From positions 1-41,846 of the forward strand of contig JAOPVZ010000215.1 in the NCBI GenBank assembly GCA_025965935.1: a stretch of 41,846 nt of DNA, given 5' to 3'. Under the pieces are notes generated by a model, which had not been told where the DNA came from, did not search any database, and saw only the letters and a list, made by a program, of their open reading frames with translations. This DNA is from Frankiales bacterium (lineage in GTDB: Bacteria > Actinomycetota > Actinomycetes > Mycobacteriales > SCTD01). Positions 1-41,846 of the stretch are shown here, one piece after another; position 1 is the first letter of the stretch, and every line of letters starts with the position of its first letter. The position numbers and the translations under genes were made by a program.

Positions 1-185
1 GGCTCGGCGGCGAGCGGCGACCAGGCGGGGAGGACCTCGCCGAGCGCCGTGCCGCTGGGCCGGTTGACCACGACGCCGAGGGCGCCCTCCTGTGCGCCGT
101 GCTGCAGCAGGAGGACGACCGTGCGCGCGAACGTCGGCTCGGTCAGCGCCGGGGTGGCGACCAGCAGTCGCCCGGACCAGCTCAT
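1..185 (-). CDS. yqgE: YqgE/AlgH family protein (UPF0301), 3' part missing
   Basis: The 61 visible residues read from ATG at 185 and begin MSWSGRLLVATPAL, followed by FARTVVLLLQH and GALGVVVNRPSG. That is the typical opening of YqgE/AlgH (DUF179) proteins: a GxLLVAxP segment, a strand ending in xxH, and the GxxGxxxNRP turn. The family is conserved but its biochemical role is unsettled; AlgH was linked to alginate regulation in Pseudomonas. The gene starts 5 bp downstream of the typA stop on the same strand, so the two are probably co-transcribed. It runs off the left edge and the C-terminal two thirds are not visible. Confidence 0.82.
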   Translation of the reverse strand, partial: MSWSGRLLVATPALTEPTFARTVVLLLQHGAQEGALGVVVNRPSGTALGEVLPAWSPLAAE

Positions 186-190
186 CAGGC

Positions 191-2056
191 CTACTGCGCC
201 AGCCCGGCCTTGGCCTTGTTGCGACCCGAGCGCTGGCGCTCACCGGCGTCCAGGATGACCTTGCGGATGCGCACCTTGTCGGGCGTCACCTCGACGCACT
301 CGTCCTCGCGGCAGAACTCGAGCGCCTGCTCGAGGCTGAGCTCCTTGTGCGGGATGAGCGGGACGAGCACGTCCGAGGAGCTCTGCCGCATGTTGGTGAG
401 CTTCTTCTCCTTGGTCGCGTTGACGTCCATGTCGTCGCTGCGGGAGTTCTCGCCCACGATCATGCCCTCGTAGACCTCGGTGCCCGGCGGCACGAACATC
501 GTGCCGCGCTCCTGCAGGTTGGCCAGCGCGAAGCCGGTCGTGGGACCGGAGCGGTCGGCCACGAGTGAGCCGGAGGGGCGGGTGCGGATGTCGCCGTGCC
601 ACGGCTCGTACCGCTCGTGCACGTGGTGCAGCAGGCCGGTGCCCCGCGTCTCGGTGAGGAACTCGGTCCGGAAGCCGATCAGCCCGCGAGCCGGGACGAG
701 GTACTCCATCCGGATCCAGCCGGTGCCGTGGTCGACCATCTGCTCCAGCCGGCCCTTGCGCAGCGCCATCAGCTGGATGAGCACGCCCTGGTACTCGGCA
801 GGCGCGTCGATGGTGAGCCGCTCCACCGGCTCGTGGATCTTGCCGTCGATCTTGCGCGTGACGACCTGCGGCTTGCCGACGGTCAGCTCGAACAGCTCAC
901 GGCGCATGACCTCCACGAGGATCGCGAGCTGCAGCTCACCGCGGCCCTGCACCTCCCACGTGTCCGGTCGCTCAGTGGGGTTGACGCGGATCGAGACGTT
1001 GCCGACGAGCTCCTTGTCCAGGCGGTCCTTCACCATCCGGGCGGTGAGCTTCTTGCCGCTCTTGCCCGCCAGCGGTGCGGTGTTGATGCCGATGGTCATC
1101 GAGATGTTCGGCTCGTCGATGGTGATGAGGGGCAGCGGCCGCGGGTCGTCCGGGTCGGCCAGCGTCTCGCCGATGGTGATCTCGGGAATGCCTGCGATGG
1201 CGACGATGTCGCCCGGTCCGGCCTCCTCGATCGGGACCCGGGTGAGGGCCTCGGTGCCGAGCAGCTCGGTGAGCTTGACGCGCTCGATCGTCCCGTCGTG
1301 CTTGCACCAGGCGACCGTCTGGCCCTTCTTGATCCAGCCGTTGTGGATGCGGAGCAGCGCAAGGCGACCGAGGTACGGCGAGGAGTCGAGGTTGGTGACG
1401 TGCGCCTGCAGCGGCACGTCCTCGTCGTAGGTCGGTGCCGGGATCGTGTCCTTGATGACCTGGAAGAGCGCCTCGAGGTTCGGTGCGTCCGGCGACGCGC
1501 CGTCGGCCGGCCGGTTCAGCGACGCCTGGCCGGTCTTGGCCTGGCAGTAGACGATCGGGAAGTCGATCTGCTGCTCGTCGGCGTCGAGGTCGAGGAACAG
1601 CTCGTAGGTCTCGTCGACGACCTCGGCGATGCGGGCGTCCGGACGGTCCACCTTGTTGATGATGAGGATGACCGGCTTCTTCTGCTGCAGCGCCTTGCGC
1701 AGCACGAAGCGGGTCTGCGGCAACGGGCCCTCGGAGGCGTCCACCAGCAGGGCAACACCGTCGACCATCGACAGGCCGCGCTCGACCTCACCCCCGAAGT
1801 CGGCGTGCCCCGGGGTGTCGATGATGTTGATGAGCAGGTCCTTCCGCCGTACGGCGGTGTTCTTCGCGAGGATCGTGATGCCCTTCTCGCGCTCCAGGTC
1901 CATCGAGTCCATGACCCGGTCCTGGACCGCGCCCTCGTCCTGCTGGTGCTGCGAGTAGGCGCCGGACTGCAGCAGCATCGCGTCGACGAGCGTGGTCTTG
2001 CCGTGGTCGACGTGCGCGACGATCGCGACGTTGCGGATGTCATCGCGTGTGGGCAT
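191..2056 (-). CDS. typA: Ribosome-associated translational GTPase TypA/BipA
   Basis: 621 residues, normal for TypA. The G domain starts at once: G1 AHVDHGKTT (14-22), G3 DTPGHADFGGEVERG, G4 NKVDRPDA, then EF-G-like domains II and III and the TypA C-terminal domain (LVPARGLIGFRTEFLT, KEKKLTNMR). TypA binds the ribosome in the cytoplasm and helps 50S assembly and growth under cold or other stress. ATG at 2056 follows a GGAG about 10 bp upstream and starts directly before the conserved N-terminal helix. It is transcribed away from the secreted protease at 2180 and leads into yqgE. No key GTPase residue is missing. Confidence 0.97.
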   Translation of the reverse strand: MPTRDDIRNVAIVAHVDHGKTTLVDAMLLQSGAYSQHQQDEGAVQDRVMDSMDLEREKGITILAKNTAVRRKDLLINIIDTPGHADFGGEVERGLSMVDGVALLVDASEGPLPQTRFVLRKALQQKKPVILIINKVDRPDARIAEVVDETYELFLDLDADEQQIDFPIVYCQAKTGQASLNRPADGASPDAPNLEALFQVIKDTIPAPTYDEDVPLQAHVTNLDSSPYLGRLALLRIHNGWIKKGQTVAWCKHDGTIERVKLTELLGTEALTRVPIEEAGPGDIVAIAGIPEITIGETLADPDDPRPLPLITIDEPNISMTIGINTAPLAGKSGKKLTARMVKDRLDKELVGNVSIRVNPTERPDTWEVQGRGELQLAILVEVMRRELFELTVGKPQVVTRKIDGKIHEPVERLTIDAPAEYQGVLIQLMALRKGRLEQMVDHGTGWIRMEYLVPARGLIGFRTEFLTETRGTGLLHHVHERYEPWHGDIRTRPSGSLVADRSGPTTGFALANLQERGTMFVPPGTEVYEGMIVGENSRSDDMDVNATKEKKLTNMRQSSSDVLVPLIPHKELSLEQALEFCREDECVEVTPDKVRIRKVILDAGERQRSGRNKAKAGLAQ

Positions 2057-2179
2057 GGCTGAGGGTCTCCGTCGAGCGTGGGGAATGTCGCCGAGAGCGG
2101 CGACTGCCCATCCTACCGAGCGTCACCCCCGAGAGCCCGGCTCGTTGGCCGACGTGACGACCGTCTCCCTGGAGGTCCT

Positions 2180-3280
2180 GTGCTCCGTCGTGCCGCGCTG
2201 CTGATCGCCGCGACGCTGGCGGTCGCCGCCGCCCCGTACGCCACGGCAGCGACTCCGCGGCCGAGCGTGAAGCTGCCGGTCGTGGCCCTGATCGACACGG
2301 GCGTCCGCGCCACCCACCAGGAGTTCGACTACCGGGGGCCGGCCTCGACGACGGATCAGTTCGTGGCCTGGTGGGACTTCAGCAGCGAGGTGAAGGGCAA
2401 GAACGTGCTGCCGCGCCGCGGCCAGCTCTGGGACAGCCAGGTCCGGAACCCGTACGACAAGGTCGGTCACGGCACGCTGACGGCCAGCATGGCCGGCGGC
2501 CGGAACGTGTCACCGAAGAAGACCCCGTCGGCGTACCCGGGCGCCAAGCTGGCCATCGCCAAGGTGAGCTACTACGCCGCCAGCAGCACCGACAAGGAGT
2601 CGGCCATCGACCCGTACGCGATCGCTCCCGCGATCCGGTGGGCGACCGACAGCGTGCACGCGGCCGTGGTCAGCATCTCGATCGGCTCGATCGTCCCGGT
2701 CCCGGCCGTCGTCAACCAGGACGTCTACGACGCCATCAGCTACGCGCGGGCGCACGGCGTCCTGGTGGTCGTCTCCAACGGCAACGGCTGGGGCGATCTC
2801 GGGATGGTGCCGGGCGACCCGGGCTGGGCGAGCAGCTCGGCCGCGTCCCCCGATGCGCTCAGCGTCGGGGCCCAGGGCTCGACCGGCCTCATCAACTCCA
2901 CGGACCCCGAGGTCGCCGCCGTCTACGCGATCGTCGGTCCCTCCAGCGCCGACGACACCGGGTACGTCTCCAGCGGCGGCACGTCGTTCGGCACGCCCTA
3001 CGTCGCCGGCTTCGCGGCCGCGGTGCTGCTCGCCTCGCGGCAGGGCGGTCACCCGCTCGCTGTCGCCGCGCTCGAGCAGTTCGTCAAGGACGGCTCCAAC
3101 GACACCCTCATCCCGCCGCAGTTCGAGGGGTACGGCGTCGTGGACCAGTCGCGGCTGCCCGCGGCCCTCGCGAACGCCCGAGCCGGCAGGCTGCCGACCC
3201 GACCGTCGCCGGACCTGTCAGCCCTCTACGTCGACGGCGTCGCGGGCACCCTTCGCACGGTGTGGGTGACGGCTACCTAG
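2180..3280 (+). CDS. Secreted subtilisin-like serine protease (peptidase S8)
   Basis: I start at GTG 2180, preceded by GGAGG with a 4-nt spacer. This gives a 366-aa protein with a clear Sec signal peptide (MLRRAALLIAATLAVAAAPY, cut near ATA/AT). The in-frame ORF extends to 2078, but that extension lacks protein-like sequence. The catalytic triad is visible: Asp39 in ALIDTG, His97 in VGHGTLTASMAGG and Ser269 in GGTSFGTPYVAGFAAA; an Asn for the oxyanion hole lies in VSNGNG (~200-202). There is no recognisable I9 propeptide, since the mature domain follows the signal peptide almost directly, and no C-terminal anchor. An extracellular endopeptidase is expected. Its TAG stop doubles as part of the -10-like element of the next gene. 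Confidence 0.9.
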   Translation: MLRRAALLIAATLAVAAAPYATAATPRPSVKLPVVALIDTGVRATHQEFDYRGPASTTDQFVAWWDFSSEVKGKNVLPRRGQLWDSQVRNPYDKVGHGTLTASMAGGRNVSPKKTPSAYPGAKLAIAKVSYYAASSTDKESAIDPYAIAPAIRWATDSVHAAVVSISIGSIVPVPAVVNQDVYDAISYARAHGVLVVVSNGNGWGDLGMVPGDPGWASSSAASPDALSVGAQGSTGLINSTDPEVAAVYAIVGPSSADDTGYVSSGGTSFGTPYVAGFAAAVLLASRQGGHPLAVAALEQFVKDGSNDTLIPPQFEGYGVVDQSRLPAALANARAGRLPTRPSPDLSALYVDGVAGTLRTVWVTAT

Positions 3281-3283
3281 GCT
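3278..3283 (+). promoter_or_regulatory. -10-like element TAGGCT of a probable leaderless promoter
   Basis: TAGGCT sits 6 nt before GTG 3290, the spacing expected when transcription starts at the first base of the start codon, as is common in actinobacteria. I see no convincing -35 hexamer. The alternative is that GGAG at 3284-3287 acts as a very close Shine-Dalgarno. Confidence 0.45.
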
Positions 3284-3289
3284 GGAGCC

Positions 3290-3754
3290 GTGAGCGAGCA
3301 GCGCGCGCTGGAGGCACTCGGGGACCTGTCCCACACCGTCGTGCGGCACGGCCCGGTTCGCAGCCTCGCGGAGGCTGCGGCGGCGCGGGGCGTCTCACCC
3401 GCCGCGGTGGTCAAGACCCTCGTCGTACGGCGGGCAGCCGGCGACTACCTCTTCGTGCTCGTCCCCGGTGACCGGCAGATCAGCTGGCCGAAGCTGCGCG
3501 CGCTGCTCGGGGTGAGCCGGATGACGCTGCCGAGTGCCGACGAGGCCCTGGAGGCGACCGGCTACGAGCGCGGCACCATCACGCCGTTCGGCTCCACCAC
3601 CGCCTGGCCGGTCGTCGCCGACAGCGCGATGGTCGGCCGCGAGGTCACCCTCGGAGGCGGGGCGCTCGGCGTCGCCGTGAAGCTGCAGGCCGACGACGCG
3701 ATCGCGGCGCTGGACGCCCAGGTGGCAGACGTGACCGAGCCGGAGCCGACATGA
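3290..3754 (+). CDS. YbaK/ProX-type aminoacyl-tRNA deacylase
   Basis: 154 residues covering a single YbaK/aa-tRNA deacylase domain. Diagnostic stretches are AAVVKTLVVR (the conserved Lys in V-K-T-L), DYLFVLVPGDRQISWPKL and the late GYERGTITPFG loop with AMVGREVTLGGGALG. Members of this family hydrolyse mischarged tRNAs (e.g. Cys-tRNA-Pro for YbaK, Ala-tRNA-Pro for ProX) in the cytoplasm; which substrate this one uses cannot be read from sequence. GTG at 3290 is the only start that fits the family's N-terminus. Its stop overlaps the pirin start (ATGA at 3751-3754), so the two are translationally coupled. Confidence 0.87.
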   Translation: MSEQRALEALGDLSHTVVRHGPVRSLAEAAAARGVSPAAVVKTLVVRRAAGDYLFVLVPGDRQISWPKLRALLGVSRMTLPSADEALEATGYERGTITPFGSTTAWPVVADSAMVGREVTLGGGALGVAVKLQADDAIAALDAQVADVTEPEPT

Positions 3755-4653
3755 CGCACCCCCAGCAACCCGTGCACGAGGTCCTCGAGTCCCGTCCGTT
3801 CGAGGTGGGCGACGGCACCGAGGTCCGGCGGCTCATCCCGCAGCGCCGGCTGCGCACGGTCGGGGCCTGGTGCTTCGCCGACCACTACGGCCCCGACGAC
3901 GTGTCGCTGTCCGAGGGGATGAAGGTGCCGCCGCACCCGCACACCGGCCTGCAGACCGTCAGCTGGCTGCTCGAGGGCGACATCGTCCACCGCGACAGCC
4001 TCGGGTCTCAGCAGCGGGTCGGGCCGCGGGAGCTGTCACTCATGACGAGCGGCGACGGCATCTCGCACGCGGAGGAGTCGCCCGCCGACCGGCCGCCGGT
4101 GCTGCACGGCGTCCAGCTCTGGGTGGCGCTGCCCGAGAGCGGGCGGCATGGCGCGCCGGCGTACGAGCACTTCACCGACCTGCCGGAGGTGGAGCACGGT
4201 GTCCTGTGCGCCACCGTGGTGCTCGGCAGCCATCAGGGGATCAGCAGCCCCGGCTCGACGTACACGCCGCTCGTCGGCCTGGAGGTCCTGGTGGGTGGCG
4301 ACGGTGTGCTGCCGCTCGAGCCCTCCTGGGAGCACGTGGCCTTCGTGCTCGACGGCACGGCGGTGATCGACGGCACGGAGACGGAGGTGGGAGAGCTCGT
4401 GCAGCTCGGCCTCGGCCGCGACGAGCTGAGCCTCGACGGGGACGGTGCCCGCGTCATGGTCCTGGGCGGTGAGCCGCTGGAGGAGCAGCTGGTGCTGTGG
4501 TGGAACTTCGTCTGCCGCAGCAACGACGAGGTCGTGCAGGCGCGCGCGGACTGGGAGTCGAGCAGCGGCCGGTTCGGGACGGTCGCCGGCTATCCGGGAC
4601 CGGCCCTGTCCGCGCCGCCGCTCGGACCGGTCCGGCTGATGCCGAGGAGCTGA
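3751..4653 (+). CDS. Pirin family protein (bicupin)
   Basis: 300 residues with both cupin halves. The N-terminal domain carries the pirin metal ligands: His62 and His64 in PPHPHTGLQTVSW, His106 and Glu108 in DGISHAEES, matching the His56/His58/His101/Glu103 pattern of human pirin. A weaker C-terminal pirin_C domain follows (~170-285). Pirins are iron-dependent cytoplasmic proteins; some show quercetin dioxygenase activity, others act as redox-sensitive regulators. The physiological substrate here is unknown. The start overlaps the ybaK-like stop. Its 3' end overlaps the end of the convergent Nudix gene by 64 bp (4590-4653), which is long for a convergent overlap. Confidence 0.9.
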   Translation: MTHPQQPVHEVLESRPFEVGDGTEVRRLIPQRRLRTVGAWCFADHYGPDDVSLSEGMKVPPHPHTGLQTVSWLLEGDIVHRDSLGSQQRVGPRELSLMTSGDGISHAEESPADRPPVLHGVQLWVALPESGRHGAPAYEHFTDLPEVEHGVLCATVVLGSHQGISSPGSTYTPLVGLEVLVGGDGVLPLEPSWEHVAFVLDGTAVIDGTETEVGELVQLGLGRDELSLDGDGARVMVLGGEPLEEQLVLWWNFVCRSNDEVVQARADWESSSGRFGTVAGYPGPALSAPPLGPVRLMPRS

Positions 4654-5033
4654 CGCAGCTCCTCGACCAGGGGCGCGTCCACCGGGATCCACGGCACGTC
4701 GTCCAGCTCGTCGACCGACAGCCAGCGGTGCGCGTCATGGTCGACCAGCTGCGGCTCCCCCACCACGTCGGTGCACAGGTAGACCCGCAGCACCGCGGTG
4801 TCGCCGATGAGCAGGTCGCCTCCGAGGCGGCCGCCGATGGTCGCGGTCACGCCGAGCTCCTCGACGAGCTCGCGGGCGAGCGCCACCACGTCGCTCTCGC
4901 CGTCCTCGACCTTGCCGCCGGGAAACTCCCAGAACCCCGCGAGGTGGGGCGGTGCAGTACGGCGACTGGCCAGCACCCGCTCGTCGCGGAGGAGCGCCGC
5001 GCCGACGACGGACACACGGGTGGGGAGGGGCAC
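4590..5033 (-). CDS. Nudix hydrolase, MutT-like (8-oxo-dGTP diphosphatase type)
   Basis: 147 residues from GTG 5033. The Nudix box GX5EX7REUXEEXGU is intact (GGKVEDGESDVVAL followed by ARELVEELGV, ~39-62), preceded by the MutT-typical LAGFWEFPGGK. Enzymes with this pattern sanitise oxidised nucleotides such as 8-oxo-dGTP. The last ~20 residues (ISRTGPSGGADRAGPG) are low complexity and overlap the pirin coding region, so the functional protein probably ends near residue 130. There is no clear Shine-Dalgarno; a CAGGAT 8 nt before the GTG could be a -10 for a leaderless mRNA. It is divergent from the gene at 5072. Confidence 0.88.
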   Translation of the reverse strand: MPLPTRVSVVGAALLRDERVLASRRTAPPHLAGFWEFPGGKVEDGESDVVALARELVEELGVTATIGGRLGGDLLIGDTAVLRVYLCTDVVGEPQLVDHDAHRWLSVDELDDVPWIPVDAPLVEELRQLLGISRTGPSGGADRAGPG

Positions 5034-5071
5034 GAGGAGTCATCCTGCACCGCGCCGGGTAGGCAGACGTC

Positions 5072-5536
5072 GTGAGCACTCTCCTGGACGACGCCCTCAT
5101 CGCGGACACGCTGGAGTCGCTGCCGGGTTGGGGGGGCGACAGCACTGGCCTGTGGCGCGACGTGCACCTCGACGCCGAGCAGGAGGCCGAGTTCCGCCGC
5201 CAGCTCGACGTCGACGCCGGCGTCATGGGGCACGCCCCGTCTTATGAGCAGGCCGACGGGCGTACCCGCGTCGTGCTGCGCACCGACGACGCCGGCGGCG
5301 TGACCGAGCTCGACGTGATGCTGGCCAGCCACATCAGTGACCTGCTGCACCGGCTCTCGAGCGACGAGCCCGGTGTGGAGGCCCTCCGGCACGACGAGGC
5401 CGTCGCGATCTTCCGCAGCGGCGAAGGCGCCCAGGGCGACGAGCCGGAGGTGCAGACCGGGACCCCTGACGCCCCACTGCCGACGGGGCCGCTCCCCGCC
5501 CGGCACGGAGGGGACAACACCGAGCTGTTCGAGTAG
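5072..5536 (+). CDS. Pterin-4a-carbinolamine dehydratase-like protein (degenerate active site)
   Basis: 154 residues. Residues 1-105 resemble the PCD/PhhB fold: LLDDALIADTLESLPGW, then MGHAPSYEQADGRTRVVL and DDAGGVTELDVMLASHISDL. The last two align with the signature strand and helix that contain E/NHHPxW and T-x-x-x-GG-L/V-T-x-x-D in bona fide dehydratases. Here HHP is reduced to GHAP, so only one of the two adjacent catalytic histidines remains. The C-terminal ~45 residues are acidic and Pro/Gly-rich, probably disordered. True PCDs recycle tetrahydrobiopterin; this one may be non-enzymatic or act on another pterin. TAGGCA lies 6 nt upstream of GTG 5072, suggesting a leaderless start. Confidence 0.6.
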   Translation: MSTLLDDALIADTLESLPGWGGDSTGLWRDVHLDAEQEAEFRRQLDVDAGVMGHAPSYEQADGRTRVVLRTDDAGGVTELDVMLASHISDLLHRLSSDEPGVEALRHDEAVAIFRSGEGAQGDEPEVQTGTPDAPLPTGPLPARHGGDNTELFE

Positions 5537-5556
5537 CCACCGCCGTCAGGCGGTGG
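5537..5556. terminator. Hairpin between convergent genes
   Basis: CCACCGCC (5537-5544), loop GTCA, then GGCGGTGG (5549-5556): a perfect 8-bp stem directly after the TAG of the 5072 gene and covering the stop of the convergent membrane-protein gene. There is no T-tract on either side, as is usual in high-GC actinobacteria. Probably a bidirectional terminator. Confidence 0.6.
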
Positions 5557-6415
5557 GGGGCTCCTCGAACGCCCGGAGCACGTCGCGCGGCACGCGCACC
5601 TGGGGCACCGGGCCGAGCAGCCAGACCGCGTTCTGCGGCTGCGAGGGCAGGAGCAGCGCGCCCTGGTGGCCGCCGAGACCGATCACGAGCACCAGGTCCG
5701 GGGACTCGACGACCCCACGCGGGTCCGAGGCCCAGCTGAAGTGGGCCGGGGTCCGAAGCAGCACCTGCTGACCGTCGGGCAGTCGGGTCTCGAACCACGA
5801 CCGGTTCGCAGAGGTCAGGACGAGCGGCTGGTCGATGCGGCGCGGCACCCGCACCGGCACGACCTGCCCCGCGTCGAGGCCCGCCTGGACGCCGTTGACC
5901 AGCCGGCGCGGCAGCGTCGCCGTGACGACCAGGAAGGCGAGCGGGACCACGGCGAAGGCCAGCGAGACGAGCGCCGCGGCGTCCTCGTCGAGGAAGAGGC
6001 CGTAGCAGGCCGCTGCGACCACGAGGGTCAGCAGCGGGATCAGCACGAACGTGCACGACGTCCAGCGCAGCCGCTGGAACATCCGAGCCGGACCGGCCCA
6101 GTCGCGCACGGGCGGCACGACCGGGCGAGGCGTGTCGACCGCGAGGACCGCGTCGAGCGCGCGTTGCACCTGCCGGCGCTCCGGCAGCCAGACGACCAGC
6201 ACCGGCAGCGCCGCGACGAGGAAGCCCAGCACGAGGAAGAGGATGCGGATGCTCAGCTGGCTCTCGTCGCCGTCCAGCTCCGGCACGAAACCGGCCGACA
6301 GCAGCAGCACCGAACCGGTCCACACGACCAGGCAGCCTGCGCTGAGGACGAGGCGTCGTGCGGTGCCGCCGTGCCGCAGTGCGGGCAGCGTCGAAGCGCG
6401 AGCGAGCGACGTCAC
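5546..6415 (-). CDS. Four-helix membrane protein of unknown function
   Basis: 289 residues, ATG at 6415. Hydrophobic segments at roughly 22-45, 56-80, 118-140 and 147-168 form two helical pairs separated by an ~40-residue basic/Pro-rich loop (LPERRQVQRAL, PRPVVPPVRDW). The C-terminal ~115 residues are soluble and beta-rich (VLTSANRSWFETRLPDGQ, DLVLVIGLGGHQGALLLP), probably cytoplasmic. I recognise no family. It lies between the PCD-like gene and citrate synthase, both core-type genes, with no operon partner: 35 bp separate it from the gltA stop on the same strand, so read-through is possible. Confidence 0.75.
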   Translation of the reverse strand: MTSLARASTLPALRHGGTARRLVLSAGCLVVWTGSVLLLSAGFVPELDGDESQLSIRILFLVLGFLVAALPVLVVWLPERRQVQRALDAVLAVDTPRPVVPPVRDWAGPARMFQRLRWTSCTFVLIPLLTLVVAAACYGLFLDEDAAALVSLAFAVVPLAFLVVTATLPRRLVNGVQAGLDAGQVVPVRVPRRIDQPLVLTSANRSWFETRLPDGQQVLLRTPAHFSWASDPRGVVESPDLVLVIGLGGHQGALLLPSQPQNAVWLLGPVPQVRVPRDVLRAFEEPPTA

Positions 6416-6450
6416 GCAGGTCAGTGTTCCCTAGTGGGCTGAGAGCTCCC

Positions 6451-7734
<1,284 letters not shown>

Positions 7735-7807
7735 GTCGTTCCTCCAGGTGCATCGCGGTCCCACCATTCTCGCTGATGGGCGCGTCCGCCCGAGAGGGAG
7801 GGTGCGG

Positions 7808-8443
7808 CTACTTCCCGTTGCTGGAGAAGTGCTGCCAGTCCTTGGTGGTCCGGAAGTACCCGCCCCAGCCCCAGTGGTGCACCCGGAAGTCCTCCACGAC
7901 CGCCCTCGTGACCATGCCCTTGCGCGCCGGGCTGCGGGTCGCGTACGCCCGGCCGTTCGGTGGGTCGATCTGCCCCGAGTGCACGTAGGGGTTCTCCACC
8001 GGGTTGACGTCGACGGCCAGACCGTAGGCGTGCATGCTCCAGCCAGAGCCGCCTGAGACCGCGCGGCAGTTGAAGGCGCTGGTGTTGTCGTCGGCCATCG
8101 ACGCGTCGTCGCTGCCCTTGTAGTCGTCGATGAGACGCATCCGACGCAGCGGGAAGCGCGCGTCGTACATCCGGTTGAAGGCGTTGGCCACCGCGGTGAC
8201 GGCGTTGTGGTTCACCACCATCTCGCCGGTGTGGCTGGCGCCGTCCCACCCGATGTAGCTCATCGTCAGGTAGCGCAGGTCGCGCAGCGGCACCGGGCAC
8301 CCGGAGTGGTAGCTGTAGCGCATCCGGGAGGCCGTGGCGCTGTCGATCGGCTTCGACGACCAGTGGTACGGCGGGGGGGCCGCCTGCGCAGCGGTCGGGG
8401 TCAGCAGCGGCAGGAGCAGCAGGAGTGGGAGGGCACGGCGCAC
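7808..8443 (-). CDS. Secreted D,D-/L,D-carboxypeptidase-like protein (peptidase M15 family)
   Basis: 211 residues from GTG 8443 with a clear signal peptide (MRRALPLLLLLPLLTPTAAQA). The zinc motif of M15C/VanY-like enzymes is visible: SMHAYGLAVDVNP (His138, Asp145) and the third ligand His205 in DWQHF, with HHWGWGG between. These enzymes cleave peptidoglycan cross-bridges or stem peptides outside the membrane; the precise bond is not predictable. YHWSSKPID and NTSAFNCRAVSGGSGWS are typical of actinobacterial members. The gene is divergent from the Asp-box protein at 8501; the 57-bp spacer has no obvious promoter consensus. Confidence 0.87.
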   Translation of the reverse strand: MRRALPLLLLLPLLTPTAAQAAPPPYHWSSKPIDSATASRMRYSYHSGCPVPLRDLRYLTMSYIGWDGASHTGEMVVNHNAVTAVANAFNRMYDARFPLRRMRLIDDYKGSDDASMADDNTSAFNCRAVSGGSGWSMHAYGLAVDVNPVENPYVHSGQIDPPNGRAYATRSPARKGMVTRAVVEDFRVHHWGWGGYFRTTKDWQHFSSNGK

Positions 8444-8500
8444 CTGAACAGACTCTCACTGCCAGGAGGATCCGCGTCATTTGTGCCGAACTCCGGGGGC

Positions 8501-10807
8501 ATGACCCGTCGCCGTGCCACCGCCACGCTCGCCGCAGGCCTGCTCCTCGTCGGCGGCGCCCTGTCAGCACTGCCCGCGCAGGCTGCCTCCCGCGCGACGT
8601 TCAGCCCGCCGCTGCTGCTGGCGGGCGGCGGCGCGGAGCCGAGCATCCGGGTGCCGAGCGACGGGCTGTCCGCGGCCTACGTGTCGGCTCCCACGGGACT
8701 CGGCAGCAACTTCTGGCGGATCACCGACCAGTTCAACGCCAAGGACAAGACGCACACCTTCGTGCAGAGCCCCGTGCAGCAGCCGGACCTGGGGACCGGC
8801 GGCGGTGACTCCGAGATCAGCGTCGGCAACAAGCCGATGGGCGAGACGCGCTGCGACCCGATCGCCTACTCCGGGCTGCACAACATCGACCTGCTCGACA
8901 ACTTCACGGTGGCCGTCTCGACCGACTGCGGGAAGACCTTCTCGCTGGCCAACCCGTACGCCACCCAGAACACGCTGACCGACCGGCAGTGGCAGGCGTT
9001 CGACGGCAGCAAGACCAACTTCCTCATCTACCACAAGGTCGACACCAGCCAGATCGTCGTGTCGGAGTCCATCGACGGCGGCATGACCTACGTGTCGCTG
9101 GCCCCGGACGGCGCGCACGGCATCATCGATGCGGCCACGCTGCCGGCGGCGGCCAACGCCAACCAGGTCGGCAACCTCGTCACTGACTACTCGCACCCGA
9201 CCGGCACGAACAACGTGCTGTCGGGCGAGCCGACGCACCGGATGTACGCGGTGTTCGGCGCCCCGCGTGACGCGGCCGACAACGCCCAGGCGCAGATCGA
9301 CAGCAACGCCCAGGGCGCCGGCGCCTACAACCACGTGGACACGATCTACCTGGCCCGTTCCGATGACGGCGGCTTGACCTGGACGGACACCAAGGTCTTC
9401 GGCGTCGACCCGGCGAGCCACCGCGAGCTCAACCTGCTCTTCCCGGTCGTCGACGTCGACAAGGCCGGCAACGTCTACGTCGTCTGGTCCGACGGGTTCA
9501 AGGTGCAGTACGCCGCGAGCACCGACGGCGGAAAGACGTTCTCCCAGCCGTTCCAGGTGAACCAGGACAACCGTGGGCTGGTGTCGGGCACCGGCGCCGA
9601 GAAGCCGGACCCCGGCAAGAGCGACCTGTTCCCGTGGCTGGCCGCCGGGGCGGACGGCTACCTGGACCTCATCTGGTACCACGGCCAGGGCGGCGCGCCG
9701 CAGTCCAACCTGGCCTACCGCGACCCGGGCGACAAGAACACCAGCTGGACGGTGGCCTTCACCCAGCTCGGCAACGCGCACCGCACCAGCAGTGGGAAGA
9801 CGTCGCCGACGGTCCTCAACTACAGCGAGGCGATCACGCCCGTCGTGCACACGGGGGACATCTGCCAGAACGGCACGTTCTGCTCGCTGGTGCCCGTGCC
9901 TGGAGCCCCCTTCAGCACCGGCGACCGTTCGCTGCTGGACTTCTTCGAGGTCGCGATCGACAAGCAGGGCCGCGCCAACATCGCGCTGGCCGACAACGCC
10001 GAGTCGCCCGGTTCGCTCCTCAGCGCCTACACCCGCCAGACCAGCGGCATCAACCTACTGACCGGCCAGCCGCTCCCCGAGCAGAAGATCAAGGCCGCGC
10101 AGCTGCTCTGCTCCACGGACGGGGCGTTCACAGACCCGGCGGGTGACGCCACGGAGGTGGTGGTCGGGACGCCGCTGCCCAACGCGCCCTCGCTCGACAT
10201 CACGAGGGGCTACCTCAGCTACGACACGACCAAGAAGCAGCTCGTGGTGCACACCAAGGTGCTGAACCTGTCGCAGACCCCGCCGACGGGTGCGACCGGC
10301 GAGCAGTACGAGTTCGGGTTCACCTACGACAAGGTCGGCTACTTCGCGGTGGCGGCCCGCAACGCCGGCTCCGCCGACGACTTCCACATGGAGTCGCCCC
10401 TGCGCACGAGCGTCGGGTCCGCCCTGACCGGCAGCTTCGACGACAAGACCAACGAGGTCCGCGTCAACGTGCCCGCCGACTTCTTCTCCAAGCTCGGCAA
10501 GGGCAAGACCCTCGCGAAGGGCGCCAAGCTGACCGGCTTCGCCATCACCACCCGTCGCAACGAGGGCGGCCTCATCGTGCCGAACGCCGACGAGGCGGGG
10601 TCGCTCGGCTGCCCGTTCGTCGTCGGCGCCCAGGCGGTCAGCGTCGGTGGTCCGCAGGGGCCGACCGGCAGCGGCATGGTGCCGTCGTCGGTCGACCGCC
10701 GCCCGGTCCCCGGGCTGGCCGCCACGGGCCTCCCGATGGGCGTCCCCGTGATGGCACTGGGACTGGTCCTCGTCGCCGGGCTCGCCGTGCGCCGCTGGAT
10801 CAGCTGA
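8501..10807 (+). CDS. Large secreted Asp-box (BNR) protein with LAATG cell-wall sorting signal
   Basis: 768 residues from ATG 8501 (GGGGG just upstream; the longer frame to 8207 runs over the divergent gene). The signal peptide is MTRRRATATLAAGLLLVGGALSALPAQA. Asp-box repeats S/x-x-D-x-G-x-T-[WFY] occur at STDCGKTF, SIDGGMTY, SDDGGLTW and STDGGKTF, suggesting a beta-propeller of the sialidase/exo-alpha type, but I see no FRIP motif or full sialidase active site. Residues ~560-700 form a second beta-rich domain (LDITRGYLSYDTTKKQLVVH). The C-terminus is VPGLAATGLP, then a hydrophobic helix, then RRWIS. LAxTG followed by helix and positive tail is the signal of class E sortases, so covalent wall anchoring is likely. 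Substrate unknown. No sortase gene is in the window. Confidence 0.82.
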   Translation: MTRRRATATLAAGLLLVGGALSALPAQAASRATFSPPLLLAGGGAEPSIRVPSDGLSAAYVSAPTGLGSNFWRITDQFNAKDKTHTFVQSPVQQPDLGTGGGDSEISVGNKPMGETRCDPIAYSGLHNIDLLDNFTVAVSTDCGKTFSLANPYATQNTLTDRQWQAFDGSKTNFLIYHKVDTSQIVVSESIDGGMTYVSLAPDGAHGIIDAATLPAAANANQVGNLVTDYSHPTGTNNVLSGEPTHRMYAVFGAPRDAADNAQAQIDSNAQGAGAYNHVDTIYLARSDDGGLTWTDTKVFGVDPASHRELNLLFPVVDVDKAGNVYVVWSDGFKVQYAASTDGGKTFSQPFQVNQDNRGLVSGTGAEKPDPGKSDLFPWLAAGADGYLDLIWYHGQGGAPQSNLAYRDPGDKNTSWTVAFTQLGNAHRTSSGKTSPTVLNYSEAITPVVHTGDICQNGTFCSLVPVPGAPFSTGDRSLLDFFEVAIDKQGRANIALADNAESPGSLLSAYTRQTSGINLLTGQPLPEQKIKAAQLLCSTDGAFTDPAGDATEVVVGTPLPNAPSLDITRGYLSYDTTKKQLVVHTKVLNLSQTPPTGATGEQYEFGFTYDKVGYFAVAARNAGSADDFHMESPLRTSVGSALTGSFDDKTNEVRVNVPADFFSKLGKGKTLAKGAKLTGFAITTRRNEGGLIVPNADEAGSLGCPFVVGAQAVSVGGPQGPTGSGMVPSSVDRRPVPGLAATGLPMGVPVMALGLVLVAGLAVRRWIS

Positions 10808-11240
10808 GCAGGAAGACCGGGAAGCCGGGCGCGACCCGCGCAAGGGCGACGTCGTCGGACTTCGCGTCGACGCCTTCGAAGAACTGCCCGGCCTCAAACC
10901 CCCACCGCCGCACGTACTCGCGCAGCACCGGCGTCTTGTCGGCGTCTCGCAGCTCGGTGGCGCTGAAGGGCTGCGTGCGGCGTCCGACCCGCAGCTCCCC
11001 CGCACCTGCCACCCGCAGGTTGCGGACCCACTGGGTCACACCCCGCGGCGCCACCAGGTACTGCTGACCCTCCAGGGTCAGCAGGTTCACCGGCGTCGAG
11101 CGCCACTCGCCGCTGCTGCGGCCGCGGACCCGCAGCTCCCGCGAGCCGGCCACGCTGACGCCCAGCCGGGTGAGCCGGCGAACGGCGCGGTTGAACACCT
11201 GCCGGGTGAACCATCCGGGCACGAGATAGCGGTTCTCCAT
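10800..11240 (-). CDS. Ddn-like nitroreductase family oxidoreductase (F420/deazaflavin type)
   Basis: 146 residues, ATG 11240 with GGAGG 5 nt upstream. The fold is that of the Ddn/DUF385 split-beta-barrel family: LRVRGRSSGEWRSTPVNLL, GQQYLVAPRG, then TQWVRNLRVAG. In Mycobacterium such proteins use reduced F420 to reduce quinones or nitroimidazoles. Whether this one binds F420 or FMN cannot be settled by reading. It is divergent from a TetR-type regulator, with palindromic operators covering its promoter (TTGACA-N16-TAAAGT on this strand), so it is probably the repressor's target. The 3' end overlaps the convergent Asp-box gene by 8 bp. Confidence 0.85.
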   Translation of the reverse strand: MENRYLVPGWFTRQVFNRAVRRLTRLGVSVAGSRELRVRGRSSGEWRSTPVNLLTLEGQQYLVAPRGVTQWVRNLRVAGAGELRVGRRTQPFSATELRDADKTPVLREYVRRWGFEAGQFFEGVDAKSDDVALARVAPGFPVFLLS

Positions 11241-11255
11241 GACGACCTCCGTTGC

Positions 11256-11270
11256 GAGAGCAGTGCTCTC
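11256..11270. promoter_or_regulatory. TetR operator copy 1
   Basis: GAGAGCAGTGCTCTC, a 15-bp palindrome around one central base, placed immediately downstream of the leftward -10 (ACTTTA on the plus strand, 11271-11276). A repressor bound here would block the Ddn-like gene's transcription start. Confidence 0.75.
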
Positions 11271-11298
11271 ACTTTAGACGCGACAACGCTGCTGTCAA
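11271..11298 (-). promoter_or_regulatory. Promoter of the Ddn-like oxidoreductase gene
   Basis: On the minus strand a consensus -35 TTGACA (11298-11293), a 16-bp spacer and -10 TAAAGT (11276-11271). It is one of the best sigma-70-type promoters in the window, and both ends are flanked or overlapped by the palindromic operators. Confidence 0.7.
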
Positions 11299-11310
11299 GA
11301 GCAGTGCTCT
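11298..11310. promoter_or_regulatory. TetR operator copy 2
   Basis: AGAGCAGTGCTCT, the same palindrome as copy 1 with one fewer base pair in each arm, overlapping the leftward -35 by one base. A third, half-site copy (CAGTGCTCTC, 11321-11330) lies between the -35 and -10 of the rightward tetR promoter. Confidence 0.72.
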
Positions 11311-11316
11311 CGTCTG

Positions 11317-11345
11317 TTGCCAGTGCTCTCGGGGTACGCGATGCT
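11317..11345 (+). promoter_or_regulatory. Leaderless promoter of the TetR regulator gene
   Basis: TTGCCA (11317-11322), 17-bp spacer, GATGCT (11340-11345), then 7 nt to GTG 11353. The half-operator at 11321-11330 lies inside it, consistent with autoregulation. Confidence 0.55.
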
Positions 11346-11352
11346 GCCGGTC

Positions 11353-12030
11353 GTGACGAACGCGCGTGAGCGGGCCAGGACCGAGCTGACCAGGGAGATC
11401 AAGGACCTGGCGCGCCGGCACCTGGCCGAGCACGGCGCGGCCGGACTGTCACTGCGTGCGGTCGCGCGTGACCTGGGCATGGTGTCGTCGGCCGTGTACC
11501 GGTACTTCCCGAGTCGCGACGAGCTGCTGACGGCACTGATCATCGATGCCTACGACGCCGTGGGAGCCGCGGCCGAGACCGCCGCCGCAGGAGTCCGCAG
11601 AGGAGATCTGCTCGGCCGCTGGCTGGCCGCCACCCGGGCGGTCCGGGAGTGGGCGGTGGCCCACCCGCAGGAGTGGGCGCTGCTGTTCGGCAGCCCGGTG
11701 CCCGGCTATGCCGCGCCGCGCGACACGGTGGACCCCGCGGCCCGCATCCCGCTGCTGCTGCTCGCCGTGATCGCCGACGGCACAGGCGATCCGGCCCCAC
11801 TGCCCCCGCTTCCGCGGCAGGTGCGCACCGACCTCGCTGCGCTGCGCCGGCAGGTCGGTGGCACGTTCTCGGAGCCGCTGCTCGCGCGCGCCGTCATGGC
11901 GTGGACGCACCTGGTGGGGTGCATCAGCTTCGAGCTGTTCGGCCACCTGGTGGGCAGCGTCACCGACTACCCCGCCTGGTTCGACCTGCAGGTGCGGGCA
12001 CTCGCGACGTCCGTGGGTGTGAGCCGATGA
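11353..12030 (+). CDS. TetR/AcrR family repressor with WHG-type C-terminal domain
   Basis: I choose GTG 11353 because a -35/-10 pair ends 7 nt before it; ATG 11341 is the in-frame alternative. 225 residues. The N-terminal HTH is LSLRAVARDLGMVSSAVYRYFPSRDELL, the classic TetR recognition helix region; the C-terminal ligand-binding part (EWAVAHPQEWALLFGSPVPGY, MAWTHLVGCISFELFGHL) is that of the WHG/TetR_C_33 type. It probably represses the divergent Ddn-like gene and itself through the AGAGCAGTGCTCT palindromes. The gene is coupled to the MBL hydrolase by an ATGA overlap, so both may be induced together. Ligand unknown. Confidence 0.88.
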   Translation: MTNARERARTELTREIKDLARRHLAEHGAAGLSLRAVARDLGMVSSAVYRYFPSRDELLTALIIDAYDAVGAAAETAAAGVRRGDLLGRWLAATRAVREWAVAHPQEWALLFGSPVPGYAAPRDTVDPAARIPLLLLAVIADGTGDPAPLPPLPRQVRTDLAALRRQVGGTFSEPLLARAVMAWTHLVGCISFELFGHLVGSVTDYPAWFDLQVRALATSVGVSR

Positions 12031-12806
12031 GGCTGGGCGAGCTCGAGATCCTGCCCGTGCTGGACGGGGCGATGGACGTGCCGGTCGACGTGATGCTCAA
12101 CCAGGTGCCGCACGCGCGCTGGCTCACGCCCGAGGGGTTGATGCCGGTCCAGATGGGCGGCTACCTCGTCAGGTCGGGTGAGCGGGTCATCCTCGTGGAC
12201 ACCGGCTTCGGGCAGGGCACGCTGCTCGCGAGCCTGGCCGGGCTCGGGGTACAGCCCTCCGAGGTGACCGACGTCCTGCTCACGCACCTGCACTTCGACC
12301 ACATCGGCTGGGCCTCGGAGGGCACGACGTCGACGTTCCCGTCGGCGACGTACCGGTGCGACGTCCGGGACTGGCAGCACTTCGTCGTCGAGGAGCACGA
12401 GGAGTACATGCGCGACATGGTCAGTGCGATGACGCCGAAGGACCGGCTGATGCCCGTGGTCGGGCAGCTCGAGCTGTTCGAGGGCGACACCGCACTGGCC
12501 CCCGGCGTCGACCTGCGCGCCGCCCCCGGCCACACCCCGGGGAGCACGGTCGTGGTGCTGTCCTCGGGCACGGACCGGGCGATGCTGCTGGGCGACGTCG
12601 TGCACTGCCCGGCCGAGATGATGAGCCAGGACTGGGAGATGCTGGCGGACGTGGACCCGCCCGCCGCGGCGCGGACGCGGGAGGCCCTGGCGAAGGAGAT
12701 CGAGGGCAACGGCACGCTCGTCGGCGCCGCGCACTTCCCCGGTCTGCGGATGGGCCGGCTGCTGTCGTCGGGGTCCGGGGAACGGGACTGGGCCTACCAG
12801 TCCTGA
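12027..12806 (+). CDS. MBL-fold metallo-hydrolase
   Basis: 259 residues from ATG 12027, overlapping the TetR stop. The metallo-beta-lactamase core is complete: HLHFDHIGW, GHTPGSTVVVL, GDVVHCPAEM and the late AAHFPG. These supply the ligands for two metals. The arrangement and N-terminus (GYLVRSGERVILVDTGFG) resemble lactonase-like/general MBL hydrolases rather than beta-lactamases. The substrate is not predictable; its operon with a TetR regulator and a divergent reductase suggests detoxification of a ligand sensed by the regulator. Cytoplasmic, no signal peptide. The last 13 bp overlap the convergent NRDE gene. Confidence 0.85.
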   Translation: MRLGELEILPVLDGAMDVPVDVMLNQVPHARWLTPEGLMPVQMGGYLVRSGERVILVDTGFGQGTLLASLAGLGVQPSEVTDVLLTHLHFDHIGWASEGTTSTFPSATYRCDVRDWQHFVVEEHEEYMRDMVSAMTPKDRLMPVVGQLELFEGDTALAPGVDLRAAPGHTPGSTVVVLSSGTDRAMLLGDVVHCPAEMMSQDWEMLADVDPPAAARTREALAKEIEGNGTLVGAAHFPGLRMGRLLSSGSGERDWAYQS

Positions 12807-13465
12807 ACCGACCAGCCCTCCGTCGTCCACGGTGTGCGGCTGTGCTCCAGGTGCAGGCGTCCCGGCGCCGCGTCGATGAGCTGGCCGAACACGGTGGCGA
12901 AGACGAGGTCGTCCTTCTCGTGCCGCACCACCAGCGCGGCAGGGTCGTCCTGGGGCGTCTCCCCTTGGACGATCTCACGCCACGGCTTGTGCTCGAAGCG
13001 CTCGAGGTACCGCTCGGCCTTGCCGTCCTCGGCGCCACCGGACGTGACCATGTGGGTGCCGGCCCCGAGATCGGTGGCGGTGAGGTCGTCGCCGTCGAAG
13101 ACCCAGAGGCGGAGCACGTCCTCGCCGGCGAGCACCAGCGCGAAGCTGGCCATACCGGTGAGCGCCAGGTGGTCGGGCCAGTCGACACCGTGCTCGAGGG
13201 CGAGGAGGGGCAGGACGCCGCGGCTCGGCGCGCCCGCATCGGCCACCCGCTTCTGCGGCCGGTTGAGCACCAGCGCCGTCCGGCCGGAGGCGATGTCGCT
13301 CGCGCACCAGGTGCCACCGGCCGTGCGGTCGCGACCGCCGACGACGCCCGGCAGGTGGGGCCACCACTCCGCCGGCTCGTCAAAGGCCCGGCGGGTCAGC
13401 TCGTCGCGCAGGGCCAGCAAGCGGACAGCCGTCCCAGGCTCCCATCGGACCACGACAGTGCACAC
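12794..13465 (-). CDS. NRDE/TANGO2 family protein
   Basis: I place the start at GTG 13465 so that the protein opens VCTVVVRW; TANGO2/NRDE proteins begin Met-Cys, and the Cys2 is characteristic (ATG 13474 would add three residues). 223 residues. Family motifs: LLALRDELTRRAF (the NRDE box, here LRDE), WWPHLPGVVGGRDRTAGGTW and TALVLNRP, then PSRGVLPLLALEHG. Eukaryotic TANGO2 is linked to lipid or heme handling; the fold is related to Ntn-hydrolases, but the bacterial activity is unknown. Flanked by convergent (MBL) and divergent (RAM protein) genes, so it is a single-gene transcript. Confidence 0.78.
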   Translation of the reverse strand: MCTVVVRWEPGTAVRLLALRDELTRRAFDEPAEWWPHLPGVVGGRDRTAGGTWCASDIASGRTALVLNRPQKRVADAGAPSRGVLPLLALEHGVDWPDHLALTGMASFALVLAGEDVLRLWVFDGDDLTATDLGAGTHMVTSGGAEDGKAERYLERFEHKPWREIVQGETPQDDPAALVVRHEKDDLVFATVFGQLIDAAPGRLHLEHSRTPWTTEGWSVQDW

Positions 13466-13537
13466 GCGTCCCATGCTGTCACCTGCGCGCAACGGCACCG
13501 ACCTCGCGCCGGAACACGACAGCGGGACGCTCACAGC

Positions 13538-13750
13538 ATGACCACACTCCTGCTGCAGGCCGACCCGGGGCGCGCAGCGGAGCTCGCCTCGCACATCGCG
13601 ACGCTGCCCGCCGTGTGCGACACGGTCCTGACCTCTGGGCCCTACGACGTCATCGCGCAGGTCCTCGAGGACGCCGACGTGCCGACGATCCTGGCCGGCG
13701 CGAAGCGGGCGCCGGGGCTGGCCCGGATCTGCGTCTGCCGGTCGGTGTAG
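13538..13750 (+). CDS. Stand-alone Lrp/AsnC RAM (ligand-binding) domain protein
   Basis: 70 residues from ATG 13538; the longer open frame belongs to the antisense of other genes. MTTLLLQADPGRAAELASHI, PAVCDTVLTSGPYDVIAQV and PTILAGAKRAPGLARICVC form the betaalphabeta-betaalphabeta pattern of the Lrp effector domain, with no HTH before it. Such free RAM domains oligomerise and bind amino acids or similar ligands and may modulate full-length Lrp proteins. It is divergent from the NRDE gene and ends 3 bp from the convergent flavoprotein gene. Confidence 0.75.
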   Translation: MTTLLLQADPGRAAELASHIATLPAVCDTVLTSGPYDVIAQVLEDADVPTILAGAKRAPGLARICVCRSV

Positions 13751-13753
13751 ACC

Positions 13754-14665
13754 TCAGTCGATCTTGAAGGCCTCCGGGTAGAGCAGGTAGTTCGCCGCGC
13801 AGGCCGCCTGGGCGCCCTCGTGGACCGCCGTCGAGACCTGGTGGCCGTGCAGCGACGTGAGGTCGCCGGCGGCGAGAACGCCCTTCACGCTGGTGTGCTG
13901 CTCGGTGTCGACCACGACGTAGCCCCTGTCGTTCAGCTGCACGCCGAGCTGCACCGCCAGGTCCGTGCGAGGTCGTGCGCCGCGCACGACGAACAGCGCG
14001 TCCACCGGCAGCGCGCGCCCTCCCGCCGTACGGAGCTCGTGCAGCTGGCCGTCTTCGCCTGACGCCTCGACCAGCCGGTCCTCGACCACCGGGACGCCGG
14101 CCGCCTGCAGGCGGGAGCGAGCGACGTCGCCCAGGCCCGCTGTCTCGCCGTCGGTCAGGACCAGCACCCGGTCGGTGAGGCTGAGCAGCTGGAGCGCCTC
14201 CGCCGCCGCCCGGTCGTCGGCACCGAGCACGACCACCTGCCTGCTGCGGCACTCGTACCCGTCGCAGGTGATGCACCAGAACATGCTCCGGCCCAGGAAG
14301 TCCTCGGCTCCGGGGAACTCGGGGTAGTCGTCCAGCACGCCGCACGCGAGCACCACCGTGCGCCCGCGGTCCTGCTTGCCTCCGGCCGTCGCGACGAAGA
14401 AGCCGTCGTCTCGGACGACCTTCTCGACCATGCCGTCCCGGACCTCCGCGTGCGGATACGCGGCGAGCTGCTTGCGCCCGAGCTCGCGCAGCTCGCGCGC
14501 GGCCACGCCGTCCGGGAAGCCCAGGTAGTTGTGGTTGACCTGCACACCGCTGGAGCGGCCCTCGCCGCTGTCGAGCACCAGGACCCGCCGGTTGTAGCGG
14601 GCGAGCTGGATGGCGGCGCTCAACCCGGCCGGACCACCACCGATGACGAGCGCGTCCCAGTCCAC
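13754..14665 (-). CDS. Thioredoxin-reductase-like FAD/NAD(P)-dependent oxidoreductase
   Basis: I start at GTG 14665, which opens VDWDALVIGGGPAGLSAAIQ and directly precedes the FAD motif; GTG 14683 and an ATG at 14746 are possible but add non-conserved residues. 303 residues. FAD-binding GGGPAG (10-15), redox-active CITC in FWCITCDGYEC (~130), an NAD(P) fold at VVVLGADDRAAAEAL and the FAD-closing GVLAAGDLTS. It differs from classic TrxB in NHNYLGFPDG replacing the usual EN-x-PG segment, so its disulfide partner is uncertain; no thioredoxin gene is adjacent. Cytoplasmic. Confidence 0.85.
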   Translation of the reverse strand: MDWDALVIGGGPAGLSAAIQLARYNRRVLVLDSGEGRSSGVQVNHNYLGFPDGVAARELRELGRKQLAAYPHAEVRDGMVEKVVRDDGFFVATAGGKQDRGRTVVLACGVLDDYPEFPGAEDFLGRSMFWCITCDGYECRSRQVVVLGADDRAAAEALQLLSLTDRVLVLTDGETAGLGDVARSRLQAAGVPVVEDRLVEASGEDGQLHELRTAGGRALPVDALFVVRGARPRTDLAVQLGVQLNDRGYVVVDTEQHTSVKGVLAAGDLTSLHGHQVSTAVHEGAQAACAANYLLYPEAFKID

Positions 14666-14763
14666 GGCTCCTCTATGTCCCACAGGCCGGGCCTCACACC
14701 GCCGGGCGTATCCGGGATGGCTGTGAGGCGTTGGTCCCTCCGACACTGATCACTGGAGGACGA

Positions 14764-15807
14764 ATGCGCGCGGTCCGGGTACTTCTCGTCGCAGTGCTGG
14801 CTGCTGCCGCTGTGACGACGACCCACGCCGGGGCAGCGTCCTCTCCCTACGCGCCGCTCGACCGCCCCGGGCCGCCCCTCTCGGTGCCCGCCGCCACGCT
14901 GCGCGCCGCGCTGCACTGCGAGGGCGACTTCCGGCACGGCACCCTCGAGCCGGTGCTGCTCAGCCCGGGCACCAGCGCGACGCCGGAGCAGAACTTCTCG
15001 TGGAACTACGAGCGCGCCTTCACCGCGCAGCACCGGCCTTGGTGCGACCTCACCATGCCGTTCCACACCCTCGGCGACATCCAGGTCGCCGGTGAGTACC
15101 TCGTCTACGGCATCCGGACGATGCACAAGCTCGCCGGCCGACGGGTCGCGGTCCTCGGCCACAGCCAGGGCGGGATGTCGATGCGGTGGGCGCTGCGGTT
15201 CTGGCCGGACACCCGCGCGATGGTCGACGACATCATCGGCATGGCCCCGGACAACCACGGTACGACGGCAGGCGGCGGGTGCCAGGAGGGCACGACCAAG
15301 TGCGTGCCCGCCAACTGGCAGCAGGCGGCCGGCAGCAAGTTCATCGCGGCGCTGAACAGCCGGACCGAGACCTTCCGTGGCATCTCGTACACGAACGTCT
15401 TCACGCACACCGACGAGGAGGTGCAGCCGAGCGACACCGCCGCCACCGCCTCGGCCTCGCTGCACACCGGTGCCGGCGCCGTCACCAACGTCGCAACCCA
15501 GGACATCTGCCCGACTGACGGCTACGAGCACAACCTCATGGGGACCGTCGACCCGGTCACCTACGCGCTCGTCATGGATGCCCTGTCGCACCGCGGCCCC
15601 GCCGTGCCGTCACACGTCCCGGCGAGCGTCTGCACCGAGGTGTATCAGCCCGGCATCGACCCGGCGAACCCGCAGAACTACCTCCAGCCGGTGCAGCTGC
15701 TGCCGTCGATCGTCGGCATCCTCACCCCTGGCTTCAACCTGGTCGGTGCGCCCGAGACCTCCGCCGAGCCGGCCCTGCGCTGCTACGTCTTCGCCCGCGG
15801 CTGCTGA
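14764..15807 (+). CDS. Secreted CalB-like lipase (alpha/beta-hydrolase)
   Basis: 347 residues from ATG 14764 (GGAGGA, 4-nt spacer). Signal peptide MRAVRVLLVAVLAAAAVTTTHAGA. The nucleophile elbow is GHSQGGM (Ser134), the acid is likely Asp217 in FTHTDEEV and the base His256 in GYEHNLMG. The overall pattern (LLSPGTSATPEQNFSWNY, then PFHTLGDIQVAGEYLVYGI) matches bacterial relatives of Candida antarctica lipase B. Paired cysteines (Cys52/94, Cys173/180 and others) suit an exported, disulfide-bonded enzyme. It should hydrolyse acylglycerols or other esters outside the cell. No lid-domain or chaperone gene is nearby. Confidence 0.87.
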   Translation: MRAVRVLLVAVLAAAAVTTTHAGAASSPYAPLDRPGPPLSVPAATLRAALHCEGDFRHGTLEPVLLSPGTSATPEQNFSWNYERAFTAQHRPWCDLTMPFHTLGDIQVAGEYLVYGIRTMHKLAGRRVAVLGHSQGGMSMRWALRFWPDTRAMVDDIIGMAPDNHGTTAGGGCQEGTTKCVPANWQQAAGSKFIAALNSRTETFRGISYTNVFTHTDEEVQPSDTAATASASLHTGAGAVTNVATQDICPTDGYEHNLMGTVDPVTYALVMDALSHRGPAVPSHVPASVCTEVYQPGIDPANPQNYLQPVQLLPSIVGILTPGFNLVGAPETSAEPALRCYVFARGC

Positions 15808-15814
15808 GTCGTCC

Positions 15815-15842
15815 GGTGTTGCTCGCCGGCTATCGCGGGTAA
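15815..15842 (+). promoter_or_regulatory. SigB/SigF-like stress promoter
   Basis: GGTGTT (15815-15820), 16-bp spacer, GGGTAA (15837-15842). This resembles the actinobacterial general-stress consensus GTTT-N14-16-GGGTAT. It lies 75 bp upstream of the disordered-protein gene and just downstream of the lipase stop. Confidence 0.4.
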
Positions 15843-15916
15843 ATCCGGAAGCGTTGGCAGACAGTGTTCTCCCCGGCCCTGAGGGCTTGTCGCTCGACAA
15901 CCTCTGGAGGACGACG

Positions 15917-16456
15917 ATGACCACCTCGCATGAACCCGAAGGCCGCCGCATCGCCGAGGACGGCACCCAGGAGAGCCCCGAGGGCCCGGTGGAAGGCGGC
16001 CGGAGCTCCTACGGACCCGGGAACAGCGGCGGCAGGCAGGAGCCCGGCAACCCGGTGCCGCCGTACGAGGGCCGGAAGGAGAGCGCCGAGGTCCAGGACG
16101 GGCCGACCTACCGGGAGGGCGCCCGCGTCGGAGGCGCCACCGGGCCTGTGCAGGACGAGCAGCTGAAGGCCGACCGGCCCGAGGACACGCCCGGCGGTCG
16201 GACGACCTCACCGGTGGACGAGCAGTCGGTCAACCACGAGGGCGGCGACGCGGACGACGAAGGCAGCAGCGAGGTCGGCTCCCACGAGGCCGGTGTGCCG
16301 CGCGGCGAGGACGCGAGTGGCTCCGAGTCCGGCCGGGAGCGCATCGGGCACGAGGGGACCTCGCAGCGGCCCGCCGGGACGTCGTCCGCGCGGGACACCA
16401 CCGGCGTCGACCCGCAGGAGCCCATCACCACGCCACCGGAGCGCTCCAAGGGCTGA
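15917..16456 (+). CDS. Small, highly charged, intrinsically disordered protein
   Basis: 179 residues from ATG 15917 with GGAGG 5 nt upstream. The sequence has almost no large hydrophobics and is dominated by Glu, Gly, Asp, Pro, Ser, Arg and Thr (DEQSVNHEGGDADDEGSS, GSESGRERIGHEGTSQR); there is no signal peptide, helix or Cys. That composition fits a hydrophilin-like or otherwise disordered cytoplasmic protein. It stands alone between the lipase and the convergent dehalogenase operon. A SigB/F-like promoter upstream would fit a desiccation or osmotic stress role, but this is inference; I recognise no domain. Confidence 0.7.
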   Translation: MTTSHEPEGRRIAEDGTQESPEGPVEGGRSSYGPGNSGGRQEPGNPVPPYEGRKESAEVQDGPTYREGARVGGATGPVQDEQLKADRPEDTPGGRTTSPVDEQSVNHEGGDADDEGSSEVGSHEAGVPRGEDASGSESGRERIGHEGTSQRPAGTSSARDTTGVDPQEPITTPPERSKG

Positions 16457-16468
16457 GCCCGGGCGCGC

Positions 16469-17377
16469 TCACCTAGCCGCGACGAAGCGGGCCAGGAGCT
16501 CCGCCACGCGGGGGCCTTGGTCCTCCTGGAGGAAGTGCCCCGCGCCCGTGATCGTGGTGTGCGGCTGTCCAGTGGCGCCGGGCACGTTGCGCTGGAACCA
16601 GACCTCGCCACCGCCGGTGATCGGGTCGCTGTCGGAGTACAGCGTCAGGAACGGCTTGTCCCACGCGCAGAGCGCCTCCCGGGCTGACACGTTGGCGGCG
16701 GACGCCGGGTCGCTCGCGTCAGTCGGCACCAGGGTGGGGAAGATCCGGGCCCCCGCCTTGTAGCTGTCGTCCGGGAACGGGGCGTTGTACGCAGCAGTCA
16801 CCTCGGCGGACAGGGTCGAGACGACGGCCATAGCGACGATGGCGCCTGCGTCGAAGTCCGGGGTGGTCTGCGAGAACTGCTGCCAGGCCAGGAAGGCCTT
16901 GCTGGCCGGCTCGAGTCCCGTCGGGAGGCCTGTGTTGCCGATCGCGACCCTGGCGAAGCGCTTGGGGTGCTCGGCGGCGAGCCGCAGACCGATCAGCCCT
17001 CCCCAGTCCTGGCCGAACAGGGTGATGTCCTCGAGACCGAGCTGGTCGAGGACGCAGCTCCGCACCCACTCGACGTGCCGCGCGTAGCTGTAGTCGCCGG
17101 GCTGCGTGGGCTTGTCGGAACGACCGAAGCCCACCAGGTCCGGCGCGATGCAGCGCAGGCCTTGCGCGACGAGCATGGGGATCATGGTGCGGTAGAGGAA
17201 GCACCAGGACGGCTCACCGTGCAGGAGCAGCACCACCGGACCGTCGGCCGGGCCCTCGTCCAGGTAGTGCATGCGCAACGCGCCGCCGTCCCCATCGGGA
17301 ACCTGCCTGTAGTGCGGTGAGAACGGGAAGCCCGGTAGCCCGTCGAACCGCTCGTCGGGGGTGCGCAGCGCGTGCAT
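16469..17377 (-). CDS. Haloalkane dehalogenase, subfamily I-like (DhmA/DhlA type)
   Basis: 302 residues from ATG 17377 (GAGGAG 6 nt upstream; opens MHALRTPDERFDGLPGFPF as in DhmA-type enzymes; the ORF's extra 13 residues are dropped). Alpha/beta-hydrolase with oxyanion segment LLHGEPSWCFLYR, nucleophile Asp124 and halide-binding Trp125 in FGQDWGG, acid in YSDSDPIT (Asp251) and base His281 in GAGHFLQED. The Asp nucleophile followed by Trp is diagnostic against ordinary esterases. It would hydrolyse a C-halogen bond to alcohol and halide. It is the third gene of the leftward sulfatase operon, 35 bp after the sulfatase-DJ-1 stop. Confidence 0.87.
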   Translation of the reverse strand: MHALRTPDERFDGLPGFPFSPHYRQVPDGDGGALRMHYLDEGPADGPVVLLLHGEPSWCFLYRTMIPMLVAQGLRCIAPDLVGFGRSDKPTQPGDYSYARHVEWVRSCVLDQLGLEDITLFGQDWGGLIGLRLAAEHPKRFARVAIGNTGLPTGLEPASKAFLAWQQFSQTTPDFDAGAIVAMAVVSTLSAEVTAAYNAPFPDDSYKAGARIFPTLVPTDASDPASAANVSAREALCAWDKPFLTLYSDSDPITGGGEVWFQRNVPGATGQPHTTITGAGHFLQEDQGPRVAELLARFVAAR

Positions 17378-17412
17378 GGTCAGCTCCTCGGGGGTCGGGG
17401 TCCGCGCCGGAG

Positions 17413-19983
17413 TCACCGGCGGGTCGTGCGCGCCAGGACGCGCGCGACCATCTCGCGGGCGACCATGGGTCCCGCGTTCTGGTTCTGCCCCGTGATGAGG
17501 TTGCCGTCCACCACCCAGTGGTTGGCCAGGGGGTCACGGAACCGGCTCACCGACTCGAACAGCGCACCCAGCTTCCGGAGCTCGGCCTCCGGGTGCATAG
17601 GCGTCGAGGTGATGCGCAGCTCGCGCACCTGCTTGTCGGTCACCGCTGTCACCTTGCGCCCCGATACGAGCGGGGTGCCGTCGGCGTTGGTGGCGTTGCG
17701 CAGGGCCAGCGGCCCGTGGCAGATGCCACCGATGACCAGGCCTGCGGCAGAGGCCGCCGAGACCTGCTCGGCCAGCGGCTCCGAGACCCCGAAGTCGAAG
17801 GCCGCTCCCCACCCGCCGGCCAGGAAGAGCAGGTCGTAGTCGCTCATGTCGAGATCGCCGACGGCCAACGAGCCGGCGACCTTGGCCGCCAGGGCGCCGT
17901 CACCGAGGTAGCGGTCATCGGCGGGGGTGCGGATCACCGGCTTCAGCGACATCGGATCGACGGGGATCACCCCGCCGAGCGGGCTGGCGACGTCGACTTG
18001 CATGCCGGCGTCCAGGAAGTAGTAGTACGGAACGGTCAGCTCGGATGCGAAGACCCCGGTGGGCTTGCCGTTGCCCAGCGTCCCGTGATTGGTGGCCACG
18101 ACCAGTGCCCGCCTGCCCGGGGCCATCAGCGCGTCCGCGGCCTCGTCCTCCGGGTGCAGCCCCAGTCGCTGCACGAAGCGGCGCAGGACACGAGCGGGAG
18201 CAGGCGGGGTCGCCTTCACAGGCACACCTCTCGATCGACGGACGGCATACGGCCAGGGATGGTGCCGCTCCGGGACGCAGCGCAGGCGCTCCTCCTTGAG
18301 GCGCGTCCGCAGGTGCCGGAGGACCTCGGCGCAGCTCTCGTCGCGCCACCGGTTCACCGCCTCGGCGGAGTCGGCGTCGAGGTCGTACAGCTCCCACTGG
18401 TCCGGCAGCGGATCGGTGCGGAACTCCTCACCCCCGAGCCCGTTCGCCGCCAGGTGCCGGACACCCGGTTCGGTCCACGTCGACGGGTCGTCGAACGTCC
18501 GCACCAGCTTCCACAGGTGGCCCGCGCCGTCGACGGAGTCCTCGAGCCTGACGACGATCCCCTCGAAGCTGGAGGCGACGTGCGCCGCAACCCGGATCCG
18601 CAGCGGCGTCGGCGGGTTCTTGGTACGACCCAGCCGACGCGCCAGCCCCGACAGGCCGGTGTCGCCCTCGAGCATGTTGTCCCGGGTCATCAGGTACACG
18701 GCGCGGTGCCGGTCCCCGCGGCTCGGGTCCTTGACCATCGGCATCAGGTCCTGCCCTGGAAGCGGATGCACCTCGCTGAAGGCCGCGCCGAGCACCCTGG
18801 CGAGCTCCTGCTCGTCAAGACCCGCAGCTGCCAGCAGCGTCGGGAGCAGATCGACGTGGGAGGTGGCCACGTCGCTCACGGCGCCACCGGCCGTGGCGAG
18901 CGCGCCGGTGCCGACGATGCTCAGCGGGACCCGGGTCGACTCGTCGTACAGGTTGAACCACTTCTGGTGCAGGCCGCCGTGCGCCCCCAGCAGCTCACCG
19001 TGGTCGGAGGTGCGCACCAGGACCGCGTCACTGGAGCCGTTTTCAGTCACCGCTCGACGCACCCTGTCGAGCGGGCCGTCGACCTCCGCGTGCAGGCGGT
19101 AGTAGAGGTCTCGGTACTGCTGGGCTCTTGCGCGGTAGATCCGCGAGATGGCCGGCGCGGGCCCGTACGCGGAAGGGTAGGACTCGCGGAAGGCGATCTG
19201 GGCCGCCGGCTTGTGCGAGAGGTCCTCGTGCTGGGTCGGGGCCTCCGCAACGTGCGGCGGGTCGAGGGGGCCGGCTGCCAACGGCGACTTCCGGGCCCAC
19301 TTGGGGAAGAGCACGATGTCGTGCGGGTTCACGAAGCCCGCGACCAGCAGGAACGGCCGCAGCGCGTCCGGGTCGCCCGCCCGCCGACGGGCGTACCGGT
19401 CCTGCAGCCAGGCGACCAGGCGGTCGGCCAGCAACGGGTCGCGGCGCAGCCCGCTGTCGGACAGGCGCGCACCATGGGGTTCGGGACCGACCCAGCCGGA
19501 GAAGCCGTACGGGCCGAGCGGATCGGCGTCGAGGTAGGTCTGCACCGCGGCCGGGAGCACCGTGCCCTTGTCGGTGTTGGTGTCGAGACGGCGTCCTGAC
19601 TCGTCCTGCAGATCGGCGTGGCTGATGTGCCACTTGCCGTCGTAGTGGGTGTCGTACCCAGCGGCCCGGAACCAGTTGCCGAGCGTGGGCACCTGTCCCG
19701 GCGGCAGCCATCGCATCCTGGAGTCGCTCGCGTCCTTGCCCAACCCGTCCGTCTGCGTCACCCCGTGCAGGTCCGGGTACTGGCCGGTGAACAGGGTGGG
19801 GCGCGAGGGAACGCAGGCCAGCGAACCGGTGTAGTGCCGGCTGAAGGACACGCCGTTCTCGGTGAACCAGCGGGCGCCGGGCAGGGCGCTCTGTCGCCAC
19901 GACCCAAGTGCGTCGGACTCGTACGGCGGTGCCGCACGCTCCTCGTCCGTCAGCAGGACGACGATGTCCGGGCGGTTCGTCAC
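17413..19983 (-). CDS. Sulfatase fused to a C-terminal DJ-1/PfpI (Hsp31-like) domain
   Basis: 856 residues from GTG 19983, which overlaps the SRPBCC stop (GTGA); the frame upstream of 19983 is the shadow of that gene. Residues ~5-600 are a type I sulfatase: RPDIVVLLTDEER, the formylglycine motif CVPSR (Cys57) in SLACVPSRPTLFTGQYP, metal/substrate segment DGKWHISH and RTSDHGELLGAHGG. After a ~30-residue linker, residues ~620-856 are a complete DJ-1/PfpI domain: ALVVATNHG, GVFASELTVPYYYFLDAGM, LLFLAGGWGAAFDFG and nucleophile Cys755 in GGICHGP. No stop or frameshift lies between. Sulfatases hydrolyse sulfate esters; Hsp31-type proteins have glyoxalase or chaperone activities. I know no such fusion. 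No signal peptide, so cytoplasmic. Confidence 0.88.
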   Translation of the reverse strand: MTNRPDIVVLLTDEERAAPPYESDALGSWRQSALPGARWFTENGVSFSRHYTGSLACVPSRPTLFTGQYPDLHGVTQTDGLGKDASDSRMRWLPPGQVPTLGNWFRAAGYDTHYDGKWHISHADLQDESGRRLDTNTDKGTVLPAAVQTYLDADPLGPYGFSGWVGPEPHGARLSDSGLRRDPLLADRLVAWLQDRYARRRAGDPDALRPFLLVAGFVNPHDIVLFPKWARKSPLAAGPLDPPHVAEAPTQHEDLSHKPAAQIAFRESYPSAYGPAPAISRIYRARAQQYRDLYYRLHAEVDGPLDRVRRAVTENGSSDAVLVRTSDHGELLGAHGGLHQKWFNLYDESTRVPLSIVGTGALATAGGAVSDVATSHVDLLPTLLAAAGLDEQELARVLGAAFSEVHPLPGQDLMPMVKDPSRGDRHRAVYLMTRDNMLEGDTGLSGLARRLGRTKNPPTPLRIRVAAHVASSFEGIVVRLEDSVDGAGHLWKLVRTFDDPSTWTEPGVRHLAANGLGGEEFRTDPLPDQWELYDLDADSAEAVNRWRDESCAEVLRHLRTRLKEERLRCVPERHHPWPYAVRRSRGVPVKATPPAPARVLRRFVQRLGLHPEDEAADALMAPGRRALVVATNHGTLGNGKPTGVFASELTVPYYYFLDAGMQVDVASPLGGVIPVDPMSLKPVIRTPADDRYLGDGALAAKVAGSLAVGDLDMSDYDLLFLAGGWGAAFDFGVSEPLAEQVSAASAAGLVIGGICHGPLALRNATNADGTPLVSGRKVTAVTDKQVRELRITSTPMHPEAELRKLGALFESVSRFRDPLANHWVVDGNLITGQNQNAGPMVAREMVARVLARTTRR

Positions 19984-20420
19984 GACGATGCTCTCGTGCC
20001 CGCCAGGTGGCCCTCGAGCCCACCGACGAGCTGCTTGCCGGCCTTGCCGAGCTTGCGCGCCACCAGTCGACTGACCAGCGGGCCACCCTTGGTCGCCACC
20101 ACCGACGTCAGCGTGACCCGCGTTCCCTTGCCCGCAGCAGACAGGACCCAGGTGTTGCTCGCCTGGCGAACCACCGGGGGAAGCCCCGTGATGCTGTAGC
20201 CCAGCACGAACGGCGGCTGCCACTCCGTGACCGTCTCGCGCAGCGCGTTGCGGCCGACCTGGACCCGGCGGGTCGCGCCCGGACCGCTGGAGGCTTCCGT
20301 CAGCAGGTTGCTCTGGCTGACCCCGGTGCCCCACTCGCTGATGTCCCCGAAGCGGCCCAGCACTGACCAGACCTCCTCGACGCCGAGCGGGATCAGCGCG
20401 GTGCACGAGATCGTGGCCAT
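19980..20420 (-). CDS. SRPBCC (START/polyketide cyclase-like) family protein
   Basis: 146 residues from ATG 20420; the ORF extends 12 codons further, but MATISCTALIPLGVEEVW is the natural family opening. The helix-grip pattern is visible: VEEVWSVLGRFGDISEWGTG, then ATRRVQVG, RETVTEWQPPFVLGYSI, NTWVLSAAGKGTRVTLT and a C-terminal helix VARKLGKAGKQLVGGLEGHL. The fold forms a hydrophobic cavity that binds lipids, polyketides or aromatic compounds; no catalytic residues can be assigned. First gene of the leftward operon, coupled to the sulfatase-DJ-1 gene by a GTGA overlap, so it may bind or present the sulfated substrate (inference). Confidence 0.82.
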   Translation of the reverse strand: MATISCTALIPLGVEEVWSVLGRFGDISEWGTGVSQSNLLTEASSGPGATRRVQVGRNALRETVTEWQPPFVLGYSITGLPPVVRQASNTWVLSAAGKGTRVTLTSVVATKGGPLVSRLVARKLGKAGKQLVGGLEGHLAGTRASS

Positions 20421-20438
20421 GAGGCGCTTCCTATCATC

Positions 20439-20455
20439 TGGCACTACCATTGCCA
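20439..20455. promoter_or_regulatory. Candidate operator TGGCA-N7-TGCCA, copy A
   Basis: Inverted repeat with 5-bp arms and 7-bp spacer in the 77-bp divergent region between the SRPBCC and arylsulfatase genes. It sits 8 bp upstream of the rightward -35 and within the leftward promoter region. A near copy (TGACA-N7-TGCCA) occurs at 24566-24582. Confidence 0.55.
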
Positions 20456-20462
20456 ATAGTTG

Positions 20463-20491
20463 TTGACACCCTCGCGGGCCGTTCCTACCGT
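20463..20491 (+). promoter_or_regulatory. Leaderless promoter of the arylsulfatase gene
   Basis: Consensus -35 TTGACA (20463-20468), 17-bp spacer, -10 TACCGT (20486-20491), then 6 nt to ATG 20498. There is no Shine-Dalgarno, so the mRNA should begin at or within a base or two of the start codon. Confidence 0.72.
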
Positions 20492-20497
20492 CGTCGC

Positions 20498-22270
20498 ATG
20501 CCGACGGACGAGCACTTCGAGGGCACCATCGGGCGCACGTTCGCCGACTCGACGCCCCATTGGCCGGAGCCGGTCCGGGCGGCCGAGGGCGCTCCGAACA
20601 TCGTCTACGTGCTGTACGACGACCTGGGGTTCTCCGACTTCGGCTGCTTCGGGTCCGAGATCGAGACCCCCACGGTGGACCGGCTCGCGGCCGAAGGCCT
20701 GCGGTACACCAACTTCCACGTCACGCCGCTGTGCTCACCCACCCGGGCCTGCCTGCTGACCGGTCGCAACCACCACTCGTCGGGTATGGGCATGGTCCCG
20801 AACTTCTCGATCGGCTACCCCGGGTACCGCGGCCAGCTCAACCCCTCGACCGCAACGATCGGCGAGATGGCCCAGACACAGGGCTACACCACGCTCGGCG
20901 TCGGCAAGTGGCACCTCACCCCGATGACCCACTTCACGGGGGCCGGGCCCTTCCACCAGTGGCCGCTGCAACGGGGGTTCGACCGGTGGTACGGCACCCC
21001 GGACGGGCTGACCAACCAGTGGAAGCCCGACCTCATCAAGGACAACCACTGGGTCGACGCACCCGACAAGCCGGACTACCACTTCACTGCCGACATCATC
21101 GACAACGCGATCTCCTTCGTGCAGGACCACAAGAACGGGGCTGCCACCAAGCCGTTCTTCCTCTACGTCGCCTTCTGCGCCCCGCACTTCCCGCACCACG
21201 TGCCCAAGTCGTACATCGAGAAGTACGTGCCCGTCTTCGAGAAGGGCTGGGACGCCACTCGCTCGGACCGGCTCGAGCGCCAGAAGGCCCTCGGCCTGAT
21301 CGGCGCGGACACTCCCCTTCCTCAGCGCAATGACGGCGTCAAGGCGTGGGATGAGTACGACGACGAGGCCAAGGAGAGCATGGTGCGGCTGCAGGCCGCC
21401 TTCGCCGGCATGGTCCAGCACACCGACGAGCACCTCGGGCGACTGGTGGCTGCGCTCGAGGAGATGGGCGAGCTCGACAACACGATGTTCGTGCTGTTCA
21501 GCGACAACGGCGCCAGCCAGGAGGGCGGACCGGTCGGCTCCATGAACTCGATGCGGTTCTTCACGGGCTACTCGTCGCCCGAGGCGGAGCTCAAGGAGAT
21601 CCACGAGAACCTCGATCAGATCGGCGAGGAGCAGTGGATCAACAACTACGGCACCGGCTGGTCGATGGCCGGCAACACGCCGTTGAAGCGCTGGAAGCAG
21701 GACACCCACGGTGGCGGCGTCCGCTCCCCTCTTGTCATCCGCTTCCCCGGGGAGATCGCCGATCCCGGAGGCATCCGCACCCAGTTCCACCACGCCATCG
21801 ACATCACACCGACAGCGCTCGACGTCACAGGGATCGCCGCCCCGGACCAGGTGAAGGGCGTGGACCAGAAGCCGCTCGAGGGCCAGAGCATGCGCTACAC
21901 CTTCGGTTCCCCAGAGGCTCCGACCACCAAGCGGGTCCAGTACTTCGAGATGAACGGGCAGCGGGCTCTCTGGCAGGACGGCTGGAAGGCCGTCACCCAC
22001 CACGAGCCGATGATCAGCCCGATGCTCGTGCTCAGCGGCGCGGCGGCAGAGGTGACCGACTTCGACAGCGACCGCTGGGAGCTGTACCACCTGGACACCG
22101 ACTGGAACGAGGTCCACGACCTCGCCGACCAGGAGCCTGAGCGGCTCGCCGCGATGGTTGCCACCTGGTGGGCCGAGGCGGAGGCGCACGATGCGCTGCC
22201 CCTCGGTGCGGTCATCGGCGGGATCCAGGGGGCCCCGCTCCACGGCCGGCAGAGGAACCCCCGCTCGTGA
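20498..22270 (+). CDS. Type I arylsulfatase, N-terminal catalytic part (AtsA-like)
   Basis: 590 residues from ATG 20498. Metal-binding Asp41-Asp42 in YVLYDDLGFSD, formylglycine site Cys79 in TPLCSPTRACLLTGRN, GVGKWHLTP, the second metal pair in VLFSDNGASQEGG and the sulfate-contact segment NTPLKRWKQDTHGGG are all present, so the catalytic domain looks intact. It cleaves aryl or related sulfate esters after maturation by the enzyme encoded at 23112. AtsA-like actinobacterial enzymes are usually ~770-790 residues and end in a beta-sandwich domain; here the frame stops at 22270 and that domain follows in another frame (22284). No signal peptide, so cytoplasmic. Confidence 0.93.
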   Translation: MPTDEHFEGTIGRTFADSTPHWPEPVRAAEGAPNIVYVLYDDLGFSDFGCFGSEIETPTVDRLAAEGLRYTNFHVTPLCSPTRACLLTGRNHHSSGMGMVPNFSIGYPGYRGQLNPSTATIGEMAQTQGYTTLGVGKWHLTPMTHFTGAGPFHQWPLQRGFDRWYGTPDGLTNQWKPDLIKDNHWVDAPDKPDYHFTADIIDNAISFVQDHKNGAATKPFFLYVAFCAPHFPHHVPKSYIEKYVPVFEKGWDATRSDRLERQKALGLIGADTPLPQRNDGVKAWDEYDDEAKESMVRLQAAFAGMVQHTDEHLGRLVAALEEMGELDNTMFVLFSDNGASQEGGPVGSMNSMRFFTGYSSPEAELKEIHENLDQIGEEQWINNYGTGWSMAGNTPLKRWKQDTHGGGVRSPLVIRFPGEIADPGGIRTQFHHAIDITPTALDVTGIAAPDQVKGVDQKPLEGQSMRYTFGSPEAPTTKRVQYFEMNGQRALWQDGWKAVTHHEPMISPMLVLSGAAAEVTDFDSDRWELYHLDTDWNEVHDLADQEPERLAAMVATWWAEAEAHDALPLGAVIGGIQGAPLHGRQRNPRS

Positions 22271-22283
22271 CGCTGCCGGCCGC

Positions 22284-22829
22284 ATGACAGCTCGGGCCCG
22301 GTGGACGCTCTACCCCGGGCAGTCGCGCCTCCCGGACGCTGCGTCGCCGGACCTGCGGGGCCGCTCGTTCAGCATCGCTGCCGACGTCATGCTGCCCACC
22401 GCCACCGACCACGGTGTCCTCATCTCGCACGGCGACCGCAACGGCGGCTACGCCCTCCTGGTGGACGGGGGCCATCTCGTGCACCACCACGTCCATGCCG
22501 GCACGCACTCGGTCGTCCGGTCCACCGCCCGAGTGCCGGTCGGCCGCGATGTGCGCCTCGAGGTCAAGGTGCAGCGCTGCGGCCCGAGCGGAGTCGTCGC
22601 GTTGCTGGTCGACGGAGTCGTCGTCGGTGAGGGCTTCATCCCCGAGCTGGCTCGGGCGCGCACCGGCTACACCGGTGTCGATATCGGCTGCGACCGCGGG
22701 CTCACGGTCGCCGACTACACCGCCCCGGCCCGCTTCACCGGACGGCTGCGGTGCGTCGAGATCGAGGCTGCTGACGACCAGTGGCTCGACGAGCAAGCGG
22801 TCCTGGAGATCGAGGGCACGACGGGTTGA
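22284..22829 (+). CDS. C-terminal beta-sandwich domain of AtsA-type arylsulfatase, separate ORF
   Basis: 181 residues if read from ATG 22284. WTLYPGQSRLPDAASPDLRG, FSIAADVMLPT, GVLISHGDRNGGYALLVD, DVRLEVKV and FTGRLRCVEIEAAD match the concanavalin/LamG-like tail that in AtsA-type sulfatases is part of the same chain. It lies in the +1 frame relative to the preceding ORF, and that frame is open from 22158, so removing one base (for example in the CCCCC at 22258-22262) would give a single 776-aa protein. There is no Shine-Dalgarno before 22284. Most likely the second half of a frameshifted gene or a sequencing error; a true two-chain enzyme is the alternative. Confidence 0.7.
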   Translation: MTARARWTLYPGQSRLPDAASPDLRGRSFSIAADVMLPTATDHGVLISHGDRNGGYALLVDGGHLVHHHVHAGTHSVVRSTARVPVGRDVRLEVKVQRCGPSGVVALLVDGVVVGEGFIPELARARTGYTGVDIGCDRGLTVADYTAPARFTGRLRCVEIEAADDQWLDEQAVLEIEGTTG

Positions 22830-22847
22830 CGACCCAAAGGGTCAACC
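22824..22847. terminator. Hairpin after the arylsulfatase gene pair
   Basis: GGTTGAC-GACCC-AAA-GGGTC-AACC: a GACCC/GGGTC stem with AAA loop, extended by outer GGTT/AACC pairing past a three-base bulge. It spans the TGA stop at 22827-22829. It could be a weak terminator or attenuator, or an operator for the downstream leader/FGE genes. Confidence 0.4.
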
Positions 22848-23024
22848 GATGACGACGTGGTGCGGCTCGTCACCGAGCTCGATCGGGCCAGGCGGGCCGC
22901 GGGATCGTGCCGGGAACATTCTGCCGCGAGACCGCTGGGCGTCTTGTCGCACCGGCACCGAGTTTCTGCCGGAACTGTGCCAAATTATTGGGCGCGCGAA
23001 GTCGTTGATGAGCAGCGCACCCCG

Positions 23025-23030
23025 TACCCT
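23025..23030 (+). promoter_or_regulatory. -10-like element TACCCT before a leaderless leader ORF
   Basis: TACCCT lies 7 nt before GTG 23038. The -35 region (TCGTTG at 23002-23007, 17-bp spacer) is weak. The surrounding 22830-23037 stretch holds no other gene; a short CCAA-N4-TTGG repeat (22980-22991) is the only other structure I see there. Confidence 0.4.
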
Positions 23031-23037
23031 GAACGCC

Positions 23038-23115
23038 GTGACCATGGCGCCGACGTCTCCCGACGGACGGGTCCTGCGCGCTCGTCAGACCCGCACTCTG
23101 GCCGCACCGCGGTGA
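23038..23115 (+). CDS. 25-codon leader ORF coupled to the formylglycine-generating enzyme gene
   Basis: GTG 23038 to TGA 23115 encodes a 25-aa basic peptide (six Arg; VTMAPTSPDG, RQTRTLAAPR). Its stop overlaps the GTG of the FGE gene (GTGA at 23112-23115). A -10-like TACCCT lies 7 nt upstream, suggesting a leaderless transcript. The FGE start has no Shine-Dalgarno of its own, so this ORF could deliver ribosomes to it by coupling. It has no Cys or repeated codon that would indicate a classic attenuation signal. I recognise no family; support is positional only. Confidence 0.4.
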   Translation: MTMAPTSPDGRVLRARQTRTLAAPR

Positions 23116-23978
23116 CCTGCTGCACACCCTCCCGACCGGAGAGCACGGAGAGCTCCGAACCGGTGCGGACCACGGGTCGGGACGATGCGCCAATGGTGGC
23201 GCTGCCGGCTGCCGAGTTCCTCATGGGCGACGACAGCCCGTGGAGCTACCCCGAGGACGGGGAGGGACCACGGAGAAGGGTTGCGGTCGAGGCGTTCGAG
23301 CTGGACGTCAGCGCGGTGAGCAACGAGCGCTTCGCCGCCTTCGTGGACGCGACCGGGCACGTCACGGACGCAGAGCGGTTCGGCTGGTCGTTCGTGTTCG
23401 CTGGCCTGCTCCCCGATGACTTCGAGCCGACCCGAGGGGTGGAGGCAGCGCCGTGGTGGCGGCAGGTCCCGGGGGCGTGCTGGCGGCACCCGGAGGGATC
23501 CCACAGGGCCGTCACCGACCGCCTCGACCACCCCGTTGTCCATGTGAGCGCGCGGGACGCCGCCGCCTTCGCCACCTGGGCGGGCAAGCGGCTCCCGACC
23601 GAAGCGGAGTGGGAGTACGCGGCCGGCGCCGGCTCCACGACGACCTTCCCCTGGGGGGAGGAGCTGCAGCCGGGTGGCGAGCACCGCGCCAACGTCTGGC
23701 AGGGCGAGTTCCCCAGCCTCAACACCTGCGAGGACGGCTTCGCCGGCACGTGCCCGGTCGACGCCTTCCCGGCCAGTGCCTTCGGGACGCACAACATGAT
23801 CGGCAACGTGTGGGAGTGGACAGCAGACACCTGGTCCGGCGGCAGGGTCCTGAAGGGAGGCTCCTACCTCTGCCACGCGTCGTACTGCCGCCGCTACCGA
23901 CCCGCGGCCCGGAGCAAGGCATCTGCCGACAGCTCGATGGGCAACACCGGGTTCCGCTGCGCGAGGGCCGCGTCGTGA
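23112..23978 (+). CDS. Formylglycine-generating enzyme (SUMF1/FGE), sulfatase maturase
   Basis: 288 residues from GTG 23112, which opens VTCCTPSRP and overlaps the leader stop; GTG 23163 or ATG 23193 are alternatives that still keep the whole fold. Motifs: GDDSPWSYPEDGEGP, AVSNERFAAFVDATGHVTDA, APWWRQVPGACWRHPEG, HPVVHVSARDAAAFATWAGK, RLPTEAEWEYAA, NVWEWTAD and the copper-binding pair in GGSYLCHASYC (Cys254, Cys259), then GNTGFRCA. The enzyme oxidises the Cys of C-x-P-x-R motifs to formylglycine using O2. Its targets here are probably the two sulfatases (CSPTR and CVPSR) in the same island. The loop before GGRVLKGG is shorter than in the Streptomyces enzyme. Confidence 0.93.
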   Translation: MTCCTPSRPESTESSEPVRTTGRDDAPMVALPAAEFLMGDDSPWSYPEDGEGPRRRVAVEAFELDVSAVSNERFAAFVDATGHVTDAERFGWSFVFAGLLPDDFEPTRGVEAAPWWRQVPGACWRHPEGSHRAVTDRLDHPVVHVSARDAAAFATWAGKRLPTEAEWEYAAGAGSTTTFPWGEELQPGGEHRANVWQGEFPSLNTCEDGFAGTCPVDAFPASAFGTHNMIGNVWEWTADTWSGGRVLKGGSYLCHASYCRRYRPAARSKASADSSMGNTGFRCARAAS

Positions 23979-24565
23979 TCGAGCGCATCGATGGTCGCAC
24001 CGCTCGTCGGGACCGGAACAGCGATGCCGTGCTGGACACGGTGCACGACATGTTCGTCGAGGGGAACTTCACCCCTGCGGTCGAGGACGTCGCGGCACGG
24101 TCAGGGGTGTCGTTGCGCTCGGTCTACCGCTACTTCGAGGACACCGAAGCCCTGCTCCGACAGGCGATCGAACGACGTGTCCGACTGGTCGAGCCCCTCT
24201 TCGTCCTCCCAGAGCTCGGTGAAGGGACTCTGAGCGAGCGCGTCACCAGGTTGGTGAACCACCGGCTGGCCCTCCACGCCAAGCTCGGACCGACCATCCG
24301 CGCCGCGATCCTGCGCGCTCCCTACTCGCCGCTACTCGCTGAGCAGATCCAGCGGCGACGCAGGATGCTGTCCGATCAGGTGGCCGCCCACTTCGCTCCG
24401 GAGATCAACGCCATGGACAAGACGCGCGGCCGCGAGGTCATCGCCTGCATCGACACGCTCTGCGAGTTCGAGGCGATGGAGCACCTGCGCGTGCAGCGTG
24501 GCCTGTCCATCGCCCGCACACGCAGCACGATGGTCACCGGAGTCACAGCCCTCCTGCAAGACTAG
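23975..24565 (+). CDS. TetR family regulator of the sulfatase island
   Basis: 196 residues from GTG 23975, overlapping the FGE stop (GTGA). HTH: PAVEDVAARSGVSLRSVYRYFEDTEALL (~30-57), a clean TetR recognition helix; the C-terminal domain (LRAPYSPLLAEQIQRRRRMLSDQVA, IDTLCEFEAMEHLRVQRG) is of the general ligand-binding kind. It is co-transcribed with the FGE gene. The pseudo-palindromes TGGCA-N7-TGCCA (20439) and TGACA-N7-TGCCA (24566) at the two main promoters of the island are its most likely operators (inference). The ligand may be a sulfated or desulfated substrate. Confidence 0.88.
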   Translation: MIERIDGRTARRDRNSDAVLDTVHDMFVEGNFTPAVEDVAARSGVSLRSVYRYFEDTEALLRQAIERRVRLVEPLFVLPELGEGTLSERVTRLVNHRLALHAKLGPTIRAAILRAPYSPLLAEQIQRRRRMLSDQVAAHFAPEINAMDKTRGREVIACIDTLCEFEAMEHLRVQRGLSIARTRSTMVTGVTALLQD

Positions 24566-24594
24566 TGACACACGAACTGCCACCAGACTAACGT
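24565..24594 (+). promoter_or_regulatory. Leaderless promoter of the DUF1330-like/alkylsulfatase genes
   Basis: GTGACA (24565-24570), 18-bp spacer, TAACGT (24589-24594), then 6 nt to GTG 24601. The -35 overlaps the operator-like repeat at 24566-24582. Confidence 0.6.
24566..24582. promoter_or_regulatory. Candidate operator TGACA-N7-TGCCA, copy B
   Basis: Same arm length and spacing as copy A at 20439-20455, differing by one base in the left arm. It covers the -35 of the promoter for the DUF1330-like and alkylsulfatase genes, where a bound repressor would exclude RNA polymerase. Confidence 0.5.
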
Positions 24595-24600
24595 GGTCGC

Positions 24601-25251
24601 GTGGCGGAGCACACCGAGCAGGTCCGGTACGGTCGGCTGGACAAGGACTTCGTCGCGAGCCTGCGCGCCGTGACGGTCGAGCAGGACGACGCGTTCCTCA
24701 TGCTGAACCTCATGCGTTACCGGCCCTGGGCCGACTACGGGGACGACCGTCCTCGGATCACCGGCCGGGAGGCCGACGACCTCTACGCACCCGTGGACAT
24801 CCTGGCCGAGCTCGGCGCCGAGATCGTGCTGTTCGGCGACGTGGTGGAGCAACCGCGTGGCGACGAGGCCTGGGACCGCGTGGCGATCGTGCGATACCCC
24901 ACCGTCCGGTCGTTCCTCGACATGCAGGAGCGGCCCGACTTCATCGCCCGGCACGTCCACAAGGACGCAGGCATGGAGCGCACCGTCATCGCTGTCTGCC
25001 GACCCATGGCGGGAGCGCTGGGGGCCGGAGACAAGATGCTGGTCGACCTGGTCACCGACACCGAGGTGGAGGCTGCTCCTGGCCAGCTCCTCCTGCGGGT
25101 GGAGGGCTCGCCCGTCAACGACGGGCCCCAGTGGTCGACTTTGGTCCTCACCGCTCTCGACGACGAGAAGGGCGCGGGAGACCACCTCGCCGGCTACGGC
25201 GGTGAAGCCACCTCCGTCATCGTCGCTGCCATGCTCAACACGCTGCGATGA
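24601..25251 (+). CDS. DUF1330-like (dimeric alpha/beta barrel) protein
   Basis: 216 residues from GTG 24601, placed 6 nt after a -10 element. The first half resembles DUF1330: DDAFLMLNLMRYRPWADY, AELGAEIVLFGDVVEQ, WDRVAIVRYPTVRSFLDMQ and FIARHVHKDAGMERT. The second half (MLVDLVTDTEVEAAPGQLLL, WSTLVLTALDD) looks like a diverged repeat of the same ferredoxin-like fold, so the protein may be a pseudo-dimer. Family members bind or convert small hydrophobic molecules; no catalytic residue can be named. Coupled to the alkylsulfatase by an ATGA overlap, so it probably acts on the same substrate. Confidence 0.72.
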   Translation: MAEHTEQVRYGRLDKDFVASLRAVTVEQDDAFLMLNLMRYRPWADYGDDRPRITGREADDLYAPVDILAELGAEIVLFGDVVEQPRGDEAWDRVAIVRYPTVRSFLDMQERPDFIARHVHKDAGMERTVIAVCRPMAGALGAGDKMLVDLVTDTEVEAAPGQLLLRVEGSPVNDGPQWSTLVLTALDDEKGAGDHLAGYGGEATSVIVAAMLNTLR

Positions 25252-26516
25252 GCGGCATCCTGGACCTGGCCGACGACCTCTGGACAGGGGTCCGAAGCAT
25301 CGAGGACACCCATCCCTTCTCGTTGCTCGGCGAAGCCGAGGAGGTCGCGGACGGTGTCGCGTTCGTGCCGTCCTTCGCCAACGTGTCAGGGTTCTCGACC
25401 GAGCAGGGGCTCGTGCTGGTCGACACCGGCAGCGCACCCCTGGCGCAGCACGTCCACAGCACGCTTCGCCGCTGGAGCCCCGCGCCACTCCACACGGCCG
25501 TGTTCTCGCACGGGCACATCGACCACGTCTTCGGGGTCGCGCCCTTCGAGGAAGAGGCGGCCACGAACGGATGGGCTGCTCCCCGCGTCGTGGCGCACGA
25601 GGCGCTGCCGGCCCGCTTCGACCGCTACCAGCTGACTGCCGGCTACAACGAGGTCGTCAACCAGCGCCAGTTCGCGCTGCCCGACCTCCGATGGCCCCGC
25701 GAGTACCGCTATCCCGACCGCACCTACGCCGGCGCCCTCGACCTGTCCGTCGGGGACTTGGACCTGGTTCTCCGGCACTGCAAGGGCGAGACGGACGACC
25801 ACACCTACACCTGGGTCCCGGAGCGCAAGGTCCTCTGCTGCGGTGACCTGTTCATCTGGGCCTCCCCCAACGCCGGCAACCCTCAGAAGGTGCAGCGCTA
25901 CCCCAAGGAGTGGGCGACCGGGCTACGAGCCATGGCCGAGCTCGGGGCGGAGCTGCTGCTCCCCGGGCACGGCGTCCCCGTCCTCGGAGCCGACCGCATC
26001 CGGCAAGCCCTCACCGAGAGCGCCGAGCTGCTCGAGCACCTGCACGACGAGACGGTCGCGATGATGAACGCCGGTGCCCGGCTCGACGAGATCATCCACA
26101 CCGTGCAAGGGCCGCAGCACCTGCTGGACCGCCCCTACCTCCGGCCGGTGTACGACGAGCCCGAGTTCGTGGTGCGCAACGTCTGGCGCCTTTACGGCGG
26201 CTGGTACGACGGAGATCCCGCCCACCTCAAGCCGGCTCCCGCTGACGTGTTGGCGACCGAGCTTGCAGACCTCGCCGGCGGGGCGCAGCGGCTGGCGGAC
26301 CGGGCCCTCGAAGTGCTCGCAGCTGGGGACCAGCGGCTGGCCGGTCACCTCGCCGAACTCGCCGCGCAAGCTGCCCCGCAGGACACCGCGATCCATCGGG
26401 TTCGAGCGGCGGTCTTCGCGGCCCGCGCGAGCGATGAGGCGTCGACCATGGCCAAGGGCGTCTTCTCGTGGGCAGCGCGGGAGTCCGCCGTGCTCGCCGA
26501 GCATCCAGCTCCCTGA
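25248..26516 (+). CDS. Type III metallo-alkylsulfatase (SdsA1-like), short cytoplasmic form
   Basis: 422 residues from ATG 25248. MBL-type zinc motif SHGHIDHVFG (His88, His90, Asp92, His93), second-site residues in CKGETDDHTYTW (Glu181) and CCGDLFIWASPNAGNPQK (Asp200), and LLLPGHGVPV. The alkylsulfatase dimerisation segment VWRLYGGWYDGDPAHLKPA is diagnostic. These enzymes hydrolyse alkyl sulfates such as SDS to alcohol and sulfate by C-O or S-O cleavage and need no formylglycine. SdsA1 is ~650 residues, exported, with a C-terminal SCP2-like domain; this one has no signal peptide and ends after the dimerisation domain. The stop lies 9 bp from the convergent ClC gene. Confidence 0.88.
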   Translation: MSGILDLADDLWTGVRSIEDTHPFSLLGEAEEVADGVAFVPSFANVSGFSTEQGLVLVDTGSAPLAQHVHSTLRRWSPAPLHTAVFSHGHIDHVFGVAPFEEEAATNGWAAPRVVAHEALPARFDRYQLTAGYNEVVNQRQFALPDLRWPREYRYPDRTYAGALDLSVGDLDLVLRHCKGETDDHTYTWVPERKVLCCGDLFIWASPNAGNPQKVQRYPKEWATGLRAMAELGAELLLPGHGVPVLGADRIRQALTESAELLEHLHDETVAMMNAGARLDEIIHTVQGPQHLLDRPYLRPVYDEPEFVVRNVWRLYGGWYDGDPAHLKPAPADVLATELADLAGGAQRLADRALEVLAAGDQRLAGHLAELAAQAAPQDTAIHRVRAAVFAARASDEASTMAKGVFSWAARESAVLAEHPAP

Positions 26517-26525
26517 GACTGCTGC

Positions 26526-27974
26526 TCAGGAGTGGAGGGCGTCGACCGGCTCCTGGTCCGGAGGCCGTCCCGGCAGTCGGGCGGAGTAGATCGAGTAGCC
26601 GTCGAGCCGCCGCGTCACCCCGGTGGCCAAGGCGGTCGCCACGATCATCGGGATGAGGATCGACTGCGTCGTGCCGGTGAGCTCGAGCACGAGGACGAGC
26701 GCTGACAGCGGAGCCTGCATCGCAGCGCCGGTCATCGCCGCCGCGACGATGATCACGAGACTCGCGACCGCGGGGCCCGGCCACACGTCGAGCCAGAGCC
26801 GACCGAGAAGCAGGCCCAGGACAGCTCCGGTGCTCATGACCGGGGTGAACAGCCCTCCACTCGCACCGGACCCCAGGCACATCACCGTCGCCAGGGGCTT
26901 CAAGAGGGTCAGCGCCAACAGCGCCAGCAGGCCGCCCCGCAAGTCACCGACGAAGGCGAGCTGGATGAGATCCTTGCCGTTCCCGAGCAGCAGGGGGTAT
27001 GGCATCGCCAGCAGGCCCAGCACGGTGAGCGCCGCGAGCGGACCCACAAGCACCCAACGGCCGGTCAGCTGCCGATGCGAGCTCCAGCCGACGAGGCGCA
27101 CGAAGACCACGCTCGCCAGGCCGACGATCGGACCCACGACCAGCGCGAACACGAGCTGAGACGGGTGCACCGCCATGCTGGGCACGCCCACGTAGGTCAA
27201 CGTCTGCGGGAGGTAGACCCACGAGACCACGGTGGCCGCTGCGGAGCAGACCAGGGCGGGGATGATGACCGGGAGGCTCAGCTGCCCCAGGAGCAGTTCG
27301 GCGGTGATCAGGGCACCGCCGAGCGGGACGTTGTAGACCGCGCCCATCCCGGCACCCGCACCACAGGCGACCAGCAGCCGGCACTGACCTGGGTCCAGCC
27401 GCAGCCAGCGCGCGAGCACGCTTCCAGACGCAGCCCCGAGCAGCTTGGGGGCCGCCTCCCGCCCGAGTGAGGCGCCTGCACCAACGGCGATCTCTGAGAT
27501 GACGCCCGTGCCCAGACTGCGCGGGAACGCAAGGTCCCCGGAACCCGTCCAGAGCGAGTCGTCCACGTCACTGTTGCCCGTCGTACGACGACGAAGCAGG
27601 TACCACGCGGGGCCGCAGACGACGCCTCCGACCATCAGCGCCAGCAGCGGCCGCCAGGTGGGTGCGCGATCGACCGCGGCGGCGAAGGAACCGCTGCGGT
27701 AGCCGTACGCCAGGTGCTGCACCTGCTGCAGCACGAACATCATCAACGCGCCCAGGCCGCCCGCAGCGCCAGCGGTGGCCAGCAGCGCCACCCAGAACCG
27801 CAGGTCGAGCCGCGCCACATCGTCGGTGTTGTTCGGCTGCTCCATCGCGCCGCGCCCCGAGGCCACTCGCGAGGTAAGCAGTGGCCGCGGGGTCCGCAGC
27901 CGTTCGCTGGGCCGTTGGCGCGTCACGGCTAGCCGGCTGAACAGCCGGCGCGCCGTCGCCAATGCCTCGTCCAT
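26526..27974 (-). CDS. ClC-family chloride channel/transporter
   Basis: 482 residues, ATG 27974 (ATG 27845 would remove a basic 43-residue extension of doubtful value). About ten hydrophobic helices. The selectivity-filter motifs are GREAAPKLLGA (GREGP in most; the gating Glu is kept) and GSGASGGLFTPVMSTGAVLG; the first motif is GSGDLAFP instead of the usual GSGIP, so Ser-coordinated anion binding may differ. ClC proteins move Cl- or other anions, either as channels or in exchange for protons; fluoride is handled by a distinct branch with other motifs. No cytoplasmic CBS domains. Divergent from the gene at 28125, with a shared inverted repeat in between. It may export halide released by the dehalogenase, but that is speculation. 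Confidence 0.87.
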   Translation of the reverse strand: MDEALATARRLFSRLAVTRQRPSERLRTPRPLLTSRVASGRGAMEQPNNTDDVARLDLRFWVALLATAGAAGGLGALMMFVLQQVQHLAYGYRSGSFAAAVDRAPTWRPLLALMVGGVVCGPAWYLLRRRTTGNSDVDDSLWTGSGDLAFPRSLGTGVISEIAVGAGASLGREAAPKLLGAASGSVLARWLRLDPGQCRLLVACGAGAGMGAVYNVPLGGALITAELLLGQLSLPVIIPALVCSAAATVVSWVYLPQTLTYVGVPSMAVHPSQLVFALVVGPIVGLASVVFVRLVGWSSHRQLTGRWVLVGPLAALTVLGLLAMPYPLLLGNGKDLIQLAFVGDLRGGLLALLALTLLKPLATVMCLGSGASGGLFTPVMSTGAVLGLLLGRLWLDVWPGPAVASLVIIVAAAMTGAAMQAPLSALVLVLELTGTTQSILIPMIVATALATGVTRRLDGYSIYSARLPGRPPDQEPVDALHS

Positions 27975-28036
27975 CTCGTCTCTTTGTCTGCCAACTCAGC
28001 CGAGACCGTCCCGCGACGGACGATCGGACCATAAGG

Positions 28037-28059
28037 TATTGACACTTTGCGCGTCAATA
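28037..28059. promoter_or_regulatory. Inverted repeat over divergent promoters (TATTGAC-N9-GTCAATA)
   Basis: Perfect 7-bp arms with a 9-bp spacer. The right arm, read leftward, supplies TTGACG of a minus-strand promoter (N18, then TATGGT) for the ClC gene; on the plus strand TACAAT at 28058-28063 is a good -10 without a good -35. A dimeric regulator bound here could switch both directions. No regulator gene is adjacent. Confidence 0.6.
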
Positions 28060-28124
28060 CAATGGCCTTACGGTGGGGCCCTGCACGACCAAGCTCGAGC
28101 TCCTTCCTCGACGGAGGCCCCACG

Positions 28125-28916
28125 ATGCACCGACCCAGACCTCGGGTCGCGATCCCCGTGGCAGCCGCAACCGTCCTCGCGGTGGCTGCGACGGTCTTCG
28201 TCCTGACACACCGGGACCATGCCACCCCATTCAAGCCCAACGCGGCCGTGGACAAGTTCCGCGCCATCGTCGGCAGCGCCACGGCGTCTCCCGCAGCCGG
28301 CCCGCAATCGGCACCTCAACCAGGGGTCTACAGCTACGACACCACAGGGTTCGAGAAGACCGACGTCCTCAGCGGAGCCCGGCACGACTACCCCGCGATC
28401 TCCACCGTCACCTACACGCCGAAGGGATGCGGGGCGGAAGACCGCTGGCAGCCACTCGTCGGCCGTTTCAGCGCCAACGGGACCTGCCGCACCCCTGCCG
28501 GCCTGGAGCTGAGGTCGACCGTGCAGCACCGGGAGTTCTTCGGTCGAGTGCAGGCACAGACCTTCACCTGCCCCGCCGGTTTCGTCGAGCTGCCCATCCC
28601 CGCCCACGTGGGGCAGCGGTCGCAGACCACCTGCGCCGGGACCAGCGGCAGCCTCGCGCTCACAGCCCGTGTGCTCGGCAGCAGCATCATGCACGTGGCA
28701 GGTGAGTCCGTCGAGGTCACGCACCTGGTCCTCAGTGGCCGCCTCACCGGCTCGACCACGGGCACCATCAGCCGCGACCTCTGGCTCGCCGCGACCACGG
28801 GACTGCTGGTCCGCGCTACCGCAACTGCAGACACGCGTTCCGACACGCTGGCCGGGCCGGCCAAGTACACCGAGCGCTACACCGTGACGCTGAAGTCGCT
28901 CGCCCCACAACGGTGA
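28125..28916 (+). CDS. Membrane-anchored extracytoplasmic protein of unknown function
   Basis: 263 residues from ATG 28125 (GGAGG 7 nt upstream; the longer frame crosses the promoter). A short basic head (MHRPRPR) precedes one transmembrane helix (~8-28), then an exported, beta-rich domain: PGVYSYDTTGFEKTDVLSGARHDY, VTYTPKGCGAEDRW, NGTCRTPAGLELRSTVQHREFF. Five Cys residues suggest disulfides. The anchor has no lipobox. I recognise no named family; the YSYxTTGFExxD opening seems to recur in actinobacterial hypothetical proteins, but this is memory only. Divergent from ClC with a shared operator, so it may be co-regulated with it. Confidence 0.68.
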   Translation: MHRPRPRVAIPVAAATVLAVAATVFVLTHRDHATPFKPNAAVDKFRAIVGSATASPAAGPQSAPQPGVYSYDTTGFEKTDVLSGARHDYPAISTVTYTPKGCGAEDRWQPLVGRFSANGTCRTPAGLELRSTVQHREFFGRVQAQTFTCPAGFVELPIPAHVGQRSQTTCAGTSGSLALTARVLGSSIMHVAGESVEVTHLVLSGRLTGSTTGTISRDLWLAATTGLLVRATATADTRSDTLAGPAKYTERYTVTLKSLAPQR

Positions 28917-28928
28917 CTCCGGCCTCGC

Positions 28929-29840
28929 TCAGCCCAGTGTGGTCTCGGAGCGGGGAAGCTCTGGGTAGCGCTCGCTGACGAGGTCGACCATGGCCTGGGC
29001 GGCCGCGGAGAGCGGCTGGGCACTCGCCGTGATCATCGAGACCACGAACTCCGGGCCCGGGCGTACTCGCCGCAGCACCACTCCCTTCTTGCCCGTGATC
29101 ATGGAGGCACTCAGGAACGCGAACCCGAAGCCGGCGGCGACCAGGTCGATCGCGTTGGGGATGTCGGCGACCTCGACCGCGATCTCCCGCTGCAGGCCGC
29201 CCCGCAAGAACAACCGATCGGCGGCGACCCGGGTACCCCAGCCGAGTGGCAGCTCCACGAAGCGCCTGCCATCGAGCTCGTGCAGCTCGATCACCCGGCG
29301 CTTGCCCAGGGGATCACCGGGCGGGCACGCGAGCAGCAGCTCCTCCGAGGCCAGTGCCCGCACGGACAGCTCCTTCGGATAGCCGTGGGGCAGGGCCGCG
29401 AAGGCGAGATCAAGGCGGCCCTCCGCCACCTCCTTCGCGAGTTCCGACGACCCGCCCGGGGCGGCCTGAGGGATCAAGCGGACCTCGGGCCAGTGGCGAT
29501 GGAAGTCGGTGAGCAACCCGGCCAGGTCGATCAACGACAGCGAGTGCATGATCCCGATCCGGATCGTGCCCCGCAGTCCGCCCTGAACCGCGGCGACCGC
29601 GTCCCGCGCGGCGTCCGCCGCGGCCAGGGTGCGTCGGGCCGCGGGCACGAGCGCGCGCCCGGTGTCGGTGAGCTCGACGCGATGGGTGTTGCGATCGAAC
29701 AGCCGCACTCCCAGCTCGCGTTCCAGTGACCGGACCGACACCGAGAGCGCGGACTGCACCAGGTGGAGCCGTGCTGCAGCCCGGGTGAAGCTGCCCTCCT
29801 CGGCAACAGCCAGGAACTGCTCCAGGTGCCGTAGCTCCAC
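28929..29840 (-). CDS. LysR family transcriptional regulator
   Basis: 303 residues from GTG 29840 (TGGAG 7 nt upstream; opens VELRHLEQFLAVAEEGSFTR). Winged HTH at 1-60 (AAARLHLVQSALSVSVRSLERELGVRLFDR), linker helix, then the two-lobed effector domain (~90-295: IRIGIMHSL, RLDLAFAALPHG, IDLVAAGFGFAFL). LysR proteins usually activate a divergent target and repress themselves; the divergent unit here is MFS-cydABDC. An inverted repeat CCGTTAT-N21-ATAACGG lies in the intergenic region. The inducer is unknown. Confidence 0.9.
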   Translation of the reverse strand: MELRHLEQFLAVAEEGSFTRAAARLHLVQSALSVSVRSLERELGVRLFDRNTHRVELTDTGRALVPAARRTLAAADAARDAVAAVQGGLRGTIRIGIMHSLSLIDLAGLLTDFHRHWPEVRLIPQAAPGGSSELAKEVAEGRLDLAFAALPHGYPKELSVRALASEELLLACPPGDPLGKRRVIELHELDGRRFVELPLGWGTRVAADRLFLRGGLQREIAVEVADIPNAIDLVAAGFGFAFLSASMITGKKGVVLRRVRPGPEFVVSMITASAQPLSAAAQAMVDLVSERYPELPRSETTLG

Positions 29841-29860
29841 GTCATGCTCCAGATGAATGA

Positions 29861-29895
29861 CCGTTATCGCAGGCTTTCGTTGGACAGCATAACGG
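29861..29895. promoter_or_regulatory. Inverted repeat CCGTTAT-N21-ATAACGG, candidate LysR binding region
   Basis: Perfect 7-bp arms 21 bp apart in the LysR-MFS intergenic region. The span and position suit a LysR tetramer contacting two half-sites. The leftward arm lies 20 bp upstream of the LysR start codon, consistent with autorepression. Confidence 0.5.
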
Positions 29896-29946
29896 CGGGG
29901 ACGGACCGTGATGTTCGACAGAACCTCGATCAGGAGATCCCCCACC

Positions 29947-31212
29947 ATGACCTCAGCACTGTCAGCCCCCCACGTCGATGCCGGTCGTCGTGGGCAGCCC
30001 CCCGTTCCTCGCTCCGGCCGGCACCACTCGTTCGGCTTCTGGGTGGCTGCCGCTGCCTTCCTGGTGAACATGGGGTTCTCGGCAGTCCCGACCCCGCTGT
30101 ATGCGCTGTACCAGCAGCGCGATCACTTCTCGACGTTCATGGTCACGATCGTCTACGCCGTGTACGCGGTCGGGGTGATCGGCAGCCTGTTCCTCGGCGG
30201 TCATGTCTCCGACTGGGTGGGGCGCAAGCGGATGCTCGTTCCGGCGCTGCTCATCAACGTGCTGAGCGCTGTTGTCTTCCTGTTCTTCCCGAGCCTGCCG
30301 GGCCTGCTGATCGCCCGCATCATCTCCGGCATCTCCGTGGGACTGACGACCGCGACGGCCACTGCGTACCTGGGGGAGCTGCACGTCGGGATCTTCGGCT
30401 CGGAGCGTCCGCGCTCACCCCGCCGCGCCCAGGTCGTCGCCACCGCCGCGAACCTCGGCGGCATCGGCTTCGGCCCGCTGGTCGCCGGGTTGCTGGCTCA
30501 GTTCGCGCCGCAGCCGCTTCGGCTGCCCTACATCGTGTTTGCTGGCGTGCTCATCCTGCTGACCGTGCTCGTCGCGGTCTCACCCGAGACCGCGACCCGA
30601 CCGGATCCGGCTCCTGCGTGGCGTCCGCAGCGGATCGCCGTCCCGCTCGCAGCACGTGGCGCGTTCTTCGCCGCGACCGCCGCCGGGGTGGCCTCCTTCG
30701 CGGTCTTCGGCGTCTTCAACTCGCTCGCCCCGAGCTTCCTGGCAGGCACCCTGCACGAGAGCTCCCGGGCCGTGGCCGGCGCCGTCGCGTTCGCCGCGTT
30801 CGCCGCGGGCGCCGTCGCCCAGATCCTGCTCAGTCGCCTCGACGTGCGGGCGACCCTGCGCATCAGCATGGTCATCCTCATCCCGGGGTTGGCCCTGTTG
30901 ATCGGTGGGATGTGGCTGCCCAGCCTGGCGATGTTCGTGATCGGTGGTGTGCTGACCGGCGCTGGGGCCGGCCTGCTGTTCCGCGGTGCGTTGGTCGCCG
31001 CCGGCGCCGCCGCACCTTCGGAGTCACGCGCGGAGGTGCTGTCCGGGTTCTTCCTCGGTGCCTTCGTGGGTCTGTCCGTGCCGGTCGTGGGCCTGGGAAT
31101 CGCGACCGAGTACGCCCCAGCCCGCGACGTGATGCTGGTCTTCGTCGCCATCGTCATCGTGGCAGCCCTGGCGTCAGTCCGAGCGGTCCTCAACGCGAGC
31201 AGCGCGAACTAG
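29947..31212 (+). CDS. MFS transporter
   Basis: 421 residues from ATG 29947 (AGGAG 10 nt upstream). About 12 hydrophobic helices; the family's motif A is GGHVSDWVGRKRM between helices 2 and 3, and the second-half equivalent is not obvious. PTPLYALYQQRDHFSTFMVTIVY is typical of YfcJ/AraJ-like drug or metabolite exporters. It sits between a LysR regulator and cydA, with only 25 bp to cydA, so it is probably the first gene of the cytochrome bd operon. Substrate not predictable; a respiration inhibitor or a redox-active compound would make sense in this context. Confidence 0.85.
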   Translation: MTSALSAPHVDAGRRGQPPVPRSGRHHSFGFWVAAAAFLVNMGFSAVPTPLYALYQQRDHFSTFMVTIVYAVYAVGVIGSLFLGGHVSDWVGRKRMLVPALLINVLSAVVFLFFPSLPGLLIARIISGISVGLTTATATAYLGELHVGIFGSERPRSPRRAQVVATAANLGGIGFGPLVAGLLAQFAPQPLRLPYIVFAGVLILLTVLVAVSPETATRPDPAPAWRPQRIAVPLAARGAFFAATAAGVASFAVFGVFNSLAPSFLAGTLHESSRAVAGAVAFAAFAAGAVAQILLSRLDVRATLRISMVILIPGLALLIGGMWLPSLAMFVIGGVLTGAGAGLLFRGALVAAGAAAPSESRAEVLSGFFLGAFVGLSVPVVGLGIATEYAPARDVMLVFVAIVIVAALASVRAVLNASSAN

Positions 31213-31237
31213 GCGCCGGACCGACGGGAGACATTCG

Positions 31238-32644
31238 ATGGCATCGACAAGCTTCGTTGACCTGTCACGCCTGCAGTTCGCGACCACGGCCGCCTTCCAC
31301 ATGACGTTCCCGGCCCTGTCCGTGGGGCTCGCGATCTTCTTGGTCATCTGCTACGCCTGCTACTGCAAGACCGACAACCCGATCTACCTGCAGATGTTCC
31401 GCTTCTGGCGCAGGATCTTCGCCGTCGGGTTCGCCCTCGGCATCGTGGCCGGCATCGTCCTCACCTTCGAGCTGGGGCTCAACTGGGGCGGGTACTCCAG
31501 AGCCGTCGGGCCGGTTCTCGGTCCGATCATCTGCCTGGAGGCGCTGACCGCGTTCTTCCTCGAAGCGGGCTTCATCGGGATCCTGCTGTACGGCGAGGGC
31601 CGGGTCAGCCGCAAGGTGACGATGGTCGCTTCGTGCCTGGTAGCCCTGGGTGCGCTGCTCTCGACGACGTGGATCCTCGCCGCGAACTCATGGATGCAGA
31701 CACCGGCGGGGTACAAGGAGGTCAACGGGCAGTTCCAGCCCACGAGCTGGTACCACGTGATCTTCAATCCCGCCTTCGACTGGCGTTTCCCTCACCAGGT
31801 GCTCGCGGTGCTGATCTCGGCGGCGTGGTTCATCGCGGCGATCGGCGCCTACTACCTCCTCAAGGACCGTGCGGCGCAGTTCGCCCGGAAGACGATGTCC
31901 ATGGGGCTGCTGGCGGCGTCCCTGTTGTTGCCGGTGCAGCTCTATGTCGGCGACAGCACCGCCAGCTACGTGACCGCGGTCTACCAGCCGGCCAAGGTCA
32001 CCGCAGCCGAGGGCAACTTCGCAAACGGCAGCACGGGCTGGAACGTGATCGTGATCCCGAACCAGTCCAAGCAGCGTGACGACTTCAAGCTGAGCATCCC
32101 GCACGCGGGCAGTGTCTTCGTGTTCCACAACTTCTCCGGGACCACGCCCGTACCAGGTCTCAAGCTCTTCCCGAAGGCCATGCAACCGCCGGTGTGGCCG
32201 ACCTTCTACGGCTTCAAGGTGATGATCTTCGCGGCGTGGGGGATGTTCTCCGTCGCGTTCATCGGGCTGGTCATGCGGCTGCGCCGCCGGCTGTTCACCG
32301 AGCGCTGGTTCCTGCGGCTCGTGCTGTGGACCATGCCGGTCGGTGTGTTCGCCACGATCGCCGGCTGGGTGGTGTCCGAGTCAGGGCGGCAGCCGTGGCT
32401 GGTCTACGGCAAGCTCCTCGTCACCAACTCGCCCTCGTCGCTCAGCAGCGGCGAACTGCTCGCCACCCTCATCGGCTTCTGGGTCGTCTACCTCGTCCTG
32501 TTCGGAGCCTGGGTCCGGCACGTCGTGCACGAGGTCCGCAAGGGGCCGGAGGAGCTACCTCCCAACAGCGTCGACACACCGCTCGCCAGCCGGCCGAGCC
32601 CACCACAAGCGATGCAGGTGCTCGTGCCAGTCGGGTCGGAGTGA
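31238..32644 (+). CDS. cydA: Cytochrome bd quinol oxidase subunit I
   Basis: 468 residues from ATG 31238 (GGAG upstream). Heme ligand His21 in TTAAFHMTFPALSVG, the second conserved His in FDWRFPHQVLAV and the signature PVGVFATIAGW...ESGRQPW are all present. The Q-loop between helices 6 and 7 (GNFANGSTGWNVIVI region) is short, as in the CIO/short-loop branch that includes actinobacteria. CydA binds hemes b558, b595 and d and oxidises menaquinol while reducing O2 at high affinity in the cytoplasmic membrane. The C-terminal ~35 residues are Pro/Ser-rich and outside the conserved domain. Six bp separate it from cydB. Confidence 0.97.
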   Translation: MASTSFVDLSRLQFATTAAFHMTFPALSVGLAIFLVICYACYCKTDNPIYLQMFRFWRRIFAVGFALGIVAGIVLTFELGLNWGGYSRAVGPVLGPIICLEALTAFFLEAGFIGILLYGEGRVSRKVTMVASCLVALGALLSTTWILAANSWMQTPAGYKEVNGQFQPTSWYHVIFNPAFDWRFPHQVLAVLISAAWFIAAIGAYYLLKDRAAQFARKTMSMGLLAASLLLPVQLYVGDSTASYVTAVYQPAKVTAAEGNFANGSTGWNVIVIPNQSKQRDDFKLSIPHAGSVFVFHNFSGTTPVPGLKLFPKAMQPPVWPTFYGFKVMIFAAWGMFSVAFIGLVMRLRRRLFTERWFLRLVLWTMPVGVFATIAGWVVSESGRQPWLVYGKLLVTNSPSSLSSGELLATLIGFWVVYLVLFGAWVRHVVHEVRKGPEELPPNSVDTPLASRPSPPQAMQVLVPVGSE

Positions 32645-32650
32645 TCGCAG

Positions 32651-33703
32651 ATGATCTACTTCTGGACCGCTGTCCTCCTACTGGCCCTGCTCACGTACGT
32701 GGTGCTGGATGGCTACGACCTCGGTATCGGCACGCTCACGCTGTTCGAGCGGGACGGCGACACTCAGCGCCACATGCTCGATGTCGTCGGCAACGTCTGG
32801 GACGGCAACGAGTCGTGGCTGGTCCTGATCGCGATGGGCCTGTGGGCCGGCTTTCCGGATGCGTACGCGACCGCGCTGCCCGGTCTGTACCTGCCGCTGT
32901 GCCTGATGCTGTTCGGCCTGATCTTCCGCGGCTTCGCGATCGAGATGACACTCCACCGGCCAGGCTTCGACCGGGTGTGGGGCCGAGTGTTCGGTATCGG
33001 ATCGCTCGTGACGGCCTTCGCGCAGGGCGTCCTCTTCGGAGGACTGCTGACCGGGATCACCGTGGTGGACCAGCGGTTCGCAGGTCGTACCTGGGACTTC
33101 CTCGGCCACGGCTATGCGCTGCTGACCGGATGCGCGACCGTCCTGCTCTACACCTGGGCGGGCGCCGCGCAGCTGCAGGCGAAGCTTGCAGCTGACGAAC
33201 GCCAGCAAGCCGGACGTCGGGTGCGGCTGCTGACCGGCCCGGTCCTGCTGGCCTCCGTCCTCAGCGCGATCCTGCTGCCGCTGGCCACCCGCGCGCACCT
33301 GCGCCTGGACGGCGTCGGACGATGGCTGCCCTTCAGCTACGGCCTGCTGGTCGCGGCCGGAGCGTTCTACGCGGCCTGGCGTTGGGCCGGTCGGGCACCC
33401 AGGCACGTCAGCTTCGTTGCCACCTGCGCGGCCCAGGTCGCCGGACTGCTGGCGCTGGCCTGCCTGTACTTCCCGCAGCTCGTGCCGCCTTCAGTGACGA
33501 TCTACTCAGCGGCCGCCGGACGCACCACCCTGGTGTTCCTCGCCGTGATGATGGGCGTCTTCGGACCGGGCACGGTGGCGTACGGGGTCTACGCGCACTG
33601 GGTGTTCCGGGCTGCGCCACCTCCCGTCCCCGAGCTGCCGTTCGCAGACCCGCGGCCGAGCCGCCTCGCCACCCTCGACGTGAAGGGATCACAACATGGC
33701 TGA
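32651..33703 (+). CDS. cydB: Cytochrome bd quinol oxidase subunit II
   Basis: 350 residues from ATG 32651. The opening MIYFWTAVLLLALLTYVVLDGYDLGIG and the stretch VGNVWDGNESWLVL, then FGLIFRGFAIEMTLH, are diagnostic for CydB; eight to nine transmembrane helices follow. It pairs with CydA to form the oxidase. The last 8 bp overlap the start of the 64-aa protein gene, which indicates one transcript and coupled translation. Confidence 0.96.
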   Translation: MIYFWTAVLLLALLTYVVLDGYDLGIGTLTLFERDGDTQRHMLDVVGNVWDGNESWLVLIAMGLWAGFPDAYATALPGLYLPLCLMLFGLIFRGFAIEMTLHRPGFDRVWGRVFGIGSLVTAFAQGVLFGGLLTGITVVDQRFAGRTWDFLGHGYALLTGCATVLLYTWAGAAQLQAKLAADERQQAGRRVRLLTGPVLLASVLSAILLPLATRAHLRLDGVGRWLPFSYGLLVAAGAFYAAWRWAGRAPRHVSFVATCAAQVAGLLALACLYFPQLVPPSVTIYSAAAGRTTLVFLAVMMGVFGPGTVAYGVYAHWVFRAAPPPVPELPFADPRPSRLATLDVKGSQHG

Positions 33704-33890
33704 CCGCAAGTGGCCGGCGTGGGCACGGTTCATCGTGGTCCTGCTGCTGCTCCCCGTCTGGGCCGCCGCGATCCTGGCGGCCGAGAACGACTTCAGCGGT
33801 GTGGGCTCCTGGTTCGACCCGCTGGTGATCGGGTCGTTCGCCGTCATCGTGGTCGCCGCATGGGTCGCCACCCGGAACTCGCAACGCTGA
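33696..33890 (+). CDS. 64-aa two-helix membrane protein, candidate cytochrome bd accessory subunit
   Basis: MADRKWPAWARF then two hydrophobic helices (~12-29 and ~41-59), ending in TRNSQR. AGGGA lies 7 nt upstream, the start overlaps cydB by 8 bp and the stop overlaps the cydD start (TGATG), so translation of the small gene is tied into the operon. Small subunits such as CydX (one helix) or CydH stabilise the oxidase in other bacteria, but this has two helices and no similarity to CydX that I can see. It could be a third oxidase subunit, a CydDC partner or an assembly factor. Confidence 0.78.
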   Translation: MADRKWPAWARFIVVLLLLPVWAAAILAAENDFSGVGSWFDPLVIGSFAVIVVAAWVATRNSQR

Positions 33891-35629
33891 TGCCCGGCCC
33901 CTCGAGCACCGCGGTAAGCACGGGGAAACCCGTTGCTCCAGGACGCTTCCGGGACGAGGAGGCCACCCAGGCTCGCCGCGAAGCGCGGGCCTGGTTGGCC
34001 GACGCCCGAGGGCACGGCAAGACGTTGTTCGCTGCCGCCGGGCTGGCCGATGTCCTGGCCGCCGCCGGCACCGTGCTCGGCTGCTGGAACATCGCCACCC
34101 TGATCGTCGCCGGGATCGGACCTCGGCACTCCGGCGGGCTGGACGGGGCGGTCGTCGGGGTCGCCGTCGGCGCTCTCGTGGCCGCGATCGCCGCACTGAG
34201 CGCGGCTCGGCTGGCCGAAGCCGGTGCCGTACGGGTCGAGACCGCTGTGCGTGCCGACCTGCTGGAGTCGCTGCTGCTCGGCGATGCGGATGAGGAGTCG
34301 GTGACCCCCGCGGTTGCCGCGACGGCGGTGATGGAACAGCTCCCGCAGATCGGGGCTTACTTCCGCGGCTACGCCCGGACGGCTATCACGACCGTGAGCG
34401 TCCCGGTGGTGATCCTGATCGCGATCTTCCCGGCGAGCTGGGTCGTCGGTTTGCTCCTGCTGGTGTCGATGCCGATCGTTCCGATCAACATGGCGGTCAC
34501 GGGTCTCGGGGCGACCGAGGCCAGCCGCCGACAGCTGACGCAGATCAGCGAGCTGTCGGGCCAGGTACTGGAGCGGCTTCAGGCCGCGTCCACGTTGCGC
34601 GCGCTCGGTGCCATCGAGCACCAGCGACGCGTCGTGGAGCGGGCCGCCCACGAACTGGCCCGCCGGACCGCGGCGGTGCTGCGCATCGCGTTCCTCGCCT
34701 CGACCGCTCTGGAATGGGTCTCGACCTTCGGTATCGGGATGGTCGCGATGTACACCGGAGCCACGCTGCTGGGCTACGTCCACGCCGCTCCGCTACCGGT
34801 CGACATCTCGCCGCGCTCGGCGGTGTTCGTCCTGCTGCTGGCGCCCGAGTTCTTCTTGCCCCTGCGCCGCTTCGCCGCCGCGTACCACCAGGGGCAGGAG
34901 GCGATTGCCGCCGCCGAGGTCCTCGGGTCGCTGACGGAGGCTCGCCATGTCACGCGCGGCGCCGGGTCTTCGACGTGGACCGGGACACCGCCCCGAGTCG
35001 AGCTGCGAAATGTGAGCGTTCGCTACCGCACTCGCTCGTCGGCGGCGCTGAGCGACGTCACGTTGACGCTGCCGTCCGGGGCGGCCTTCGGTGTGTCAGG
35101 TGCCTCCGGAAGCGGGAAGTCGACGCTGCTCCGGGTCGCCGGCAGCTGGCTCGCCCCGACTGAGGGCACCGTGCGACGTGACCAGCGGCCTCCCGATCAA
35201 GGAGGGCGTGCCCTGCTGCTCGGGCAGCGGCCCTACCTCTTCCCCGGCACCCTTGCCGACAACCTCGCGCTCGGACAGCCAGGACTTCCCACGTCTCGGA
35301 TGTGGGAGGCAATCGCCCGGGCTCAGCTGACACAGGTCGTGCAGGGTCTGCCCGAAGGGCTGGACACCGTGCTCGGTGAGCGCGGCTGGGGGCTGTCCGC
35401 GGGAGAGGCACAACGCATCTCCATCGCCCGGGCTTTCCTCAGCGACGCGACGTTCCTGATCCTGGACGAGCCGACCGCCCATCTTGACCGGGACACCGAG
35501 CACAGCCTGCTCGATCCGCTACGGGAGCTGCTGCGCGGGCGGACGGCACTGCTGGCCAGCCACTCCGACGCGGTGCTGGCCCTGTCGGACTACGTGATCA
35601 CCCTCGAGGACGGACACCTCCATGATTGA
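33890..35629 (+). CDS. cydD: Thiol reductant ABC exporter, CydD subunit
   Basis: 579 residues from ATG 33890, overlapping the previous stop. Six-helix membrane domain (~45-330) and an ATPase with Walker A GASGSGKST, signature LSAGEAQRISIARAF (LSGGQ variant), Walker B FLILDEPTAHLD and H-loop ASHSD. CydDC exports glutathione/cysteine-type thiols or heme-related cargo and is needed for assembly of cytochrome bd. An ~40-residue N-terminal tail precedes the first helix. The ATPase Q-loop region is compact (RRDQRPPDQGGRALLLGQRPYLF). It overlaps cydC by 8 bp. Confidence 0.93.
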   Translation: MPGPSSTAVSTGKPVAPGRFRDEEATQARREARAWLADARGHGKTLFAAAGLADVLAAAGTVLGCWNIATLIVAGIGPRHSGGLDGAVVGVAVGALVAAIAALSAARLAEAGAVRVETAVRADLLESLLLGDADEESVTPAVAATAVMEQLPQIGAYFRGYARTAITTVSVPVVILIAIFPASWVVGLLLLVSMPIVPINMAVTGLGATEASRRQLTQISELSGQVLERLQAASTLRALGAIEHQRRVVERAAHELARRTAAVLRIAFLASTALEWVSTFGIGMVAMYTGATLLGYVHAAPLPVDISPRSAVFVLLLAPEFFLPLRRFAAAYHQGQEAIAAAEVLGSLTEARHVTRGAGSSTWTGTPPRVELRNVSVRYRTRSSAALSDVTLTLPSGAAFGVSGASGSGKSTLLRVAGSWLAPTEGTVRRDQRPPDQGGRALLLGQRPYLFPGTLADNLALGQPGLPTSRMWEAIARAQLTQVVQGLPEGLDTVLGERGWGLSAGEAQRISIARAFLSDATFLILDEPTAHLDRDTEHSLLDPLRELLRGRTALLASHSDAVLALSDYVITLEDGHLHD

Positions 35630-37283
35630 GGCCGCATCCGCGCGCGGCCCGCACGTGGCGGCCCCGCGGCTGGTGCTCGGGCTGCTGCTCGCGACAACCG
35701 CGGCGATCGCGTCGGCCGCACTGATGGGCCTGGCCGGCTGGTTCATCGTCAAGTCAGCCCAGACAGGCCTGTCCACCACGTCGCGCTTCTCCTGGCTCTA
35801 TCCCAGTGCGGGAGTCGAGGCACTGGCCGTCATTCGCACCTCGGCCCGCTACGGCGAGCGGCTGTCCACGCACCGGTCGACGCTGGAGCTGCTGGCCCGA
35901 GTGCGTACGCGCCTGTTCGCCTCGGCGACGCGACTGCCGTTGGCCAAGCTGCGATCCCTGCGCAGCGGTGACTTGCTCGACCGGGTGCAGGCCGACGTCG
36001 ACACCCTCGACCGGTACGTGCTCGCAGTGGCCGTCCCGGCCGTCGTCTGCACCGTTGTGGGCGCCGGCAGCTTGACGGTCCTGACGCTCGTGCGCCCCTT
36101 CTTCGGCGCGGCGGCCGGGGGTCTGCTGGTTCTCGCACTGGCCGTCAACCTGACACTGGACCGGGGCACTCGGCGTCTCGGCAGCCAGTTGGCTCTGGAC
36201 CGGTCCGAGGCCCGGTCACGCCTCGTCGAGGCGATCGAAGGCAGGGCCGAGCTGGCCGGCTACGGCGCTCGCGAGCTGGCATACGGCGAGCTGCGCGATC
36301 GGTTCGCGGCGCTGGACGTCCCAGCTCGCCGGCTGTCGGTCAGGAACAGCAACGGGCAGGCCGTCATGACGGTCGCCGCCGGCCTGGCCGTGGCGGCGAT
36401 CCTCGCAGTCGGGGCTGGTGGCACGCGACCTCTGGACTCGGCGGTGCTCGCGTTCGCCGCCCTGCTGGCGCTGGCCTTGTTCGATGCCGCAAAGGCCATC
36501 GGCTCCATCGGCCAGGAGGTCGGGCGGGCGGGCGCGGCCCGGCAACGGTTGCGCGAAGTGGCCGGCCTCGCCAGAGGCGCCGGGCGTGACGTCGAGTCGA
36601 CCGGACAGCATGAGCCGGCGCCAGTCGCCGAGGTCGTCGTCCGCCAGCTGTCGGCCGGGTACGGGACAGGTCCGGTGCTCGAGCTGGCCCACTTGGACAT
36701 CGCCGGCGGCAGCCTTGTCGTGCTCTCCGGGCCCTCGGGTGCGGGAAAGTCGACGCTGCTGCTCCTGCTCGCCGGCGAGCAGCCAGCCATGACCGGTGAG
36801 GTCCGCGTCGGCGGAGTTGACCCGAGCACCCTGAGCTACGAGCAGCGCAGCGACTACCTCACCCTCATCGAGGCGGACAGCGGTGTTCTCAACGGAACCG
36901 TCGAGGACAACCTGCGGCTGGCCCGTCCGGCGGCTACCGGAGCCGAGCTCGACGACGCCCTGGAGGTGGCGGTCCTCTCCGGCTTCGTCGAGCGCTCGAC
37001 CCCCGTCGGACCGGGAGGCAGCTTCCTGTCCGGAGGGCAGCGCCGCCGGCTCGCCCTGGCCCAGGCCTACCTTCGCCGTCCGAGGCTCCTGCTGCTCGAC
37101 GAGCCGACAGAGGGCCTGGACGAGGCCATCGCCGTACAGGTGCTGTCCAACCTTCGCGCGGCGCTTCCTGGTACGACGATCGTGGCGGCTGTTCACGCGC
37201 GCAATGCCGGCGACGTGATCGCCGACGCCGATCAGGTGATCCAGCTGGCCGACGGTCACGTCGTCGGCGATCGCGTCAGCTGA
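35622..37283 (+). CDS. cydC: Thiol reductant ABC exporter, CydC subunit
   Basis: 553 residues from ATG 35622. Membrane domain ~15-305 (AALMGLAGWFIVKSAQTG is typical of CydC), ATPase with Walker A GPSGAGKST, signature FLSGGQRRRLALAQAY, Walker B LLLLDEPTEGLD and a His in AAVHAR at the H-loop. It forms the heterodimeric exporter with CydD; in this pair CydC has the canonical LSGGQ and CydD the variant, a common asymmetry. Last gene of the operon; a strong hairpin follows 33 bp after its stop. Confidence 0.93.
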   Translation: MIEAASARGPHVAAPRLVLGLLLATTAAIASAALMGLAGWFIVKSAQTGLSTTSRFSWLYPSAGVEALAVIRTSARYGERLSTHRSTLELLARVRTRLFASATRLPLAKLRSLRSGDLLDRVQADVDTLDRYVLAVAVPAVVCTVVGAGSLTVLTLVRPFFGAAAGGLLVLALAVNLTLDRGTRRLGSQLALDRSEARSRLVEAIEGRAELAGYGARELAYGELRDRFAALDVPARRLSVRNSNGQAVMTVAAGLAVAAILAVGAGGTRPLDSAVLAFAALLALALFDAAKAIGSIGQEVGRAGAARQRLREVAGLARGAGRDVESTGQHEPAPVAEVVVRQLSAGYGTGPVLELAHLDIAGGSLVVLSGPSGAGKSTLLLLLAGEQPAMTGEVRVGGVDPSTLSYEQRSDYLTLIEADSGVLNGTVEDNLRLARPAATGAELDDALEVAVLSGFVERSTPVGPGGSFLSGGQRRRLALAQAYLRRPRLLLLDEPTEGLDEAIAVQVLSNLRAALPGTTIVAAVHARNAGDVIADADQVIQLADGHVVGDRVS

Positions 37284-37315
37284 ATCCCGACGAGGCCGTG
37301 CTCCGCACCGAGGAC

Positions 37316-37347
37316 GTCCGGGTCGGCCGACGAGGGCCGACCCGGAC
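37316..37347. terminator. Strong bidirectional hairpin terminator
   Basis: GTCCGGGTCGGCC (37316-37328), 6-nt loop GACGAG, GGCCGACCCGGAC (37335-37347): a perfect 13-bp stem between the convergent cydC and katG genes. There is no T-tract on either side, as is common in high-GC genomes. Confidence 0.82.
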
Positions 37348-37355
37348 GCCAGGGA

Positions 37356-40096
<2,741 letters not shown>

Positions 40097-40099
40097 TAT

Positions 40100-40114
40100 C
40101 TTGAATGAGTCAAG
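40100..40114. promoter_or_regulatory. Candidate FurA box CTTGA-N5-TCAAG
   Basis: 15-bp inverted repeat ending 4 bp upstream of the furA GTG; on the minus strand it contains TTGACT, a possible -35 or part of the AT-richer FurA site. This suits autoregulation of furA-katG. Confidence 0.6.
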
Positions 40115-40237
40115 TTGAGGTATCAGGCCGGTCAGAGCGACGAGCTGCCGCAGAAATACCTGGAAGTGCGACTCAACACGTCAATGGCCTGCAAGGCACA
40201 CTTCGACGCGGCCTCTGGCCACCACCGAACGGCTGAG

Positions 40238-40243
40238 TACGAT
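40238..40243 (+). promoter_or_regulatory. Possible -10 (TACGAT) for the Asp-box protein gene
   Basis: TACGAT lies 35 bp upstream of ATG 40279; the hexamer 17 bp earlier (CTGGCC) is a weak -35. The rest of the 40115-40278 region shows no other gene or repeat. Confidence 0.3.
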
Positions 40244-40278
40244 CGCCCGACGAGGCGCGATGACGCCCAGGAGGACCT

Positions 40279-41846
40279 ATGAAGAAGGTCTGGCTGGTGG
40301 CCTTGATGGCCATGGCTCTCTCACTGGCGGCCGGGTTCCCTGCCGCGACAGCGGCCGACTCGGACACCCGGGTCTCCGCCGGCAGTCCGACCACGCCGTT
40401 CTCGCAGAACAAGCAGAACGAGCCGGCGCTCGCCGTCGACGCCCATGCGCCCTCGGTCATGGTTGCCGGCGCGAACGAAGAGATCGACATGGAGGCCTGC
40501 AACGCCGGCGACGACACGACCTGCCCCTTCACCCCGGGTGTCGGCGTCTCGGGTGTCTACTTCTCCTTCGACGGTGGGAGCACCTGGACGCAACCGACGT
40601 ACACGGGCTTGACGGCACGGGATTGCCTCGGCGTCGTCGGGCCGGACCCCGGGTGCACGACGCACTCCGGGCCGATCGGAACACTGCCCGGCTACTACGA
40701 GCAGGGCCTGGTCTCCGACGGGGACCCGGCGGTGGCCTTCGGCCCGCGCCCGGACGCCAGCGGTCGGTTCAGCTGGAGCAACGGCTCACGGCTCTACTAC
40801 GCCAACCTCACCAGCAACCTCGGCGCCACGCGGTCGGAGCAGACCTTCCGCGGCTTCGAGGCGATCGCGGTCTCCCGCACCGATGACGTGAGAGCCGCAG
40901 CGGCTGGCAGCAACTCGGCCTGGATGTCGCCGGTGCTCATCTCCAAGCAGTCGTCGACGACCTTCTCTGACAAGGAGCAGATCTGGGCCGACAACGCGTC
41001 CTCGAGCCGGTACTTCGGCACCGTCTACGCGTGCTGGGCGTCCTTCGTCGGCCAGGAGAAGGGCAATGCCGCGCCTGCGCCGCTCCAGGCCGCTGTCTCG
41101 CACGACGGCGGCGCCTCGTGGACGGTCCGCCCCGTCTCCGCGGCGGCGAACAACAGCAACCGCAATCCCGCCGACGGCTGCACGATCCGCACCGACAGCG
41201 CCGGCAACGCCTACGTCTTCGGGGTCGGCACGTCCTCCTCGCAGGGCAAGCAGGCGTTCGAGCTGATGTCGGTGTCCACCAACGGCGGCGCGACGTGGTC
41301 CAAGCCGCAGCCGGTCGTCGGTCCCGTCACGCAGCCCGGCGTCCTCGACCCGGTACAGGGCCGGCCCGTCATCGACGGCGTTGCCGGTGCCCGCAGTGAC
41401 CTGGCGCCCGCGCCGAGCGTCGACATCGCCAACGGCGCCCCGACCGGAGCCGACGCGACCAACCGCATCGTGCTGTCCTACGTGAGCGGCACGGTCGATG
41501 CCCCACACGTCTACTTCTCGGAGTCACGCGACCGCGGCGTCACGTGGGCGACACCGCGCGCCGTCGAGAGCCCCGGTGACCGCGGCCTGTATGCCGCGCC
41601 GGCGATCTCACCGAACGGCACCGACGTCTACCTCGTCTACAACGCCTTCACGACGCCGTTCCGCACCAACACGACCGACCCGCGCTCGCTCGTCGGCGTC
41701 GTGCTGCACGCGGACACCACCTCGACGGCGACCGGAGCGTTCAGCGAGCTGCACCGGGGCGCGCCTGGTGATCCGCGCGGCAGCAGCGCCAACGCGCTGA
41801 CCGACGAGTTCCTCGGCGACTACGTGTACGCCGTGGCGACGCGAAC
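40279..41846 (+). CDS. Secreted Asp-box (BNR) repeat protein, 3' end missing
   Basis: Reads from ATG 40279 (AGGAGG 4 nt upstream) through the right edge without a stop, 522 codons visible. Signal peptide MKKVWLVALMAMALSLAAGFPAATAA. Asp-box repeats FDGGSTWT, SHDGGASWT, STNGGATWS and SRDRGVTWA are spaced as in a beta-propeller of the sialidase superfamily; I see no full sialidase catalytic set. It resembles the protein at 8501 in general design but not closely in sequence. Extracellular; because the C-terminus is missing I cannot say whether it too carries a sorting signal. Divergent from furA. Confidence 0.82.
   Translation, partial: MKKVWLVALMAMALSLAAGFPAATAADSDTRVSAGSPTTPFSQNKQNEPALAVDAHAPSVMVAGANEEIDMEACNAGDDTTCPFTPGVGVSGVYFSFDGGSTWTQPTYTGLTARDCLGVVGPDPGCTTHSGPIGTLPGYYEQGLVSDGDPAVAFGPRPDASGRFSWSNGSRLYYANLTSNLGATRSEQTFRGFEAIAVSRTDDVRAAAAGSNSAWMSPVLISKQSSTTFSDKEQIWADNASSSRYFGTVYACWASFVGQEKGNAAPAPLQAAVSHDGGASWTVRPVSAAANNSNRNPADGCTIRTDSAGNAYVFGVGTSSSQGKQAFELMSVSTNGGATWSKPQPVVGPVTQPGVLDPVQGRPVIDGVAGARSDLAPAPSVDIANGAPTGADATNRIVLSYVSGTVDAPHVYFSESRDRGVTWATPRAVESPGDRGLYAAPAISPNGTDVYLVYNAFTTPFRTNTTDPRSLVGVVLHADTTSTATGAFSELHRGAPGDPRGSSANALTDEFLGDYVYAVATR

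Follow-up and report, generated by a model that had tools for sequence, protein, structure and literature searches.

A conserved fusion of a type I sulfatase with an altered DJ-1/PfpI domain in actinobacteria

In a 41,846-nucleotide stretch of DNA from a Frankiales bacterium (contig JAOPVZ010000215.1; hereafter the window), a type I sulfatase continues into a DJ-1/PfpI domain within a single gene (Table 1), which raises the question of whether such a fusion is genuine and, if so, what the second domain contributes. The functions of DJ-1-family proteins are disputed; here a DJ-1 domain is tied to an enzyme of known chemistry, with its acid changed in nearly every member, and the search for a substrate is thereby bounded. 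A sequence-only reading had placed both domains in one 856-residue open reading frame, with Cys57 in CVPSR and Cys755 in GGICHGP, and our analyses confirm each of these statements. The gene is a single open frame of 856 codons on the reverse strand, with a GTG start and no internal stop, and both domains score above their Pfam cut-offs (PF00884, E 9e-42, 143.8 bits vs. a cut-off of 25; PF01965, E 4e-10, 40.2 bits vs. a cut-off of 26.6). The open frame reaches upstream to position 20406, and homology starts only from the GTG at 19983, whose overlap with the stop codon of an upstream SRPBCC gene reads GTGA.

Table 1. Features of the fusion gene and of its neighbours (positions in the window)
Feature	Position	Strand	Evidence
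Fusion gene, 856 aa: type I sulfatase, linker and DJ-1/PfpI (Hsp31-like) domain	17413..19983	-	ORF, Pfam, relatives
Sulfatase domain, residues 5-388	18820..19971	-	PF00884
Formylglycine site Cys57	19813-19815	-	A-C-V-P-S-R motif
DJ-1/PfpI domain, residues 646-847	17443..18048	-	PF01965
Glu648 of DJ-1 domain	18040-18042	-	kept
Cys755 of DJ-1 domain, in GGICHGP	17719-17721	-	kept
His756 of DJ-1 domain	17716-17718	-	kept
Val786, in place of the triad acid of the DJ-1 domain	17626-17628	-	fused vs. stand-alone comparison
Possible internal translation start: GAGAGG (18227-18232), 7 nt, GTG (18217-18219, Val589)	18217..18232	-	
SRPBCC (Bet v 1/PYL-like), directly upstream of fusion	19980..20456	-	PF10604 E 5e-17
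Haloalkane-dehalogenase-like alpha/beta hydrolase, next gene downstream	16469..17416	-	NF002043 450 bits
Second type I sulfatase, divergently transcribed	20450..22270	+	PF00884 E 2e-65
Formylglycine-generating enzyme (FGE)	22857..23978	+	PF03781 E 7e-68
Metallo-beta-lactamase-fold protein, alkyl-sulfatase dimerisation domain	25248..26516	+	PF14863 E 1e-31, PF00753 E 3e-15

The fusion and its relatives

The fusion is genuine, old and conserved as a unit, and both its existence and its conservation are secure. Relatives were sought in one genome of each prokaryote species, and the best 80 of the 397 found hold both domains in one open frame at 57-75% identity; as the best-scoring relatives these loci are biased toward fusions, and the class and genus samples described below are less biased. 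The proposed search for the same two-domain order elsewhere thus returned 80 further loci and, because these hold both domains in one frame, chance or an assembly error is excluded. The divergences of the sulfatase and DJ-1 domains correlate (r = 0.83, 3240 pairs) and an SRPBCC gene lies directly upstream of the fusion in 80/80 loci, so that the earlier claim that the protein works as a unit stands in its conservation part. Mean identity across fusions was 69% for the DJ-1 half as compared to 66% for the sulfatase.

Two other explanations for the joined frame were also considered. A lost stop codon in the linker, which mostly measures 53-57 residues, is ruled out by the 80 same-frame relatives, and the proposition that homologous loci always consist of two genes is refuted, the 80 best relatives being fused. 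No close pair of separate sulfatase and DJ-1 genes was seen; stand-alone DJ-1 relatives are only 31-42% identical. One subclade (L046, L049, L050, L053, L056, L069, L070) has a longer linker, in which positions 570 and 625 are about 88 residues apart, and most of its members share a VPLLPP motif.

Many Acidimicrobiia MAGs carry the fusion, and so do isolates such as Nocardioides sp. Root1257, Streptomyces sp. CB02009 and Actinobacteria bacterium IMCC26207. When the class of genome G446 was sampled evenly, the fusion was present in 25 of 395 genomes; the window's own class (sample of 395) has it in four other genomes, and its own family contains one further fusion, cut by a contig end. This patchy distribution suggests horizontal spread or repeated loss. 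A search of the open-licence PMC literature for a sulfatase fusion with DJ-1, ThiJ or PfpI retrieved nothing relevant, and the earlier statement that no such fusion was known holds to the extent that we found no paper describing one, but the arrangement is widespread among actinobacteria rather than unique; it joins two known families in a conserved and apparently undescribed order. Two MAG records, L025 (titled Bifidobacterium breve) and L086 (Planctomycetaceae), contain near-copies of the Acidimicrobiia/Microthrix-type fusions L026 and L012, respectively, and are probably mislabelled or misbinned.

One genus in the window's order carries a sulfatase that is 68-73% identical to that of the fusion and has no DJ-1 domain; we infer this genus to be Mycobacterium, as one of the genomes has 79 PPE matches. 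These loci (L127-L134, L143-L153) resemble the fusion locus in that an SRPBCC gene lies directly upstream wherever flanks were examined, and differ from it in that the sulfatase stops within or just before the linker. An unfused paralogue in an Acidimicrobiia-like genome (L140) likewise lacks the DJ-1 domain. In M. tuberculosis the mycobacterial pair probably corresponds to Rv3076/Rv3077 (AtsF). AtsF has been listed among the type I sulfatases of unknown substrate (PMC3675115), and the fusion gives a clue to these unfused sulfatases, which keep the same SRPBCC partner; in addition, natural proteins offer the sulfatase both with and without the DJ-1 half for study. In every one of 200 bootstrap trees, with the far as with the nearer outgroups, the unfused clade falls within the fusions, which favours loss of the DJ-1 domain by mycobacteria from a fused ancestor. 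On the other hand, the outgroups are distant and the AU test is therefore compatible with the fused sequences forming one clade (P = 0.60 and P = 0.38), so that it admits the reverse. Some unfused mycobacterial C-terminal tails (e.g., L149, GLVRRVLGRLGL followed by the stop) look like the first part of the fusion linker, which hints at truncation.

The Paenibacillus/Tistrella sulfatases and Actinomycetota sulfatases at 40-47% identity (L119, L120, L137-L139, L173-L176) belong to the same branch over residues 1-580 and match the fusion over its sulfatase half only; no DJ-1 domain was found in those examined with flanks.

Active sites of the two halves

Among 81 aligned sequences, C57, S60, R61, K117, H119, H221, D222, D327, H328 and K341 of the sulfatase half are invariant. 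Within the formylglycine motif (C57-V-P-S-R), C57, S60 and R61 occur in 81/81 sequences and P59 in 80/81. The candidate metal and sulfate ligands D13, K117, H119, H221, D327, H328 and K341, to which we assign these roles from general knowledge of the family, are likewise invariant. A gene for a formylglycine-generating enzyme (PF03781) is present in the window genome, both at 22857-23978 and on contig C228, and was carried by all 10 genomes tested. The fusion thus resembles type I (formylglycine) sulfatases (S1/PF00884) in its fold, motif, ligands and nearby FGE, and departs from them in that it adds a C-terminal DJ-1 domain and scores below the cut-off of every NCBIfam sulfatase subfamily model. 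No signal peptide is apparent by eye and a sulfatase core strand opens the conserved frame, the best reading being that this sulfatase is cytosolic.

The full fusion was modelled with AlphaFold2 using 45 family sequences (mean pLDDT 82, pTM 0.69), and the two halves of the model were compared with known structures by Foldseek. The sulfatase half matches S1 sulfatases, namely choline sulfatase and exo-galactose-6-sulfatase. For the DJ-1 half the matches are 1u9c and 4p5p (TM 0.91 by target length for both; rmsd 1.9 for 1u9c). The DJ-1 half shares its fold and a Glu-Cys-His site with Hsp31-like proteins (1u9c, 4p5p [REP24], Candida glyoxalase III 4lru and yeast Hsp31), and differs from them in being joined to a sulfatase, in an identity of 26-36% in the fold alignment and in three changes to the pocket.

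These changes emerged when 92 fusions were set against 26 DJ-1 relatives that stand alone. At position 786, where Hsp31-type proteins have their triad acid, Val is found in 99% of the 92 fusions (rarely Ile) and Glu in each of the 26 unfused sequences; the preceding residue, 785, is invariably Gln among the fusions and invariably Glu among the stand-alone proteins (EE to QV); and GGHG has become GGWG, with Trp725 in all fusions vs. His in 25/26 stand-alone relatives. Position 786 aligns with what we take to be Glu168 of Candida glyoxalase III. The catalytic triad of ScHsp31 is C138-H139-E170 (PMC4021431), and the acid mutant D221A of S. aureus SAV0551 had only marginal glyoxalase activity (PMC5691139). 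The remainder of the site is conserved in the fusions, Cys755 being present in 82/82, Glu648 invariant and His756 kept. The earlier reading had called both active sites intact; this is correct for the sulfatase and for Glu648, Cys755 and His756, but not for the triad acid. By its PF01965 score, fold match, conserved Glu and nucleophile Cys, the DJ-1 half belongs to the DJ-1/PfpI superfamily. It has V786 rather than an acid beside C755-H756, i.e., no Hsp31-type Cys-His-Asp/Glu triad, and, judged by its sequence, should not be classed as an ordinary Hsp31 or glyoxalase III. As the loss of the acid and GGWG are fixed family-wide, these data point to a pocket that has been changed but retained, and the role of the domain probably lies outside the known DJ-1-type reactions.

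A candidate internal start in the linker

At a candidate internal start the linker of the window reads TCGAGAGGTGTGCCTGTGAAG; this combination of Shine-Dalgarno site and start is the strongest of 40 in the fusion frame (-9.6 kcal/mol), and translation from it would give a free DJ-1 protein of 268 aa. The first codon of the linker Gly-Gly is GGA in 16/22 relatives as compared to 3.1 expected, an excess whose true significance is lower than simulated since the 22 sequences share ancestry. This codon choice forms GGAGG, in most cases with a spacing of 4 or 7 nt to an in-frame start; L024 and L060 have neither a start at this site nor GGAGG. A per-locus synonymous test gave a weaker signal than this codon count, with P ≤ 0.05 in 10/58 loci (4/28 without near relatives) as compared to 0.9% of control sites, and P = 0.15 for the window alone.

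A universal internal start was rejected, as 20/78 linkers have no ATG/GTG at this point and several basal lineages do not have it. Because of its absence in other lineages, the internal start is a secondary and partial feature; in part of the family, the window included, it may allow the DJ-1 domain to be produced on its own as well. Shine-Dalgarno-like sites with an in-frame ATG/GTG at the domain junction were also observed in the linkers of L012, L016, L066, L040, L079 and others, and codon choice at these sites exceeds amino-acid need in part of the fusion family.

Neighbouring genes and possible roles of the DJ-1 domain

The model of the SRPBCC protein (pLDDT 90) resembles plant PYL/PR-10 ligand-binding proteins. 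Other recurrent neighbours of the 80 fusion loci are a second sulfatase (28 loci), a metallo-beta-lactamase-fold protein (30), a dehalogenase-like protein (28) and a DUF1330 protein (34). Of the operon position described in the earlier reading, the upstream SRPBCC gene (80/80) is thus constant, but the downstream haloalkane dehalogenase (28/80) is frequent rather than constant.

We tentatively favour, at somewhat less than even confidence, a cytosolic sulfatase to which an altered DJ-1 pocket is joined, this pocket either acting on the desulfated molecule or sensing it, beside a partner that binds lipophilic ligands. The reaction proposed is as follows. FGE would turn Cys57 into formylglycine, as suggested by the motif and the FGE gene, and the sulfatase domain would then hydrolyse a sulfate ester whose parent compound is probably small and lipophilic, since a gene for a Bet v 1/PYL-like ligand-binding protein always adjoins the fusion. 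The DJ-1 pocket (Glu648, Cys755 and His756, with no triad acid) could act on the desulfated product or sense it covalently, and the fusion would either pass the product between the sites or couple sulfatase activity to the pocket. In some lineages, including that of the window, the internal start would yield a free DJ-1 domain able to pair with the fused copy. Conservation of both domains, their parallel divergence, the invariance of Cys755, Glu648 and the sulfatase sites, the fold match to 1u9c, the family-wide fixation of the altered pocket, the apparent lack of a signal peptide, the constant SRPBCC gene with its predicted PYL/PR-10 fold and the hydrolase neighbours count for this proposal. 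The sulfatases of mycobacteria and L140, which manage without a DJ-1 domain, count against it and indicate that the sulfatase reaction does not require this domain.

A structural, non-catalytic domain could account just as well for the missing triad acid. The DJ-1 half might serve as a scaffold that dimerises the sulfatase or binds the SRPBCC partner without chemistry of its own, a role that would suit the dimers formed by Hsp-type DJ-1 proteins (PMC5691139), the near-universal absence of the acid from the 92 fusions and the dispensability of the domain in mycobacteria. A pure scaffold needs neither Cys755 nor Glu648, however, and both are invariant down to 57% identity; we thus regard this role as possible but rather unlikely.

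The earlier reading's first idea, an ordinary glyoxalase III or deglycase that clears a reactive carbonyl arising from the sulfatase product, is weakened to a doubtful one. Glu-Cys-His is kept and Candida glyoxalase III (4lru) is among the nearest solved relatives, but replacement of the triad acid by Val throughout the fusions makes such activity doubtful, all the more given the marginal activity of the SAV0551 acid mutant (PMC5691139), and the flanking Glu to Gln and GGHG His to Trp changes likewise speak against it. Similarly doubtful is the combined reading in which one gene gives two products (the fusion and, from a ribosome-binding site within the linker, a free DJ-1 protein), the altered pocket has a new, non-glyoxalase reaction on the desulfated product and a PYL-like SRPBCC protein delivers or senses the ligand. 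Less probable again is a redox or carbonyl sensor in which oxidation of Cys755 or its conversion to an adduct switches the sulfatase off or on; a reactive Cys at a sharp turn is common to the DJ-1 superfamily (PMC5691139), and Cys755 is invariant while its surroundings are altered. Finally, the suggestion that the Hsp31-like domain aids folding of the sulfatase as a chaperone in cis, which would draw on the triad-independent chaperone activity of SAV0551 (PMC5691139), is most improbable, as the mycobacterial orthologues exist without the DJ-1 half at 68-73% identity over the sulfatase and a chaperone has no need of invariant Cys and Glu residues.

Within the window, the dehalogenase-like gene likely starts at the ATG at about 17377, behind GAGGAG. 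Two of the three PF00884 sulfatases of the genome lie in the window, and positions 20450-26516 form a sulfate-ester island beside the fusion operon that comprises the second type I sulfatase, FGE, the TetR regulator and the protein with the alkyl-sulfatase dimerisation domain.
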